Origin: Acidobacteriota bacterium
GTDB taxonomy: Bacteria; Actinomycetota; Acidimicrobiia; Spongiisociales; UBA5794
Assembly (NCBI GenBank): GCA_022562055.1
Contig: JADFQA010000016.1
Coordinates: 1 to 64,000, forward strand
DNA length: 64,000 bases
Direction: 5' to 3'
In this document: positions 1 through 64,000 of the stretch, one piece after another
Layout: the number at the start of each line of letters is the position of its first letter
How positions within the stretch are numbered: the stretch's first letter is position 1
Program-made: the position numbers and the translations under genes
The notes under the pieces: model-generated
Told to the model about the DNA's origin: nothing
The model's input: only the letters and a program-made list of their open reading frames with translations
Database searches by the model: none

Positions 1-2018
1 AGGAGTTGCTGCTCGATATGTATCGGTTGATGAGCCTCAGCCGCTCGTTTGACCGTCGGGCGCTTTCGGCACAGCGCCAGGGCCGTCTCGGAACGTATGC
101 GATGCTCGAAGGTCATGAGGCAGTGCAAATCGGTTCTGCTCTGGCTTTTGGCGAAAACGACTTCATCTACCCGGCGTACCGGCAGCACGGTGTGCAAATC
201 GCCCGGGGTATGCCGCTCAGCGTGATCCTCGAATACTGGCGTGGCCTCCCGGCCGAGAGTTGGGACATCAAAGCGTACCGAATGATGTCCATCGCGATCC
301 CTATTGCATCACAACTCCCCCAAGCCGTCGGGCATGCGTATGCGGCCCGGCTGCGCGGCGAGAACATTGTGACTGCCACGTACTTTGGTGACGGTGCAAC
401 ATCAGAAACTGACTTCCATTCGGGTATGAACTTCGCCGGAGTGTGGAAGGCACCGACGGTCTTCATATGCGCAAACAATGCGTATGCCATCTCCGTCCCG
501 TACGAAAAGCAGACGGCCTCAGAAACGATCGCCCAGAAGGCTGACGCCTACGGAATGCCCGGTGTCCGAGTTGACGGCATGGATGTCTTGGCGATGTACC
601 ACGCTACGCGCGAAGCGGTCGATCGCGCCAGACGCGGTGATGGTCCGACCCTCATCGAGGCCATGTGTTACCGCTACGGCGGGCATGCCACCGCCGACGA
701 TGCGAGGCTCTATCGCACCGAAGAGGAGGAAGAGTCGTGGGCACACCGCGATCCGCTACTACGACTCCGCCTCCACTTGGAGGCAAACGGTCTGTGGGAC
801 GCGGACCATCAGAAACTCGTCCTCGAAGAAGCCGAGGTCGCTTTCGACGAAGCAATGGCCGTGGTCGAGGCTACTGAAATCCCCCCGCGAGACGATGCCA
901 TTCGACACGCATATGCGGCCATCCCTTCACTGCTTCGCGATCAGATCAACGACTTGCAGCGACTTGCGGGTGAAGAGCCAACAGTTTTTACCGAGTCCGA
1001 CATGTGGCAGGTTGGTGAGGACGACATACCTAGCGGCCCGACCAAGAGATGGACGATGGCCGAGTCGATCAACGCCGCCCTCCACCAGGGTATGGAGATC
1101 ACCGACGACTCGGTGATCCTCGGCGAAGACATCGGAGTTGCGGGTGGAGTTTTCCGCATCACCGAGGGCCTCCAAGACAGGTTCGGTGAAGAGCGCGTCA
1201 TCGACACGCCGCTCAACGAATCCGGCATCATCGGGACAGCCATCGGCATGGCGATCGAAGGCACCAAGGCCGTTGCCGAAATTCAGTTCGATGGGTTCGT
1301 ATACCCAGCGTTCGACCAAATCGTGAGCCACCTGGGTCGCCTCAGGTTCCGGACGCGCGGAAAGGCAACCGCTGGGGTCGTCGTGCGGTTCCCGAGCGGG
1401 GCAGGCATAGGTGCCCACGAGCACCACTGCGACTCCCCAGAAGCATTCTTCACCCACGCACCCGGCCTCGTAGTGGTTTGCCCCTCGACGCCTACCGATG
1501 CCAAGGGACTCTTGGCCGCGGCGATCGAAAGCGACGATCCGGTGATCTTCCTCGAACCGAAGGTGCTCTATCGCGCTGGCCGAGAGGACGTTCCCGAACA
1601 GCACTTCACGCTGCCGCTCGGCCGCGCCAAGATCGCCCGTGCAGGGAATGATGTGACGCTCGTGACCTACGGGGCAATGGTGATCCAATCACTGAAAGCC
1701 GCGGAAGCCGTACACGACACGGGAGTCAGCGTTGAGATCATCGACCTGCGCACGTTGTATCCGTGGGACGTCGACACAGTCGTAACGAGCGTCACAAAGA
1801 CAGGACGTCTTCTCGTCGTCCAGGAGCCACAGCGCACTTCTGGTGTGGCAGCGGAGGTCGCGGCCGAGATAGGACAACGCTGCGGTTACGTGCTCGAGGC
1901 ACCGATCAGACGCCTCACCGGCACTGACGCACCATGGCCGCAGTTTGCAATCGAGGCGCACGCCCTCATCACCGCGACCCACATCGAGGCGGCCATCATC
2001 GAAACAGCGAATGCGTAG
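1..2018 (+). CDS. Fused 2-oxoacid dehydrogenase E1 (alpha+beta), 5' partial
   Basis: Thiamine-diphosphate E1 component of a pyruvate or branched-chain 2-oxoacid dehydrogenase complex; it decarboxylates the 2-oxoacid and acylates the lipoyl E2. The frame is open to the left edge (codon GAG at 3-5), so the true start lies outside the window and the TTG at 6 is unlikely to be the start. Counting from that TTG, the alpha-type half carries the TPP motif GDG near residues 128-130 with NN near 157-158. The beta-type half starts near residue 349 (RWTMAESINAAL, then GEDIG). Alpha and beta are normally separate genes; here they form one chain. The E2 gene starts 2 bases downstream. The substrate (pyruvate or branched-chain) cannot be decided from sequence alone. 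Confidence 0.93.
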   Translation, partial: ELLLDMYRLMSLSRSFDRRALSAQRQGRLGTYAMLEGHEAVQIGSALAFGENDFIYPAYRQHGVQIARGMPLSVILEYWRGLPAESWDIKAYRMMSIAIPIASQLPQAVGHAYAARLRGENIVTATYFGDGATSETDFHSGMNFAGVWKAPTVFICANNAYAISVPYEKQTASETIAQKADAYGMPGVRVDGMDVLAMYHATREAVDRARRGDGPTLIEAMCYRYGGHATADDARLYRTEEEEESWAHRDPLLRLRLHLEANGLWDADHQKLVLEEAEVAFDEAMAVVEATEIPPRDDAIRHAYAAIPSLLRDQINDLQRLAGEEPTVFTESDMWQVGEDDIPSGPTKRWTMAESINAALHQGMEITDDSVILGEDIGVAGGVFRITEGLQDRFGEERVIDTPLNESGIIGTAIGMAIEGTKAVAEIQFDGFVYPAFDQIVSHLGRLRFRTRGKATAGVVVRFPSGAGIGAHEHHCDSPEAFFTHAPGLVVVCPSTPTDAKGLLAAAIESDDPVIFLEPKVLYRAGREDVPEQHFTLPLGRAKIARAGNDVTLVTYGAMVIQSLKAAEAVHDTGVSVEIIDLRTLYPWDVDTVVTSVTKTGRLLVVQEPQRTSGVAAEVAAEIGQRCGYVLEAPIRRLTGTDAPWPQFAIEAHALITATHIEAAIIETANA

Positions 2019-2020
2019 CA

Positions 2021-3154
2021 ATGGCGTACGAGCTGTATCTACCGGATATTGGTGAAGGACTCACCGAAGCCGACATTGTTGAGTGGCACGTTCAAGTCGG
2101 CGACCCGGTTGCGGCTGAGCAACCGATCGTTGCCGTCGAAACTGCAAAGGCCGTTGTCGACATTCCATCACCCCGAAACGGAGTAATCCTCCACCACGGC
2201 GCAGACGAGGGCGCGACGCTGGCGGTCGGATCGCTACTCGTCGTCATCGGTGATGAAGGGGAAGAATGGAGACAGACCGATTCTCCGACATCCGACACGA
2301 GTTCCTCACCGACCCAGGCCGCCACAACCAGCTACGACAACGCGACCGCACTACCGGATCGGCGAGTGAAGGCGGTTCCTCTTATAAGAAAATTCGCCCG
2401 CGACCTTGGTGTAGACCTCGCAACGGTGGTAGCCACCGGCCCAGGTGGCCGGGTCACACGAGAAGACGTGAAGAGAGCGTCGTCACAAGCGGAGCCAACA
2501 CGCTCCGGGATGTCATCTCGACTCTCGACGACACGGCGCACGATTGCAGCCAACATGCTTCGCTCGTGGAACGAAATCCCACATGTGACGGTATGGGGAC
2601 CCGTGGACGGAACCGCCATGCTTGCCGCGATGCGCACGATCGGTGTACCCCTCGAAGCGCTTCTCATCGAAGCGGCACTCACCGCGTTGGAACAGTTCCC
2701 TGCAGTGAATGCTCTCTTTGATGGGCAACTGGTGACCACACCAGCCGACGTGAACATAGGTATCGCGGTCGACACCGAGGCCGGTCTCATGGTGCCAGTC
2801 ATGAAGTCAGCGCAGACGCTGACCCGAGTCCAACGAGCCGCGGAAATCAATCGGCTTGCGGTAGGTGCAGAGGCACGCACGCTCACTATGGACGAACTCA
2901 CCGGTGCCACATTCACGATATCGAATGTCGGTGCGGTCGGTGGTGGTTACGGAACACCAATCATCCCGCACGGCACCGTTGCCATTCTGTCGATCGGACA
3001 AGCGGTCCCCGACGTCATCGTTCGCGACAATGAGATCGTCATCGCTTCGGTGTTCCCCATGGCCTTGTCATTCGACCACCGCGTGCTCGACGGTGCCGTG
3101 TCCTCGAAGTTCTTCGCAGCGTTCTGCGAAGCGGTCCGCACATTCAGCCCGTGA
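2021..3154 (+). CDS. Dihydrolipoamide acyltransferase (E2) of the same complex
   Basis: 377-residue E2 acyltransferase that moves the acyl group from lipoyl-lysine to CoA. ATG 2021 is chosen because the lipoyl domain starts at once (MAYELYLPDIGEGLTEA). The lipoyl lysine is Lys43 in ETAKA, where ETDKA is more usual. A peripheral-subunit-binding domain (PLIRKFARDLGVDL, then GPGGRVTREDV) follows a short linker. The catalytic domain ends with DHRVLDG, giving the His353/Asp357 active-site pair. Only one lipoyl domain is present. It is co-transcribed with the E1 fusion. Its last 11 bases overlap the convergent sigma-factor gene. No E3 is seen in the window. Confidence 0.93.
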   Translation: MAYELYLPDIGEGLTEADIVEWHVQVGDPVAAEQPIVAVETAKAVVDIPSPRNGVILHHGADEGATLAVGSLLVVIGDEGEEWRQTDSPTSDTSSSPTQAATTSYDNATALPDRRVKAVPLIRKFARDLGVDLATVVATGPGGRVTREDVKRASSQAEPTRSGMSSRLSTTRRTIAANMLRSWNEIPHVTVWGPVDGTAMLAAMRTIGVPLEALLIEAALTALEQFPAVNALFDGQLVTTPADVNIGIAVDTEAGLMVPVMKSAQTLTRVQRAAEINRLAVGAEARTLTMDELTGATFTISNVGAVGGGYGTPIIPHGTVAILSIGQAVPDVIVRDNEIVIASVFPMALSFDHRVLDGAVSSKFFAAFCEAVRTFSP

Positions 3155-4397
3155 GCTGAACGATTTTGGATCGGAGTCTGCTGCTCTCGCCATCGCTCGT
3201 CCCAACCCCAATCGCAGTCTCAAACTCTTTGATCGCTCCCTCGACGTTCCCGACTCTCGCCAGAAGTTCACCGCGAGCGGAGTGATACGGCGCGTAATCT
3301 TGTAGCGGTTCCGCAAGATTCACCATGGCGTCGAGACCACGCCGCTCTCCAAAGGCCATTGCAATCGCCACCGCTCTGTTGAGTTCGACAACCGGGGATG
3401 CCACCAATCCGATAAGACTGTCATAAAGTCCGACGATCTGAACCCAGTCTGTTTCGGCAAAAGACGGAGCCGTTGCGTGGACACCCGCGATTGCAGCCTG
3501 AACTTGATAGAGCCCGGGCTGCCCGCGCCTGAGTGCCGCTATCAGTCTGGCGTCCATCGCCTCGATTGTGACCGTGTGCCACAGCGATCTGTCCTGATCT
3601 TCAAGCAGCACCGGCGTGCCGTCCGAGTCGGTACGGGTGGCTCGTCTCGCGCGATGGAAACCCATCAGTGCGTTGAGACCAACAACCTCAGGCTCGTCCG
3701 GCATGAGCTGCTCGAGTAACTCGCCGAGGCGGATGGCTTCCAGACACAGATCGTCGCGCACATGGTTCCGACCGCTCAAAGCTGCATACCCCTCGTTGAA
3801 GATCAGATACAGGACACCCAAAACCGATGCCAACCTGTCGGGTAACTCATCGTCTCCCGGCACTCGGTACGGGATTGTGGCACTCTTAATCTTGCGTTTT
3901 GCGCGCACGATACGTTGGGCGATGGTCGTCTCTGAGACCACAAATCCGCGGGCTATTTCCGCTGTCGTGAGCCCACCAAGGGCCTTCACCGTCAACGCCA
4001 CCTGCGCATCGATGCCAAGTGCCGGATGACAACAGGTGAAGATCAACTTCAGTTGATCGTCGCGCAACTGCGATTCGTCGAAGCTGAGCTCGTCCATCGG
4101 ATCACCTCCGAGGCGGTCGAGCTGCTCGCGGTAGCCGAATGCGCGCTGCTTGACGCGGTAGTTGGCCGATCGTCGCAGCTTGTCGATCGCTTTACGTTTT
4201 GCGGTGGTCATCAACCACCCACCAGGGTTTGGCGGAAGTCCAGATTTCGGCCAAACGGTTAGTGCCGCCTCGCAGGCCTCCTGTACAGCTTCCTCGGCGA
4301 TTCCGAAATCCCCTATCTGGCGGATGAGCGAAGAAACGACTCTCCCGTACTCGTCGCGAAAGATTTGCTCGATAGATAGTCGGTTTGACTCCGCCAT
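3144..4397 (-). CDS. ECF42-type RNA polymerase sigma factor with C-terminal extension
   Basis: 417-residue extracytoplasmic-function sigma factor. Region 2 lies near the N terminus (IEQIFRDEYGRVVSSLIRQIGDF, then GGWLMTTAKRKAIDKLRR). Region 4 is centred on GLTTAEIARGFVVSETTIAQRIVRAKRKI. About 220 extra residues with helical, TPR-like repeats follow, as is known for the ECF42 group, where the C-terminal extension is needed for activity. The neighbour just upstream in the same direction encodes a YCII/DGPF protein, the standard ECF42 partner; no anti-sigma factor is present. A TGTCGA on the minus strand (plus positions 4906-4911) is a candidate -35 for autoregulation of the pair, but I see no convincing -10. 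Confidence 0.9.
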   Translation of the reverse strand: MAESNRLSIEQIFRDEYGRVVSSLIRQIGDFGIAEEAVQEACEAALTVWPKSGLPPNPGGWLMTTAKRKAIDKLRRSANYRVKQRAFGYREQLDRLGGDPMDELSFDESQLRDDQLKLIFTCCHPALGIDAQVALTVKALGGLTTAEIARGFVVSETTIAQRIVRAKRKIKSATIPYRVPGDDELPDRLASVLGVLYLIFNEGYAALSGRNHVRDDLCLEAIRLGELLEQLMPDEPEVVGLNALMGFHRARRATRTDSDGTPVLLEDQDRSLWHTVTIEAMDARLIAALRRGQPGLYQVQAAIAGVHATAPSFAETDWVQIVGLYDSLIGLVASPVVELNRAVAIAMAFGERRGLDAMVNLAEPLQDYAPYHSARGELLARVGNVEGAIKEFETAIGVGTSDGESSRLRSKIVQLTG

Positions 4398-4487
4398 GAC
4401 TCTCCGGTCCCTCGCTGTGCTGAAGTGTGGATCGTGTCGTGCGTGGGCGCAAGGAAGCGTGGGTCCGACCGCGAGATACGCCGATCC

Positions 4488-4847
4488 CTATTGTTCGATC
4501 GTCGTCCAATCGAAGATCGGGCGAACCTCAACCGAGCCGTGCCACGATCCCGGCAGTCGGGCAGCTACCTTGAGGGCAGCGTCAAGATCAGGCACATCGA
4601 TGAGATAGAAGCCACCGAGCACTTCCTTCGTTTCCGCAAACGGACCGTCGGTCATCAGGGCCTCGTCGTTGCGCACCCTCACCGTTGTCGCGGTTTCGAC
4701 ACCATCGAGCGCTTCTGCAGCAACGAGGATTCCCTCCGCTGTGATTGCCTCGGTGAACTCGTTGTACGCCGCCAACATCGCAGCGCCTTCGTCGCCCGGC
4801 TGCGGATCATTGGCCGGCTCTGAGTAAATCAACAACAAGTATTTCAT
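4488..4847 (-). CDS. YCII-related (DGPF domain) protein
   Basis: 119-residue single-domain YCII-like protein with the signature MTDGPFAETKEVLGGFYLID in the middle and a C-terminal strand ending VEVRPI. The family has a ferredoxin-like alpha/beta fold; its biochemical role is unknown. DGPF proteins are the typical genomic partners and targets of ECF42 sigma factors, and the sigma gene lies 90 bases downstream on the same strand, so the two are probably one operon with this gene first. The ATG at 4847 gives a normal family N terminus (MKYLLLIYS). Confidence 0.9.
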   Translation of the reverse strand: MKYLLLIYSEPANDPQPGDEGAAMLAAYNEFTEAITAEGILVAAEALDGVETATTVRVRNDEALMTDGPFAETKEVLGGFYLIDVPDLDAALKVAARLPGSWHGSVEVRPIFDWTTIEQ

Positions 4848-4932
4848 GGTTTCTCCCTATGAATCGGACGCTGTCACTACAACCCACGACCGACACTAAG
4901 TGAAATCGACACACGAAGATGACCCCGAGCTA

Positions 4933-4957
4933 CCCCCCTTGACAACGTCGAGGGGGG
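4933..4957. promoter_or_regulatory. GC-rich 11-bp hairpin in divergent intergenic region
   Basis: An inverted repeat with left arm CCCCCCTTGAC, loop AAC and right arm GTCGAGGGGGG; one T-G wobble, all other pairs canonical. It lies between the divergent DGPF gene and the secreted-protein gene. TTGACA at 4939-4944 overlaps the left arm and could be a -35 for rightward transcription, in which case the repeat would be an operator. No T-run follows, so an intrinsic terminator is unlikely. Function unknown. Confidence 0.4.
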
Positions 4958-5062
4958 TTAGCTTGGTGGGCGTCGATACGAGTAGGGTCGTCGGGGAGTA
5001 GCAACCGGAGATTCTGCAGCTGATCGACGTTCCTAACCTCGGGGCCAGCGTAGGAGAATAAG

Positions 5063-5677
5063 ATGAATCCGAAAAGAGTACTGACCGTCGTATTGGTCGG
5101 AACGGGCATAGTTGTGGCCAGCGCAGTCGGTGCGGGAGCATCGTTTAGCGGTGAGGCACCTGAGCCCGAGGGATTCCCGGAAGAGATAGTTATCGGAGAG
5201 TCACGGTTCGTTGCCGAGGAAGAACGGGGCTATGACTTCATCATTCCTCAAGCCCTCACCGTCGACGAACCACCTCCAGCGACAAACACGCTGGCGGAGT
5301 TGGAGGTGGCGTTGGGGATCACAGACCTGCGCCTCATTACTTCTGGCACCGAGATGATGACGCCCGACCACCGGCGCGAGGAGTCAATGTACCTGACGCC
5401 TGACGGCGGAGTCCTCACGGTCTGGTGGCAGCAGGTTGACCCAACATGGGACGTGATGGGCAGAGACATCTTCCTTGAAGGATGGCCCGACGGGGTTGAA
5501 GCAACGATCAGCGTACAAAGCGGACACATTCAGGTCGTGTTCTCAGATGGCCGCATACACGGCTCCGTCGTTATCGAAAAGAACTTCAACGATGCGTATG
5601 CTCGACCGAGTCTGTCAGCACAGGAGACGATCGACCTGGCGCTGGCCGCATACGCGTCGCTGACCGAAGGAAAATAG
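5063..5677 (+). CDS. Secreted hypothetical protein
   Basis: 204 residues. The N terminus (MNPKR, then a hydrophobic run to about residue 27 ending SAVGAGA) looks like a Sec signal peptide or signal anchor. The remainder is soluble, acidic and rich in beta-prone stretches. I recognise no domain. ATG 5063 has a good ribosome-binding site (GGAGAA, 5052-5057). It stands alone between the DGPF/ECF pair and the acyl-CoA dehydrogenase. Confidence 0.8.
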   Translation: MNPKRVLTVVLVGTGIVVASAVGAGASFSGEAPEPEGFPEEIVIGESRFVAEEERGYDFIIPQALTVDEPPPATNTLAELEVALGITDLRLITSGTEMMTPDHRREESMYLTPDGGVLTVWWQQVDPTWDVMGRDIFLEGWPDGVEATISVQSGHIQVVFSDGRIHGSVVIEKNFNDAYARPSLSAQETIDLALAAYASLTEGK

Positions 5678-5806
5678 CCAAACACGCACTTCGGGTCTAC
5701 TCTCGGCTGAAATCGAGGGCAGACCCGTAGTCGCGCCACGACTACCTCGCCCACACCGTGAGCCGAGAAGCGGGGTGCAGGTTGTTGAGGCTGTATTCTT
5801 CGTCGC

Positions 5807-7552
5807 ATGACCGCATTTATGCCACCGACCGACGATATCAAGTTCGTGCTTGACTCGATTGCGGACATCAAGATGCTGTCTTCCCTCGACGGCTTCGAGC
5901 ACATCGACACCGACACGGTGCACACCGTTATCGATGAGGCGGCCCGATTTATGGCCGATGTCGTTGCGCCGACGAATCGGGTCGGTGACCTCGTGGGTGC
6001 GGTCCACGAAGCCGACGGCAGTGTCACGATGCCTCCAGAGTTTCACAAGGCGTGGCGGCAGTACGTCGATGCCGGTTGGAATGCGGTCAAGTGCAACCCC
6101 GAATATGGTGGCCACGGGTTTCCGACTGCTGTCGGCACCGCTGTGCAAGAGATGCTCACCAGCGCAAACATGGCGTTTTCGTTGTGCCCAATGCTCACGG
6201 CATCAGCGATCCTCGCCATCGACGCTCACGGCACCGACGAGCAGAAGGGAACGTTTCTAGCGAATCTCATTTCGGGTCATTGGACCGGAACGATGGTCCT
6301 CACCGAATCCGGGGCGGGAAGCGATGTAGGCGCCTTGCGCGCAAAGGCGACACCAAACGCCGACGGCACGTGGAGCATCACCGGGACAAAGATTTTCATT
6401 ACGTGGGGCGATCACGATATGGCTGAGAACATCATCCATCTCGTGTTGGCCAGGGTGCCAGACTCGCCGCCGGGGACGAAGGGCATCTCGCTGTTCATCG
6501 TTCCGAAATTCTTGGTCAACAAGGATGGAAGCATCGGCGACAGCAACAACGTCACCGCGGTGTCCGTCGAGCACAAACTCGGCATCCACGGCAGCCCAAC
6601 GTGTGTGATGTCGTACGAAAACTCAATCGGCTACCTGATTGGTGAAGAGAATCAAGGCATGCGGTACATGTTCACAATGATGAACGACGCCAGGCTGCAT
6701 GTCGGCATCGAAGGGCTTGGTGTTGCGGAACGCTCCTATCAGCAGGCGTTGGCATACGCACAAGAACGCAGACAGGGTCGGGCGATCGATGCGCCAAGCG
6801 GCGAGTCGTCACCGATCATCGATCATCCCGACGTTCGTCACATGCTGTTGCAGATGAAGACCCGCATCGAAGCGATGCGAGGACTCATGTACGCCAATGC
6901 CGCAGCCCTCGACGTAGCGAAACATCACCGCGATGAAACGACGAGGAACACTGCGGCCGAGCGCGCATCCCTGCTCACGCCGCTCTCCAAGGGATGGGGA
7001 ACCGACCAAGGTGTGTTTATCGCCTCGTTGGGCATCCAAATCCATGGCGGCGCGGGATTCATTGAAGAGGCAGGTGCGGCCCAGCACTACCGCGACGTGC
7101 GCATTGCGCCCATCTACGAGGGAACCAACGGGATCCAAGCCATCGATCTCGTGATGCGCAAACTCTCAACGGGTGGAGGGGATGTCATAGCAAGCTACGT
7201 CGCTGAGATGCAGGCAACCGCCGACGCTGCGGCCGAACTACTACCCGCCGCGTCGATGTTCCTCACACAGGCATTGACCGCCGTAAAGACATCGGTGAAC
7301 TGGCTCGTCGAACAAAGGGACCGCAATGATGCCCTGGCTGGTGCGACAACGTTTCTCGAACTGCTCGGGTCGACGGCGGGCGGCTACTACCTCGTGCGCC
7401 TCGCCATCGCCGCGAGCGGCGCTGGGCGTGAGGACGCCGAGTTGCGAGTTCAGCGGGCCGATTTCTATGCCAAGGACGTACTCGCTCGTGCCGCGGGGCT
7501 GGTGCCTTCAATCACAGCCGGTGTTGCGACACTCGACGGTCTCGGTGTCTAG
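5807..7552 (+). CDS. Acyl-CoA dehydrogenase with C-terminal extension (DmdC-like)
   Basis: 581-residue FAD flavoenzyme of the long acyl-CoA dehydrogenase subgroup that carries an N-terminal helix bundle and an extra C-terminal domain. Members include 3-methylmercaptopropionyl-CoA dehydrogenases, though most act on fatty acyl-CoAs of unknown length. FAD/substrate motifs are TGTMVLTESGAGSDVG and GTKIFITWGDHD; the catalytic glutamate lies in IAPIYEGTNGIQAIDL. No Shine-Dalgarno is seen before ATG 5807. It overlaps the convergent znuB gene by 4 bases (CTAG holds both stops). Substrate not predictable. Confidence 0.92.
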   Translation: MTAFMPPTDDIKFVLDSIADIKMLSSLDGFEHIDTDTVHTVIDEAARFMADVVAPTNRVGDLVGAVHEADGSVTMPPEFHKAWRQYVDAGWNAVKCNPEYGGHGFPTAVGTAVQEMLTSANMAFSLCPMLTASAILAIDAHGTDEQKGTFLANLISGHWTGTMVLTESGAGSDVGALRAKATPNADGTWSITGTKIFITWGDHDMAENIIHLVLARVPDSPPGTKGISLFIVPKFLVNKDGSIGDSNNVTAVSVEHKLGIHGSPTCVMSYENSIGYLIGEENQGMRYMFTMMNDARLHVGIEGLGVAERSYQQALAYAQERRQGRAIDAPSGESSPIIDHPDVRHMLLQMKTRIEAMRGLMYANAAALDVAKHHRDETTRNTAAERASLLTPLSKGWGTDQGVFIASLGIQIHGGAGFIEEAGAAQHYRDVRIAPIYEGTNGIQAIDLVMRKLSTGGGDVIASYVAEMQATADAAAELLPAASMFLTQALTAVKTSVNWLVEQRDRNDALAGATTFLELLGSTAGGYYLVRLAIAASGAGREDAELRVQRADFYAKDVLARAAGLVPSITAGVATLDGLGV

Positions 7553-8385
7553 ACGCTCAATCGAACCGTCTGCCGCATCCGAAGATTCTTGACCACCAAC
7601 GTGACAAAAAAGATTGCCACGGCCAGTGCTGCAATTGTGGCACCTCCGGCGGTGTCGGCGTGATAGCTGATGACCAGGCCTCCAACCACAGCCCCGCTGG
7701 CTATCAATGATGACAAGACCATCATGACTGGGACCCTGCGAGCGATCAGCGACGCCGTAGCGGGCGGCGCTACCAACAAGCCGAACACGAGCAGCGACCC
7801 AACCATCTCGAACGACGTAATAACCGCGATCGTGACCAGCGACATCATCACGAAATGGGTCGATTTCGGGGACAGGCCGAGCACGTGTGCTTTCTCTTCG
7901 TTGAAAGCCAGCACCAGCAGTGGGCGATAGAAAACCAGCGCCACAACAAGAGTCACGACGAGAGCAGCTGCCTGCACGACAACGTCGCGTTGGGTCACGC
8001 CAAGAATCGACCCAAACAAAATTGCGATCGGATCGACAGTGATGCTGTTGCTTTTCGATATGAGGATCATGCCGGCGGCGAGCATTCCAACGAACAGCAG
8101 ACCAATTGCGGTGTCCTCAGACAGCCGGGACGAACGGTGAATCCACGAGATGCTGGCAATCATCATCCCGGCGGCGACCGCACCACCAAGCAACGGGTTG
8201 AACCCCATGATTAGCGCCCCGGCTACACCAGGAAGAATTCCGTGGGCCAGGGCATCGCCGATAAAAGCCATGCCGCGCAGCACCACCCAGGTTCCAACCA
8301 CGGATGTGGTAATGGCAGCCATGATGCCAACCACCAGGGCTCGCTGTAGAAGCGCCGTTTCGAATGGTTCGAGTAACCAGTCCAT
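7549..8385 (-). CDS. znuB: Metal ABC transporter permease (ZnuB family)
   Basis: 278-residue membrane subunit of a zinc/manganese ABC-3 importer with about eight hydrophobic segments. It starts MDWLLEPFETALLQRALVVG and contains the family stretch GTWVVLRGMAFIGDALAHG close to the N terminus. It follows the substrate-binding gene by 9 bases on the minus strand, so the two form an operon; the ATPase is in the divergent zur operon. Zinc is inferred from the Zur-type regulator; manganese cannot be excluded. Confidence 0.9.
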   Translation of the reverse strand: MDWLLEPFETALLQRALVVGIMAAITTSVVGTWVVLRGMAFIGDALAHGILPGVAGALIMGFNPLLGGAVAAGMMIASISWIHRSSRLSEDTAIGLLFVGMLAAGMILISKSNSITVDPIAILFGSILGVTQRDVVVQAAALVVTLVVALVFYRPLLVLAFNEEKAHVLGLSPKSTHFVMMSLVTIAVITSFEMVGSLLVFGLLVAPPATASLIARRVPVMMVLSSLIASGAVVGGLVISYHADTAGGATIAALAVAIFFVTLVVKNLRMRQTVRLSV

Positions 8386-8394
8386 GTGGTGACG

Positions 8395-9369
8395 TTACCT
8401 GCTTAGTCCCTCGACGATGAGGCTGGCGTTGGCCAGCATCATCGATCGATACGTGTCAGCCACGCTGCCCGGTGGCCCCAACGCACCCGTGTACAACTCG
8501 ACGATGTCGACGTTTCGACCGAGATCGTCTACGACCACCTGTAAAACGTCAGAGCGCGCCGTGGTTTCGGCAAACACCGCTGAAACACCGTGTTCCTCGA
8601 TCTGAGCGACAAGGTTCTTAATATCGCGCGCACTTGGATCAGCCGTGGTTGTCGCCGCCGGAATCACAGTCGCCACAACCTCGAAACCGTACCGGTCAGC
8701 GAACGCTCCGAGCGCCTCGTGATTGGAGATCAGAACTCGTTTCTCCAGAGGCAACTCATCAACAATCGCCAGCAACTCCTCATGCAGGCTGAGCAGCTCA
8801 CCCTCGACGTCTTGTGCTCGGTCCGCCCACATGGCCGCCCGATCGGGGTCCAACGCGCCGAGGATCCTGCCCAGAATGGAAACCGCTTCGCTCATGCGTA
8901 CCGGATCCAGCCACACATGGGGGTCTAACGAGCCAGGTTCTCCACCGTTTTTGTTCTGAGGGCCGTCGTGCGGGTTAGCTCTCGCAAGTGGTTCGACAGT
9001 GGTCGCCACTTCGAACACAGCCGCACCCTCGTTTTCGGCTGCGTCGACAATGTCGAGAAGCCCCTCTTCGAGACCGAGGCCGTTGATCACGATGAGGTCG
9101 GCCGCCTGCATCCGTGCTGCATCAGCAGCGGACGGCGCGAACGAATGGGGGTCCTGACCCGGTGCCATCAGAATCAGAACGTCGACATCGGGCACGTTTG
9201 CAACGACTTGGCTCACCAAATCCCCCAGCACTGACGTTGTGACGACTATCGAGAGTCCGACATCTTGGTCCGTTGCATCCGATGCTCCGCAGGCCGATGC
9301 AACGAGAGCGAGACCAAGCAGACCGATCAACGGTCGCTTCCCCAATCGGTGGATTGTCGAAACCTTCAT
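8395..9369 (-). CDS. znuA: Zinc ABC transporter substrate-binding lipoprotein (ZnuA family)
   Basis: 324-residue cluster-9 metal-binding protein. The N terminus is a lipoprotein signal (GLLGLALVASAC, lipidated Cys27). Metal-ligand histidines are visible in APGQDPHSF, in DPHVWLDP and in ISNHEALGAFADRYG, with a C-terminal acidic ligand expected near FAETTARSD. The His/Asp-rich loop typical of many ZnuA proteins is reduced to a short stretch before DPHVWL. It is the first gene of the minus-strand operon, divergent from zur across a 45-base gap that holds a Zur-like palindrome. Confidence 0.92.
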   Translation of the reverse strand: MKVSTIHRLGKRPLIGLLGLALVASACGASDATDQDVGLSIVVTTSVLGDLVSQVVANVPDVDVLILMAPGQDPHSFAPSAADAARMQAADLIVINGLGLEEGLLDIVDAAENEGAAVFEVATTVEPLARANPHDGPQNKNGGEPGSLDPHVWLDPVRMSEAVSILGRILGALDPDRAAMWADRAQDVEGELLSLHEELLAIVDELPLEKRVLISNHEALGAFADRYGFEVVATVIPAATTTADPSARDIKNLVAQIEEHGVSAVFAETTARSDVLQVVVDDLGRNVDIVELYTGALGPPGSVADTYRSMMLANASLIVEGLSR

Positions 9370-9388
9370 GTCCTACTTTGCGGTAGTA

Positions 9389-9407
9389 AATGAGAATGAC
9401 TATCATT
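9389..9407. promoter_or_regulatory. Zur-box-like palindrome in znuA/zur divergent promoter
   Basis: AATGAGAATGACTATCATT is a 19-bp imperfect palindrome centred on one G, with 7 of 9 arm positions matching. It resembles the A/T-rich TGATAATnnATTATCA operators bound by Fur-family zinc regulators. It fills most of the 45 bases between the two divergent start codons, so zinc-loaded Zur bound here could block both operons and autoregulate. Confidence 0.65.
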
Positions 9408-9414
9408 ATATTAT

Positions 9415-9864
9415 ATGCAGACGATACCGTTGACCGAACTACACGCTCGGGTGAAGAACCACCTTGCCGACAACGGTGTGCGATACACCGTCGGACGTCA
9501 GAAGTTCATTGCAGCACTGCATGCAGCAGGGGGTCCGAGGTCGGCCACCCGGCTTCACACCGCAGAGCTCGGCGACGTGCCACTGTCCTCGTTGTACCGA
9601 ACGCTCGCCGTGCTTGAGGAGGTCGGAATTCTCGAACGCAGCCACGACGGAGACGGTGTTGCGGTATTCGAGCTCGGCGAGTGGCTTCTCGGACATCACC
9701 ACCACCTAATCTGCACTGCATGCGATCTAGTGTTCGACATCGATCTCGGTGAGGAGTTCGAAGACGCGGTGTCGGATATCAGCACCAAGGTTGCACAAGA
9801 CAATGGCTACACGATGACGGGCCATCGTCTTGATGTTCTCGGGCTATGCGCGGACTGCGCATGA
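9415..9864 (+). CDS. zur: Fur-family zinc uptake regulator (Zur)
   Basis: 149-residue Fur-type repressor. The N-terminal winged helix carries GVRYTVGRQKFIAALHAAGG and LSSLYRTLAVLEEVGILER. The metal-binding half has the HHHH cluster (GHHHHLICTACDLV) and a second cysteine pair near the end (LCADCA), forming the structural CxxC...CxxC zinc site. Its place between znuA and znuC argues for zinc sensing. ATG 9415 lies only 7 bases after the operator palindrome with no Shine-Dalgarno; a GTG at 9451 is an alternative start but would cut the first helix. Confidence 0.88.
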   Translation: MQTIPLTELHARVKNHLADNGVRYTVGRQKFIAALHAAGGPRSATRLHTAELGDVPLSSLYRTLAVLEEVGILERSHDGDGVAVFELGEWLLGHHHHLICTACDLVFDIDLGEEFEDAVSDISTKVAQDNGYTMTGHRLDVLGLCADCA

Positions 9865-10670
9865 CCGCAATCGTCGCGGAACGCGTAACGCTCGCTTACG
9901 GGACGACGGTCGCGGTGAAAGACGTGACGTTTGTGATCCCGAAACAGCAACTCACGGCGATCATTGGGCCGAACGGGTCAGGAAAATCTACCATCCTCAA
10001 CGGGATCTGCGGTATTGCAACGCTGATCAGCGGAACGATAGAAATAGATGGAAAGCCCGCGTCTGCCAATCTCGAGTCGATCGCCTACGTACTTCAGGCC
10101 GGTCGCATCAACGAAACAATGCCGGTGACAGTGGCCGAGGTCATCGCGATGGCGCGCTACGGCCGACTCGGCAAATTCGGTCGACTCCGCTCACGGGACA
10201 GAGATATCTGCCGCGAGGCTGCAGACCGGATGAACGTCTTGGAGTTCGCAGACAAACACATCCGCGAACTCTCCGGGGGACAGCGCCAACGCGTGTTTGT
10301 CGCACAGGGCCTGGCACAGGACGCCGATATTCTTCTGATGGACGAACCGTCAAACGCTCTCGACATCCTTTCGCGCCAGCTCATCGAAAACGCCATGGTG
10401 GAAGAGGTCCGTGGCGGTCGGACTGTTGCGTTCACCACCCACGACCTCAGCGACGCCACGACGGCGGACCATGTGATCCTGATGTCGGGAACCGTAGAAC
10501 GACAAGGCCCGCCCGCGGAGGTTCTCGACGCCGATGTCCTAGCGAAAGCATACGGAATTGCGGTCGTGAGTCTAGAGGACAGCGGAGTTTTGATGGATGG
10601 TCATGGCCACCTTGAGGAGAAAAGACACATCCATTTTGATCGCTCGGGCCACGCTGGTCATGAACAGTAA
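9861..10670 (+). CDS. znuC: Metal ABC transporter ATP-binding protein (ZnuC family)
   Basis: ATPase subunit that powers the ZnuAB importer. Motifs in order: Walker A GPNGSGKST, ABC signature LSGGQRQRV, Walker B ILLMDEP and H-loop TTHD. I choose ATG 9861 because it overlaps the zur stop as ATGA, the usual sign of translational coupling; an in-frame ATG at 9846 would add five residues. A histidine-containing tail (GHGHLEEKRHIHFDRSGHAGHEQ region) could bind metal. The gene overlaps the next one by 11 bases. Confidence 0.92.
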   Translation: MTAIVAERVTLAYGTTVAVKDVTFVIPKQQLTAIIGPNGSGKSTILNGICGIATLISGTIEIDGKPASANLESIAYVLQAGRINETMPVTVAEVIAMARYGRLGKFGRLRSRDRDICREAADRMNVLEFADKHIRELSGGQRQRVFVAQGLAQDADILLMDEPSNALDILSRQLIENAMVEEVRGGRTVAFTTHDLSDATTADHVILMSGTVERQGPPAEVLDADVLAKAYGIAVVSLEDSGVLMDGHGHLEEKRHIHFDRSGHAGHEQ

Positions 10671-11511
10671 ACTCAGACCAGCGACGGGGCTGCGCAAAGC
10701 CACGACCATTGCCGGTCGGGTTGGCCGAGACGTCCAACGTGACCACATGTCGATGATCGCCGCGGCCCTTGCGTACTCGGCCACTCTCGCCCTGTTCCCA
10801 ACGTTGATCGCGGCTATCTCGACCTACGGCATCTTCCTATCGCCAGAGAAGGCAGCGAATGACATCGCATCGATTTCTCGGGCACTGCCGGCCCCGGTCG
10901 CGGAGATCATTTCGACACAGATCGCTGACCTTGCCCAGACATCAGCCTCGGGTCTTACGGTCGGCGCAATTGTGTCGATCGCCGTTGCGCTGTGGACGGC
11001 GTCGGGTGGTGTTCGCTCGCTCATGCGGGGGATCAACATTGCTTACGGAACAGACGAGACTCGGCCATATGTCGTGGTCCGTCTCATCTCTTTCGGCGTC
11101 ACGATCGGACTCGTCGTCGGCGCCACCGTGGTGATGGGCGCGGCGACGCTGGTACTTCCACTTTTGGATGCGCTCGACATTCCGCAAGGTGCACAAGACA
11201 TCGTCGCGATTCTTCGGTGGCCGTTCATCGGCTTCGTTATCTTGTTCGGCCTCGGTGCCCTCTACCGGTGGGCACCCGCAAAGGTACCCACCCGGTCGAA
11301 ACTGTTGAGTCCTGGCGCCTTCATCGCCACCGTCGGACTCGTCGTCACCACCCAAGCATTTAGCGTCTACGTCGCACAGATCGGTTCCCTCAACCAGACG
11401 TACGGTGCATTGGGTGGCGTGATTGGGCTGATGTTGTGGTTCTTTCTGTCCGGGTTTGTCATTCTGCTCGGGGCCGAGATCAACGACGCTCTGCTAAACC
11501 CCGACAGCTAG
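10660..11511 (+). CDS. YihY/BrkB-family inner-membrane protein
   Basis: 283-residue membrane protein of the YihY/virulence-factor-BrkB family, with about six transmembrane helices. Typical family features are RDHMSMIAAALAYSATLALFP near the N terminus, the SxSxGVRSLMRGINIAYG stretch and a final helix ending LLGAEINDALL. Biochemical function is unknown; older RNase BN assignments to this family are wrong. ATG 10660 gives an 11-base overlap with znuC; an earlier ATG at 10597 would run deep into znuC. A role in metal uptake is suggested only by position. Confidence 0.85.
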   Translation: MNSKLRPATGLRKATTIAGRVGRDVQRDHMSMIAAALAYSATLALFPTLIAAISTYGIFLSPEKAANDIASISRALPAPVAEIISTQIADLAQTSASGLTVGAIVSIAVALWTASGGVRSLMRGINIAYGTDETRPYVVVRLISFGVTIGLVVGATVVMGAATLVLPLLDALDIPQGAQDIVAILRWPFIGFVILFGLGALYRWAPAKVPTRSKLLSPGAFIATVGLVVTTQAFSVYVAQIGSLNQTYGALGGVIGLMLWFFLSGFVILLGAEINDALLNPDS

Positions 11512-11539
11512 CCCGCCAACAACTCCCCCGTGCTGCTGG

Positions 11540-12145
11540 CTAGATCTCCGCCGCGTTGAACGAAACGTTGAACCGCCGGCACCAGATGGCGACCGTTTCG
11601 TACTTGCTCAGATCCGTCCCAGCCGGGATCTCGTAGTTCTGGTTGCCCTTGTTGCCCTTGAGATCTCCCAGATCAAGAAAGTCTCCGTCGTCGTAAGCGC
11701 CGGCACCTCCGGTGATCGGAGACGGCGAAAGAATCACCCGCAGATCGGGACCGTTGAACACATCGAGGTTTTCGAAGCGGAGGATGTACGAACCGTCTTC
11801 GAGTTCGACGATCTGAGCGGTCCCACTCCCCTCGTGAGCAAGCCCAATGAACTCACCAACCGGGAAGGCCGCTCCGCTATCGATGGAGACGGCATCCTCG
11901 GCGACCGACGCCACCGTCGCAAGAGTCGGCGCTTGTGTCGAATCGGATTCTGTCACCACCGAAGTCGTTGTAGGTACCGTCGTCGTCGTAGGTACCGGCG
12001 TCGGGCTCGCCGCGACAGGTGGCAGGGTGTCGTCGACGGTCGTATTTAGAAACAGTGTCTGTGGCTCAAACCACACCACCACCGCCACCAAAAGAAGGAC
12101 TACGGCTCCCACCGCAGTAAGCTTTGCGCGTGTTGAATCAAACAT
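11540..12145 (-). CDS. Membrane-anchored DM13-domain protein
   Basis: 201 residues: an N-terminal transmembrane anchor (about residues 9-27), a Thr/Pro/Val-rich flexible linker (about 45-85), then a DM13 domain starting near GEFIGLAHEGSGTAQIVELEDG. The conserved DM13 cysteine is in VAIWCRRFNVSFNAAEI at the very C terminus. DM13 is proposed to be a cytochrome-like or redox-related domain; its role is not established. It is transcribed alone, convergent with the YihY gene. Confidence 0.88.
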   Translation of the reverse strand: MFDSTRAKLTAVGAVVLLLVAVVVWFEPQTLFLNTTVDDTLPPVAASPTPVPTTTTVPTTTSVVTESDSTQAPTLATVASVAEDAVSIDSGAAFPVGEFIGLAHEGSGTAQIVELEDGSYILRFENLDVFNGPDLRVILSPSPITGGAGAYDDGDFLDLGDLKGNKGNQNYEIPAGTDLSKYETVAIWCRRFNVSFNAAEI

Positions 12146-12337
12146 CTTGGCACTCCCATTAGTTCTCGGTCTTCCATACAGTCAACGACCGGGTTCACGT
12201 CTTGATTTCAGAACAAACAATGAACAGCCGATAGCCTTGTCATCTCGTGGATCGAGATACACGTACGCACCTCCGTGCCAGCGGACCATGATTGAGAAAT
12301 CCGTTGGCCAACTCAATCAGGAACCGCACAAATAACC

Positions 12338-13579
12338 ATGACCCAGACAACCGTTACATTCGGCGATCTGGGCGTCCACCCTGCCTTGGTCGACGCCCTT
12401 GCCAAACAACAGATTACTTCACCGTTTGCAATCCAGACGCTCACGCTCCCAGACGCCATGCAAGGTCTCGACGTGTGCGGAAAAGCTCAAACCGGCTCGG
12501 GAAAGACGCTGGCATTCTGCCTCCCGATCTTGACCAACATTTCTAAGGCAGAGTCCAAAAGACCGACCGCATTGGTCCTCGTCCCAACGAGAGAACTCGC
12601 CGGGCAGGTTGTCGATACGATCAGACCCCTAGCCAGGGCCAGGGATCTGTGGGTGACCGCGGTGTACGGCGGCACATCCATGGACAAGCAAATCTCGGAG
12701 ATTACCGAGGGCACAGATGTCATCATCGCGACGCCCGGCCGGCTCATCGATCTCATCGAGCGCAAGCAAGTCTTTCTCGACAAGGTCGAAATTGTCGCAA
12801 TCGATGAGGCTGACCAGATGGCAGACATGGGATTCCTTCCCCAGGTCCGTCGCATCCTCAGAGAAGTGACGGGGCCCCACCAGACAATGCTGTTCTCCGC
12901 AACTCTCGACGGTCAAGTCGCCTCACTAATAAAACAATACATGCAAGATCCCATCAACCACGAGGTGCAGACAGCGTCGGAAATAGTTGAGTCTTTGGAG
13001 CATCGGTTCCTCAAGGTCCACTACATGGATAAAACCAAAACGGTCGCGGCGATCGCAGAAACCGCAAATCGGGTACTTGTCTTCGTCCGTACTAAACACA
13101 TGTGCGACAGAGTCACCAAAGATCTACAAGACCTGGGCGTTGAAGCCCGCGCTATCCACGGCGACCTCCCCCAACCGAAACGGGAGAGGGCGCTCAAGGC
13201 ATTTATGGACGGCAAGGCCACCGTGCTGGTTGGCACAAACGTCGCCGCCCGCGGCCTGCACATCGATGGCGTGGATATAGTCGTGCATTTTGACCCTCCC
13301 GACGATCCGAAGATGTACCTTCACCGCAGCGGTCGGACCGCAAGAGCGGGCGAGAGCGGCCTCGCCGTCACCCTTGTTGAGTGGGATCAGGTCAACGAGG
13401 TACTTGGCATCCAGCGCGAAGCCGGACTAAACATCCCGATCACGAAGATGTTCTCAAATGACCCGAGGCTGCGGAATCTTATGATGTGGCAGCCCGATCC
13501 AGACGACGCGCCCTTCCGTCTCGCTGGAACCGGTGGCACTCGCAACCTGTCAGGGCGCCGTCGACGGCGCCGGATGTAA
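12338..13579 (+). CDS. DEAD-box RNA helicase
   Basis: 413-residue ATP-dependent RNA helicase. Motifs: Q motif TSPFAIQ (27-33), motif I AQTGSGKT (50-57), PTRELA, motif II DEAD, motif III SAT, TNVAARGLHIDGVD and motif VI HRSGRTARAG. The C-terminal tail after helicase domain 2 is short and basic (SGRRRRRRM). It is closer to RhlE/DbpA-size proteins than to long DeaD proteins. Likely roles are ribosome assembly or mRNA turnover. The 192-base upstream gap to the divergent DM13 gene must contain its promoter. Confidence 0.93.
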   Translation: MTQTTVTFGDLGVHPALVDALAKQQITSPFAIQTLTLPDAMQGLDVCGKAQTGSGKTLAFCLPILTNISKAESKRPTALVLVPTRELAGQVVDTIRPLARARDLWVTAVYGGTSMDKQISEITEGTDVIIATPGRLIDLIERKQVFLDKVEIVAIDEADQMADMGFLPQVRRILREVTGPHQTMLFSATLDGQVASLIKQYMQDPINHEVQTASEIVESLEHRFLKVHYMDKTKTVAAIAETANRVLVFVRTKHMCDRVTKDLQDLGVEARAIHGDLPQPKRERALKAFMDGKATVLVGTNVAARGLHIDGVDIVVHFDPPDDPKMYLHRSGRTARAGESGLAVTLVEWDQVNEVLGIQREAGLNIPITKMFSNDPRLRNLMMWQPDPDDAPFRLAGTGGTRNLSGRRRRRRM

Positions 13580-13625
13580 GCGCACGGCAAGCAGCCGACC
13601 CGTCCCTCTAGAGGAGATCATTCCA

Positions 13626-14150
13626 ATGGCCAAGCAGTACGACAGCGCCCCAGAGCTCACCATCGATCTCGCCACGAGCTACACCGCCCTGCTTGAGACC
13701 AACCACGGCCCAATCACAATCGAATTCGACCCAGTGACTTCCCCAATGGCTGTAAACAATTTTGTGTTCCTCGCACGAGAAGGTTTCTACGATGGGGCGA
13801 TCTTCCACCGTGTGGTACCAGGTTTCGTCATTCAGGGTGGAGATCCGACGGGCAACGGCACCGGCGGACCCGGATATCGTTTCCGAGACGAACTAGAGGG
13901 CAGCGGCGACTACTCGCGGGGTACGGTTGCTATGGCAAACTCGGGGCCGAACACCAACGGTTCGCAGTTCTTCATATGTCTTGGCAACGTCGGACTACCA
14001 CACACCTACACGATCTTTGGCACCGTCACCGATGGAATGGAAGCCGTCGACTCCATCGCCTCCGCACCACGCAAGGGCGAACGCCCTAAAGAGGACTGCG
14101 CCATCATTTCGGTGACAGTCACGGAAAGCCAAACGACTAAGGAAAGCTGA
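13626..14150 (+). CDS. Cyclophilin-type peptidyl-prolyl isomerase
   Basis: 174-residue PPIase that catalyses cis-trans isomerisation of prolyl bonds. The cyclophilin core is clear: YDGAIFHRVVPGFVIQGGDP with the catalytic Arg, then GTVAMANSGPNTNGSQFFI. No signal peptide, so cytoplasmic. ATG 13626 is chosen over the upstream in-frame start at 13533 because a Shine-Dalgarno (AGAGGAGA, about 13611-13618) precedes it and the protein starts with the usual actinobacterial MAKQYDSAPEL. It may be co-transcribed with the helicase, 46 bases upstream. Confidence 0.93.
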   Translation: MAKQYDSAPELTIDLATSYTALLETNHGPITIEFDPVTSPMAVNNFVFLAREGFYDGAIFHRVVPGFVIQGGDPTGNGTGGPGYRFRDELEGSGDYSRGTVAMANSGPNTNGSQFFICLGNVGLPHTYTIFGTVTDGMEAVDSIASAPRKGERPKEDCAIISVTVTESQTTKES

Positions 14151-14217
14151 ACCGATCGAAGGCAGCGAAAGACGCTCCGGTCGCGTTGCCGCAGACATCA
14201 GTTGGCGACGACCGCCG

Positions 14218-14505
14218 TCAAGAAGCGCGCTGGCGCCGATCGCGGTCACGAATCCGGCGGCGCAGACGCCGACGGTCTGGTCCCGTCATTCCGCCCCACA
14301 CGCCGTCAGTCTGGTTGGTCTCGATTGCGTAATCGAGGCATGCTTGTTTCACCGGACAACCCGCACACACCTTTAGGGCAGGCGCAGTAAGTGTTTCCTC
14401 TTCGCCCGCAGGAAAGAACAGACTGAGGTCCGCGCCGTTGCACGCAGCATGTTGGCGCCAGCCCTCGATCGGCTCGAGTTCTGGGTCGGTGAGTGGCATA
14501 ACCAT
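14218..14505 (-). CDS. WhiB-family iron-sulfur transcription factor
   Basis: 95-residue Wbl protein, a family confined to Actinobacteria and their phages. The four [4Fe-4S] cysteines are at HAAC and VCAGCPVKQAC, followed by the turn motif GVWGGMTGPDRRRLRRR and a basic tail that contacts DNA or the sigma subunit. ATG 14505 has AGGAGG 8 bases upstream on its strand. It lies convergent to the cyclophilin gene. The wbl subgroup is not clear from this sequence alone. Confidence 0.95.
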   Translation of the reverse strand: MVMPLTDPELEPIEGWRQHAACNGADLSLFFPAGEEETLTAPALKVCAGCPVKQACLDYAIETNQTDGVWGGMTGPDRRRLRRRIRDRDRRQRAS

Positions 14506-14710
14506 GCGTGCATCCTCCTGTCATGAAAGGTTCAAACCCTATTTTGACATCGTACGCGGCATTTCGCAAGTGTTTCCTTTGCAAATCGACACGTTACGCC
14601 TCGGACAACGCTCGGAGTCGGCGATTTTCGGGTTCGACCCGACAAACATGAGAACACCCCTGACCGCTCCTGACTGCGATTCACAGCAACGACAAGGTTA
14701 TCCTGCGCGC

Positions 14711-14818
14711 ATGATCAATGCCTTTCGTCACGGAAACCGACGCAGCATCGAATCCGATGAATCCGCGCGGGCGCTGTTGCAGAGTCACCACGCGCACCTG
14801 GCAAGCCCTCAGCTCTGA
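14711..14818 (+). CDS. Possible 35-codon upstream ORF coupled to PPDK gene
   Basis: An ATG at 14711 opens 35 codons (MINAFRHGNRR to LASPQL) whose TGA overlaps the next ATG as TGATG. It has no good Shine-Dalgarno and no recognisable family. The overlap is the reason for listing it: translation of this mini-ORF could deliver ribosomes to the downstream start, which itself lacks a clear Shine-Dalgarno. It may also be chance. Confidence 0.3.
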   Translation: MINAFRHGNRRSIESDESARALLQSHHAHLASPQL

Positions 14819-17391
14819 TGAGCCCCAAACTGACGCCGTTCAACAAGATTACGCCGGATCCGTCAAGGTGGGGTGCCCTTGCGGGTAGCCTCTCCGCCCT
14901 TACAGCCATTGGTGCATCGGTACCTCCGGGGTTTGTAATGCCCGCCGCCGCGGTCCGCCGATTCCTCAAGAGCGGAGAGCTTGACGGGTTCGTCGTTGAG
15001 GAGCTTCCATACGCAATCGAGGTCATCAACCAAGAGATGTCAGTAATCACGGGTGATGGCAACCGACCTCTCCTGCTCGCGGTACGCGCGAGCACACCAG
15101 TGCCGATGCCGGGTCGGATGGACACCATGGTGAACGTTGGAATGACGCCCGACGTGCGCTTGCAATTGGACGAGTGGGCTGGCGAGCTCCAAGCAGCCCA
15201 CCTCTGGCTGAACTTTGTTTCTGACTACGCACGCACGGTACGAAGGGTCAGCGCAGCCCGTATTGCAAACATTACGGCGATGATTCCAGAATCCCCAAGG
15301 GCCGAAATGCTCAACGCTGCCGCCGAACAGATAGCGCTGGCGATTGCCGACGAGACACAGCGGTCGCTCCCCACCGATGCTGTGCACCAAACCATTGAGG
15401 CCATCGAAGCGGTCTGCGCCTCGTGGCAACGAGCGCCCGCGCGCGCGTTTCGGACCGGGCACGGCCTTGACGATGACATCTCACCTGCGGTCCTTGTCCA
15501 CGCGATGGTTCTCCCGAAGGGAAAAAACGGTGGTGTCGGAGTGTCGTTCTCACGCTCACCGACCACGGGTAAACCGGTGGTAACCGGCGGATTCGATCCG
15601 ACAGGTCTGCTGCCCACAGACGGCCCCGTTTGGAAACCACTCGAAGACTCGACGTTGCGCTCGACACCACAGTTTGCGACGTTGGCACGTGTGTTGGGCA
15701 TGATGGAGAAGAAAGTCGGCGCAATCGTCCGCGTCGACTTCGTCACGGAAGATGAAACGTTGTGGTGTCTCGAAGCTCGCCCCGCTGAGCTGACCGCGGC
15801 CGCATCGATTCGCGCCGCGGTCAACCTCGTGGAGGAAGGCATTGTCGGCGAGGAGCAGGCGCTACTCAACGTTGACCCGGATGATCTCGAGACAGTAACG
15901 ACAGCACGCATTACCCAACACACAGCCGTCGCGCTCACGCGAGGCAGTGGCGCGGCCCCAGGCGCGGCTGCGGGGGTCGTATGCCTCGACGCCGCGGCTG
16001 TTGAGCATGCAGTAGAGAAAGGCATCCCCGCAATCCTCGTCACGCGGGAAATGCGACCAGAGGACATGGTCTGCCTCAGCTCAGCCGCGGGGGTGCTCGC
16101 CGACCGCGGCGGAAAGGCGTCGCATGCGGCACTGGTGACCCGCGGGATCGGAACACCAGCAGTAATTGGCGCGTCGGACATGTTCATCAACTTGCACCAG
16201 CGCACGGTAAGCCTCGGAGACACCGTTCTCGCCGAAGGCGACTGGATCACATTGGACGGCACCTCGGGTGCAGTCTTTCCAGGTGCGCTCACGCTCGAGT
16301 CGCCGGCCGTACCCGCGGAGATCTCAACGCTGTTGACGTGGGCAGACAAGTATCGGCAGCTCGAGGTGTGGGGAAACGTTGACGATTCGCAAGCGGCTGC
16401 GCACGTTCGAGCCGCTCACGGAGAGGGCATCGGTTTGGCGCGAACCGAGTACATGTTTTCGTCTGGCGATCGCCTCTCAATCGTCCGGCAGGTTCTCACT
16501 GCTGATGATCCCCGCACACACTCAACTGCCCTCGGAGAACTGGAACGGGCACAAATCGGAGACTTCGAACTACTGCTGGCATCAATGGACGGGAAACCGG
16601 TCGTCGTCCGTCTGCTCGACCCTCCGCTTCACGAGTTCCTCCCAAGTCGGGAATCAGTCCGACGAGACATTCGAATCACAGAAGAACAGGGCCTGGACGC
16701 GGACCATCTGAAACGTCTCGAACGCGCGGTTTCTCGCTACGAAGAGTCGAACCCGATGCTCGGCCTGCGCGGAGTCCGCCTCGCCATCGTCATTCCCGAG
16801 ATCTACCGCGTTCAGGTTCTCGCCGCACTTGAGGCCGTCCGCAGGCGGCTCGATGCGGGCGGACAACCTCAGCTCCACATCATGGTCCCGCTAGTCGGCT
16901 CGGTGGAGGAACTCACGGTTGTTCGAGACATGATCGAGGAAGAGGTTCACCAGGCCGGACGACTGCTCGAAGTGAAAATCGGCACAATGATTGAGCTGCC
17001 GCGGGCTGCTCTCGTCGCTGATGCAATTGCCCTGCAGAGCGATTTCTTCTCTTTCGGCACGAACGACCTGACCCAAACGACCTTGGGAATCAGCAGGGAT
17101 GATGCTGAGGAGGCGTTTCTGAGAACATACATCGACCAGGGGCTACTTGCCGCAAACCCGTTTCAGACACTCGACATCGATGGTGTCGGCCAACTGATGA
17201 GCATGGCGATCAACAAGGCGAGAGGTGTCAATCCGTCTATCCAGATCGGCGTCTGCGGAGAGCACGGCGGTGATACCGCATCGATCGCTTTCTTTCACGA
17301 CATCGGAGTGGATTACGTGTCGTGCAGCGTCCCGCGCATAGCGTCAGCCCGGCTCGCCGCGGCCCAGGCAGCGATCAACAACCCGCGGTAA
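14818..17391 (+). CDS. Pyruvate phosphate dikinase-like enzyme with divergent ATP-grasp half
   Basis: 857 residues with the domain order of pyruvate, phosphate dikinase. The swivelling phosphohistidine domain carries GGKASHAALVTRGIGTPAV (catalytic His in SHA). The C-terminal TIM barrel has GIGLARTEYMF, NPMLGLRGVRL, IGTMIELPRA, FSFGTNDLTQ and the catalytic Cys in GVCGEHGG. The N-terminal ATP-grasp half is recognisable (VPPGFVMP, AVRASTPVPMPGRMDTMVNVG) but the usual glycine-rich GGKGANL-type start is replaced by GALAGSLSALTAIG. Either a working PPDK (pyruvate to PEP) or a PEP-utilising relative with altered nucleotide use. Confidence 0.85.
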   Translation: MSPKLTPFNKITPDPSRWGALAGSLSALTAIGASVPPGFVMPAAAVRRFLKSGELDGFVVEELPYAIEVINQEMSVITGDGNRPLLLAVRASTPVPMPGRMDTMVNVGMTPDVRLQLDEWAGELQAAHLWLNFVSDYARTVRRVSAARIANITAMIPESPRAEMLNAAAEQIALAIADETQRSLPTDAVHQTIEAIEAVCASWQRAPARAFRTGHGLDDDISPAVLVHAMVLPKGKNGGVGVSFSRSPTTGKPVVTGGFDPTGLLPTDGPVWKPLEDSTLRSTPQFATLARVLGMMEKKVGAIVRVDFVTEDETLWCLEARPAELTAAASIRAAVNLVEEGIVGEEQALLNVDPDDLETVTTARITQHTAVALTRGSGAAPGAAAGVVCLDAAAVEHAVEKGIPAILVTREMRPEDMVCLSSAAGVLADRGGKASHAALVTRGIGTPAVIGASDMFINLHQRTVSLGDTVLAEGDWITLDGTSGAVFPGALTLESPAVPAEISTLLTWADKYRQLEVWGNVDDSQAAAHVRAAHGEGIGLARTEYMFSSGDRLSIVRQVLTADDPRTHSTALGELERAQIGDFELLLASMDGKPVVVRLLDPPLHEFLPSRESVRRDIRITEEQGLDADHLKRLERAVSRYEESNPMLGLRGVRLAIVIPEIYRVQVLAALEAVRRRLDAGGQPQLHIMVPLVGSVEELTVVRDMIEEEVHQAGRLLEVKIGTMIELPRAALVADAIALQSDFFSFGTNDLTQTTLGISRDDAEEAFLRTYIDQGLLAANPFQTLDIDGVGQLMSMAINKARGVNPSIQIGVCGEHGGDTASIAFFHDIGVDYVSCSVPRIASARLAAAQAAINNPR

Positions 17392-17447
17392 CCAGACAAC
17401 GCGACACCAACACAAGGTACCGGCTCTCAGCCGCGGTTGCGGTCACG

Positions 17448-17906
17448 TTACAGCCGGCCAGGGCGGATTCTCGGACCCAACCCGGTACCCGACGTTCGTA
17501 CGGTCATCTCGGCAATGACCAGCCTCACCACCTCGGGTCGGCCAGGTACCAGTTCGGGAACCCCCCACGACACAGCGACACCGTCTGTGCGGTATTTCTC
17601 GAGAAGTAACTGGGTCGCGTCGGTGACCTCGTTTGCGTCCTCAACAACTGCTACCGAGCCAGACACAACGACTGAGTCCCAATCTTGACCGCCCTCTCGA
17701 TATGACACGACCTCAAAACTGATCTCGGGGTTCACCTTGATGGCGCTTAGCCGTCTCCCAGGAAACATGCGCATGTATATCGACCCGCGGTCGAACACAA
17801 ACGAGATAGGGGTCACATACGGGCGGCCGTCAGCAATTACTGCTATGTGGCCGACCTCTGCCCGCTGTAGCACCGAGGTAGCGTGATCCTCCGAGATATC
17901 TTCCAT
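17448..17906 (-). CDS. Pyridoxamine 5'-phosphate oxidase-like flavin-binding protein
   Basis: 152-residue split-barrel protein of the PNPOx-like superfamily (MEDISEDHATSVLQRAEVGHIAVIADGRPYVTPISFVF). Members bind FMN, F420 or heme; the cofactor cannot be decided here. The region AIKVNPEISFEV followed by DWDSVVVSGSVAVVED is typical of the flavin-nucleotide-binding subgroup. It lies convergent to the PPDK-like gene, 56 bases away. Confidence 0.85.
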   Translation of the reverse strand: MEDISEDHATSVLQRAEVGHIAVIADGRPYVTPISFVFDRGSIYMRMFPGRRLSAIKVNPEISFEVVSYREGGQDWDSVVVSGSVAVVEDANEVTDATQLLLEKYRTDGVAVSWGVPELVPGRPEVVRLVIAEMTVRTSGTGLGPRIRPGRL

Positions 17907-17955
17907 CCCAAGACGTTAGCGGAGGCGGGTCGGTAGAGGACGATCTGGCACGGTC

Positions 17956-18447
17956 TCAGAGATATTGTCCGGGACTCGGATGGTCGCTCTTCTCCAAGGC
18001 CGGCCGACGCCGCATCTCTTCGAGCTGAGCAGCCATCGATGCCTGCTGAGACCACAGCGAGGCTTGGATGCCGTGGAACAAGCCTTCGAGCCAGCCGACG
18101 AGCTGCGCTTGTGCGATGCGAAGTTCAGACTCGGTTGGCGCTTCCGCCGCGATCGGTTGGAAAATTTCGGACAGCTCCTCTTGCAAGGATTCGCCGAGCG
18201 ACTCTCGAAGCTGTTCAAGCGAGGCATCGTAAATCGCTACCAATCTGCTCCGACCAGCTTCGTCCAGCGGTGCCTGGCGAACCTCCTCAAGGAGGGCACG
18301 CGTCATCGAAGCCACACGTATCAGTCGAGAGGGCTGTGTTATCACATCGTCGCTGGCGCCATCAGGGGCCACATTCCCGTCGCCACCGTTGACGATCTGA
18401 GGTTTTACGGGTGCTTCTGCGTCCTGCTGGGATTTATCTGAGTCCAT
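17956..18447 (-). CDS. bpa: Bacterial proteasome activator Bpa (PafE)
   Basis: 163-residue ATP-independent ring activator of the actinobacterial 20S proteasome. Recognised by SLIRVASMTRALLEEVRQAPLDEAGRSRL-type helices, the near-invariant IAQAQLVGWLEGLFHGIQA, and the C-terminal GQYL that docks into the alpha-ring and opens the gate. ATG 18447 is chosen; a longer frame to 18765 overlaps the metallopeptidase gene and is not protein-like. The first 40 residues are acidic and variable. A proteasome locus must lie elsewhere in the genome. Confidence 0.93.
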   Translation of the reverse strand: MDSDKSQQDAEAPVKPQIVNGGDGNVAPDGASDDVITQPSRLIRVASMTRALLEEVRQAPLDEAGRSRLVAIYDASLEQLRESLGESLQEELSEIFQPIAAEAPTESELRIAQAQLVGWLEGLFHGIQASLWSQQASMAAQLEEMRRRPALEKSDHPSPGQYL

Positions 18448-18541
18448 AACCAGCAAGGATACCTGCTCACAGGACTCCACCGGTTGCTGCTGCGAGCAAA
18501 CACGCGACAGGATGTCCGCGGGCTCAACTCCCCCCACCGGC

Positions 18542-18892
18542 TCAGTCCCAACCGATTTCATCGAGTCGATCATCGGATATCCCAAAGTGATGTGCCATCT
18601 CGTGAAGTACAGTCGTACGGATTTCAGCTCGCAGCTCAGTGTCACTGAGACCCATTGCGAGGTGAGGTTCCATGAAGATCGTGATGCGGTCCGGCATGTA
18701 CCCGAAGTAGTCGACACCCCGGTCGGCCAGCGACACCCCCTCGTACAAGCCGAGCACGACCCCATCGGAGGCCTGATCGCGAGTAGGTCGGACCGCTACT
18801 ACAACGGCGACGTTTTCGACCTTCGAAGCGAGGTCAGCCGGCAGCTCCTGTAGGGCGCCAGCAACGACATCTTCAAACTCTGCGGGTGTCAT
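18542..18892 (-). CDS. Small zincin-like metallopeptidase family protein
   Basis: 116-residue member of the DUF1025/metallopeptidase family. It has the HExxH zinc motif in TTVLHEMAHHFGISDDRLDE close to the C terminus, and the ITIFMEPHL stretch before it. The protein is almost only the catalytic core; activity is not proven for the family. It lies upstream of bpa on the same strand with a 94-base gap, so a shared transcript is possible. Confidence 0.9.
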   Translation of the reverse strand: MTPAEFEDVVAGALQELPADLASKVENVAVVVAVRPTRDQASDGVVLGLYEGVSLADRGVDYFGYMPDRITIFMEPHLAMGLSDTELRAEIRTTVLHEMAHHFGISDDRLDEIGWD

Positions 18893-19043
18893 GTCGGCGC
18901 GTCCTGCTGCTTGAGTGGGGTGTAGTTGTGAATGTCATCTCAACGCGACGAGCATTCGTACGCGAACGCCAACGCGTAGCAATTCGCACACTACCGCGAT
19001 GCCGTACCTCGTGCGGGGTTTGGCTACGACGCCCGTCGACGCC

Positions 19044-20582
19044 TCAAGCGGTGACGAAAGAGCGCTCGTGATACCCGGTGGCCCCATCGGGGCGTGGCGG
19101 CACGCGATCTTCTGTCTGGGTGTAGCTGGTCCCATCGGTCGCCCTCACCCGTGCTGTGTGGCGACCCGGCTCAAGTGCAACTTCGACTTTCCACTGCAGC
19201 CACGCCTTGTTGGAAATCGCGTCGGACAACTCAGCAACGAGCCACTCACCGCCGTCAATCTGGACCTCAACCATTTCGATACCGAGCGTCGGAGCCCAAG
19301 CCACACCAGCGACAATTACTGGAGCACCAGTTACCTGCTCGTTGTTGCGCGGATAGTCGATTCGTGACGCCGTCTTGATAGGACCTAGCTTCGACCATCC
19401 ACGAGGAATCCAGTATCCGTCAAAACCGTCCCAGGTGGTGAGCTCAATGTCGCTGAGCCACTTGGTTGCAGAAACGTAGCCATAAAGACCGGGAACAACG
19501 AGGCGTGCCGGGAAACCGTGAGCGGCGGGCAGCGGTTCACCGTTCATCCCGATAGCGATTAACGGCTCGCGCCCATCGAAAGCGATTTCTATGGGGAACC
19601 CGCCGGTCCAGCCATCGACGGAGCGTCCAACTATCTGAGCAGCGTCAGACTGCACCCCGGCCATGTTGAGTACATCCGTCAGCCGTACTCCGGTCCACAC
19701 CGCGTTGCCAACGAGGTTGCCTCCAACCTTATTCGACACGCACTGCAAGGTGACCGACTCCTCGACAAGTTCCATTCCATAGAGATCGTCAAGGCTCAAC
19801 GAAAGCTCGTTGTCGACAAGACCGTGAATCTTGAACTCCCATGTGTTTGCGTCGATTCGCGGCACAACGAGTGCAGTATCGATTCGGTAAAAGTCTTCGT
19901 TGGAGACAATGAGCGGTGAAAGACCAGGAATCGAGTCGAAACCTGAAGGCAATGCAACGATGACTTCTTCGCTACTGACCACCGGCGGCAAGACGAGATC
20001 CGAACGAATCTGTTCGGTGCGATTGATAATCGAGAGGCGCCCAAGTAGCCCTGCGAGAGCCGCGGTAACCCCGCTACCCACCACGACGCGAACAAACCGG
20101 CGGCGGTCGAGTCCCCCCGTTTCATCGACGGGTTCGCTCTCCGCGGCGCGTATCTGCCCAACCCCGTAAAGGACAACGGCCAAGCCGGTACCCACAGCAA
20201 CGAGAACCGAAATCACCGTCAGGGTCCCGTTAATCAACGGTTGGTTGACCCCGGCGAACACACCAATGAGTGCAAAAAGAGAAAATACTGCGATAGCAAC
20301 GTTCCGGTTTGCGATGGAGCGTCGACCAACCACCGCGCCAAGCACCGTCGATATGATCGCGGTGCCAACGGCGAGCGCTCCCTTGTCGGCGGTACCAAAT
20401 ACCGCGATTGCGAAGTCCCGAACAGCCGGAGGTGAGAAATCGACAATGTACGAACCCACGGCCGCGATCGATGATGGCACGCTGGCAAACAGACCGGCGA
20501 ACAGTTCGGTGAGGCCGATCGCTAGCGCTGCGCCGGCGGCTCCTATCCATCCACCGTACGCTTTGAATGCTTTGGGAACCAT
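19044..20582 (-). CDS. Membrane-bound molybdopterin oxidoreductase (sulfite oxidase family)
   Basis: 512 residues. The first about 140 residues form four or so transmembrane helices, then a twin-arginine-like RRRFVRVVVGSGV region precedes the extracytoplasmic domain. The Mo-pterin domain contains the Mo-ligand Cys in ESVTLQCVSNKVGGNLVGNAVWTGV and HGFPARLVVPGLYGYVSATKWL. A C-terminal dimerisation domain follows (GVAWAPTLGIEMVEVQIDGGEW). Sequence does not separate sulfite oxidase from nitrate-reductase-like or unknown activities. No heme domain is fused. Confidence 0.9.
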   Translation of the reverse strand: MVPKAFKAYGGWIGAAGAALAIGLTELFAGLFASVPSSIAAVGSYIVDFSPPAVRDFAIAVFGTADKGALAVGTAIISTVLGAVVGRRSIANRNVAIAVFSLFALIGVFAGVNQPLINGTLTVISVLVAVGTGLAVVLYGVGQIRAAESEPVDETGGLDRRRFVRVVVGSGVTAALAGLLGRLSIINRTEQIRSDLVLPPVVSSEEVIVALPSGFDSIPGLSPLIVSNEDFYRIDTALVVPRIDANTWEFKIHGLVDNELSLSLDDLYGMELVEESVTLQCVSNKVGGNLVGNAVWTGVRLTDVLNMAGVQSDAAQIVGRSVDGWTGGFPIEIAFDGREPLIAIGMNGEPLPAAHGFPARLVVPGLYGYVSATKWLSDIELTTWDGFDGYWIPRGWSKLGPIKTASRIDYPRNNEQVTGAPVIVAGVAWAPTLGIEMVEVQIDGGEWLVAELSDAISNKAWLQWKVEVALEPGRHTARVRATDGTSYTQTEDRVPPRPDGATGYHERSFVTA

Positions 20583-20664
20583 CGTTCCGGTCTCCTTCGT
20601 GGGGGCTTCACCTATTCAACGACAAAAGACACCGTTTGTTTCCTTACCATTGTATGAACGGCAT

Positions 20665-22401
20665 CTACGGTTCGTAGTTAATCCAGCTCAGAAACTTCGC
20701 TGCCGGCCATGTGTTGACGACCTGCTCCTTACGAACCCACCCACGACGGGCCTGGGCTGCGCCCCACTGCAGATTTCCCAGCTCGCCGACGTGATGTGCA
20801 TCGCTTGAGATCACCCACAGCACGTCCGTGCGATCTCGAGCGCGACGAAGCAGACCCGCAGGCACATCCAGGCGGTGGAGGTGACTATTGATTTCGAGAG
20901 CCGTTCCAGTCGCTGCGGCAACATCGAGAATGGCATCGAAATCGAGATCGATCCCTGGACGCTGACCTATCTTTCGGCCAGTGAGGTGCCCAATCGCATT
21001 GACGGCCGGGTTCGTCATGGCCGCGACGATTCGGTCGGTTTGCGCATCAGCCGAGAGATCGAAATGCGAGTGAACCGACGCGACACACCAATCAAACGTA
21101 GTAAGAAACTCCCGGTCGTAGTCGATTGATCCGTCGCGTCCGATGTTGAGTTCCGCCCCGTGAAGGATCGTCATACCGGCAAAGGCAGGCCGTAGCTCCT
21201 CTAGGACGACAGACATTTGCTGTACCTCGTCGCGCGAAAGCCCATTGATGACCAGGTCCTCAGCATGTTCGGTCATCGCGATGTACGACAGGCCGAGATT
21301 GCAAGCTTCGGCCAGCATGTCTTCGAGGGAGGACCGCCCGTCACCGGACCATGAGGAGTGCACATGCAGATCACCAACAATGTCTGCCCGTGTAACCGGC
21401 GCGATGAGGCCCCCTGAAGACGCCGCCGCAACCTCACCCAGACCTTCGCGCATTTCAGGAACGACAAAATCCAGGCCAAGCGCTTCGTAGATCTCTCTCT
21501 CGGTCTTGGAAGCGACTACTTCACCGGTCTTGACATCCGACAAGCTGTATTCGTTCAGCGTCCACCCGAGATCGATTGCCCGCTGTCTAAGTTCAATGTT
21601 GTGTGCCTTTGACCCGGTGAAGTACATAGTCGCGGCGCCCCAAGCCTCAGCGGGAACGACTCGAAGATCGATCTGAAGATCCCCCGAGGCAAGAACCGAT
21701 GACTTGGTAGGACCTTTGGCGATGACCGAGCGGACGGCCGGGAAAACGACAAAGGCGTCCATCACGAGCTCCGGCTGCGCTGACACAACCGTAATATCGA
21801 TGTCGCCGACCGTCTCGGAGTGGCGTCTTAGCGATCCGCAGTACATCACCTCGTCGACCATTGTCAGGCCTCGCAGCGATTCCACGAACTCTGCCGCGAG
21901 TTGCATCGCCGTCGCGATCGGGGTCCGTCTGTCTTTGCCGTGCAAGCCGATGCGTTCGACACCGTTGCGGATCTTGGCTTCGGTCTTTTCGCCCATGCCC
22001 GGGAGGACTCGAAGGGCACCGCGCTCGAGCGCTGCTTTGAGATCGTCAACGTTTCCAACGCCTAACTTCTCCCTGAGCATCACGACAGTCTTCGGACCCA
22101 CACCCGGGATTCTGGTGAGTTCAACGAAGTCGGGCGGAAACTCCGCCCGCAGAGCCTCGAGCTTCATTATCGAACCGGTGTCGACCCATTCCCGCAGTTT
22201 CGAGGCTGTCGCCTTCCCTATCCCCTCGAGTTTTTGCATCTCGGCGGCGGACATGTCGCCTATCGGCGCCGCAAGTTCGCGAATCACAGAGGCGGCTTTT
22301 TCATAAGCCCGGACCTTGAACGACTGCGGCGACCCGTCGGCCAACTTTGTGAGGTCGGCGAGCTCCTGCAGCAACCGCGCCGCTTCGGCGTTAACACTCA
22401 T
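20665..22401 (-). CDS. polX: Family X DNA polymerase with PHP 3'-5' exonuclease domain
   Basis: 578-residue bacterial PolX acting in DNA repair gap filling. The N-terminal 8-kDa domain has helix-hairpin-helix motifs (LEGIGKATASKLREW, LTRIPGVGPKTVVMLREKLG). The palm has CGSLRRHSETVGDIDITV with the catalytic aspartates. The C-terminal PHP domain starts VGDLHVHSSWSGDGRSSLEDM, with TEHAEDL, HSHFDLS and SSDAHH metal ligands. ATG 22401 is preferred to the in-frame TTG at 22419 because it matches the usual N terminus. Confidence 0.94.
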   Translation of the reverse strand: MSVNAEAARLLQELADLTKLADGSPQSFKVRAYEKAASVIRELAAPIGDMSAAEMQKLEGIGKATASKLREWVDTGSIMKLEALRAEFPPDFVELTRIPGVGPKTVVMLREKLGVGNVDDLKAALERGALRVLPGMGEKTEAKIRNGVERIGLHGKDRRTPIATAMQLAAEFVESLRGLTMVDEVMYCGSLRRHSETVGDIDITVVSAQPELVMDAFVVFPAVRSVIAKGPTKSSVLASGDLQIDLRVVPAEAWGAATMYFTGSKAHNIELRQRAIDLGWTLNEYSLSDVKTGEVVASKTEREIYEALGLDFVVPEMREGLGEVAAASSGGLIAPVTRADIVGDLHVHSSWSGDGRSSLEDMLAEACNLGLSYIAMTEHAEDLVINGLSRDEVQQMSVVLEELRPAFAGMTILHGAELNIGRDGSIDYDREFLTTFDWCVASVHSHFDLSADAQTDRIVAAMTNPAVNAIGHLTGRKIGQRPGIDLDFDAILDVAAATGTALEINSHLHRLDVPAGLLRRARDRTDVLWVISSDAHHVGELGNLQWGAAQARRGWVRKEQVVNTWPAAKFLSWINYEP

Positions 22402-22488
22402 AGACTCACGATAGGGCAAACCTGTAGCGCCGATATCGGCACTACGATGCCGTCACCCGCCAATCTTTGCCGACCCGACTGAGGACGC

Positions 22489-23130
22489 GTGACTCACTCA
22501 TCCGACAACTCACCAGCGGAGACCCCTGATACTGCCGTCGGCGTAGGACCACATCTGCAGCCATGGCCCGATGGGCCGATGTGGGACCCTGAGTTGCTCG
22601 CAGAAGGCGATCGTCGCAACGTGGTTGATCGTTACCGCTACTGGACGCAAGAGGCGATCATCGCCGACCTCGATACAAGACGGCACCCGTTCCACGTCGC
22701 AATTGAGAACTGGCAGCACGACTTCAACATCGGCACAATCGTGCGGACCGCAAACGCATTCCTCGCTAGCGAAGTTCACATCATTGGCAAACGCCGTTGG
22801 AATCGGCGGGGGGCAATGGTTACCGATCGTTATCAACACATCAGGCACCATCCAACGATCGGCGATTTCTGCGAATACGCGTCCGGTGAAGGCCTACCGA
22901 TCGTCGCAATCGACATACTCCCTGGATCTGTGCCGTTGGAAACTGCGTCGCTTCCACGAAATGTGGTGCTGCTTTTTGGACAGGAGGGCCCCGGGCTTTC
23001 GCCAGCGGCGACCGATGCAGCGCAACTTGTGTGTTCAATAGCTCAGTTCGGGTCGACCCGATCGATCAACGCCGGAGTCGCTGCCGGCATTGCAATGCAC
23101 ACATGGATACGACAGCACGCCTTCGGTTGA
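22489..23130 (+). CDS. SpoU/TrmH-family RNA methyltransferase
   Basis: 213-residue SPOUT methyltransferase that 2'-O-methylates a ribose in tRNA or rRNA using S-adenosylmethionine. The three SpoU motifs are present: NWQHDFNIGTIVRTANAF, LLFGQEGPGLS and STRSINAGVAAGIAMH, which form the knotted SAM site. GTG 22489 is the start, with GAGG just upstream. Divergent from polX. Target nucleotide unknown. Confidence 0.9.
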   Translation: MTHSSDNSPAETPDTAVGVGPHLQPWPDGPMWDPELLAEGDRRNVVDRYRYWTQEAIIADLDTRRHPFHVAIENWQHDFNIGTIVRTANAFLASEVHIIGKRRWNRRGAMVTDRYQHIRHHPTIGDFCEYASGEGLPIVAIDILPGSVPLETASLPRNVVLLFGQEGPGLSPAATDAAQLVCSIAQFGSTRSINAGVAAGIAMHTWIRQHAFG

Positions 23131-23156
23131 CGTTGTATCGACACGGCGTCGTGCCT

Positions 23157-24116
23157 CTATAGGACGAGCGCAGCAAACCCGCCAAACACCGCGATGAGGG
23201 CAACCCCCTCGAGGCGCACGATTTTCCCTCCGGTTCGGGCGAGAACGCCGGCGATGACCGCGGTGACAACCATCACGACCAAGAGCGGGGTGTCGACCTC
23301 GACAAGAAGACCTGGCCCGATCAGAGCTGCAACACCACCGACGGCGAGAGAGTTAAAGATATTCGATCCAAGCACGTTGCCGATGATCAGATCCACCTGT
23401 TTGCGGCGGGCCGCTGAAACGGCGGTTGCCATCTCGGGCAGACTGGTGCCCACGCCAAGCATTGTTCCGATGAGCGTGGCAGACGCCCCCAACTCGGTTG
23501 CAATAGTTTCGGCGCCAGACAACAACAGTCTCGCAGCACCGACAGTCACGACGATCGCGATAACTCCAGCCACCATTTCATGCCTCGTTGTCGGAAGGTC
23601 GGCGAACGGTTCCTTTCCGCGAGGCGAGTGCGCCCCAACGCCCGGGGCGTTGTCCGCCACGTCGGGGCCGTGCAACGACCAGACGATCAATGCGTAGATT
23701 GCGACGACAAGCCCGACAAGCAACGCAGCGCCTTCCCAGACCTCGACTTTCTTGTCGAGCAGAACGGCCGCAAAGGCAACGACCGAGGCGATCATGAGAA
23801 TCCCTTCACGATACAGGATCCGCCGACTTGAATGTATGGTGGCAACTAGAGCGGCGAGGCCGAGGACCAGCGTCACATTGGCCGTATTTGAGCTGATTAC
23901 GTTGGTCACAGCCTCGTCAAGCTTTCCGTCCCTTGCCAGCAGCCCAGACACCAATAGTTCCGGCAACGACGTACCCAAGCCCACAACTAATGCACCCACG
24001 AGAACTGCCGACACTCCCAGTGTTTCAGAAAGTCGCACCGCGGCCACGACGAGGCGATCCGAAGCCAGGATCAACAGCACAAGCCCTGCAACAACAGACA
24101 GGATGGCAGTGTTCAT
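23157..24116 (-). CDS. CaCA-family calcium/sodium antiporter
   Basis: 319-residue YrbG-type exchanger with about ten transmembrane helices in two inverted halves. The two alpha-repeats are GLGTSLPELLVSGLLARDGKLDEAVTNVISSNTANV and GVGTSLPEMATAVSAARRKQVDLIIGNVLGSNIF. Exports Ca2+ or another cation against Na+ or H+. A second cation antiporter (nhaA) is divergent, 98 bases away, suggesting shared ion-homeostasis control. Confidence 0.92.
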   Translation of the reverse strand: MNTAILSVVAGLVLLILASDRLVVAAVRLSETLGVSAVLVGALVVGLGTSLPELLVSGLLARDGKLDEAVTNVISSNTANVTLVLGLAALVATIHSSRRILYREGILMIASVVAFAAVLLDKKVEVWEGAALLVGLVVAIYALIVWSLHGPDVADNAPGVGAHSPRGKEPFADLPTTRHEMVAGVIAIVVTVGAARLLLSGAETIATELGASATLIGTMLGVGTSLPEMATAVSAARRKQVDLIIGNVLGSNIFNSLAVGGVAALIGPGLLVEVDTPLLVVMVVTAVIAGVLARTGGKIVRLEGVALIAVFGGFAALVL

Positions 24117-24214
24117 GAAAAGGCCTCCCGGCTGTCGTCCGACTGATAGCGGTGCGATGGTACAAGAAGCGGGCCAACATCTACGTTGAATTCCGCGTTG
24201 ACTAGCCTACGAGC

Positions 24215-25618
24215 GTGAGTATGAACGACAAAGAACGGGTCCACGAGACTTGGCTGCACAGCAATCGCCTGGTCGCGGCCAAGTTCATTCGGCCGCTGCT
24301 GCGGTTCACCCAGATCGCTGCAGCCGGCGGAGTCGTACTTCTGGTGGCAGCTGCTGTCGCTCTCGTGTGGGCCAACGCGTTCGGCGACTCCTACGAAACC
24401 TTCTGGCAGACCGACCTGTCCTTTTCGGTCGGCAGTTTCCACTTTGAGGAGACGCTCAAAGACATCGTGAACGATGCGCTCATGGTGATCTTCTTCTTCG
24501 TCGTTGGTCTCGAAATCAAACGCGAACTCGTAGTTGGCGAACTCAAAGACAAAAGGAGAGCAGCTCTACCAGCAATCGCCGCTCTGGGTGGAATGATCGT
24601 CCCCGCGCTCATCTATCTCTCCTTTGCAGGCGGCATCGATGGCGCGGCAAGGGGATGGGGCGTCCCGATGGCGACGGACATTGCCTTTTCGATGGGTGTG
24701 ATTTCACTTCTCGGGAAACGAGTCCCAGTAGGCGCAAAACTTTTCCTGCTCGCCCTGGCGATCACTGACGATATCGGTGCAATCACGGTCATCGCCATCT
24801 TCTACACGACGACCCTATCAATTCCATGGCTCTTTACCGGTCTTGGGGGACTGTTGGTGGTTTACCTCGCCGGTAGAGCCGGCATCAGGCATATGGCCTT
24901 CTATGTCGCGATGGGTGTGTTCATTTGGTTCGCGATCTTCGAATCGGGTGTGCACGCAACCCTCGCCGGCGTAGCGCTGGGTCTCATGACCCCTGTCTTC
25001 CCCTACTACTCCGATGACGCCTACTACAAACGCGCCACAGGCATCCTCAACCGCTACCAGGTTGATTCCACATCGCCTTTGAAACGCGCTCGGGTTGACC
25101 ACTCGGCGCTCCAGCTCGCAAAGGTCGCCGAGGAGTCAGTGTCCCCACTCGATCGTCTTGAGCACAGCCTGCACCCCTGGTCGGCGTTTGTCATTGTGCC
25201 GCTGTTTGCTCTTGCAAACGCGGGCGTGAGTTTCGAGGGTGTCAACCTTGGCGAAGCGGTCACGTCTTCGGTTGCACTCGGTGTCGCCGCAGGACTGTTT
25301 GTCGGAAAGCTGGTCGGCATCACGCTCTTCACGTGGATCGCCGTTAAAACCGGGTTGGGCCGCCTTCCGCAAAATACCGACTGGGGCCAGATCGTCGGGC
25401 TTGCCGCTCTCGCTGGTATCGGGTTCACGGTGTCGTTGTTTATAGCGGAGCTGGCGTATACAGATGTTGCGATCACCAATCTCGCCAAGATCGGTATCTT
25501 CGTAGGATCGGGCATCTCGGGCATCGTTGGGTACATGCTGCTGTCCCGCCGTGGTGCACCATCACAAGAACCACCGACGCCAACGGAAGCGCCCGCACTG
25601 GAGAAGGTCGCCCCGTAG
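24215..25618 (+). CDS. nhaA: Na+/H+ antiporter NhaA
   Basis: 467-residue NhaA with twelve predicted helices. It contains FFFVVGLEIKRELVVGEL in the helix 2-3 region and the transport motif LLALAITDDIGAI with the paired aspartates. A central hydrophilic loop (YYSDDAYYKRATGILNRYQV to SVSPLDRLEHSLHPWSAFV) is longer than in E. coli NhaA, as in many actinobacterial forms. GTG 24215 and ATG 24221 are both possible starts. The C-terminal tail after the last helix is short and Pro/Thr-rich. Confidence 0.94.
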   Translation: MSMNDKERVHETWLHSNRLVAAKFIRPLLRFTQIAAAGGVVLLVAAAVALVWANAFGDSYETFWQTDLSFSVGSFHFEETLKDIVNDALMVIFFFVVGLEIKRELVVGELKDKRRAALPAIAALGGMIVPALIYLSFAGGIDGAARGWGVPMATDIAFSMGVISLLGKRVPVGAKLFLLALAITDDIGAITVIAIFYTTTLSIPWLFTGLGGLLVVYLAGRAGIRHMAFYVAMGVFIWFAIFESGVHATLAGVALGLMTPVFPYYSDDAYYKRATGILNRYQVDSTSPLKRARVDHSALQLAKVAEESVSPLDRLEHSLHPWSAFVIVPLFALANAGVSFEGVNLGEAVTSSVALGVAAGLFVGKLVGITLFTWIAVKTGLGRLPQNTDWGQIVGLAALAGIGFTVSLFIAELAYTDVAITNLAKIGIFVGSGISGIVGYMLLSRRGAPSQEPPTPTEAPALEKVAP

Positions 25619-25766
25619 CGAGCGGCTTGGGACGCGAGTTCGTTCCACCAATCGGGTCCTGCCACTAGCAAACCACCGGACATCATTTCCCGGCCCTGGG
25701 GATCGTAGAAATTGTGCGCCCTGGAATCGGTGGAACAACACCACTCTGACATCGGTTGTCAACCGA

Positions 25767-26546
25767 ATGAGCGACTCGCCAAACTACCTCGGAGGAGCAT
25801 GGTCGATACTGCACTCGTTGCGTAGTCGTCGCCCAAACCCGACGGGCAACGAAACCGTTGACCACTCGGGGTTCACGCCCGTTCTCGCCCGTCTTAAGCG
25901 AGAAGGGCTCAAAGGACTCGGCGCCAGCTCCGACGAGCTCACCGACTACATTGCGCATCTCGAGGCCATCCGCCCCGACGCGCTGACACATGACGAGTCC
26001 CTCGCCTACTGGCTCAACCTCTACAACGCTGGGGCGCTGTTTCTCGCCGCTGAAGCACAAATCGCGGGTCTCAGCAGTGTCCTACGAACCCCCGGGGTTT
26101 TCCACACCGACCGCTTCAACGTTGACGGAGAGCATCTTTCGCTCGATGACATCGAACACGGAAAAATCCGGCGCTTTGGCGACCCGAGAATCCACGGTGC
26201 TCTGGTATGCGGCTCCGTGTCGTGCCCAACGCTACGCGGTGAACCGTTCGCCGGGGACAGCATCGACAGCCAGCTCGACGGCCAGATGAGGGCATTTCTA
26301 CAAGCCGGTGCAATCGCCATGGATGCGGATCGCCGCGATCTGTCGTTGTCCAAGGTGTTCCAGCTCTACGGCACCGACTTTGTTCGACCAGGGTCGATGC
26401 CTTCGTTTCGTCCAGTGCGAAAGACCGCCATCATTCAAGCGCTGCGCCCCTGGATTGCAGACGGAGTGGTAAAGCTGCTCGATGCCGGACCGTTTCGTAT
26501 CTCCTACCAAAAGTACGACTGGTCTCTTGCCTGTGCGGTCAGGTGA
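25767..26546 (+). CDS. DUF547 domain protein
   Basis: 259 residues matching the DUF547 family by TPVLARLKREGL, SLAYWLNLYNAGALFLAAE, DIEHGKIRRFGDPRIHGALVCGSVSCPTLRGEPF and the closing RISYQKYDWSL. Function of the family is unknown. No signal peptide is evident from ATG 25767; a longer frame reaches back into nhaA with low-complexity sequence and is rejected. Confidence 0.88.
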   Translation: MSDSPNYLGGAWSILHSLRSRRPNPTGNETVDHSGFTPVLARLKREGLKGLGASSDELTDYIAHLEAIRPDALTHDESLAYWLNLYNAGALFLAAEAQIAGLSSVLRTPGVFHTDRFNVDGEHLSLDDIEHGKIRRFGDPRIHGALVCGSVSCPTLRGEPFAGDSIDSQLDGQMRAFLQAGAIAMDADRRDLSLSKVFQLYGTDFVRPGSMPSFRPVRKTAIIQALRPWIADGVVKLLDAGPFRISYQKYDWSLACAVR

Positions 26547-26632
26547 CCGCCGACAACATCAACATTCAGTGCCAGTCGTAGCTGCGGCACTCCTCAGAAA
26601 ACAGCCGGTCAATCGGCCGCTAGATTCAACGC

Positions 26633-27547
26633 ATGAGTCCGATCGAGACACCAATGTTTGGTGCGATAGAAGCAGGCGGCACGAAGTTCGTGGTAGCCGT
26701 CGGAACGTCCCCTGATGCCGTCGTCGCCACCTCGTCGTTTCCAACGAGCGACCCCACAACCACCATTCGCAGTGTGATGGACTTCTTCCAGGCGAACGCT
26801 CCAGAAGGATTGTCTGGCATCGGAATTGCAGCGTTTGGCCCGATAGATATCGATCCACTGTCTGGAACCTACGGAGTGATTCGTCGAACACCCAAGCCTG
26901 GATGGAGCGGATTCGACTACCGCAAAGCCGTCTCAATGTTTACCGATGCCCCTGTGAACATCGACACGGATGTGAACGCGGCCGCCCGTGGCGAGATGAT
27001 TTCCGGGGCGGCGATTGGATTGAAAACGTTCCTCTACCTCACGGTTGGCACCGGAATAGGTGGTGGCATGATGGTTGATGGCCGACCGCTGACAGGTTCA
27101 GTTGACACAGAGATGGGACACGTCGCTATTCCGCGTGCGCCCAGCGACAACTTTGCAGGCATCTGTCCATTCCACGGCGACTGTCTCGAAGGGATGGCGT
27201 CAGGCCCGACGTTAGAGAAACGATGGGGTCGGACCGGCAGCGAACTCAACGAACTCCGCGACCAAGCCACCGAAGTCGAGGCGTGGTACCTGGGAACAGC
27301 CCTCGCGAGCTTCACGCTCACCCTGGCGCCACAACGGATTGTCCTCGGCGGAGGAGTTTTCAAGATCCAGGGTCTGATCGAAAAGGTGCGAGACCGGGTA
27401 CACAACTATCTCAACGGATACGTCCACGGTCTGGAGAATCGAAAAAACTTGGACAAGTTTGTCGTGCCGCCCGGACTCGGTGATCGGTCCGGGATCACTG
27501 GTGCCCTCGCTCTTGCAATGTCAGCCGAGGTCCCGCACAGTAACTGA
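26633..27547 (+). CDS. ROK-family sugar kinase (fructokinase type)
   Basis: 304-residue kinase with the ATP motif GAIEAGGTKFVVAVG, VNIDTDVNAAARGE with the catalytic Asp, the TVGTGIGGGMMVDG loop, and a ROK zinc site built from GHVAIPR then CPFHGDCLEGMASGP. The zinc arrangement and short length fit bacterial fructokinases, phosphorylating the sugar with ATP. It has no DNA-binding domain, so it is not a ROK repressor. Confidence 0.9.
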   Translation: MSPIETPMFGAIEAGGTKFVVAVGTSPDAVVATSSFPTSDPTTTIRSVMDFFQANAPEGLSGIGIAAFGPIDIDPLSGTYGVIRRTPKPGWSGFDYRKAVSMFTDAPVNIDTDVNAAARGEMISGAAIGLKTFLYLTVGTGIGGGMMVDGRPLTGSVDTEMGHVAIPRAPSDNFAGICPFHGDCLEGMASGPTLEKRWGRTGSELNELRDQATEVEAWYLGTALASFTLTLAPQRIVLGGGVFKIQGLIEKVRDRVHNYLNGYVHGLENRKNLDKFVVPPGLGDRSGITGALALAMSAEVPHSN

Positions 27548-27595
27548 GGCGGCGCGCCCCGATTCGATTCGTCGTTCGTCGACGAGTTCAGAGGT

Positions 27596-28456
27596 CTACG
27601 CGGTTGCTTCTTCGATGCGTGAAATGGCGAGCTTGCGATAATCAGCATTGATTTCATAACCGACGTAGTGGCGGTTTGTCTGTTTTGCAGCGATGCCCGT
27701 CGTGCCGGCACCCATGAACGGATCGAGAACAAGATCGTTCTCGAATGTGTACAGCTCGATAAGGCGCTTGGGGAGATCGATCGGGAACGGCGCCGGGTGT
27801 CCAACACGCTTTGCGGACGCGGGAGCGAGGTTCCAAACCGACAGTGTGGCGTCCATGAAGTCTTCCTTGGAAATCGTGTCGTCACCGCTGCATTGGCGAG
27901 CGAACGACTCCTTGCTTGCGACGAGTATGTACTCGTGAAGGTCACGCAGTGTCGGATTCTTTGCCGACTGCCACGAGCCCCACGCACACGATCCACCGGC
28001 GCCCTTTGCCTTTTGCCAGATTATCTCACCGCGAAGTAAGAACCCAATATCGTCAAGAATTTGAGCAACGTGGTGGTTCAAGGCCAGATACGGTTTGCGA
28101 CCCAGGTTGGCAACGTTTACTGCAATCCGCCCACCGGCCTCAAGCACACGGTAGGTTTCCGAGAACACTCGGTGCAACAGATCGAGATAGGCGTCGAGAC
28201 TGAGATCGTCGTCGTAATCCTTGCCGACGTTATACGGCGGCGAAGTCACCATCAGGGCAACGGTGCTGTCGGGAATCTGGTTCATAACCTCAGAGGACTG
28301 CCAGAAGATCTTGTCGATGATCCTCTTTGGTGGGTCCTGGACAAGACCGGTCGGCTGCAAAACCGGACGAGCACCAGACATTTCCCGGCTGTAATACGCA
28401 GACGCGTCGTGAGATTCGCGCTTGCCCGCACCAAAACTTGCTGTTGATGTTGCCAA
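27596..28456 (-). CDS. Orphan DNA methyltransferase (beta class, N4-C or N6-A)
   Basis: 286-residue SAM-dependent DNA methyltransferase. Catalytic motif IV (TSPPYNVGKDYDDDL) precedes the SAM-binding motif I (DLVLDPFMGAGTTGIAA) near the C terminus, the beta-class order; the base is N4-cytosine or N6-adenine. The target-recognition region is between (DDIGFLLRGEIIWQKAKGAGGSCAWGSWQSAKNPTLRDLHEYI). No restriction endonuclease, specificity subunit or phage gene is adjacent, so it is solitary here. Confidence 0.9.
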   Translation of the reverse strand: MATSTASFGAGKRESHDASAYYSREMSGARPVLQPTGLVQDPPKRIIDKIFWQSSEVMNQIPDSTVALMVTSPPYNVGKDYDDDLSLDAYLDLLHRVFSETYRVLEAGGRIAVNVANLGRKPYLALNHHVAQILDDIGFLLRGEIIWQKAKGAGGSCAWGSWQSAKNPTLRDLHEYILVASKESFARQCSGDDTISKEDFMDATLSVWNLAPASAKRVGHPAPFPIDLPKRLIELYTFENDLVLDPFMGAGTTGIAAKQTNRHYVGYEINADYRKLAISRIEEATA

Positions 28457-28611
28457 CTCGGCTACCTCCTGGACGAGAAAGGTACCTCAGCATCGCAACA
28501 ATTAGGTGGATTTTCAGTCGTTGGAGACGACGCCACTATCCGCTAGGCGTGTAGACGGATGACTGCGCCCCGAGTACCGACGGCGTGTTATCCGCTCAGA
28601 TACTGAAATAT

Positions 28612-29439
28612 TTAGGGCTGTGGTGCGGCAACGTAGGACCCAAGTACCCGGAGTTCGCTCAACGTACCCAGCGGGGGTTCGAGAACCGATTTCAGTCCGT
28701 CGGGTCCGGGAGGATGCAGAAGGTCGACAAAAAACCGGTACGACCATGCCTCGCCTGAGGGTCGCGACTCAATGCGCGTCAGGTTGGCGCCGCGAAGACC
28801 GAGCTCGGTCAGCGCCAGGGCGAGGGCGCCGGGGGTGTGTGCGGTGCGAAACAGCACCGTCGTCTTGTTGGCGTCGGGACTGACAGTGGGCTTGCCAGAG
28901 GCGAGAACGACGAAACGAGTCGTGTTGTGTGCCTTGTCCATAACGTTCTCGAGGAGCACGATGAGACCGTGGGCCGCTCCAGCCCGTGGATTCGCGAGGG
29001 CTGCCACGGTGGGATCGCCACCCTCGGCGACCATGCGGACAGCACCCGCGGTGTCGTAGCTTGGTCGAGTATCGAGTCCCAGCCCGAGCAAAGTCTCCTG
29101 GGCCTGTGCGAGCGCCTGCGGATGAGATCGAACGGTTTTCACCGTCTCCAGCGTGGCATCCGGAGTGCCTAACAGGGCGTGGCGAACCTCGACAAGATGC
29201 TCCGCAACGATTGAAATCGGTTTGTGGTCCCCGTTGCCGGGGAGTCGATCCAAGACCGGCAGCACCGAACCTGTCGTGCTGTTCTCGACCGGGAGCACAA
29301 GTTTGTCGACAGCGCCCGAATCAAGGCCGCCAAATGCAGCAACAAAGTTATGGAACCCGACAGCCTCGGCGTCGGGAAACAGCTCGGTGAGTGCCCGGTG
29401 ACTGTATGAATAGCTTTCGCCCTGGAATCCGATCCGCAT
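28612..29439 (-). CDS. pheA: Prephenate dehydratase
   Basis: 275-residue monofunctional enzyme of phenylalanine synthesis (prephenate to phenylpyruvate). It starts MRIGFQGESYSYSHRAL at ATG 29439. The catalytic Thr-Thr-Arg-Phe is in KAHNTTRFVVL. A C-terminal ACT domain has TPGALALALTELGLRGANLTRIESRPSGEAWSYRFFVDL, so feedback control by phenylalanine is likely. No chorismate mutase domain. Confidence 0.94.
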   Translation of the reverse strand: MRIGFQGESYSYSHRALTELFPDAEAVGFHNFVAAFGGLDSGAVDKLVLPVENSTTGSVLPVLDRLPGNGDHKPISIVAEHLVEVRHALLGTPDATLETVKTVRSHPQALAQAQETLLGLGLDTRPSYDTAGAVRMVAEGGDPTVAALANPRAGAAHGLIVLLENVMDKAHNTTRFVVLASGKPTVSPDANKTTVLFRTAHTPGALALALTELGLRGANLTRIESRPSGEAWSYRFFVDLLHPPGPDGLKSVLEPPLGTLSELRVLGSYVAAPQP

Positions 29440-29517
29440 GGGATACGACGATAGCGAGTTCAACTGCAGGTCGGGTGCGCTCCACCCGCGCCGCTTCGGA
29501 ACGCGCACGCACGCCGC

Positions 29518-30156
29518 TCAATCTCGCTGTAGTGCGTACGCAGCAACCCGTTCCATAACCTCGGGGCTTGCCTTGGCTGTCGAATCCGCATCGAAGGATG
29601 GCTGGGGGTCGTATTCGATCATCAATTGAGCCGCCTCGGCAGCGGTTCGGTCGAAGAGAATCTCGACAAGACGCAGCGCCATGTCAATGCCGCTCGACAC
29701 CCCCGCCGCGGTAATGATCCTTTTGTCGAGATGCTCAACGACCCTTGCGCTCACCGGCGTCGCGCCGGTCTTTTTCAGCGCGTCGAACGCACTCCAGTGT
29801 GTGGTGGCGGTGAGTCCGTCAAGGAGACCGGCCGCACCGAGCACCAACGCTCCCGTGCACACCGACGTCGTGAATCTACTCGTCGCGTGTGCGGTCACAA
29901 GCCAGTCCAACACGGAGCTGTCGCGCATGAGTTCACGGGTACCGATTCCCCCAGGGAACATGACGATGTCGGGAGTGGTCATGTCGTCGAACGTGACGTC
30001 GACGGTTAACCCGAGGAAGCTGTTTTCTGTCCGCACCTCGCCGCGTTTCTCGCCAACAAACGTGACATCGAGTTCGGGAATGCGCTAGAACACCTCGTAC
30101 GGTCCGATAGCGTCGCGTGCGGTGAGCCGGGGAAACAGCGGAATAGCTATGTGCAT
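29518..30156 (-). pseudogene. DJ-1/PfpI family gene interrupted by an in-frame amber codon
   Basis: From ATG 30156 the minus strand encodes MHIAIPLFPRLTARDAIGPYEVF, then TAG (plus 30085-30087), then RIPELDVTFVGEKRGEV in the same frame, running 213 codons to the stop at 29518. The usual residue at the TAG position in this family is Gln (CAG), so one C-to-T change explains it. The nucleophile-elbow Cys (FTTSVCTGALVLGAAG) and the rest of the fold are intact. A GTG at 30036 could give a 172-residue product lacking the first strand and helix. Pseudogene, suppressed amber, or sequencing error remain possible. Confidence 0.85.
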
Positions 30157-30225
30157 GGGATTGCCTAACGGTCAGCCAAAATGGCAGATCAAACGCGCGA
30201 GAGGTTCATGGGTGGAGTGCTCTGC

Positions 30226-31971
30226 CTAGGAATCTACTAGGCGTTCGGCTTTTTCGGTTAGCTCGAGCCAGCGGGTTTCGGCGATGTCGAGATCATCCAA
30301 TGCTGTTGCCAGGTCGCCAGACAGCTTGGCGGTCTGCTCATAATCTCCGGTCGCGTCTTCAAGAGCTTTTGCAACACCGTCTCGTTGTCGCTCGAGCTTG
30401 GGGATGCTCTTTACCAGCTCATCGAGCTCGCGTTGATCGTTGTAGGTGAGTTTGCGGCTCTGTTGTTTGGTGCGAGACCTCGTAACGTCACGCCTTGGGT
30501 TGGCACCAGCCTTATCGACGAGGTTCGCTTGCCGATATGCCGACCATCCCCCGGGGTGATGAACTACCGAGCCGTCCGGCTCGACAGAAAAAATATCCGA
30601 ACACACTCGGTCGAGGAAATACCGATCGTGACTCGCAACGACGAGCGCGCCACTCCAGGCGTCGAGGTACTCCTCCAGGACCGCGAGGGTGCCGAGGTCG
30701 AGGTCGTTGGTCGGCTCATCCATGAGCAGTAGGTTCGGCGCTTCCATCAGGCACAGCAGCAGTTCAAGACGCCGCCGCTCGCCGCCCGAGAGATCGCCGA
30801 CCGTCGATTGCTGCTGGTCCCTGGTGAATTGAAAATGCTCGAGTAGTTGCGCGCCCGATACTCTTATCCCACTCTGGAGCAGCACCTCGTCCGCATGCTC
30901 ACGGACCACTGCGTGTACGCGGGTTGTGGGCGGAATCGGCGTCGGGTCCTGCCCGTACCAACCGTGGTGAATTGTCGATCCAACCGCCACCTTGCCCTCG
31001 TCTGGGTGGATTCGGCCAGCCATCAGACTCAACAACGTTGTCTTGCCAGCGCCGTTTGGGCCAACGACTCCGACTCGGGCGTCGGGTTGCAGCCTCAGCT
31101 CAACGTGACGCAGCACCCATCTGTCCCCGTACCGTTTGCCGACGTTGTCAAGGTTGACAACCTTCGAGCCGATGCGACGAGATGGCAACTCAATGCTGAG
31201 TCCTTGTCGCACGCGTCGTCGCTGTTCGCCGATCAGGTCTTCAGCGCGTTTTACTCGGGAGCGCGACTTCGTTGTCCGCGCTTTCGGGGAGCGTCGCAGC
31301 CAAGCCAATTCAGTCTTGATCCGCTGTTGACGCCGATGCTCAGTTGTGGCCTCGTGAGCCTCCCGAGTCGCAGCTGCCTCGAGGTACTCCTCGTATGTTC
31401 CCTGATGTGGAAACAGTCTGTTGTCGTGTACCTCGACGATGCGGTTTACCACTCTGTCAAGCAAATACCTGTCATGGGTAACGAGAAGAACCGCCTCCCG
31501 ACGGGCAAGGAGGTGATCCTCAAGCCAGTCAATCGTCTCCACATCCAGATGGTTCGTCGGTTCGTCGAGGATCAACAGGTCACACTCAGATGCCAACGCG
31601 ACAGTGAGAGCGAGACGTTTCCGCTGCCCTCCGGAGAGGTCTGAGCAATGAGCACCGAGGTCGGTGAGCGCCAACCGATCCGCTAGCGCGATCGCCTGCC
31701 GGTGGTCCCCGACGATGTCTCCGACCGTGGAATTCTTGGCAAAAACAGGGTCCTGATCTAGTGCCGAGATTCGCAGTCCCCGAACCCTTACGATCGAGCC
31801 ACCGTCGGGCTCCACGATGCCTTCGATGATGGCGAGCAGCGTTGACTTACCTGAGCCGTTGCGTCCAATCACCCCGATCCGATCCCCCTTAGATATACCG
31901 AGCGACGCGTTATTAAGAACCGGGTTTTCAGGGTAGGTCTTCGACACTGCCTCAAGGCTCAAAAGGTGCAT
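30226..31971 (-). CDS. uup: ABC-F ATPase, Uup-like
   Basis: 581 residues with two ATPase domains and no membrane part. Domain 1: Walker A GRNGSGKST, signature LSGGQRKRL, Walker B LLILDEPTNHLD. Domain 2: GPNGAGKTT, LSGGERRRL, LLLMDEPTNDLD. Between them is the ABC-F linker with the Uup-type motif ELAWLRRSPKARTTKSRSRV. The C-terminal about 80 residues form a charged coiled coil (DELVKSIPKLERQRDG), the Uup DNA/ribosome-binding tail. Roles include ribosome rescue or genome stability. Confidence 0.93.
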   Translation of the reverse strand: MHLLSLEAVSKTYPENPVLNNASLGISKGDRIGVIGRNGSGKSTLLAIIEGIVEPDGGSIVRVRGLRISALDQDPVFAKNSTVGDIVGDHRQAIALADRLALTDLGAHCSDLSGGQRKRLALTVALASECDLLILDEPTNHLDVETIDWLEDHLLARREAVLLVTHDRYLLDRVVNRIVEVHDNRLFPHQGTYEEYLEAAATREAHEATTEHRRQQRIKTELAWLRRSPKARTTKSRSRVKRAEDLIGEQRRRVRQGLSIELPSRRIGSKVVNLDNVGKRYGDRWVLRHVELRLQPDARVGVVGPNGAGKTTLLSLMAGRIHPDEGKVAVGSTIHHGWYGQDPTPIPPTTRVHAVVREHADEVLLQSGIRVSGAQLLEHFQFTRDQQQSTVGDLSGGERRRLELLLCLMEAPNLLLMDEPTNDLDLGTLAVLEEYLDAWSGALVVASHDRYFLDRVCSDIFSVEPDGSVVHHPGGWSAYRQANLVDKAGANPRRDVTRSRTKQQSRKLTYNDQRELDELVKSIPKLERQRDGVAKALEDATGDYEQTAKLSGDLATALDDLDIAETRWLELTEKAERLVDS

Positions 31972-32028
31972 CTCAAGAGCGTAGAGCCTCTTTCGCCCAC
32001 CCCGACCAATCGCTGAACGGGAGTGCTG

Positions 32029-33270
32029 TTAGCCGAGGCCTCCGGCGAGCTTGGCGGCCTCGGGAGACCGCTTCAGTACAACCATGGCCGCGACACCGAC
32101 AGCAGGACCGATTGCCAGCACCGGAAACGCCCACTGCCAACCCCAGCTTTCGGCGAGCACTGGAACGCCCTTAATCGTGACCAGGGTCAAGAGAAACCCA
32201 ACCGAAGTCTGCAACGCCAGCGCTGTGCCCCGATAGGCGTCATCGGCAGTCTCGGTCACCATCGTCGAAAACTGGGCAGAATCGGCGACGACCGCGACGC
32301 CCCAAACGACGAACAGCGCGACGACGATCACCGGAGACGCCCCAAACACGAACGGAGTCAACAACGCACAGGTCCCGGAAATCGCCATCGCTCCCCGAGC
32401 GATTTTCGTACGACCGACCTTGTCGGCGAGTATCCCGGCGACAAACGATCCAATGCCACCAGAAGCGATGATCACAAAGGTCGCCACCGGCACCCAAGCG
32501 TCACCGTGCCCGCCGGCCGCCGCTGAAGCACCAAGAAACACCGCGGTCCAGGTCCACATTGCGTACACCTCCCACATGTGCCCGAGATACCCGAACGTTG
32601 ACAGCTGCACACCGCGGTTGCGAACCGCATCACCAACGTAGTGCCAAGAAAAGCTTACGGGGGGTGTCTCGTACGGACCATCAGCGACCCCGAGCCAGAG
32701 GATCAGCGCTCCAATACCGGCGAGAATCGAGGCGCCGAACAGCACCCCCTGCCATTCAAAGCCGAGTCCACGGATGAGGTGCGGTCCCGCGCTACCGATC
32801 GTGAGGGCCCCGACAAGCGTGCCAAGTGCCATGCCACGTCCCTGTCGAAACCACCCGGCCATGGTCTTGAGACCGGCCGGATACACTCCCGCTAGCGCGA
32901 CACCAGTCAAGAACCGAAGGGCAACCGCGCCTGCAAAACTACGCGAACCGACCGGAATGAGTGCCAGGTTGAGAACAGCGCCTGCGAGGGCGGCAAGGCT
33001 AAATAGCTTGCGCGATGCAATGGCGTCCGGCAGTGCAAACACCGAGGAAGCAAGCGCCCCGGCTACGAAGCCGATCTGGACCATCAGAGTCAACCAGGCC
33101 GTCTGACCCGACGTGATGTTCCACGCTTCCTCGAGCTGCGGCGCAACAGCCGAGGCAGAAAACCACAGGGTTAGCGCCAGCAGTTGACCGCCGGGCGATG
33201 ACAAGCAACGCGCGGCGCTGACCCGTCGGCCTCTCGGGGGCATCCGAGAGACGTTGAACGGGAGCTGCAT
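32029..33270 (-). CDS. MFS transporter
   Basis: 413-residue major facilitator with about twelve helices. The half-joining loop motif appears as GGIGSFVAGILADKVGRTKIARGAMAISG, and helix 4-5 has FLTGVALAGVYPAGLKTMAGWFRQGRGMALG, seen in nitrate/cyanate/drug-type carriers. Substrate unknown. A start at ATG 33243 is also possible and would drop nine residues. Confidence 0.88.
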   Translation of the reverse strand: MQLPFNVSRMPPRGRRVSAARCLSSPGGQLLALTLWFSASAVAPQLEEAWNITSGQTAWLTLMVQIGFVAGALASSVFALPDAIASRKLFSLAALAGAVLNLALIPVGSRSFAGAVALRFLTGVALAGVYPAGLKTMAGWFRQGRGMALGTLVGALTIGSAGPHLIRGLGFEWQGVLFGASILAGIGALILWLGVADGPYETPPVSFSWHYVGDAVRNRGVQLSTFGYLGHMWEVYAMWTWTAVFLGASAAAGGHGDAWVPVATFVIIASGGIGSFVAGILADKVGRTKIARGAMAISGTCALLTPFVFGASPVIVVALFVVWGVAVVADSAQFSTMVTETADDAYRGTALALQTSVGFLLTLVTIKGVPVLAESWGWQWAFPVLAIGPAVGVAAMVVLKRSPEAAKLAGGLG

Positions 33271-33600
33271 CAGCGCTCGCCACGTCTGCCGTTCGACTTT
33301 CTTTGTGTCATCGCCCCGTCCACGTTGTGATAATCAGAGCGTCCCCGATGATTGAACTATTCCCGCGGAAGTACCCAGCGTGTGCCGGCACCACGCTCAC
33401 AGAACGGTCGACGGTGATATCAATAATGTCCCCCCAGGCCGCGTCAATCCTCGACATCCCTCGGCGAGCCTGCGAGCGACGAGAATGGTCCATCGAGGCG
33501 CCGCATTGCCGGTGAAGACTGCACCCCCTCCCCTGGCTGCCTCCGAAAATGCGGTGGGGAGCGAGAGATGATCTGTATTGCGACTAATGTTCTGGCGGTA
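33271..33600. other. Gene-free stretch before the DUF1684 remnant
   Basis: 330 bases between the MFS start and the DUF1684 remnant. Short open frames exist on both strands but none shows a recognisable domain, a plausible ribosome-binding site or protein-like composition. No tRNA-like fold or terminator was seen. It probably holds the MFS promoter and degraded sequence. Confidence 0.5.
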
Positions 33601-33991
33601 ATGAACCCCTTCATCGAGCTGGCTGATTACCGCCGCCGCGTCGCCGAAATGTATGCCGACGTTCGCCACAACACACTCCAAAAAAGTCACCCCGTCGCGC
33701 ACACCACTAGAGACCACCGTTCTGGCTCGATGCCTACGGCGGAGGGATCTTCGGTCCGTTTGGTGACGCCACAAACGGACCGACACATACCGCGGCGGTC
33801 GCTACATCCTTGACACCGTGAAGGGCGCTGACCTCGGGGCTGATACGGCCCAAGTAATACTCGACTTCAATTTTGCCTACCATCCAAGCTGCACATATTC
33901 GCCGCGCTGGTCATGCCCACTTGCTCTGCCGGGGAATCGGCTCACAATGCCGGTGAGTGCGGGAGAACGCCTGCTACACGTAGGCCTTTAG
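33601..33991 (+). pseudogene. DUF1684 gene remnant (internal deletion plus frameshift)
   Basis: Three pieces in three frames rebuild a DUF1684 protein. Piece 1, from ATG 33601: MNPFIELADYRRRVAEMYAD. Piece 2, from 33720: FWLDAYGGGIFGPFGDATNG. Piece 3, from about 33783 to TAG 33991: DTYRGGRYILDTVKGAD, then VILDFNFAYHPSCTYSPRWSCPLALPGNRL. Roughly 100 or more residues expected between pieces 1 and 2 are missing. Pieces 2 and 3 are separated by what looks like one lost base near 33779-33783. DUF1684 function is unknown. The gene cannot make an intact product. Confidence 0.85.
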
Positions 33992-34020
33992 CAGGTACCC
34001 CCGCAGCAGGTACCCCTGCA
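33991..34020. repeat. Two tandem 15-bp palindrome-containing repeats
   Basis: GCAGGTACCCCCGCA (33991-34005) is followed at once by GCAGGTACCCCTGCA (34006-34020), 14 of 15 identical. Each centres on GGTACC and the second can fold as GCAGG-TACC-CCTGC. The pair starts at the last base of the DUF1684 stop and ends 32 bases before the next reading frame. It may be a replication-slippage product or a weak hairpin between genes. Confidence 0.6.
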
Positions 34021-34051
34021 ATAGCTCGCCGGTACGCTCGAAGGAGGAAAA

Positions 34052-34510
34052 ATCGAAGCTCTCACCTGTCGCATGATGTTCGGCTTTGCACGCTCCGCCG
34101 TGCTCGCAACCAACGGTGACAAAGGTTTCCCCCATCTCGTTCCGATCGTGTTTGGCATGGTGGGTGAGGATACGATCGTCACCGCGATCGACCACAAGCC
34201 GAAAACAACCACAAACTTGGTTCGTCTTGCGAACATCAAAAACGATCCGCTCGTCTCGGTGCTTGTCGACGACTACAGCGAGAATTGGGCGACACTGTGG
34301 TGGGCGCGGGCCGACGGGACCGCAACCGTCGTCGACACCGTCGATGACCACGTCGCCGCAAGCCTTGTTAACCGCTACCAAGAGTACACAGTCACAGCGC
34401 CGAAGGGTCCGTGGATCATCATCAAGGTCTCGCGATGGACGGGGTGGGCGGCCGACATGAATCGTCTTGACATCCAAGACGATTCCCCGGCGCCGCGGAG
34501 GGTGAAGTAG
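34052..34510 (+). CDS. F420-class PPOX oxidoreductase (TIGR03668-like), start unclear
   Basis: Split-barrel protein of the PPOX class linked to coenzyme F420 (SAVLATNGDKGFPHLVPIVF, TAIDHKPKTTTNLVRLANI, LWWARADGTATVVD, SRWTGWAADM). The first ATG is at 34073 (145 residues), but the strong Shine-Dalgarno AGGAGG at 34042-34047 is 25 bases away from it. The same frame reads IEALTCR just before that ATG and fits the family N terminus, with an ATC codon at 34052 exactly 4 bases after the Shine-Dalgarno. Either the start codon has mutated from ATG to ATC, or ATG 34073/34076 is used poorly. Confidence 0.8.
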   Translation: MEALTCRMMFGFARSAVLATNGDKGFPHLVPIVFGMVGEDTIVTAIDHKPKTTTNLVRLANIKNDPLVSVLVDDYSENWATLWWARADGTATVVDTVDDHVAASLVNRYQEYTVTAPKGPWIIIKVSRWTGWAADMNRLDIQDDSPAPRRVK

Positions 34511-34589
34511 CAGGGCGACGCCAGTCGCACACGCCCTTCAGCAAAGGTGCCGGATTGTCGCAGCAAATGTCGGTAGCATTTGGTCCATC

Positions 34590-37500
34590 ATGAGCGACCA
34601 AAGTACACCCACTCCGCAGAACGCCGACGAATTCGGGTCGAACACCTGGCTCCTCGACCAGATGCAGCGCCAGTTCCGCGAGGACCCGATGCAGTTAAGC
34701 GAAAAATGGCGCGCCTACTTCGAGGCGGATGGCGCCATCGATGCCGTCGCCGAAACACCAACACCGCCGGCGGCAGTCTCAGAGCCACAAACGCCGTCAC
34801 CGGCCGCGACGGTATCAACAGAACCGACGCCGGCACCGCCGCCACAAAAGCCAAAGAAACAATCTGTGAGCGCGACCACCTCCAGCGACCCTCTCGACGG
34901 ACTACCCGACGGGGCGGTCGCCACCGAACTCAAGGGTATCCCCGGCCGGATCGCTGACGCCATGGTCGATAGCCTTGCGGTGCCGACGGCGACATCGTTT
35001 CGAACGTTCCCCGCGAAACTCCTTGAGGTAAACCGGTTGATCCTCAACAACCAGCTTGCCAGGCTCACCCAAGGCGGCCGCGTGAGCTTCACTCACCTCA
35101 TTGGATGGGCAACGGTGAAAGCCCTGACCGCGCGCTCTGCAATGTCGGCGACCTACCGCGAGGTTGATGGCAAAGGGTTCCATATCCAGTTCAACCGGAT
35201 AAACCTCGGCCTTGCAATGGACATGCCGGGCAAGGACGGCAAACGTTCGCTGATCGTTCCCAACATCAAGGGCGCTGACAAGATGACCTTCCGCGAGTTT
35301 TGGCTGGCGTACGAAGACATCGTGCAGCGTGCACGGTCGGGGAAGATCACTGTCGACGACTTTGCCCACACCACTGCGACTCTCACAAACCCTGGAACGA
35401 TCGGCACGATCCAATCCGTACCCCGGTTGATGCCGGGCCAGGGTGTCATCATCGGCGTCGGAAGAATCGGGTATGCCCCAGAGTTCGAGGGTTCGGATCC
35501 GGACAACCTCGCCCGTTCAGGGGTCGGACGGACCCTCACGATGTCTTCGACATACGATCATCGTGTGGTCCAGGGCGCAGAGTCTGGGCTGCTATTGCGT
35601 CACATTCACGAGCTGTTACTCGGTGCCGAAGATTTCTACGACGAGATCTTCGATTCGATAGGTATCCCCTACGTTCCCGCTCGCTGGGCGATTGATAGCA
35701 ACCCGCCGCCAGGCTCGAGCGAGTGGGCGGAGAAGCAGGCGAAGATTTTCCAACTGATCAACATGTATCGCAGCCGAGGGCACCTCATTGCCAACCTGGA
35801 TCCGCTGAACCAGAACCCACCGAACATTCACCCCGAACTCGACCCGCTCACCTACGACCTTACGATTTGGGACCTCGACCGCGAATTTGCAACCGGTGGG
35901 CTAGCGAACAGTACGCAGATGAAACTTGGGAAGATTCTCGGTGTCCTACGAGATGCCTACTGTCGTAGCGCGGGCATTGAGTACATGCACATTCACGACC
36001 CGAGCCAAAAGGTGTGGATTCAGGACCATCTTGAAGGCAGGAAGATTGTGCCGACGCGATCCGAAAAGCTTCGTATCATGGAGAAGCTCAACCAGGCCGA
36101 GGCGTTCGAGCGTTTCCTTCACACAAAGTTTCTGGGTGCCAAGCGGTTCAGCCTGGAAGGATGCGAGGCCACGATTCCGTTGCTCGACACCATGCTTACG
36201 GAGGCGGCCGAAGCCGGCATGGTCGACGTCACTATCGGGATGGCGCACCGCGGCCGGCTGAACGTTCTCGCCAACATCGTCGGCAAGAATCTGGTCACCA
36301 TGTTTGCGGAGTTCACTGGGGACGTTGATGTACCACTCGACGAGAGCTTCTCGGGAGATGTGAAGTATCACCTGGGAGCGCACGGCACGCATGCTGCCGC
36401 GTCCGGGGCGACTGTTGCTGTCGAACTGGTCGCAAATCCGTCACACCTCGAAGCAATTGATCCCGTTCTCGAGGGCATCGTCCGCGCAAAACAAGACGCC
36501 CTAGGAACCGACGGAAAATACCTGTCGCTCCCGATACTAATGCACGGTGACGCGGCGTTCTCGGGTCAGGGGGTGGTAGGCGAAACGCTCAACCTGTCGC
36601 AATTGAGTGGTTACGCGACGGGCGGAACCATCCACGTCATCATCAATAATCAAGTCGGGTTCACCACGGCGGCACGCGATGCTCGTTCGAGCCACTACGC
36701 CACCGACATAGCTAAGACAGTCGAGGCGCCGATCCTCCATGTCAACGGAGACGACCCTGAAGCGGTGGTGCGAATCGCCAAACTTGCGTTTGCTTTCCGC
36801 CAGGCGTTCCAACGCGACGTTGTGATCGACCTCATCGGATACCGAAGGCTCGGTCACAATGAAGGCGACGAACCCTCGTTCACACAGCCACGAATGTATC
36901 GGATCATCAACACGCACCCAACTGTGCGTGAGCTGTACCTCAAGCGGCTTGTGGCCGCGGACACCCTCTCATCGGATGAGGTCGAGGCCATTCAGACAGA
37001 GTTCCGCACCCACATGGACGATGCTCTCAAAGAGACCAAAGCCGGCCACATACCCGTCGAGAACCGCACCCACGAGTCTGTAACGGCAGAAGTCGACACG
37101 TCAGTGGAGCGCGAACAGCTCGACTTTGTTGAGGAGCGGGCTCGGACACTGCCGGATGACTTCGAAATGCATCCGAAGCTTTCGAAGACCCTTGGCGATC
37201 GTGCAGATCTGTACGCCTCCGGAGAAATCGACTGGGCGCTCGGCGAGCTGCTGGCGTGGGGATCGCTAGCTATGCAAGGAGTGCGAGTACGTCTTGCGGG
37301 TGAGGATTCCAAGCGTGGGACGTTTAGCCACAGACATGCCAGCCTCATCGACTACACCACCGAACGAGAGTATTTGCCACTGCGCTACCTCCATGAGGAC
37401 CAGGCGCCCTTGCGCATCTACGACTCATTTCTTTCAGAGTTCGCCGCGATGGGGTTCGAGTACGGGTATTCGGTGCAAGCCCGCGACGCCTTGGTCATGT

Positions 37501-38240
37501 GGGAGGGGCAGTTCGGCGACTTCGTCAACGGGGCCCAGGTAGTAATTGATCAATTCATAATGTCAGGCGAGGACAAGTGGGACCAACCTACAAGCCTTGT
37601 GCTGCTGCTGCCCCACGGGTTTGAGGGACAGGGTCCCGAGCACTCCTCGGCACGACTCGAACGTTTCCTCCAAAACGCTGCCGAGGACAACGTCCGGATC
37701 GTGGTCCCCTCAACGCCCGCGCAGCACTTCCACATGATGCGGCGCCAAGCGTTGGCCGCTCAGAAGAAGCCCCTGATCGTCATGGCACCCAAATCACTAC
37801 TGCGAACGAAGGATTCGTTCAGCCCGGTTTCCGACCTGACCGACTACAGCTTCCGGACCGTGCTCCCTGATGTGACCGTCACGAAGGCGGTCCGCAGGGT
37901 GGTGTTATGCCAGGGCAAGATCTATTTCGAGCTTGCGCGCCACCGAGCCAAGAACCAAATCACAGACGTCGCGCTGGTCCGCGTTGAGCAGCTTTATCCC
38001 TTCCCAGCCGATGTATTACAGCACGAGCTTGCGCAGTACGACGGCGCCGAGGTCGTGTGGGTCCAGGAGGAGCCGGCCAACATGGGTGCGTGGCGCTTCA
38101 TGTCGAGGTATCTGTTTGTCGAAGCAGATGTGACGTGCCGTGGCATCTACCGCAGGGAAAGCGCCTCGCCCGCAACCGGCCACTCGAAGATTCACGCTAC
38201 CGAGCAGAAGAAACTCATCGACAAGGCGTTCGCGACATAG
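34590..38240 (+). CDS. kgd: Multifunctional 2-oxoglutarate dehydrogenase/decarboxylase (E2-E1 fusion)
   Basis: 1216-residue Kgd/OdhA, the actinobacterial TCA-cycle enzyme that acts on 2-oxoglutarate. Residues 12-45 are the conserved N-terminal segment (DEFGSNTWLLDQMQRQF); 50-95 a Pro/Thr linker. Residues about 105-340 form an E2-type acyltransferase core ending STYDHRVVQGAESGLLL. From about 360 the E1 half follows (TPP-dependent), with GMAHRGRLNVLANI, LVANPSHLEAIDPVL, IINNQVGFTT and GYRRLGHNEGDEPSFTQP. There is no lipoyl domain, so it must work with another E2. The frame is intact over 3.6 kb although both neighbours are broken genes. Confidence 0.96.
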   Translation: MSDQSTPTPQNADEFGSNTWLLDQMQRQFREDPMQLSEKWRAYFEADGAIDAVAETPTPPAAVSEPQTPSPAATVSTEPTPAPPPQKPKKQSVSATTSSDPLDGLPDGAVATELKGIPGRIADAMVDSLAVPTATSFRTFPAKLLEVNRLILNNQLARLTQGGRVSFTHLIGWATVKALTARSAMSATYREVDGKGFHIQFNRINLGLAMDMPGKDGKRSLIVPNIKGADKMTFREFWLAYEDIVQRARSGKITVDDFAHTTATLTNPGTIGTIQSVPRLMPGQGVIIGVGRIGYAPEFEGSDPDNLARSGVGRTLTMSSTYDHRVVQGAESGLLLRHIHELLLGAEDFYDEIFDSIGIPYVPARWAIDSNPPPGSSEWAEKQAKIFQLINMYRSRGHLIANLDPLNQNPPNIHPELDPLTYDLTIWDLDREFATGGLANSTQMKLGKILGVLRDAYCRSAGIEYMHIHDPSQKVWIQDHLEGRKIVPTRSEKLRIMEKLNQAEAFERFLHTKFLGAKRFSLEGCEATIPLLDTMLTEAAEAGMVDVTIGMAHRGRLNVLANIVGKNLVTMFAEFTGDVDVPLDESFSGDVKYHLGAHGTHAAASGATVAVELVANPSHLEAIDPVLEGIVRAKQDALGTDGKYLSLPILMHGDAAFSGQGVVGETLNLSQLSGYATGGTIHVIINNQVGFTTAARDARSSHYATDIAKTVEAPILHVNGDDPEAVVRIAKLAFAFRQAFQRDVVIDLIGYRRLGHNEGDEPSFTQPRMYRIINTHPTVRELYLKRLVAADTLSSDEVEAIQTEFRTHMDDALKETKAGHIPVENRTHESVTAEVDTSVEREQLDFVEERARTLPDDFEMHPKLSKTLGDRADLYASGEIDWALGELLAWGSLAMQGVRVRLAGEDSKRGTFSHRHASLIDYTTEREYLPLRYLHEDQAPLRIYDSFLSEFAAMGFEYGYSVQARDALVMWEGQFGDFVNGAQVVIDQFIMSGEDKWDQPTSLVLLLPHGFEGQGPEHSSARLERFLQNAAEDNVRIVVPSTPAQHFHMMRRQALAAQKKPLIVMAPKSLLRTKDSFSPVSDLTDYSFRTVLPDVTVTKAVRRVVLCQGKIYFELARHRAKNQITDVALVRVEQLYPFPADVLQHELAQYDGAEVVWVQEEPANMGAWRFMSRYLFVEADVTCRGIYRRESASPATGHSKIHATEQKKLIDKAFAT

Positions 38241-38310
38241 CCCTGACGTGTGCAAGCCGACTCGTGTTGTCGGCGCCCAGCGCGGATCACGCGACCAGAC
38301 ACCACAGCGC

Positions 38311-39030
38311 CTAGTCCATTTTGGCCTCGCGGCTTTGCGCGCTGCGGAGCTCATCTCCAGGTGTCCCTCGACGAACTGGTCAACGGTGTCGGGCTCTCGG
38401 TGTGACAGTTCCCTCAGTAGCCATCCCACGCTGGTCTGACTGAAACGTGCCTGGTCCGCAACATTCGCCTCACAAATGCCGAGCAGCATCGAGGTGAAAC
38501 CGTCGAACAGTTCTGGCTCGGTCGGAAGTAGGTAGACAAACGCAACCGCGGCCGCGCGGCGGCGCCAGAGGCGTTCGGCACCCTTCCAAGCGGCAATGGC
38601 TCTGGCACGGTCCTCAATGTCCTCGCCGGCGACAACGAACGGTCCCAGGACTTTCACGCAGTACCAGTCGCAAACGTTCCAGTCGCCGATCGAGCCACTC
38701 GCTAACGGCATCGCAAGTGCGTCGACGCCATCGATCATCACCGAGACCGTGTTCGACGAGCAGCAAAACGCCGGCAATTTTGGCCTCAGCGTTGGACTGA
38801 TCGATGCACGCGTAAGCCACGGACAGATAACGCTCAGCGGTGGCATCCTCTAAGCCGTGTTCGGGAACCAGAGCTTTGACGACGCGCCTTGTATCAGCCA
38901 TCTTCACACCCCGGAAGCCGGCAGTTCCCTTGAGGTATTTGCTCCACCATGTCTTGGTCTTGGGATCTGCGAGCGTTTGCAGTTCGATCGCCAGCTGCTC
39001 GATGAATACCGTTGATACCGAGCGAGTCAT
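38311..39030 (-). pseudogene. AlkD-like DNA alkylation repair gene, frameshifted
   Basis: From ATG 39030 one frame gives IEQLAIELQTLADPKTKTW, GTAGFRGVKM and AEAKIAGVLLLVEHGLGDD; the match then moves to the +1 frame at about 38719-38731 and continues as DALAMPLASGSIGDWNVCDW, KVLGPFVV, RRRAAAVAFVYLL and FSQTSVGWLLRELSHREPD. The second frame then runs into the 3' end of kgd; a further one-base shift would end the protein at REAKMD and TAG 38311, restoring a 240-codon length. Functional AlkD proteins are HEAT-repeat glycosylases for N3/N7-alkylpurines. Product broken as read. Confidence 0.82.
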
Positions 39031-39398
39031 CGAACCAACTCCACCCATCCGAACCGTGTCACCACCGGCCAGCGACAGCGCCCCCGACTGACTACTTTCG
39101 AAGCGGATCGTTGCGCTTTCGGGGTTCCACGATGTCTGTGCCGACAGCCAGACAAGCAAGACCCTCTCACCACGTTCTACGAGGACCACACAGCCCTCGG
39201 AAATGTCAATCGCCCTTCGATCAGCGCGCCATTTCCCGCTCCTCCACCTTGGACAACCGCAAGCGGACCCCACGTTGAATCATCGCCGGGCGCGACCGAG
39301 GTGGTCGTCGACTCGGAAGAGTCGCCTCCACTGCAAGAACTCGCAAGCAGAACGCCTACCTCTACTACCGTAAACACGGATCGCGTCAGCTTCATCAT
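39027..39398 (-). pseudogene. Small lipoprotein gene, frameshifted
   Basis: The first frame starts MMKLTRSVFTVVEVGVLLASSC (lipoprotein-like signal), then a Ser/Thr-rich linker and NGALIEGRLT. Then TTTCCGAGG breaks it near 39213. The neighbouring frame continues the protein pattern as SEGCVVLVERGERVLLVWLSAQTSWNPES and SLAGGDTVRMGGVGS, a sequence type seen in small actinobacterial lipoproteins of unknown function. One lost base (ATT to TT after ACA) explains the switch. The end of the gene meets the AlkD ATG. As read, the product would stop at 73 residues. Confidence 0.7.
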
Positions 39399-39462
39399 TT
39401 TCTCCTGTAAGAAGCCCGAACCTTGTCAGCGCTGTGACGACCAGACCCACCGCAAAGGTTCC

Positions 39463-40300
39463 CTACACGATCACCGCAGACCCGCTGACCCGAATTCCCG
39501 CCTGTGGATCTGAGGAGATCTCGACGGTTATCTGACTGGGAGAACCCATGTCATAACCCTGGTACACCTGAATCTTCGCCGGAACGTCCACAAGGCCGTA
39601 ATGGGCAAGATACCCGCCGAGTGCTGCCGTCGCTGCGCCAGTGGCTGGGTCCTCAACAATGCCACCCGCAGGGAATGGGTTGCGCATATGGAACTCAGTA
39701 TCACCCGAGCGAACCAAGCAGTCGACTGTTGGCCAGTGCTCCCGCTTCATGAGGGACCTCAGCGCGTCGAAGTCGTAATCAAGATCAGCAAACATCGCCG
39801 GTCCTTGAGCTGAATCGTCAAGTGGTTCACGCCGGGCTCGATATCGCGGTCGGAATCGCCGGATCAAGGTCGGTCGTACCGCAACCGAGCGCCGGCAAGG
39901 CTGTGGAAAGCGCCGCGTCCGACCTGTCGCTCCGGCTGGTGCGACCGATGTAAGTGTGGACCCGCACATCCCCATCGTCGCCCAAGGTCCTCTCGACAGA
40001 GATCTCGCCGACGTTGGCACGCAGAAGGTAAGTCCCGGCGCAGAATTGTGTCCTGAGGATGCTGCCGGCCGCAATGGTTGCGTGGCCGCAGAAGTCGACC
40101 TCCATTTGCGGCGCAAAGTATCGAGTGTTCCAGACCATGCGGTCGTCTGTTGGTTCAAGAAACGCGGTCTCGGAGTAACCGACTTCGGCCGCAACCGCCA
40201 TCATCTCGGATGGAGTCCCATGGTCTCCGATGACAACGCCAGCCATGTTCCCTCCCGCCGGGTCGGAGGTGAATGCAGCGACACGGAGCGGGTCAGACAT
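39463..40300 (-). pseudogene. PhzF-family isomerase gene with two frameshifts
   Basis: ATG 40300 starts MSDPLRVAAFTSDPAGGN, then AAEVGYSETAFL and DFCGHATIAAG, the PhzF N-terminal half. Near 39834 the match moves to a second frame (GVNHLTIQLKDR) and near 39797 to a third (AMFADLDYDFDALRSLM, then FHMRNPFPAGGIVEDPATGAATAALGGYL) that runs to the stop at 39463. Both moves fit one lost base each: 838 bases plus 2 is 840, exactly 280 codons, the usual family length. PhzF proteins are isomerases or epimerases of unknown substrate outside phenazine pathways. Confidence 0.88.
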
Positions 40301-40430
40301 AAGGAAACCCCTAGCTACACCCAAACAGCGCAACGACAGAATTATCGTCAAGGGGCTGCAGAAACGGCGATTCGCGGTAGGGTTTTCCCAGGGCGTGCGA
40401 GGTAGGAACCACGACAAGGGGCTTCGTTTG

Positions 40431-42326
40431 ATGGTTTCACTAATTTGGTTTGCGTTTTTCATAGCTCTGATCGCGACGACCGCGACACCAGCCCAAGCAG
40501 CGTCCGACAACGCTGTCGTTCCCGGTGCCACCCGCGTTGACGCCACATTCGTCAACCTCGGCGTGACGTGGACCGTGAGCGGCGACTCAGACCTCGACTC
40601 TGCAATGACACTTCGGTTTCGCGTCAAAGGCACGACGACGTGGAACGATGGTGCCAGAGCAATCCGCGCCTACCCAACGATCATCGTGCAGGGAAGCCCT
40701 CTCAACCTCAACCAGTGGGGCGCGAGCGCGATGTTTCTCACACCGGCCACGACTTATGAGCTCGAGCTGACGCTTACCGACCCGGACGGCGGGTCGCAAA
40801 CCCGCCTCATTGAAGGAACGACCCGCTCAATACCCCAGCCCGCGGCGGCCGCAACGGTGAAATATGTCGTTCCCGGAACCGGGGGCGGCTCCGGCACCGT
40901 AGGCGACCCGTATCGGGGCGTCCAAGCTGCGGCTGGCATCGCCGAACCTGGTGACGTGTTCGAGATAGCCGCCGGCACCTACGAAACGTTCACGATCCAA
41001 CGCTCGGGGACCTCGGCCAATCCGATCGTTTTCCGCGGACCATCCAGCGGGGAGGCAATCATCGAGGGCGCTGGAACCAACCGTGGTGTTGTAACCATCG
41101 GCGATACCGGCGGGCCGTTGAGTTGGATCATCATCGAGAATCTCGCGATCCGCAATGGGCGGTGGGGAATCGATCTTCAGCACACGCAGAACGTCGTCGT
41201 GAGAAACAACAAAATCACCGAAGTTGACTACGGCATTCTCAACCGGCGTGATGCAGCGAACGAACTGAACCAGACGGTGTGCGACAACGTCATCGTTGGC
41301 AGGACATCGTGGCCGGGCTCCGGGATCCCGGGCGAACGCGGCATCGACCTGCGAGGCACAAGCAATGTCGTGTGTTACAACACCGTTCAGAACTTCGGCG
41401 ACTGCGTGTCGGTACAGCCCTTCACTGGTCGGTGCTGGGGCAACGACGTGTATGGCAACGACGTGAGTTTCTGTGTCGACGACGGAATCGAGATCGACTA
41501 CAACGAGGCAAACGCCCGAGTGTGGAACAACCGTGTCACCAACGCACGGATGGGGGTGTCTCTCCAACCGATTGCGGGTGGCCCGGCATATATCTTCAGA
41601 AACCAGTTCTTCAATATCCAGAGCGAACCGATCAAGATGCACAACCAGACGACTGGTTTCATCATTGCGCACAACACGGGCGTGAAGACTGGCAACGGGT
41701 ACGGGGACGTCGGCACCATGTGGCGCAACGCAATCTTGCGCAACAACATATTTCTCGGCACCGAATACGCGTTTGAGTTCGTCACGACACCAGATGAAGG
41801 GTTCCGCGACTTCGACTACAACGGATGGGGAACGACGAGGACCAACCCACCGCTGTTCAAGTGGAACAACGTCCGCTACGACTTTATCGGCGACCTCCCA
41901 AGTGGAGTCGAGGACAACGGTGTCGCCGTCAGCTTTAGCGATCTGACAAACGCGGGTTTGCCAGCGAACTGGAATGTTGCCGCCGGCAGCTATGACCTTC
42001 GACCGGTTGCGAGTTCAGACGTTGTGGATGCCGGGGTGCCGCTGCGCAATCTCAACGACGGCACCACAATCGTCGGAGCACCCGATATGGGTGCCATCGA
42101 GCTTGGCTCGCCGACGCCGACATACGGACCTCGCACGGACACACCTGGTGGACGGTTCATCGACGTTCCGAGCGACAATGTGTTCTTTGGGGACATTGAG
42201 TGGCTCGCAAGCATGGGCATCACCAAAGGCTGCAACCCGCCGACCAACGACCGCTACTGTCCCGGAGCGCTGGTGACACGCGGTCAGATGGCGGCGTTCC
42301 TCAAGCGATCCGTGGCACTCCCGTAG
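40431..42326 (+). CDS. Secreted right-handed beta-helix protein with C-terminal SLH-like segment
   Basis: 631 residues. A signal peptide ends near TATPAQA. After a fibronectin-like stretch (residues about 30-140) a parallel beta-helix begins with VGDPYRGVQAAAGIAEPGDVFEIAAGTYETF and NPIVFRGPSSGEAIIEG, with many N-rich coil turns (VVRNNKITEVDYGI, VVCYNTVQNF, IIAHNTGV). Several Cys pairs lie in the middle. The last about 50 residues (FIDVPSDNVFFGDIEWLASMGITKGC, then VTRGQMAAFLKR) form one S-layer-homology-like unit, suggesting attachment to the cell wall. ATG 40431 is preferred; the frame extends upstream without protein character. Confidence 0.85.
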   Translation: MVSLIWFAFFIALIATTATPAQAASDNAVVPGATRVDATFVNLGVTWTVSGDSDLDSAMTLRFRVKGTTTWNDGARAIRAYPTIIVQGSPLNLNQWGASAMFLTPATTYELELTLTDPDGGSQTRLIEGTTRSIPQPAAAATVKYVVPGTGGGSGTVGDPYRGVQAAAGIAEPGDVFEIAAGTYETFTIQRSGTSANPIVFRGPSSGEAIIEGAGTNRGVVTIGDTGGPLSWIIIENLAIRNGRWGIDLQHTQNVVVRNNKITEVDYGILNRRDAANELNQTVCDNVIVGRTSWPGSGIPGERGIDLRGTSNVVCYNTVQNFGDCVSVQPFTGRCWGNDVYGNDVSFCVDDGIEIDYNEANARVWNNRVTNARMGVSLQPIAGGPAYIFRNQFFNIQSEPIKMHNQTTGFIIAHNTGVKTGNGYGDVGTMWRNAILRNNIFLGTEYAFEFVTTPDEGFRDFDYNGWGTTRTNPPLFKWNNVRYDFIGDLPSGVEDNGVAVSFSDLTNAGLPANWNVAAGSYDLRPVASSDVVDAGVPLRNLNDGTTIVGAPDMGAIELGSPTPTYGPRTDTPGGRFIDVPSDNVFFGDIEWLASMGITKGCNPPTNDRYCPGALVTRGQMAAFLKRSVALP

Positions 42327-42435
42327 AAGCCAACGGAGACTTCTTCCCGACAAGCTATCCCGACACCAAAACTGGCATTCGAAGGCTTGCTAGTGTCGTG
42401 GGTTGCAGCGCCCCCGAGCGGATGGGAGATTCTTC

Positions 42436-43815
42436 ATGGCGCAACTTCGTGGTTTGTTGTCGATCGATGAATTGGCCGATCGGGTCGAGAGCGGCGGCAT
42501 CGACACTGTCATTGTTGCGTTCACCGACCACTACGGCCGAGTCCACGGCAAGCGCTTCGATGCCACGTTTTTCCTTGATGACGTGGCTGGCGTCGGCACG
42601 CACGGGTGCGACTACCTACTCACGGTCGACATGGAGATGGAGCCGGTGCCGGGCTATAAGTACTCGAGTTGGGAACTCGGATACGGTGACTTTCACATGG
42701 TCCCTGATATGTCGACACTTCGAGAGGCCAGTTGGTTGCAGTCGACGGCAATCGTGCTGTGTGACCTGGTCGACGATACGACGCACGACTACGTTCCCGT
42801 CGCCCCGAGGTCGATGCTTCGACGCCAAATCGAAAGACTGAAATCGCTCGGGTTCACTGCAAAAGCTGCATCCGAACTCGAGTATTACCTCTACGAAGAA
42901 TCGTACCGCGACGCCGCCGCGAATGGACACCGCGACCTCACACCGTTGAGTTGGTACAGCGAGGACTACCACCTCATGCAGGGCGCCCGGGAAGAGTTCT
43001 TCAACGGAACGATCCGCCGCCACCTCGCAGCCTCGGGCATCCCCGTCGAGAACTCGAAGGGGGAAACCGGACTCGGTCAGCACGAAATGAACATTCGTTA
43101 CGCCGAGGTTCTCGAAATGGCGGACCGTCACACAATCATGAAATTGCTGATGAAGGACACCGCCGATCAACTCGGCGTGAGCGCCACGTTTATGGCAAAG
43201 CCGCACGCCGACCAGGCCGGATCGAGTTGTCATGTCCACCTCAGTCTCTGGAGCGACGATCAAAACGCGTTCGCCGGTGATACCGAATTCGGACCGATCA
43301 AGTGTTCCGACGCGTTTGAACATTTTCTCGGTGGCTGGATGCAACATGTGGACGCACTGATGCCTCTCCTTGCCCCGACCGTCAATTCGTACAAGCGTTT
43401 CCAGGCGGCGTCGTGGGCGCCGACCCGGATCGCCTGGAGCTACGACAACCGGACGGCTGGTTTTCGCATCGTCGGTTCGGGTCCCAGCCTGCGCATTGAA
43501 TGCCGCATCCCGGGCGCCGACGTCAACCCGTACCTGGTGTACTCGGCCGCACTGGCAGCCGGCATCGACGGTCTCGAGAAACAGACCGAACCGCCCACGA
43601 TCTTTGCGGGCGATGTCTACGCAGCGGAGAACCTCCCCAGAGTGCCCGGGACTTTGACATCGGCGGTTGCGGCCTTTGCCGCGAGCGGTTTTGCTCGCAA
43701 CGCCCTCACCGCCGACGTCCACGACCACTACACGCACTTCTACTCTGACGAGGCAGCGGCGTACGACGCGGCTGTCACCGACTGGGAGCGGACGAGGTAC
43801 TTCGACCGCATCTAA
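42436..43815 (+). CDS. Glutamine synthetase-family ligase (GlnA-like)
   Basis: 459 residues of the GS superfamily. Motifs: KAASELEYYLYEESY with metal ligands, GLGQHEMNIRYAEVLEMADRHT, MAKPHADQAGSSCHVHLSLW and RIAWSYDNRTAGFRIVG with the ATP/ammonia-site arginines. The N terminus (TDHYGRVHGKRFDATFFLDDV) is shortened as in gamma-glutamyl-amine ligases rather than housekeeping GlnA. The next two genes are an SDR and an aldehyde dehydrogenase, so a PuuA-type role on polyamines or other amines is plausible but unproven. ATG 42436 has GGGAGA upstream. Confidence 0.88.
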   Translation: MAQLRGLLSIDELADRVESGGIDTVIVAFTDHYGRVHGKRFDATFFLDDVAGVGTHGCDYLLTVDMEMEPVPGYKYSSWELGYGDFHMVPDMSTLREASWLQSTAIVLCDLVDDTTHDYVPVAPRSMLRRQIERLKSLGFTAKAASELEYYLYEESYRDAAANGHRDLTPLSWYSEDYHLMQGAREEFFNGTIRRHLAASGIPVENSKGETGLGQHEMNIRYAEVLEMADRHTIMKLLMKDTADQLGVSATFMAKPHADQAGSSCHVHLSLWSDDQNAFAGDTEFGPIKCSDAFEHFLGGWMQHVDALMPLLAPTVNSYKRFQAASWAPTRIAWSYDNRTAGFRIVGSGPSLRIECRIPGADVNPYLVYSAALAAGIDGLEKQTEPPTIFAGDVYAAENLPRVPGTLTSAVAAFAASGFARNALTADVHDHYTHFYSDEAAAYDAAVTDWERTRYFDRI

Positions 43816-43876
43816 GCGGCACAGTCGTCGCGCCCGTCTCAACCACTCATCGTCCACCTATGAAACGGATATCAAC

Positions 43877-44653
43877 ATGAGCCGCCTACAAGGAAAAGTC
43901 GCGCTGATAACCGGCGCTGGAAGCGGTATCGGCCGAGAGTCGGCCACGCTATTCGCATCAGAGGGAGCAAAGGTCGTGTGTGTCGACATCGACCAAGAAG
44001 CGGCAACCAAAACGGTCGCTCTCATTGTCGAGGCCGGCGGAGAAGGAGTCTCTGTGAGAGCTGATGTGTCGTCGGCAAAAGATTCCGCCGCGATGGTCAA
44101 CGCGGCCGTCGAAACATTCGGTGGCCTCCACGTAATGTTCAACAACGCCGGCATCATGCACAACGACGACGGCGATGCGCAGACAACATCCGAGGCTATC
44201 TGGGACCTCACGATGAATGTCAATGCAAAAGGTGTCTTCTTTGGCTGCAAGTACGGCATCCCCGCAATCCGAGACTCCGGCGGAGGGTCGATCATCAACA
44301 CCGCATCTTTCGTCGCCAGTCTGGGGGCCGCAACACCTCAGGTTGCCTACACAGCATCGAAGGGAGCAGTCCTGGCGATGACACGTGAGCTCGCCGTTGT
44401 TCACGCGCGACAGGGAGTGAGGATCAACGCACTGAGTCCTGGTCCGCTGCAAACCAAATTGCTGATGGACTTCCTCGACACCGAGGAGAAGAAGCAACGC
44501 AGACTTGTTCATGTGCCGATGGGTCGGTTCGGGCTCGCCGCTGAGATGGCACAGGCCGCCCTCTTTCTAGCATCTGATGACTCGTCATATATGACAGGTG
44601 CCGATTTCCGCGTCGACGGTGGTATCACTGCCGCATACGTAACACCGGAGTGA
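43877..44653 (+). CDS. Short-chain dehydrogenase/reductase
   Basis: 258-residue classical SDR. Cofactor motif TGAGSGIGRESA with VVCVDID, whose Asp after strand 2 favours NAD(H). NNAG follows, then the catalytic Ser in NTASFVASLG and YTASK (Tyr-xxx-Lys). Sequence near the end (DSSYMTGADFRVDGGITAAY) is standard. Substrate unknown. It lies 61 bases after the GS-like gene and 4 bases before the aldehyde dehydrogenase, so the three are likely one transcript. Confidence 0.92.
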   Translation: MSRLQGKVALITGAGSGIGRESATLFASEGAKVVCVDIDQEAATKTVALIVEAGGEGVSVRADVSSAKDSAAMVNAAVETFGGLHVMFNNAGIMHNDDGDAQTTSEAIWDLTMNVNAKGVFFGCKYGIPAIRDSGGGSIINTASFVASLGAATPQVAYTASKGAVLAMTRELAVVHARQGVRINALSPGPLQTKLLMDFLDTEEKKQRRLVHVPMGRFGLAAEMAQAALFLASDDSSYMTGADFRVDGGITAAYVTPE

Positions 44654-44657
44654 CAAC

Positions 44658-46106
44658 ATGACACACACATTTGAAGGCTTGCTGATCGACGGCGAGCGGG
44701 TCAAGAGTTCCTCAAAAGAAACGGTCGAGGTACACGACCCGGCGACGGGCGCAGCAGTGGCCACCGTCGCACGTGGCGACCGCGACGATCTTGCAACCGC
44801 GGTGGCCGTAGCGAAGGATCGCTTCGCATCGGGTCCGTGGCGTAAAATCGCACCCGCCGAAAGAGGTGCCATCCTGGGGCGGATCGCAGACGGGATCACT
44901 GCCAACCGCGACACGTTTGCGGCCGCGGAGTCTCGAAACGCAGGCAAGCCAATCGCCGCTGCCCTCGGAGAAATCGACGCTGCGGCGCGTACGTTCCGCT
45001 TCTATGCGGGAGCCGTCGACAAGTTCCATGGTCAGACAATCCCATCACGGGCCAACGGGACCCTAATGACTTTCCGCGAACCGGTTGGGGTGGTCGGTGT
45101 AATCATCCCGTGGAACTTCCCGCTCCTCATCCTTGCGTGGAAGGTCGCCCCAGCGTTAGCGATGGGCAACACGGTTGTTGCGAAGCCGGCAGGTGTCACG
45201 CCGCTCACAGCATTGATGCTCGGTGACCTCGCGATTGAAGCCGGTGTCCCGCCGGGAGTGTTCAATGTGGTGCCCGGGCCGGGATCATCAGTGGGATCCG
45301 CGCTCGTCACCCACCCAGATGTGCGCAAGATCTCGTTTACAGGGTCGACGGAGGTCGGTGCCGGGGTCATGAGAGACGCCGCCAACGACGTCAAACGGGT
45401 GTCTCTCGAACTCGGAGGCAAGTCAGCGTCCATCGTGTTCGCTGACGCTGACATGGCCGACGCAGTGGAGTCGTCGATTTGGGCTGTGTTTGACAACGCC
45501 GGGCAAGACTGCTGTGCCAGAAGCAGAATCCTTGTCGAGCGATCAGCGTTCGACGACTTCGTAGCAGCCTTCACGGACGCAACCAAACAGATTTCCGTGG
45601 GCGCAACATCCGAGGAATCCACAGACATGGGTCCGCTGATAACCCCGTCTCAGCGGACTTCGGTAGAGGACCACATGCAGAGCGCGGAAGACGAAGGTGC
45701 CGTGCGTGTCTGCGGTGGCGAGCGGCTCGGCGGCGATCTCAGTGGCGGTAACTTTCTCACCCCTGCCGTGTATGTCAACGTGCGACCAGACATGTCGATT
45801 ATGCGCGAGGAAGTGTTCGGGCCGGTTGTCGCAATCATGGCATTCGTCGACGAATCCGACGCCGTTTCGATTGCCAACAATTCGGACTACGGCCTGTCTG
45901 GATCCATATGGACACGCGACGTCGGCCGCGCGTTACGCGTCGCGCGAGCGTTTGACACGGGCATGATTTCGATCAACACAAGCTCAAGCGTCCACATAGA
46001 GGCACCGTTTGGCGGTGTGAAGCACAGCGGCATCGGCCGAGAGCAGGGCATGGTTGCCCTCGACCACTACACCGAGTACAAGTCAGTTTTCATCGCGGAC
46101 AACTGA
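44658..46106 (+). CDS. NAD(P)-dependent aldehyde dehydrogenase
   Basis: 482-residue ALDH superfamily enzyme. Motifs: IIPWNFPLLILAWKVAPALAMGN, FTGSTEVGAGV, LELGGKSASIVFAD (catalytic Glu) and FDNAGQDCCARSRI (catalytic Cys is the first or second of the CC pair), then EEVFGPVVAIM. With the GS-like and SDR genes it fits oxidation of an aminoaldehyde or gamma-glutamyl-aminoaldehyde, as PuuC does, but betaine-aldehyde or other substrates are equally possible. Confidence 0.93.
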   Translation: MTHTFEGLLIDGERVKSSSKETVEVHDPATGAAVATVARGDRDDLATAVAVAKDRFASGPWRKIAPAERGAILGRIADGITANRDTFAAAESRNAGKPIAAALGEIDAAARTFRFYAGAVDKFHGQTIPSRANGTLMTFREPVGVVGVIIPWNFPLLILAWKVAPALAMGNTVVAKPAGVTPLTALMLGDLAIEAGVPPGVFNVVPGPGSSVGSALVTHPDVRKISFTGSTEVGAGVMRDAANDVKRVSLELGGKSASIVFADADMADAVESSIWAVFDNAGQDCCARSRILVERSAFDDFVAAFTDATKQISVGATSEESTDMGPLITPSQRTSVEDHMQSAEDEGAVRVCGGERLGGDLSGGNFLTPAVYVNVRPDMSIMREEVFGPVVAIMAFVDESDAVSIANNSDYGLSGSIWTRDVGRALRVARAFDTGMISINTSSSVHIEAPFGGVKHSGIGREQGMVALDHYTEYKSVFIADN

Positions 46107-46266
46107 CATACGGTCGTTGCAGTCATCCACTTTCTCGCTCCCCGCGACGTAGACCATCAGCCGATAACAGCGGTTGCGAAAGCACGGGTCTCCACACCGG
46201 TGCGGCAAGATTCGCCTGTCTTTTATCCATCGGGGACGTTTTCAGCGCACCACGAGTTCCGTCTAG

Positions 46267-47481
46267 CTAGAGTCCAACTCAGCTCACCCTGAGTACAACG
46301 TCAAAGTGACTTCGTTTGCGTCTTACAACGATGTCTTCGATGCCGCGGTTCTCTCCGCAGACAGCGGGGATTCACCGGCGTTGATCCACTTCTTCGAGGC
46401 TGCCACCCGGCAGGCGCTCGATGCAGTAGACGGCAGCGGCAACCCGCTGTTCAAGTCGGTCACGGAAGCAATTGCAGGTCGTACCGAGATCCTGGGTGAG
46501 CCAATCGTCCTCGACTCCGTTGTAAGCGCTGCACGCGATTACTACACCGTCGACGGATCGTCCTACTCAATGCCTTGGAACACATCCAGCACCGTGTTGA
46601 TGTCCAACATGGACATGCTCAACGCCGCTGGGGTCACCGAGCCGCCAACGACGTGGGCCGAGGTCACCGCCGTGTGCGAGAAGGTCATGGCAATGGCGAA
46701 CGCTCCGAGCGGTTGTATTTCGTGGCCAAACCACTCCTGGTTCGTCGAGCAAAGCCTTGGCCAGCAGGGTGAACTGCTTGCGAACAACGACAACGGCCGT
46801 TCCGATCGTGCGACCGAAGTCTTCCTCGAGTCAGATGGCATGATTGACTACCTCAGTTGGTGGAAGGACCTCCACGCTAAGGGCTACTACACCTACACCG
46901 GCCAACAGCGTGACTGGGGCGGCGTTGATAGCGCATACCTCGCACGTGAACTCGCCATGATGATTGACTCAAGCTCTGACACGGTGATTTCAACAAACGA
47001 AGCCATCGAGCTCGGTTTCGATCTCAAGGTCAGCTTCATGCCACGCAACGAGGCCGTCCCTTACGTCGGTAACCTCATCGGTGGTGCAACCATCTGGATG
47101 CTCGACGGCACGGACACGGTCAAACAAGACGGCGCCTTAGCGTTCATGAACTTCTTCTCGAACCCCGCCAACGCCGCAGCTTGGCACCAGTTGACCGGGT
47201 ATGTCCCGATCACTGAAGATGCTGTGGACCTGCTCAACGAGCAGGGCTGGTATGACGAGGTCCCGAACGCCAAAGTGGCTTCTGACCAACTCGCTGCCGC
47301 ACAGAACACACCAGCATCGCTTGGTGCGTTGATCGGCAACTTCGTGGGAATCCGCGACATCATCACGATTGCGATCGAGGATATCCTCGTGAACGATCTT
47401 GACGTTGCTACCCGTATGGCTCAGGCCAATGAAGAGGCAAACAAGTCGCTCTCCGAATACGAACCGCTGTTCGGCAACTAG
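46267..47481 (+). pseudogene. ABC transporter solute-binding protein lacking its 5' end
   Basis: The frame encodes most of a UgpB-type extracellular sugar-binding protein (MPWNTSSTVLMSNMDMLNAAGV, EVTAVCEKVM, GGATIWMLDGTD, AFMNFFSNPANAAAWHQLTGYVP). Homologous residues (SNSAHPEYNVKVTSFASY) continue upstream of the first start codon (GTG 46306) to about 46270, just after a TAG at 46264. The signal peptide and first strand, roughly 50-70 residues, are absent in all frames upstream. The protein could not be exported as read. It precedes two permease genes in the same direction. Confidence 0.8.
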
Positions 47482-47494
47482 TCGGTTAGCCAAT

Positions 47495-47535
47495 GTTTTG
47501 GGGGTGAGGCGCCGCCTCACCCCCAAAACGTTTTT
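47495..47535 (+). terminator. Strong intrinsic terminator/attenuator between binding-protein and permease genes
   Basis: Perfect 17-bp arms GTTTTGGGGGTGAGGCG (47495-47511) and CGCCTCACCCCCAAAAC (47513-47529) around one C, followed by GTTTTT. The hairpin begins 13 bases after the binding-protein stop. In ABC import operons such hairpins raise the ratio of binding protein to permease transcripts. Confidence 0.85.
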
Positions 47536-47571
47536 ACGGCTCACTGGAAGCTACATGACACCTGACACCCC

Positions 47572-48950
47572 ATGTTGATACTTGGTCTTATCGTCGCGGC
47601 GTTCGTCGGTCCACTCTTTGTTTGGAAGAAGACCAAGAACCGGACCCCGGCGCGCTACGCCATAGGCTCATCGACCGCAGTCGTCGGCTCTGCAATCACT
47701 CCCATCCTGATGGGCCAGTGCGGTTTCATCGAAGAGACGTCGGGCGTCGGCCATCTTCTCGCCTGGGGTCTGATGGTCGGAAGCGGTTGGCTTGCCTTGA
47801 TCCTCATGCTTGCATTATTCGACCGTGCGGACGGGATCGCCAAATCGGGCTCGTCCATGGCCGGCGAGATCCGCACTGGTGGGTTCCGCATGGGATGGTG
47901 GGTCCCCTGGTTGCTGTTGTCACCCACGCTTCTCATACTGGCGGTGTTTTTGTACACACCTGCCGTCCAAACTTTCACACTGTCTTCGCGGCTCACGCGA
48001 CTCGGGGCCCCGAAATCGATTGATGTTTGTTTCGGAAACTTCACCGAGCTCCTAATCACTGATCCCATCAGGTTGCTCGCCTATCCGCTCCTTGCCGTTG
48101 GGTTCATTTACTCAGCGCGGTGCTGGATTCGCCGCTCGACTCCGCGCACCTGGAGCCGACGTGGCGCAGATGCCGCTTCTATCGTCGCGATGCTTTCAGT
48201 GTTCGTGGCGCTGTACGCCATGTTCTCAGCCGGCGGTGGCGGCCAGGTTGCCTACCGTCCTGTGTACCTCACAACAGTCATCATCTCGGTTGGCATCGTC
48301 GCATCGGGGATGATCGGTGGACTCGCAGTCGCCTACCTAGCGTTCCGCCATATTCGTGGTGGCAGCATCTACCGCACGCTGCTGATCTGGCCGTACGCAA
48401 TCTCTCCGGCGGTTGCCGGTCTGCTCTTCTTTATGATCTTCGACCCGACGGCAGGCATCTTCTCACACGGCATGGAAACGCTGTTCGGCATAGACGTACC
48501 GAACTACCGCGAGAGCGCCATCCTGGCGCAGCTGGCCGTGATCATTGCAAGCGGCTGGAAGATCATTGGATACAACATTCTCTTCTACCTCGCAGGCCTC
48601 CAGACCGTATCGACGGATCAGATAGAAGCGTCGTTGATCGACGGTGCATCAGCGTGGAAGAGGTTCACGAAAATCGTGCTGCCGGCGCTGTCACCAATCA
48701 CCTTCTTTCTGCTGGTCACCAATCTCACTTACGCGTTCTTTGAGGTGTACGGAACTATCGACTTTATGACCAAGGGTGCGCCAGCCGGCAAGACGTCGGT
48801 CGCGATCTACGAAATCATCCGGGTCGGCGTCAATAACGGAGAGCTGGGCGCGGCGCCGCCCAATCCGTCATGTCGTTTGTAGCCGTCATCGGGATCACGG
48901 TGTGGCAGTTCAAGACAAGTGGTGAACGAGTCAGTTACGGAGGTTCGTGA
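47572..48950 (+). pseudogene. Sugar ABC transporter permease (UgpA-like) with 3' frameshift
   Basis: Membrane permease with the EAA loop EASLIDGASAWKRFTKIVLPALSP and the ending TIDFMTKGAPAGKTSVAIYEIIRVGVNNGELGAA. As read it then ends PPNPSCRL at 48882. In the frame two bases on, the normal C terminus continues: AQSVMSFVAVIGITVWQFKT to YGGS and TGA 48948-48950, which overlaps the next ATG as TGATG. One base appears missing near 48850-48860 (GCGGCGCCGCCC). The N terminus carries an unusual extra stretch of about 110 residues with three hydrophobic segments before the normal start (WWVPWLLLSPTLLIL). Confidence 0.82.
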
Positions 48951-49798
48951 TGCAAGGCCTCGCATCAGGAGTACAAACCAAGACGTTGTTTCGGGGTCGA
49001 AAGTGGCCGTACCACCTCGGCTTGACGATCACGGCCATTGTCATTGCATTCCCGCTGCTATACGCGATCCTGATCGCGACACAGACGAACGCTGAGACCT
49101 ATTCGTTCCAGTTCACACCCGGTTCGGCGCTTGCGAAGAACTTCGAGGCCGTGTGGGTGAAGAGGAACTTTGGTGGCGCGATGCTTAACTCGCTTCAGCA
49201 CGCGGTTCTCGTCACAACGGGGAAGACAATCCTGTCGCTGCTCGCAGGTTTGGCATTTGTCTACTTCAAGTTCAGAGGCAAATGGCTGGTGTTTTTCTTC
49301 GTGCTGGTGACGTTGACGATGCCGACAGAGGTCATGATCCTGGCGATGTTCCGCCTTGTCGCAGGTTTTGGCTGGCAGGACACCATGGCAGCGCTGACCA
49401 TCCCATTCCTAGCATCGGCGACTGGCGCCTTTCTGTTTCGACAGCACTTTGCAAACATGCCAACCGAACTGCTTGAGGCGTCGCAAATCGACGGTGCGAC
49501 TCCACTGCAGTTCCTGCGCAAAGTGCTCATTCCGCTTTCATGGAACGTCATTGCGGCTTTGTTCGTCATCCAGTTCATCTACACATGGAACATGTTCTTG
49601 TGGCCGAGTCTTATCATCCGGGATGAGTCGAAGCAGGTCGTTCAGGCTGCGCTGCAGACACTCACAAACATCGACGGCTCACTCAACTTCGGCCCCCTGA
49701 TGCTGGCCGCGGTGATGGCGTCGATCCCACCCGCGTTTGTGTTCGTTCTGATGCAGAAGCCGTTTATGAGCGGGTTTGCAATCGGCCAGGACAAATAG
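48950..49798 (+). CDS. Sugar ABC transporter permease (UgpE-like)
   Basis: 282-residue second permease of the carbohydrate importer with six helices. The EAA loop is FANMPTELLEASQIDGATPLQFLRKVLIPLS; the end is FVLMQKPFMSGFAIGQDK. ATG 48950 overlaps the restored stop of the first permease (TGATG); GTG 48947 is an alternative. No ATPase gene follows; many actinobacterial importers share a MsmK-type ATPase encoded elsewhere. Confidence 0.9.
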   Translation: MQGLASGVQTKTLFRGRKWPYHLGLTITAIVIAFPLLYAILIATQTNAETYSFQFTPGSALAKNFEAVWVKRNFGGAMLNSLQHAVLVTTGKTILSLLAGLAFVYFKFRGKWLVFFFVLVTLTMPTEVMILAMFRLVAGFGWQDTMAALTIPFLASATGAFLFRQHFANMPTELLEASQIDGATPLQFLRKVLIPLSWNVIAALFVIQFIYTWNMFLWPSLIIRDESKQVVQAALQTLTNIDGSLNFGPLMLAAVMASIPPAFVFVLMQKPFMSGFAIGQDK

Positions 49799-49901
49799 CG
49801 ACTCGTCGGATGCGGATCTTCCGCGGCTAAGACGTTCAATTTACACCAACCGACATATCCGATTGAGCCGGCCCGCTGGTTGATACCACGGGAATATTGC
49901 T

Positions 49902-50486
49902 TTAGGCGAACGGGTCCGCTTTTTGGCTGACGCTCGTCGTTGTTGCGGCCGGAGACAACAGCTCGTCCACGGAAGCTGCCAACGAATCTGGAGTCTGCTG
50001 AGTCGCTTCTTCCGTCGCATAACGGGGCTGCGATGTGGGCGCTGATGCATCCAGCTCGCTGTCCGTCGCTTCTACCACGTCGTCGGCGTATCTTGCCCGG
50101 ACTTCGTCGACCCCGGTAACTGCCTCATGACTCTTTGCCAGCTCCTCGATCGCCCGCAACATCGAATCGTCAACCAGTGTTTCGGATGTCGCAGCCGAGG
50201 TCTGTGCGTCCCCCTGAAGTTCGGCGAACGGCGAGAGGGTCGGCGCAGGCTCGGGCATGGAGTCCGACTCCGATTCTTCGATAGCTGTCGGGTCCGTTGG
50301 CTGTTGACGAGACGCGTCACCGGCGTCCTCTTCTGGTGCATCGAAATCGAGTTTCGGGCTTGGACTGTCGCCACCCTGAATCGCGTCAAGCATTGAAGCC
50401 CACTCGTGATCGGTCGAGCAGTTCGTGCAGTACGCACTGTCGGCCCTACGGGTGCTTCCTTCACCACCACACGTCACACAGATCAT
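49902..50486 (-). CDS. Zinc-ribbon hypothetical protein with acidic tail
   Basis: 194 residues. The first 25 hold two CxxC knuckles (MICVTCGGEG, YCTNCSTDHEW), a zinc ribbon. The rest is low-complexity, rich in Ser, Thr, Ala, Pro, Asp and Glu, probably disordered, with one helical stretch (MLRAIEELAKSHEAV). I do not recognise a family. ATG 50486 is chosen since the upstream part of the frame is not protein-like. It lies downstream of the Fe-S protein on the same strand, 203 bases away. Confidence 0.7.
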   Translation of the reverse strand: MICVTCGGEGSTRRADSAYCTNCSTDHEWASMLDAIQGGDSPSPKLDFDAPEEDAGDASRQQPTDPTAIEESESDSMPEPAPTLSPFAELQGDAQTSAATSETLVDDSMLRAIEELAKSHEAVTGVDEVRARYADDVVEATDSELDASAPTSQPRYATEEATQQTPDSLAASVDELLSPAATTTSVSQKADPFA

Positions 50487-50689
50487 CGTCGAAGGCCTCC
50501 ATAAAACAACATCCTCGTGTTGCAGGTATCGGCGAAACAACCGAAGCGCTTGAGTGCCATACGGGGTCCATATTCGACCACCACGTCCGGTCTGGTCACC
50601 CACCGGACCCGGCCGCCATATCGGCTATGTGCCAACCAAACAGCAACCGGGTGGACGTCGCGCTGACGACCCTTGATCGAATTCGGCTT

Positions 50690-52876
50690 CTAGCTAGAGG
50701 TTTGTTCATCGAGGAGGACCGCGATGTCGATTACTTGAACATCTTCGTGCCCGAGTTCTTTGACTCCGTCGTCAAGCATCACAAAGCAGAATGGGCAGCC
50801 GGTTGCGATGACGTCGGCACCGGTCGCGACAGCCTCTTCGGTGCGCTCGATGTTGACCTTCTTGCCGGTCTGCTCCTCCATCCACATACGGCCACCACCA
50901 GCGCCACAACAGAACGAGTTCGTACCGTTGCGCTCCATCTCAACACGACCGCCAACGATGTCCACTAGACCGCGCGGGGCTGTATAGATGTCGTTGTGTC
51001 TGCCGAGGTAACACGGGTCGTGGTAGGTGATCGTTCTCGACGAGTCGTGTTTTGGTGTCAGAACCCCTTCGTCAACGAGCCTCATCAGCAACTCGGAGTG
51101 GTGAATCACTTCGTACTCGCCACCGAACTGCGGGTATTCGTTCTTGAGGGTGTTGAAACAATGGGGGCATTGTGTGATGAGCTTGGTGATCCCGAGGTCG
51201 TTCAAAGTCTCGATGTTTTGCAGCGCAAGGCCCTGAAACACGTATTCGTTTCCGGTTCGTCGAGCTGGATCACCGGTACATAGTTCGCGTGGGCCGAGGA
51301 TCGCGAAGTCGATTCCTGCACGGTGCATCAGTTTTGCTGTCGAGATTGTGGTCTTGCGGTTGCGATCATCGAAGCTGCCCGCACAGCCCACCCAATACAG
51401 ATACTCTGCCTCGACGCCAGGATCGCCGAGCACCTTTACCTCGAAGTCGAGTTCGTCCGTCCAGTCCCCTCGCGTGGCCTGACTCATTCCGTAGACGTTC
51501 GACTGGTTCTCAAGGCTGATGTAGGCCTTGCCCAATTCGGATGGGAAATCTGCCTCCATCAGCGATAGGTATCGGCGCATGTCGAGAATCTTGTCAACAA
51601 TTTCAATGTTGACCGGACACACCTCATCGCAGGCACGACACGTCGTACACGCCCACAGTTCTTCCGACGTGATACGTTCGAACACGTTGTCTGATGTCAC
51701 GGTGATGCCAGCGTCGACACCCACGGGCGGAGACACGGCTGGAGTTCCTGAGCGAGCGGCGACCTCTCCAAGCTTGAGCACAATTTCGCGCGGGTCGAGC
51801 GGCTTGCCAGTGATGTTGGCCGGGCACACCGCGGTGCATAGCCCACAGGTGGTGCACGCATCAGTGTCAAGGAGTTGTTTCCACGTGAAATCAGCAATGA
51901 CCGAAGCACCCACAGTCTCGATATCCTCAGCCTCAAGGAGATTCGGCATCTCGCGCATAGCTCCCTTGGGCCGCTCCCGCGGTCCCAGCGCCATGTTCAC
52001 TGGGGAAGTCACCGCATGTCTGAGCTTCGTCGTTGGCAGCATGACGAGAAACACCAGGAACAGGAGAGCATGTGTTGCCCAAAAGATCTGGTGCAAACCC
52101 GACGCAACCGTCGACGGGATAAGACCCGCAATGGCAGTCCCAACAAACGACCAGCTCTCCCAATCCGGCACACCGATGACTTGGATGCGGGCACCCTCGA
52201 CCAAGAGACCTGACACACCAATTGCCGCCAGGAGCGTCAGGATCCAGAAATCCTCGGGACGGGTCTTGGACCGTATGCGCCAGGGTCTGGCAACGTAGCG
52301 GCGCAAATACGCCATGGCTACCCCCACCAGGAACACCACGGCTGCGGTGTCAAGAATCAGCGAGTAGACCTGGTACACCCGACCGTTGAGGAATTGGATG
52401 CTGGTAGGCAACAGATGATCGATCTCAAGCGTGACCGTGCCGATGAACAACACCACAAACCCGTAGTAAATCGCGGCGTGCATGATTCCCGCACCGGGGT
52501 CACGCATCAGCGTCTTCATTGAAAGCCCCTCGCTGGCAGCGTGGATGCGCCGCTTCCACTGCCGCGTGCGGGTATCAGACGCACCGCGTTCCCAGTTCTT
52601 TGCGCGTAGTGCAAACAGGTAGAACGTCATCCCAAGGAACACCGAGACAGCAACGTAGAAGGTTGCGATCATCACGGCGGGTATGTTCCCAAAGATCGGA
52701 CGCGCGATCTCGTGGTCAGGGATCGCGATGAGCGCACCAATCCATCCTGACAGCAACACGCTTGCCGCACTCACCCCCGCCAACCCCACCAACACGGTGC
52801 TGGCCTTCACGCGACGTTTCGTTACCTCGGGCTGCGTCTCCGTGTCACTGACCAATCCGCTACTCCTCATGAGCAT
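50690..52876 (-). CDS. Membrane-bound heterodisulfide-reductase-like Fe-S oxidoreductase
   Basis: 728 residues. The N-terminal about 320 contain five or six transmembrane helices resembling a nitrate-reductase gamma-type quinone-interacting part. Two 4Fe-4S motifs follow ([12 protein letters not shown] and [12 protein letters not shown]), then two CCG domains ([26 protein letters not shown] with [13 protein letters not shown]). Similar mycobacterial proteins link acyl-CoA or other dehydrogenases to the quinone pool. It diverges from the paa operon across 121 bases, so it could take electrons from aromatic or fatty-acid breakdown; that is inference. Confidence 0.88.
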
Positions 52877-52934
52877 CGCATGCTCTGGCTTTCCACGGAG
52901 TCTAGATGGCGAACACCGTTGCTATCTTCCATTG

Positions 52935-52963
52935 TTGACGAACGAACGTTCGTTCGTTATAGT
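52935..52963 (+). promoter_or_regulatory. paa promoter with a perfect 20-bp palindromic operator in the spacer
   Basis: -35 TTGACG (52935-52940), 17-base spacer, -10 TATAGT (52958-52963). The palindrome ACGAACGAACGTTCGTTCGT spans 52938-52957, covering half of the -35 and the entire spacer. Such symmetric ACGAACGTTCGT sites are typical TetR-family operators, and a TetR gene closes the operon. Repression by occlusion, relieved by phenylacetyl-CoA or a related CoA ester, is the natural model. The paaA Shine-Dalgarno GGAG lies at 52988-52991. Confidence 0.85.
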
Positions 52964-52997
52964 TCTTGTCAACCACACCCCCGAAACGGAGACACCG

Positions 52998-53942
52998 ATG
53001 CAAGCGATGGCTGGAGAGGTCCGCTTCCAGGAACTGATTGATGCAGACGACAAAGTCGAACCACGCGATTGGATGCCCGACGGATACCGCAAGACACTGA
53101 TCCGCCAAATTGCACAGCATGCCCACTCCGAAATCATAGGCATGCAGCCAGAGGCGAACTGGATAACCAGGGCGCCCACGCTGCAACGCAAGATGACGTT
53201 GATCGCCAAGGTCCAGGACGAAGCCGGGCACGGTCTCTACCTGTACTCGGCCGCAGAAACCCTCGGCGTGTCCCGCGACCAACTCCAAACGCTGCTCCAC
53301 GACGGCAAGCAGAAGTACTCGTCCATCTTCAACTACCCGACACTTTCGTGGGCCGACATGGGGACGATCGGGTGGCTTGTTGACGGTGCAGCAATTGTGA
53401 ACCAGATCGCACTCCAACGAACCTCATACGGTCCGTATGCGCGTGCAATGGTCAAGATCTGTAAAGAAGAGAGCTTCCACGCGCGGCAGGGTTACTCGAT
53501 TCTCTTGGCCTTGAGCCGCGGTAGCGACGAACAGCGCGCCATGCTACAAGACTCGATCAACCGATGGTGGTGGCCCGCACTGATGATGTTCGGACCCCAT
53601 GACGCTGACTCACCAAACACCGAACAGTCGATGAAGTGGAAGGTGAAGCGAGTGACGAACGACGAGTTGCGCCAGCTCTACATCGACCAAACAGTCCCCC
53701 GAGCCGAGTATCTCGGCTGCACGATCCCTGACCCCGACCTTAAGTTCGACGAAGAGACCGGACACTGGAGTATCGGCCCGATCGACTGGGATGAGTTCTG
53801 GAACACAGTCAAGGGCAACGGCCCGCTGAACCGCGAACGCATTGCCCACAAGGTGAAGGCGTGGGACGACGGGGAGTGGGTGCGCAAGGGCGCAACCGCC
53901 TATGCAGCCAAGCAACGTAGCCGTCTCGAGAAGTCGGCGTAG
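52998..53942 (+). CDS. paaA: Phenylacetyl-CoA 1,2-epoxidase subunit PaaA
   Basis: 314-residue catalytic di-iron subunit of the ring-epoxidising monooxygenase. Diiron ligands lie in [11 protein letters not shown]-type and [20 protein letters not shown] helices and in [14 protein letters not shown]. It matches PaaA in length and ending ([22 protein letters not shown]). ATG 52998 follows the promoter and GGAG site; the frame opens further upstream into the divergent gene but is not coding there. First gene of paaABCDE-tetR. Confidence 0.95.
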
Positions 53943-53958
53943 GAAAGGAATTCCAGCA

Positions 53959-54297
53959 ATGTCATACGATGTCCCCGAAATCCCAGGCGAGAAGACCGAA
54001 GACGTAGCGTTCGGCACCGACGCACAGGGCTGGCCCCTGTGGGAGGTGTTTGTGAGGGCAAAACGCGGCCTCAACCACGCACATGTCGGTTCCCTCCACG
54101 CACCCGACGCCGAGGTTGCAGTGCAGAACGCACGCGACAGTTACACCCGCCGCGCCGAAGGTGTCAGCATCTGGGTCGTTCCCTCAACCGAGATCCACGC
54201 ATCTGATGACGCCGAGTCGTTTTTCGAACCGATGGAAGATCGGCCGTACCGTCATCCAACGTTCTACGACATCCCCTCAGAAGTTGGTCAGATGTGA
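53959..54297 (+). CDS. paaB: Phenylacetyl-CoA epoxidase subunit PaaB
   Basis: 112-residue small subunit that bridges PaaAC heterodimers. Recognised by WPLWEVFVRAKRGLNHAHVGSLHAPDAEVAVQNARD, YTRRAEGVSIWVV and the ending RHPTFYDIPSEVGQM. Starts 16 bases after paaA, with AGGAAAGGA as ribosome-binding site. Its stop overlaps the GTG of paaC. Confidence 0.95.
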   Translation: MSYDVPEIPGEKTEDVAFGTDAQGWPLWEVFVRAKRGLNHAHVGSLHAPDAEVAVQNARDSYTRRAEGVSIWVVPSTEIHASDDAESFFEPMEDRPYRHPTFYDIPSEVGQM

Positions 54298-55061
54298 AAA
54301 CAACCACGACCACACACCCTCTCGTTGCGTACATTCTCCGCCACGCTGACGACAACCTCGTGATGGGTCAGCGGCTTGCCGAATACGTCACGCGCGCCCC
54401 GGAACTTGAGGAAGATCTCGCAATCGGAAATCTCTCGCTCGACCACATCGGCGTGGCCATGCATCTGTACGGGTACGCCGCAACACTGTCCGACGACGAC
54501 ATCACGGGAGATGACTTGGCGTTCCTCAGGTCCGAACGGGAGTTCTCGAACACGCTCCTTGTAGAGCAACCGCACAACGATTTTGGTGAAGTGATGGCGC
54601 GCCAGTTCTTCTTTGCGCAATACCAGGTTCTGCTGTGGGAGTGTCTCTCAGAGTCGACCGATGAGACCCTTGCCGGCATTGCTCAAAAAGCACTCAAGGA
54701 GGCCACGTACCATGTGCGGCATGCCTCAGGATGGGTGATCCGGCTTGGTGACGGCACCGATGACAGCCATGCCCGTATGCAGGCTGCCATCGATGCAATG
54801 TGGCGGTTCACCGGTGAGCTGTTCGAAAACGACACACTCGTTGACGACATGGTTGCCGCAGGAATCGGAGCCGATCAGATCGCAATGAAGGCGCGCTGGG
54901 ACACCAGAGTGGACGCGGTTCTGACCGAAGCGACCCTCGACCGACCGCAGGATCCGTACCAAGCAACCGGAGGCCGAAACGGGATCCACACAGAGTATCT
55001 CGGGCACATGCTGGCCGAAATGCAGTGGATGCAGAGGACACATCCGGGGTTGCAGTGGTGA
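54294..55061 (+). CDS. paaC: Phenylacetyl-CoA epoxidase structural subunit PaaC
   Basis: 255-residue ferritin-like partner of PaaA, structural rather than catalytic. Typical parts are LRHADDNLVMGQRLAEYVTRAPELEEDLAIGNLSLDHIG, LREREFSNTLLVEQP-like FLRSEREFSNTLLVEQPHNDF, and the ending GRNGIHTEYLGHMLAEMQW. GTG 54294 overlaps the paaB stop as GTGA. Confidence 0.95.
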   Translation: MKTTTTTHPLVAYILRHADDNLVMGQRLAEYVTRAPELEEDLAIGNLSLDHIGVAMHLYGYAATLSDDDITGDDLAFLRSEREFSNTLLVEQPHNDFGEVMARQFFFAQYQVLLWECLSESTDETLAGIAQKALKEATYHVRHASGWVIRLGDGTDDSHARMQAAIDAMWRFTGELFENDTLVDDMVAAGIGADQIAMKARWDTRVDAVLTEATLDRPQDPYQATGGRNGIHTEYLGHMLAEMQWMQRTHPGLQW

Positions 55062-55537
55062 TGACCGACACGTTCAGTATCGAATCTATCCGCAGGCTGC
55101 TCGACGACGTAGTCGACCCAGAGATACCGGTCCTCACCATTGCAGACCTTGGCATCCTCCGCGGCGTCAAGATCGACGATCACGGGTCTGTTGTCGTAAC
55201 CATCACACCTACATACAGCGGGTGCCCGGCCATGAGCACGATCGTCGAGGATATCGAGTCGGCGCTTGCCAACGCCGGGGTCGAGCGCGTGACCGTGCGC
55301 ACGGTGTTTCAGCCGGCGTGGACAACCGATTGGATGACCGAAACCGCCAAAGAGAAACTCAAGAACTTTGGTATCGCTCCCCCAACCGAAACGGGTGGTG
55401 AATCGCCGTCGGTCCTCTGCCCACAGTGTGCGTCGGGTCGCACAAAGACGATCTCGGTGTTTGGTTCGACGGCGTGCAAGGCCCTGATGGTGTGCAGCAG
55501 TTGCCTCGAACCGTTCGACTATTTCAAGGCGATTTGA
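55061..55537 (+). CDS. paaD: Phenylacetate pathway protein PaaD
   Basis: 158-residue MIP18/DUF59-type protein proposed to help Fe-S or di-iron assembly of the epoxidase. DUF59 core: LDDVVDPEIPVLTIADLGILRGV and PTYSGCPAMSTIVEDIE. The C-terminal part has a CPQC...CSSC cysteine ribbon as in PaaD. ATG 55061 overlaps the paaC stop (TGATG). Confidence 0.94.
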   Translation: MTDTFSIESIRRLLDDVVDPEIPVLTIADLGILRGVKIDDHGSVVVTITPTYSGCPAMSTIVEDIESALANAGVERVTVRTVFQPAWTTDWMTETAKEKLKNFGIAPPTETGGESPSVLCPQCASGRTKTISVFGSTACKALMVCSSCLEPFDYFKAI

Positions 55538-56607
55538 TGCCCGCAGCAGAGTTCCATACGTTGCAAGTCGCGTCCGTCGAGCCACTCACCGACGAGTCTG
55601 TGTTGTTGACCTTCACTGTTCCCGACAACCTGAAGTCGGCGTATGCCTTCGTTGCCGGCCAGCACCTGATCCTACGCGCCGACATTGATGGGGTGGATGT
55701 TCGGCGGTCCTACTCGATCTGTACAAGCGCTGGATCGGGAGAACTCCAGGTAGCGGTCAAACGGCTTGAGGATGGCGCGTTCTCCACATACGTCAACACG
55801 CAGCTCGCTGCCGGCGACACCTTGGCGGTGACGCTCCCGACCGGTGATTTCTTGCTCCACACCGACCCGGAAACTGCACGTCACTATCTCGCGATAGCCG
55901 CCGGATCGGGCATAACCCCCGTCATGTCGATGATCTCGACGACGCTCGAAAGCGAGCCCGCGAGCAGGTTCACGTTGCTGTTTGGCAACCGTGACGGACG
56001 GTCGATCATGTTTCTCGAAGAACTGGGAGCCCTCAAGGATCGGTTCCCGTCGCGGTTCTCGCTGCTGCACATCCTTAGCCGAGAGCCGAATGCGATTCCC
56101 CTATTTGAAGGCCGGATCGATGGAGCGAAACTCAAAGACGTGTTCTCAACGGTGGTCGACATCGGTTCGGTCAATGCGTTCTACCTGTGCGGTCCCGCGG
56201 GTATGGTCGACGACGCCACCGAGTTCCTTACATCGCGAGGTGTCGAAGAAACCAATATCAACACCGAGCTGTTCTTCACAGATCGTGATGCCATAACACC
56301 CCCGCAACCGGTCGCCGACGATGCTGATGGTGTCGTCGTCGAATTCGAGCTGGCTGGCCGTGTGTCAACCGTGGTTGTCCCTCCGGATGGTGCACCAATC
56401 CTCGACTATGTCCTTTCGGCCCGTACGGATGCACCGTTTTCGTGTCGCAACGGCGCCTGTGCATCGTGCCGCGCTGTCGTCATTGAGGGCGAAGTTGTCA
56501 TGGACCACAACTGGGCGCTGACCCAGGACGAGGTCGACGCCGGTCAGATCCTCACCTGCCAGTCGCATCCGGTCTTGACAAGCCTCAAGCTGAGCTACGA
56601 CATATGA
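55537..56607 (+). CDS. paaE: Phenylacetyl-CoA epoxidase reductase PaaE
   Basis: 356-residue NADPH:ferredoxin-type reductase feeding PaaA. FAD domain RRSYSICTSAGSGELQVAVKRLEDG; NAD(P) domain AIAAGSGITPVMSMI with CGPAGMVDD; C-terminal 2Fe-2S domain with CRNGACASCRAVV and a fourth Cys in ILTCQSHP. Overlaps paaD as TGATG and the TetR gene as ATGA. Confidence 0.95.
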   Translation: MPAAEFHTLQVASVEPLTDESVLLTFTVPDNLKSAYAFVAGQHLILRADIDGVDVRRSYSICTSAGSGELQVAVKRLEDGAFSTYVNTQLAAGDTLAVTLPTGDFLLHTDPETARHYLAIAAGSGITPVMSMISTTLESEPASRFTLLFGNRDGRSIMFLEELGALKDRFPSRFSLLHILSREPNAIPLFEGRIDGAKLKDVFSTVVDIGSVNAFYLCGPAGMVDDATEFLTSRGVEETNINTELFFTDRDAITPPQPVADDADGVVVEFELAGRVSTVVVPPDGAPILDYVLSARTDAPFSCRNGACASCRAVVIEGEVVMDHNWALTQDEVDAGQILTCQSHPVLTSLKLSYDI

Positions 56608-57182
56608 AGAGGAACACCCGCGAAGACGTTGTTCGCGCCGCCGGCAGATTGTTCGCTGAGTACGGATACCACGGCACGTCGATGCGCGACCTTGGTCGCG
56701 AGCTTGGTCTGCTCGGGTCTTCTCTATACACCCACGTCGAGAGCAAACAGCAACTGCTGGTCGAGGTAGTCGAGCGTGGTGCCGCGTTCTTCCAAGCTTC
56801 CGCCGATGCTGCGGGGTCAATGGAAGGGACCGCTGCGGATCGTTTGCACAGTCTGATAGCGGGACACGTAGACGTCGTGCTCGACCACCGCGACGAAGTC
56901 CGCACCTATCTGTACGAAGCAACGGCGCTCGACGATGATGCCCGCCAGCGGGTGCTCGACGCCCGGAATCAATATGAGGCAGTCTTCACATCGGTCATCA
57001 AGGCCGGGGTGGCCGACGGCAGTCTGCGCCCCGACCTCGACGTCAGGGTCGCCACCATCTTCACTCTCTCAATTCTCAACGCCATCGACCGCTGGTACTC
57101 CGAGAGCGGCCGCATGTCCCGCAAGAAACTCGTCGACGAGATCTGGACATTCATCCTCAAAGGCCTCTACCCAATCAGCTAA
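56604..57182 (+). CDS. TetR-family regulator of the paa operon (PaaR-like)
   Basis: 192-residue TetR repressor. The helix-turn-helix is near the N terminus (VVRAAGRLFAEYGYHGTSMRDLGRELGLLGSSLYTHVESKQQLL). The C-terminal ligand domain ends MSRKKLVDEIWTFILKGLYPIS. It is translationally coupled to paaE (ATGA), so it should be made in proportion to the operon and act on the palindrome before paaA, giving negative feedback. A phenylacetyl-CoA ligand is inferred from other PaaR proteins. Its last codons are repeated at 62626-62680. Confidence 0.9.
   Translation: MKRNTREDVVRAAGRLFAEYGYHGTSMRDLGRELGLLGSSLYTHVESKQQLLVEVVERGAAFFQASADAAGSMEGTAADRLHSLIAGHVDVVLDHRDEVRTYLYEATALDDDARQRVLDARNQYEAVFTSVIKAGVADGSLRPDLDVRVATIFTLSILNAIDRWYSESGRMSRKKLVDEIWTFILKGLYPIS
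57118..57172. repeat. 55-bp repeat, copy 1 (3' end of TetR gene)
   Basis: The segment encoding SRKKLVDEIWTFILKGLY matches 62626-62680 at 54 of 55 bases (one G/A change, giving Glu or Lys). Direct orientation, 5.5 kb apart, flanking the kinase-NirK locus. Confidence 0.9.
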
Positions 57183-57229
57183 CCCGGGGCTGGGTTGGAC
57201 CAGGGTTTCGTGGTAGGTGCCTGCGGGTT

Positions 57230-58345
57230 TTATACGGGGAGTAGTAGGCGTACGGTGGTGCCGACGCCGGGTTCGGAGATGACGAATGTTTCTCCTCCTG
57301 CACGTTCGCAGCGGGTTTTGAGGTTGGCGAGACCGTTCCCGGTTGTGGGGGCCAGCGGGTCGAAGCCGTGGCCGGTGTCGACGATTGTGAGTGTGAGTTC
57401 TTCGGGCGAGAGATCCACTGACACGTCGATCCTGTCGGCGGATGCGTGGCGTACGGCGTTGGTGACGGATTCGCGAATGAGGTGAAGCGCGTCATCAATG
57501 AGCCCGGATGGGACGTCGGCGATCGATGGTCCCATAGTGACCGATGTTGTCACCCGGCTCGCGTTTGTTACCTCGTCGACGAGACGGTTCACTTCAAACC
57601 GGAAGTCGCGGCTTGATGATGTTGGTGGGTTGAGGTTGAATATCATTCTGCGCAGCTCGTTTATGGTGCCATCAAGGCGTTCGACGGACTCAGTGATTGA
57701 GTTTCGGATTTCGGGGCTGTTGATCCTCTGCGATTGTGCTTGGAGGGTCAATCCGACACCGAATATTTCTTGGATTATTGAGTCGTGAATGTCGCGGGCG
57801 ATCCGCTCGCGATCTTCGATGAGGGCGAGGTGACGGACGCGTCGTTGCATGCGTGATGTGTTGACGGCGGATCCCGCGATGACGGCGAGTCCCTCAACAA
57901 GTACTTGGTCTTCTTCGGTGAAGCCGCCGTCCTTCTCGGTGAGGTACAGGTTCCCGAAGACTTGGCTGCCGGCACGGATTGGTACACCGAGGAACGCTTG
58001 CATGCGAGGATGGTCAGCGGGCCAACCAGAGCTGTCCGGATGCTCGCCGATGTTGTCAATCCTGACTGTTTTCGCGGTGCGCGTAATGGTTCCCAGGACC
58101 CCCACCCCGGATGGGGGTTTCCCGATCTTGTCGGCTACCTCGGGACTCACCCCGATTTGGAGGAACTCAATGAGCGCCCCGTCGCGTCCGATGACACCGA
58201 GGGCACCGTACTTCGCACCCGAAACCCGCATCCCTGTTTCGATGACCTGGCGTAAAAGCTCCGTAAGATCAGTTTGTGATACCGCGGCCGCGGCGCCCCT
58301 GACGAGGTTGAAAAACTTTTCCTGACGGAGGACCTCCTGTGCCAT
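57230..58345 (-). CDS. DosS/DevS-like GAF-domain sensor histidine kinase, probable heme sensor
   Basis: 371 residues. GAF domain (about 25-165): GAKYGALGVIGRDGALIEFLQIGV, PPSGVGVLGTI, RMQAFLGVPIRAG, VFGNLYLTEKDGGFTEED. It keeps DosS heme-pocket features: His112 in ADHPRMQ aligns with the proximal heme His and Tyr134 in GNLYLTEK with the distal Tyr, at the same 22-residue spacing. HisKA_3 dimerisation domain: ALIEDRERIARDIHDSIIQ (phospho-His187). The ATPase domain closes with VDTGHGFDP and GNGLANLKTRCERAGG. Only one GAF domain, against two in mycobacterial DosS. Divergent from the response regulator. Confidence 0.9.
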   Translation of the reverse strand: MAQEVLRQEKFFNLVRGAAAAVSQTDLTELLRQVIETGMRVSGAKYGALGVIGRDGALIEFLQIGVSPEVADKIGKPPSGVGVLGTITRTAKTVRIDNIGEHPDSSGWPADHPRMQAFLGVPIRAGSQVFGNLYLTEKDGGFTEEDQVLVEGLAVIAGSAVNTSRMQRRVRHLALIEDRERIARDIHDSIIQEIFGVGLTLQAQSQRINSPEIRNSITESVERLDGTINELRRMIFNLNPPTSSSRDFRFEVNRLVDEVTNASRVTTSVTMGPSIADVPSGLIDDALHLIRESVTNAVRHASADRIDVSVDLSPEELTLTIVDTGHGFDPLAPTTGNGLANLKTRCERAGGETFVISEPGVGTTVRLLLPV

Positions 58346-58400
58346 GGGTACAGCATACCCGGCGTGTTCGTGAGCTGATTTGTTGGGGGTTTGTCCTAGG

Positions 58401-58414
58401 GGCGTTTGGCCCTG
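58401..58414. promoter_or_regulatory. DosR-box-like site between kinase and regulator genes
   Basis: GGGGCGTTTGGCCC lies 34 bases before the regulator ATG and 55 bases from the kinase start. It resembles the DosR palindrome core GGGAC-N4-GTCCC at most positions. A looser GGGGGTTTGTCC sits just upstream (58387-58398), echoing the tandem boxes of mycobacterial devR promoters. Autoregulation is inferred. Confidence 0.4.
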
Positions 58415-58448
58415 TGGGATTTGGTAGCGCAGGGAGTAGCCTGAACCC

Positions 58449-59138
58449 ATGACAGACAAACCGCCAGTACGGGTGCTACTTGTAGATGACCATGAGGTTG
58501 TGCGCAAAGGACTACGCGCACTTCTCGAAGCGGCGGACGGATTCGAGGTTGTGTCCGAGGCGGGTTCAGTCGTTGAAGCGATCCGCCGAGTGGGTTACGA
58601 CTCCCCCGACGTTGTCGTAATGGACGTCCGGTTGCCCGACGGATCAGGCATCGATGCCTGCCGAGAAATCCGCAAGAGATGGCCCGACGTCAAAGTACTG
58701 ATACTGACCTCCTACGCGGATGAAGAGGCGCTCGTCGGCGCGATCCAAGCCGGGGCTTCCGGGTACGTTCTGAAACGGATCCGTGCTGATGAGTTAGCGG
58801 AGAGTATCCAGCGTGTTGCTGCAGGAGAGTCTCTCCTCGACCCAATAATGACCGAGCAGCTATTCACAAGAATTCGTGGAGGTAACTCCGACCCGCTGCT
58901 GGAACGCCTTTCGCCTCAGGAACGACGCACCCTCGATCTTATCGCTGCGGGGATGACGAACAAGCAGATCGCCAAACAGATGTTCCTCGCTGAAAAAACG
59001 GTCAAGAACTATGTGTCAAACATGCTCTCCAAACTTGAGATGAGCCGTCGCAGCGAGGCAGCAGCATACGCTGCCCGCCTCTCTGTGGGATCACGAGTTC
59101 GCTACCCCGCTGAAACATGGGACGAAGAACAGCCCTAG
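58449..59138 (+). CDS. NarL/DosR-family response regulator
   Basis: 229 residues. Receiver domain with the phospho-acceptor Asp59 (VVVMDVRLPDGSG), Thr87 (LILTSYAD) and Lys109 (SGYVLKRI). A LuxR-type HTH follows: LSPQERRTLDLIAAGMTNKQIAKQMFLAEKTVKNYVSNMLSKLEM, close to the DevR recognition region. It is divergent from the GAF kinase, its evident partner. Downstream genes (CBS remnant, membrane proteins, NirK) are on the same strand and likely targets. Confidence 0.92.
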   Translation: MTDKPPVRVLLVDDHEVVRKGLRALLEAADGFEVVSEAGSVVEAIRRVGYDSPDVVVMDVRLPDGSGIDACREIRKRWPDVKVLILTSYADEEALVGAIQAGASGYVLKRIRADELAESIQRVAAGESLLDPIMTEQLFTRIRGGNSDPLLERLSPQERRTLDLIAAGMTNKQIAKQMFLAEKTVKNYVSNMLSKLEMSRRSEAAAYAARLSVGSRVRYPAETWDEEQP

Positions 59139-59150
59139 AAGGAGAACCCG

Positions 59151-59237
59151 ATGCAAGTACTTGATGTAATGACCACGAATGTCCTGACGATCAGCCCCGA
59201 CGAACCACCAAAGGCAGCCGCCATAACCGAACCGTAG
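59151..59237 (+). pseudogene. Truncated CBS-domain gene (28 codons)
   Basis: ATG 59151 with AAGGAGA upstream encodes MQVLDVMTTNVLTISPDEPP then KAAAITEP and TAG. This is the opening of a CBS-pair protein (usual MxVxDVMTxxVxTVxPDxPLxxAA), but the remaining about 100 residues are absent downstream in every frame. It starts 12 bases after the response-regulator stop, so it is still transcribed with it. Deletion remnant, or a very short peptide with unknown role. Confidence 0.7.
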
Positions 59238-59587
59238 CGAAACGTATCCACGCCTCGCTAATACCGGATCCGGCACAACGCCCACGGCTCTCGTTTATCA
59301 GAACTCACGTCTCGCGTGTCCATGTGACCCTAGTGTTTCGGCCCTACTGAACGTACATTTCGATCCCAACAAACCTGCCAATAGGCCCTACAGGGCGGGG
59401 TCTTGACGTCAATATCATGGGTTAGAGCGACAAAGAAGTTGGATGTGGAATTGTCCGGTAGAGAGATCTGGACCGTCATTCACGACCTGATCTTGGGTAG
59501 GCTCTTTCTTGTGCCTTCGCAGGCAGCCTCGCCGGGTTGTGGAGTCTGCGGCCGGGTCTTTTGACCACCGGGGGCATAAGAGAGCGA
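59238..59587. promoter_or_regulatory. 350-bp intergenic region with a DosR-box-like site
   Basis: No convincing gene. GGGTCTTTTGACCA at 59554-59567 contains the exact inverted repeat GGTC-N4-GACC, is DosR-box-like, and ends 20 bases before ATG 59588. Further upstream are a half-site TTTCGGCCCT (59336-59345) and an inverted repeat GCCCT-AC-AGGGC near 59386-59397. The region probably carries the promoter for the membrane-protein/NirK genes. Confidence 0.45.
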
Positions 59588-60021
59588 ATGAGACGGCTGT
59601 ACATTGGCGCCTGGGTAATGGCTCCGGCCGCCCTTGGGGAGCCGTGATTAGCGGGACCTGGATCGTGTATCCATGGTATCGGGTCAAGCTAGCTCCTGTT
59701 GGTGAAAACGCCTACGCAGGATGTGCGGACGCGATCCTGCCAAACGTGACACGCTCGCCGCGGGACTTCTTGAAGTCCAACGTGAGCGGTAACACGGAAA
59801 CGTGGCACGCCTTCGGGATGGAATGGAAAGAACACGTATCGTGGGCGGCGCCAATCCTGGCGACCGCTTCAGCGTTCCTCATCGTCTACTACGGACCGCG
59901 TCTCATCGCGCGCCCGTGGTTGAGGACCGCAGTGATCGTCATGTTTGTAGCCGCGTTTGCGGCGGCTGTCGTGGGTGGCGCCTTTGGTGCGTTCCTCAAC
60001 AAGATCGCCCCGATCGTCTAG
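59588..60021 (+). pseudogene. Small membrane protein, frameshifted in a G-run
   Basis: ATG 59588 reads MRRLYIGAWVMAPAALG and then GEP-stop. The frame two bases on continues as AVISGTWIVYPWYRVKLAP, then SPRDFLKSN, TWHAFGMEWKEHVSWAAPILATA, a second helix, and stops at 60021. One G missing from the G-run at 59635-59638 explains it (434 plus 1 is 435 bases, 145 codons). Two to three membrane helices and the conserved-looking WHxFGMEWKEH segment suggest a cofactor or metal site. I do not recognise the family. Position before NirK suggests a role in electron supply or assembly. Confidence 0.7.
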
Positions 60022-60040
60022 CTGCGAAAGGAGCGACATT

Positions 60041-60439
60041 ATGAACACAGATACAGTATCGAATCGGCACAACGATCAGGCTATTGCACCGGAACTAGCT
60101 GCCCTCAATCTCCCCGACAAGCCGGACGGACCCGCTGCTGCGGCAATGCTCTCAGCCGGTCTCGGGATCTTCACACTCGGTTTCCTTACCACGCTCGCGG
60201 TGATGAGCGGGCCCGTTAAGGACTTCTTGAGGTGGTGGCAATGGGGCCGGGGTGTCGGGCCGCTAGCGGGAAAGACCACCATTGCGGTGATTGTCTGGCT
60301 CGTAAGCTGGGCTGTTCTCAACAGGATATGGAAGGAGAAAGATCTGAATCTCAAGGTCTTTTCCTACCGGGGACTGTGGCTTGGCGTCCTCGGCGGCGTC
60401 GGGACGTTCCCACCGTTCTTTGAACTGTTCCACAGCTAA
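60041..60439 (+). CDS. Small membrane protein of the NirK locus
   Basis: 132 residues with three hydrophobic segments (about 33-55, 77-97, 110-128) after a polar N terminus. ATG 60041 has AAAGGAG upstream (60027-60033). WWQWGRGVGPLAGKTT connects the first two helices, and GTFPPFFELFHS ends the protein. No family recognised. Its stop overlaps the next ATG as TAATG, so it is part of a polycistronic unit leading to nirK. Confidence 0.75.
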   Translation: MNTDTVSNRHNDQAIAPELAALNLPDKPDGPAAAAMLSAGLGIFTLGFLTTLAVMSGPVKDFLRWWQWGRGVGPLAGKTTIAVIVWLVSWAVLNRIWKEKDLNLKVFSYRGLWLGVLGGVGTFPPFFELFHS

Positions 60440-60945
60440 TGGGTACACAAAGCCGTGCCGATCTCGTTGCCGCTTGGGTGGTCGGGATCGGCGTCGGCCT
60501 TATCACGCTCCAGATCACATGGCTGATCGCTAATCGGCTCGCATCGCTGATCTGGGGGGTGCCACGAGGTCCCACAACTGCTTTCACGATCGTTGTGATC
60601 GCGGGCGTCGTCACCTCGGTCGTGACAGGGCGCAGGCTCGCTAAGAGTTCAGCCCGGCGGGACATCGCCATGACCACTGTCCCGCAGCCCACGATCCAGC
60701 GGTGCAGTGGGGATGTCGCACTTGCGATCTGGTGGCCGCGGGGAGGTCGCTTGGCCCCACCAATAGGCCGAACGACTCTAGTACTCGCTGGTCACTTTCG
60801 ATACGGTTCTCCTGTGACGATGCAAGGGGATCCGAGACGGAACACCAGGGAATGCGTCGTCGGCACACACGCAGCTTCGGCATGCGGTAACGTTCGAAAC
60901 AACCGAGAGGCAATATCGTGGATGACCGATTCTGGTACAAGATAG
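60439..60945 (+). CDS. Small membrane protein, C-terminal half doubtful
   Basis: The first about 75 residues are convincing: two hydrophobic helices (AAWVVGIGVGLITLQITWLIANRL and TAFTIVVIAGVVTSVVTG) and a basic end (GRRLAKSSARR). The last about 90 residues lack membrane character and look like read-through into non-coding DNA, overlapping the nirK start by 28 bases. A lost stop or a frameshift after residue 75 is likely. Coupled to the previous gene by TAATG. Family unknown. Confidence 0.55.
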   Translation: MGTQSRADLVAAWVVGIGVGLITLQITWLIANRLASLIWGVPRGPTTAFTIVVIAGVVTSVVTGRRLAKSSARRDIAMTTVPQPTIQRCSGDVALAIWWPRGGRLAPPIGRTTLVLAGHFRYGSPVTMQGDPRRNTRECVVGTHAASACGNVRNNREAISWMTDSGTR

Positions 60946-62453
60946 GGCAGGCAGCGCTCCTGTTTGCCGTGATTGCGATGTTGGCCGCATCGTTGGTCGT
61001 ACAGAATGGCAGCATCTCGTCAGCAGATGTACGCGAGATCCTTGCCGAAGAAGGGGTCGCCGGATCTGACGTTCGACAGGGTTGGCCGGTCGATCAGTCG
61101 ATCCGTCCCGATCTGACACCGATCAGTGAGCTCAAGGTCGCTCTTGACAGCGAACAACACGTCTCATACGCACCGGATGTTCCCGCACCTATCACGCGGT
61201 CAGATCAGCGCATATACGACGTTCACATCGAGTCGATCGAAGGGGTTTGCCCGCTCGATCCAGCGAACAACATCACGACGGAGATGTGGGGGTTCCGGAT
61301 CGCCGGCGACGACGAAGTCACCTGCGGATCACCCGGACCTGTTCTGCGAGGCAGGGTTGGGGACGTCGTCAACATCACGTTGACAAACCTGGCGGAGAAC
61401 ACGCGCCCACACAACATCGATTTCCATGCGGTCACCGGCCAGGGAGGCGGTGCAGCGGGTTTGACGGTGAATCCCGGGGAAACCGCCACCATCCAAATCC
61501 GCCTGTTGTACCCGGGTGCGTTCATGTACCACTGTGCGTTCGGTGACGTACCGTCACACATCGCTCACGGCATGTACGGCATGTTCATCGTGGACCCGGA
61601 AAATCCCCTTCCTGAGGTCGACAACGAGTGGGCCATCGTGCAAAGCGAATGGTACGTAGGCGAGGCTGACGCACAGGGTGTGGCGCCGTACGATCGAGAC
61701 GCGGTGTTCAACGAGGAGCCGCGGATCATCACTTTCAACGGACGCACTGATTCGTTGGTTGGTGCCAACACTCTAAGGATGAATGTCGGGGAACGCGCTC
61801 GGATCTACTTCGTTAACGAGGGCTTGAATCTCGACAGCAACTTCCACCCAATCGGTTCCCAATGGGATCTTGTGTACCCCGAGGCGGCAACTCACTCTGC
61901 CAACAACGTGATTCGCGGGTCCCAAACAACCCTCGTCCCGGCTGGAGGTGCGACGGTCGTAGAAATCGACGCACTGGTCCCGTCAACGATCATCCTCGTC
62001 GACCATGCGTTGGCCCGCACGTTCTACAAAGGAGCCATAGGCACGATCGAGATCACCGGAGACGCTACGCCAGAGCTCTTCGGAGTGCTCCAGCCTGACG
62101 CAGAAACGACAAACGATGACTCGGATAGTGCAGACGATGCGAACCCTGCCGGGACCGAGGTTGCCATCCTCGAAGGGGCGTTCGATCCGAACAACGCCGA
62201 CAATGCCTACAACCCCCTGCATGTGACAGTGAAGGTAGGCACCACCATCCGCTGGACCAATGACGACGCCATCCCCCACACCGTAACGTCGGGCACATCC
62301 GACGGATCCACCGGGTCAAGCGACGGGCGTTTCGACTCTGGTTTCTTGAACCTCGGTGACACGTTCAGCCACACCTTCACAGACGTCGGCGAATTCTCCT
62401 ACTTTTGCTTACCGCACCCGTGGATGATCGGCACGGTGACTGTTACTGAATAG
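60918..62453 (+). CDS. nirK: Copper nitrite reductase fused to a C-terminal cupredoxin
   Basis: 511 residues reducing nitrite to NO outside the membrane; residues 10-29 form a signal anchor. All NirK ligands are present: type 1 copper His165, Cys206, His214, Met219; type 2 copper His170, His205, His363 (ILVDHALARTFYKG); catalytic Asp168 (HNIDFH) and His310 (SNFHPIG). An acidic linker (about 392-412) leads to a plastocyanin-like domain with His454, Cys497, His500, Met503, probably the internal electron donor. GTG 60918 has GAGAGG upstream. Confidence 0.9.
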   Translation: MDDRFWYKIGQAALLFAVIAMLAASLVVQNGSISSADVREILAEEGVAGSDVRQGWPVDQSIRPDLTPISELKVALDSEQHVSYAPDVPAPITRSDQRIYDVHIESIEGVCPLDPANNITTEMWGFRIAGDDEVTCGSPGPVLRGRVGDVVNITLTNLAENTRPHNIDFHAVTGQGGGAAGLTVNPGETATIQIRLLYPGAFMYHCAFGDVPSHIAHGMYGMFIVDPENPLPEVDNEWAIVQSEWYVGEADAQGVAPYDRDAVFNEEPRIITFNGRTDSLVGANTLRMNVGERARIYFVNEGLNLDSNFHPIGSQWDLVYPEAATHSANNVIRGSQTTLVPAGGATVVEIDALVPSTIILVDHALARTFYKGAIGTIEITGDATPELFGVLQPDAETTNDDSDSADDANPAGTEVAILEGAFDPNNADNAYNPLHVTVKVGTTIRWTNDDAIPHTVTSGTSDGSTGSSDGRFDSGFLNLGDTFSHTFTDVGEFSYFCLPHPWMIGTVTVTE

Positions 62454-62803
62454 CCCAACAATGCCTGTCGGCGCAAGGCTGCGTGTACAACGTTCGTCAA
62501 CCAGTGTGCATCGACACCGGCGATTCCTCAAATGTGGGCTTAGCCGATCGCAGACTGTGACCGTTCGTTGTGAACATCCTCAAAGACGGGCTCAACCGCT
62601 CCCTTCGTACCGCAGAGGCAGCAAGCCCGCAAGAAACTCGTCGACAAGATCTGGACATTCATCCTCAAAGGCCTCTACCCGACCAAATAGCCCGGGCGCA
62701 AACTCCGAGGTTTCCAGCCGCCGTCCACGGGTGACTTGGAACTTTTTGGGGTTCTAACAACAAACCCCTTGTATACGTCACAGATAACGTGTATTCTTAC
62801 GTC
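62454..62803. other. Intergenic region with a TetR gene fragment
   Basis: 350 bases without an intact gene. The 55-bp copy at 62626-62680 encodes the end of a TetR protein and is followed by CCGACCAAATAG, so a stop is kept. Bases upstream of 62626 do not continue the TetR homology in any frame. The right end carries the promoter of the ATPase gene. Confidence 0.7.
62626..62680. repeat. 55-bp repeat, copy 2 (orphan TetR 3' fragment)
   Basis: 54 of 55 bases match 57118-57172. It encodes ARKKLVDKIWTFILKGLYPTK and a TAG stop, with no start or DNA-binding part nearby. It is a remnant of a second, nearly identical regulator or of a local duplication. Confidence 0.9.
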
Positions 62804-62804
62804 A
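62769..62804 (+). promoter_or_regulatory. Promoter for the ATPase gene, apparently leaderless, with TACGTCA direct repeats
   Basis: TTGTAT (62769-62774), 17-base spacer, TATTCT (62792-62797), then only six bases to ATG 62804, so transcription should start at or next to the start codon. TACGTCA occurs at 62774-62780 and again at 62798-62804, 24 bases apart, bracketing spacer and -10. The repeats could bind a regulator. Confidence 0.5.
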
Positions 62805-64000
62805 TGGACGACGTACATATTTCGGAACCGTGGGCGATTAGGCCTGTCGTGGGCTCAAAGATCGCTATCGGCGACACCATCGGTCGAGACGATTGGATCA
62901 TCAACGCCCTCAAGCTGATGCGTGATGGCAACAATCTCGTGTGCAGCGATCCCCGTCGGTTGGGCAAGACGACAACAGTACGCCGTCTGGTGAACGAACC
63001 TGGAGACAACTTAACAGCACTGTTGATCGACTACGAGGGGGTTGAAACACCGACTCAGTTCTTGCTGCACACAGTCAAGGGGCTCGCCTCAGAAAGAACG
63101 CTCTGGGCCAAGGCGACAGAGGCGGCCGCACGCCTCTTCGATGGGACCGAGGTGACGGCTGGGCAGTTCGGTGTTGGACTCAAGATCAAGAACACACAGC
63201 GGGACCGCCGACCGATCGAGCTACTCCGAGATGTCTTGGCGCCCATTCACGAATCGCTCGGAGATGGCGAACTCTTGATTCTCGTTCTTGACGAAGTGCC
63301 AATCGCCGTGCGCAACATCGCAAGAGGTTCAGACGCCGGTCCCGACGAGGCAGCACACCTCCTACAGGAACTGCGCAACCTTCGTCAGGCGTTCGACAAG
63401 ATCAGATGGCTGATTACAGGTTCCATTGGGTTCCACCATGTCTTGAAAGAATGCACTGACACAACCGTGGTAGTGATTGGTGATCTCCAGAACGTAACAC
63501 TGGGACCCCTTAAATCGGATCATGCTGAATTCTTGGCGCGATGCCTTGCCCTCGGCATCAATCGTGCAATCGACACCGAAGCCATCGCTGAGGTCGCAAA
63601 GGCCACGGGCGGTGTCCCGTTCTTCATCCACGCGTTGTTTCACACGATAAGGTCTGGCGGCGACGTCGGCCCGGTAACTATCTTAGAAGTCACCCGAGCG
63701 TTCGAAACGTACCTCAACGACCGTGACGAGAGCCGCGTGATCGACCACATCCTCGAACGGCTCGATGTCTACTACCCCTCCCAGCTGTTGGGCACTACCA
63801 CGGCGTTACTTGATACCACCTCCATTGCTGGGCCTTTATCAATCGCTGATGCGAGAGACCTGATCAGAGGGAAAGCAGACTCTGCCAGCAACTCGGACGC
63901 GGAAGCATTGATAAACATGCTGATCGACGATCACTACCTCGTCCGAATCGAGGGGACCTTGGTCTGGCGATACGACGTGTTCAGGCGGATCTGGATCAAC
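62804..64000 (+). CDS. P-loop ATPase (archaeal-type AAA family), 3' partial
   Basis: 399 codons without a stop, cut by the right edge. The nucleotide site is CSDPRRLGKTTTVRRL, the 'RRxGKT' style of archaeal-type AAA ATPases; Walker B is LLILVLDEVPIAV. A sensor-like WLITGSIGFHHVL follows, then helical and winged-helix-like parts (ATGGVPFFIHALFHTI, INMLIDDHYLVRIEGTLVWRYDVFRRIW). Such proteins are often solitary, variable genes of mobile or defence-like character, with function unknown. The leaderless promoter and the neighbouring gene fragment fit recent arrival, but this is inference. Confidence 0.8.
   Translation, partial: MDDVHISEPWAIRPVVGSKIAIGDTIGRDDWIINALKLMRDGNNLVCSDPRRLGKTTTVRRLVNEPGDNLTALLIDYEGVETPTQFLLHTVKGLASERTLWAKATEAAARLFDGTEVTAGQFGVGLKIKNTQRDRRPIELLRDVLAPIHESLGDGELLILVLDEVPIAVRNIARGSDAGPDEAAHLLQELRNLRQAFDKIRWLITGSIGFHHVLKECTDTTVVVIGDLQNVTLGPLKSDHAEFLARCLALGINRAIDTEAIAEVAKATGGVPFFIHALFHTIRSGGDVGPVTILEVTRAFETYLNDRDESRVIDHILERLDVYYPSQLLGTTTALLDTTSIAGPLSIADARDLIRGKADSASNSDAEALINMLIDDHYLVRIEGTLVWRYDVFRRIWIN

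Follow-up and report, generated by a model that had tools for sequence, protein, structure and literature searches.

The two-component systems closest to the locus described here are DosS/DosT-DosR of M. tuberculosis and OsdK/OsdR (DevS/DevR) of S. coelicolor. The Dos system has been studied mainly as a mycobacterial dormancy switch. In DosS, experiments established His149 as the proximal heme ligand and Tyr171 as the distal residue which discriminates between ligands; Glu87 was proposed to narrow the heme channel and to favour autoxidation, a reading that is disputed (PMC4082495). Connections with nitrogen oxides are known: M. tuberculosis Dos is linked to nitrate/nitrite transport through narK2 (PMC4082495), and control by DevR of the nitrate reductase narG2 and of narK2 has been described (PMC4766573, PMC8139620). 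OsdK/OsdR resembles the present case in controlling nitrogen-oxide respiration, through narG2 (PMC5069765, PMC4766573), but its target is a nitrate reductase, and a link with nirK was not found in the literature searched. The same holds for DosR/DevR as a whole, most subscription journals being outside the coverage, so that the novelty of such a link is provisional. What we describe is a known sensor family with a probably new regulon link, to nirK.

Composition of the locus

The window, i.e. the whole stretch of 64,000 nucleotides that was analysed, lies on contig C16 of the genome (2.93 Mb in 83 contigs) of an uncultured actinobacterium. The presence of a DosS/DosR-like pair beside nirK, noticed in a sequence-only reading, is confirmed, and both genes of the pair are intact. 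The upstream side of the block is occupied by paaABCDE and a tetR (52.7-57.2 kb), and the gene order is: tetR, kinase (-), regulator (+), CBS remnant, three membrane ORFs, NirK-cupredoxin, tetR 3' fragment and lastly an ATPase gene. The elements considered are the following:

57105..57188, + strand: tetR 3' end, copy 1 of the flanking direct repeat
57230..58345, - strand: DosT/DosS-like sensor histidine kinase, single GAF
58399..58413, no strand assigned: DosR-type box GGGGCGTTTGGCCCT, divergent kinase/regulator promoter
58449..59138, + strand: DosR-like NarL/LuxR-type response regulator
59151..59237, + strand: CBS-BON gene remnant, 28 codons
59331..59345, + strand: degenerate DosR-type box TAGTGTTTCGGCCCT, 3 mismatches
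59375..59389, + strand: degenerate DosR-type box CTGCCAATAGGCCCT, 3 mismatches, 70 nt upstream of membrane gene 1
59445..60021, + strand: membrane gene 1, two frameshifts, probable pseudogene
60041..60439, + strand: membrane gene 2, 132 aa, intact, without known family
60439..60945, + strand: membrane gene 3 ORF, with homologues for the first ~70 codons only
60918..62453, + strand: AniA-type NirK fused to a C-terminal cupredoxin, with a hydrophobic anchor at the N-terminus
62614..62696, + strand: tetR 3' end, copy 2 (partial), beyond nirK, 88% over 84 columns

Rfam and tRNA scans gave no matches. The sequence-only reading had placed the regulator next to unknown membrane proteins and a NirK fusion; these neighbours are indeed present, the membrane proteins as three ORFs, but the first of them, 191 aa long in relatives, is frameshifted twice in the window.

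Counted from ATG, the kinase has 371 aa and contains GAF, HisKA_3 and HATPase_c domains, with His187 as phospho-acceptor. A heme pocket of the DosS type had been proposed from its proximal His112 and distal Tyr134, to be checked by alignment to DosS and DosT GAF-A. Against the PDB (phmmer), the GAF domain matches DosT GAF-A (2vzw, 7e-36, 47% identity) and DosS GAF-A (2w3d, 3e-30, 39% identity), and the alignment to both runs without gaps from the domain start to beyond Tyr134, i.e. over the heme-ligand region. His112 and Tyr134 correspond to His149 and Tyr171 of DosS, with a spacing of 22 residues in both proteins, and are unchanged in 31/31 clade kinase sequences, which makes this a case of homology and not a chance motif. 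The proposal holds in this respect, and homology of the kinase to heme-type gas sensors is well supported. Residue 50 is Gly, as Gly85 of DosT and unlike Glu87 of DosS, and this Gly is also found in 31/31 clade sequences.

The tandem second GAF of DosS and DosT was sought among the kinase domains and is absent. Having one GAF instead of two, the kinase was termed DosT-like and was not filed as a DosS/DosT orthologue. We infer that it senses gas, as DosT does, and not redox state. It seems improbable that this GAF, with the fold of DosS, responds to redox or to a ligand other than O2/NO: heme binding is deduced from homology and one of the two GAF domains is missing, but the conservation of both heme-contact residues in all clade sequences and the DosT-like Gly at the channel position speak against such a function. 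A single-sequence AlphaFold model of the GAF domain had a pLDDT of 37 and was left unused.

The regulator is composed of a receiver, with phospho-acceptor Asp59, and a LuxR/GerE domain. Its best PDB match is DosR (3c3w, 216 bits), and its helix FLAEKTVKNYVS is the DosR helix, including the DNA contacts Lys179, Lys182 and Asn183. The pair shares with M. tuberculosis DosS/DosT-DosR the GAF-A sequence with both heme residues, the HisKA_3/HATPase kinase, the recognition helix and a DosR-type box in its own promoter. It differs by its single GAF, by Gly at the Glu87 position, by gene orientation (divergent here, co-directional there) and by the CBS and PEP-synthase genes which adjoin the pair in the window's relatives.

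The best PDB match of NirK-cupredoxin is AniA (1kbv, 7e-70, 240 bits). Alignment to AniA identifies the type 1 Cu ligands (His165, Cys206, His214 and Met219), the type 2 Cu ligands (His170, His205 and His363) and the catalytic Asp168 and His310; the C-terminus is a plastocyanin-type (cupredoxin) domain with Cu ligands His454, Cys497, His500 and Met503. As in AniA-type NirK with a C-terminal cupredoxin, every Cu ligand is kept. The window protein differs from AniA-type NirK by the cupredoxin fusion, the N-terminal anchor and its score against NCBIfam TIGR02376 (251.1 bits, E 1.7e-74), which is just below the curated cut-off of 296.3 bits.

DosR-type boxes in the window and its relatives

The box at 58399-58413, in the kinase/regulator promoter, is the sole close box in the window. 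The form GGGNCNTTNGNCCCT is found in kinase/regulator intergenic regions of many relatives, and the order of the two genes is divergent in all relatives inspected; the regulator is usually followed by a CBS gene and, in several relatives, the kinase by a PEP-synthase-like gene. Exact GGGNCNTTNGNCCCT occurs three times in the 2.93 Mb genome, each time between kinase and regulator copies. The kinase/regulator box resembles the mycobacterial DosR consensus (PMC6448022) and agrees at 13/16 positions with the OsdR consensus AGGGCCGATCGGCCCT of S. coelicolor (PMC5069765). The mycobacterial 20-mer consensus TTSGGGACTWWAGTCCCSAA, tried as a search pattern, gave no match near the locus, and the box from kinase/regulator promoters was used instead.

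The box pattern was defined from these promoters and from published consensuses, independently of nirK. It was searched in 39 distinct nirK loci, the 700 nt upstream of nirK (23.9 kb) being compared to the other 377 kb, with a reversed pattern as control. Exact boxes are clearly concentrated upstream of nirK: 9 in 23.9 kb versus 0 in 377 kb (Fisher 1e-11), the control giving 0 in both. With at most one mismatch, 21 boxes are upstream of nirK and 6 elsewhere (4e-21), compared to 1 and 11 for the control, and 18/39 nirK loci carry an upstream box at this level. The box-bearing loci represent several families, related genomes among them not being independent; two genomes of the class added later both have a box upstream of nirK. 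The box is directly before nirK in loci L065 and L066, and the box-to-nirK distance of L066 is found again in L120. In L156, L165 and L171 it stands before an Rrf2/NsrR-like gene preceding nirK. Such a gene, an alternative controller, adjoins nirK in about half of the relatives' loci; the sole Rrf2 match of the window genome is on another contig. Presence of the box before nirK tracks that of the kinase weakly (p = 0.054), and genomes G294 and G358, which have boxes without a GAF kinase at the cut-off used, argue against a strict rule associating the two.

In relatives, the membrane trio too has boxes, located 75-135 nt ahead of gene 1 (8 in 1950 nt versus 44 in 150 kb, p = 3e-7, control not enriched); in L106, L108 and L189 they are at -75/-76. 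The window has its 3-mismatch box at 59375-59389 at this same place. A guess is that this one site acts on both the trio and nirK, which are collinear. Another site resembling the box, at 59554 with 2 mismatches, was discarded because it falls inside the coding sequence of membrane gene 1. Before nirK itself, the window contains no consensus box within 2 mismatches: the best upstream site scores 5.6 bits, which is ordinary for random 431-nt stretches. A 4-mismatch site, of ordinary score, is aligned with a 2-mismatch site of the genus mate G001; a DosR-type box at the window nirK is at best eroded.

In relatives, DosR-type boxes are enriched upstream of both nirK and the trio, which indicates that a functional link does not need gene proximity. 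Control of nitrite reduction by DosSR is plausible, and its independent support is drawn from the relatives' boxes and not from the gene neighbourhood seen here; most of the evidence is carried by the sequence box. The control link between DosSR and nirK probably exists and extends beyond this locus.

Proposed control of nitrite reduction

By analogy with DosT and DosS, the single GAF would bind heme via His112, Tyr134 lying on the distal side; the kinase would be kept off by O2-bound heme and switched on by deoxy or NO-bound heme. The phosphorylated regulator would then bind the 58399-58413 box and drive its own divergent promoter. In this class of actinobacteria generally, the regulator or a paralogue may activate nirK operons, so that nitrite would be reduced to NO when O2 falls, and the NO which NirK produces may strengthen the signal. 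A broader proposition, to which we give about even chances, is that copper nitrite reductase in the class, and possibly in some Chloroflexi, has its standard O2/NO control in DosR-type two-component systems, often accompanied by an Rrf2/NsrR-like gene of the nirK operon; the window genome would then unite sensor and regulator with two sets of targets. The occurrence of boxes ahead of nirK in many uncultured actinobacteria would show Dos to be a general low-oxygen/NO denitrification switch, and would offer a testable controller of NO and N2O formation in lineages without a cultured genetic model.

Linkage across relatives and history of the block

Kinase homologues were identified in 42/60 relatives and NirK in 16/60, with a common neighbourhood only in the window genome. 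Among 395 genomes of the class, 36 contain NirK and 149 the kinase, and such a kinase is within 10 kb of nirK in 2/36 nirK genomes: the window genome and G233, where a DosSR pair is 6.7 kb from NirK in a denitrification cluster which also encodes NnrS-like proteins and a molybdopterin oxidoreductase. In G358, a DosR-like regulator with a PAS (not GAF) kinase is located, again within 10 kb of nirK, between a molybdopterin oxidoreductase and NirK. Kinase-nirK distances elsewhere are, for example, 436 kb in the one-contig genome G056 and 24.5 kb in G088. The sequence-only reading had counted a constant separation of the pair from nirK in homologous loci as evidence against itself; such a separation is found in nearly all other genomes that contain both genes, the exceptions being G233 and, at the level of the regulator, G358. 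The physical linkage of kinase and nirK is young and nearly private. The genomic co-occurrence of the two genes, which the same reading had suggested searching for, is above expectation in the order (24/30 versus 63/108 genomes, p = 0.03) and in the class (p = 9e-5), both values being uncorrected for phylogeny.

The genome contains two further DosSR copies, on contigs C11 and C37, with 87-96% identity over the aligned parts. The C11 copy comprises the regulator, a full CBS-BON gene and a kinase cut at the contig end; the C37 kinase copy is out of frame, lacks most of the GAF domain and adjoins a 4Fe-4S/NrfD/cytochrome c operon. The CBS remnant of the window corresponds to 28 codons of the CBS-BON gene found after the C11 regulator. 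The block from the kinase to nirK has tetR 3' end sequence at either border, repeated in part (84 columns), and the genus mates have nirK in another gene setting. Together with the frameshifted membrane gene 1, these observations indicate that the block is a young rearrangement; with one membrane gene broken and the CBS gene truncated, it may be decaying. A G+C shift as a mark of recent transfer was ruled out, G+C being even across the block.

The compact low-oxygen/NO control unit claimed at first is retained in part: boxes before nirK and the trio in relatives agree with it, but the juxtaposition is recent and partly decayed, and the window nirK has no close box. We lean slightly towards a history in which a hypoxia/NO pair, conserved across the class, was copied and moved beside the trio and nirK, gene sets which stand behind DosR-type boxes in relatives. 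Less probably, pair and nirK are chance neighbours, brought together by duplication and rearrangement at the tetR 3' end, the DosSR copy controlling only itself and distant genes, with nirK here under other regulators. The three DosSR copies, the CBS remnant, the tetR 3' duplication and the frameshifted trio gene would fit such an origin, as would the distance between the genes in most relatives, the lack of a close box before the window nirK and the Rrf2/NsrR-like gene which about half of the relatives have next to nirK. It accounts poorly for the boxes carried by relatives of both adjoining gene sets, for the recurrence of the linkage in G233 and G358, and for the degenerate box located before the trio where one is expected.

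A further alternative is an assembly artefact in which C16 misjoins two parts, one with the kinase and one with the regulator and nirK, via the 74-bp stretch 58426-58499. C37 ends exactly within an identical 74-bp stretch, a typical assembly-graph branch. We consider a misjoin very unlikely, given that kinase and regulator keep their conserved divergent order and that G+C is uniform over the block. Moreover, the regulator-nirK side is unbroken from 58449 onward, and the two borders, with their related tetR 3' ends, agree with a single insertion.

Genes flanking the DosSR pair

The kinase/regulator pair and nirK are flanked in the window by the following features:

52683-56607, phenylacetyl-CoA epoxidase operon paaABCDE
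56604-57182, TetR-family regulator, after this operon
62789-64000, gene for an AAA-type ATPase that matches AAA_22 weakly, lying beyond the tetR fragment

A cluster of three membrane genes of unknown function lies at 59445-60690 and was also seen at loci L105-L108 and L182-L190. Counted by its second gene, this trio is present in 15 of the 395 class genomes. Its first gene encodes conserved His/Trp-rich motifs and is often preceded by a DosR-type box, the candidate site of the regulator.

NirK loci in other genomes

In G233, a putative denitrification cluster (L196, contig C1, 3349-16711) encloses a DosSR pair, together with NirK, two NnrS-like proteins, a NarI-like protein, a molybdopterin oxidoreductase and an exact DosR-type box. 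An Rrf2/NsrR-like regulator adjoins nirK in about half of the relatives (e.g. L156, L165, L171, L061 and L159); the versions at L156 and L165 show three Cys. None is adjacent to nirK in the window genome.

NirK proteins 58-61% identical were found at L164 and L169, whose genes have one-mismatch DosR-type boxes upstream. Both records are titled Chloroflexi; such titles may be unreliable, since L162, titled Armatimonadetes, gives the same match as G107 of this family.

Kinase copy on contig C37

L011 (10883-16310 of this source-genome contig) carries genes for a DOMON/ethylbenzene-dehydrogenase-gamma-like protein, a 4Fe-4S protein, NrfD and cytochrome c. The kinase copy adjoining these genes is frameshifted and has lost most of its GAF domain.
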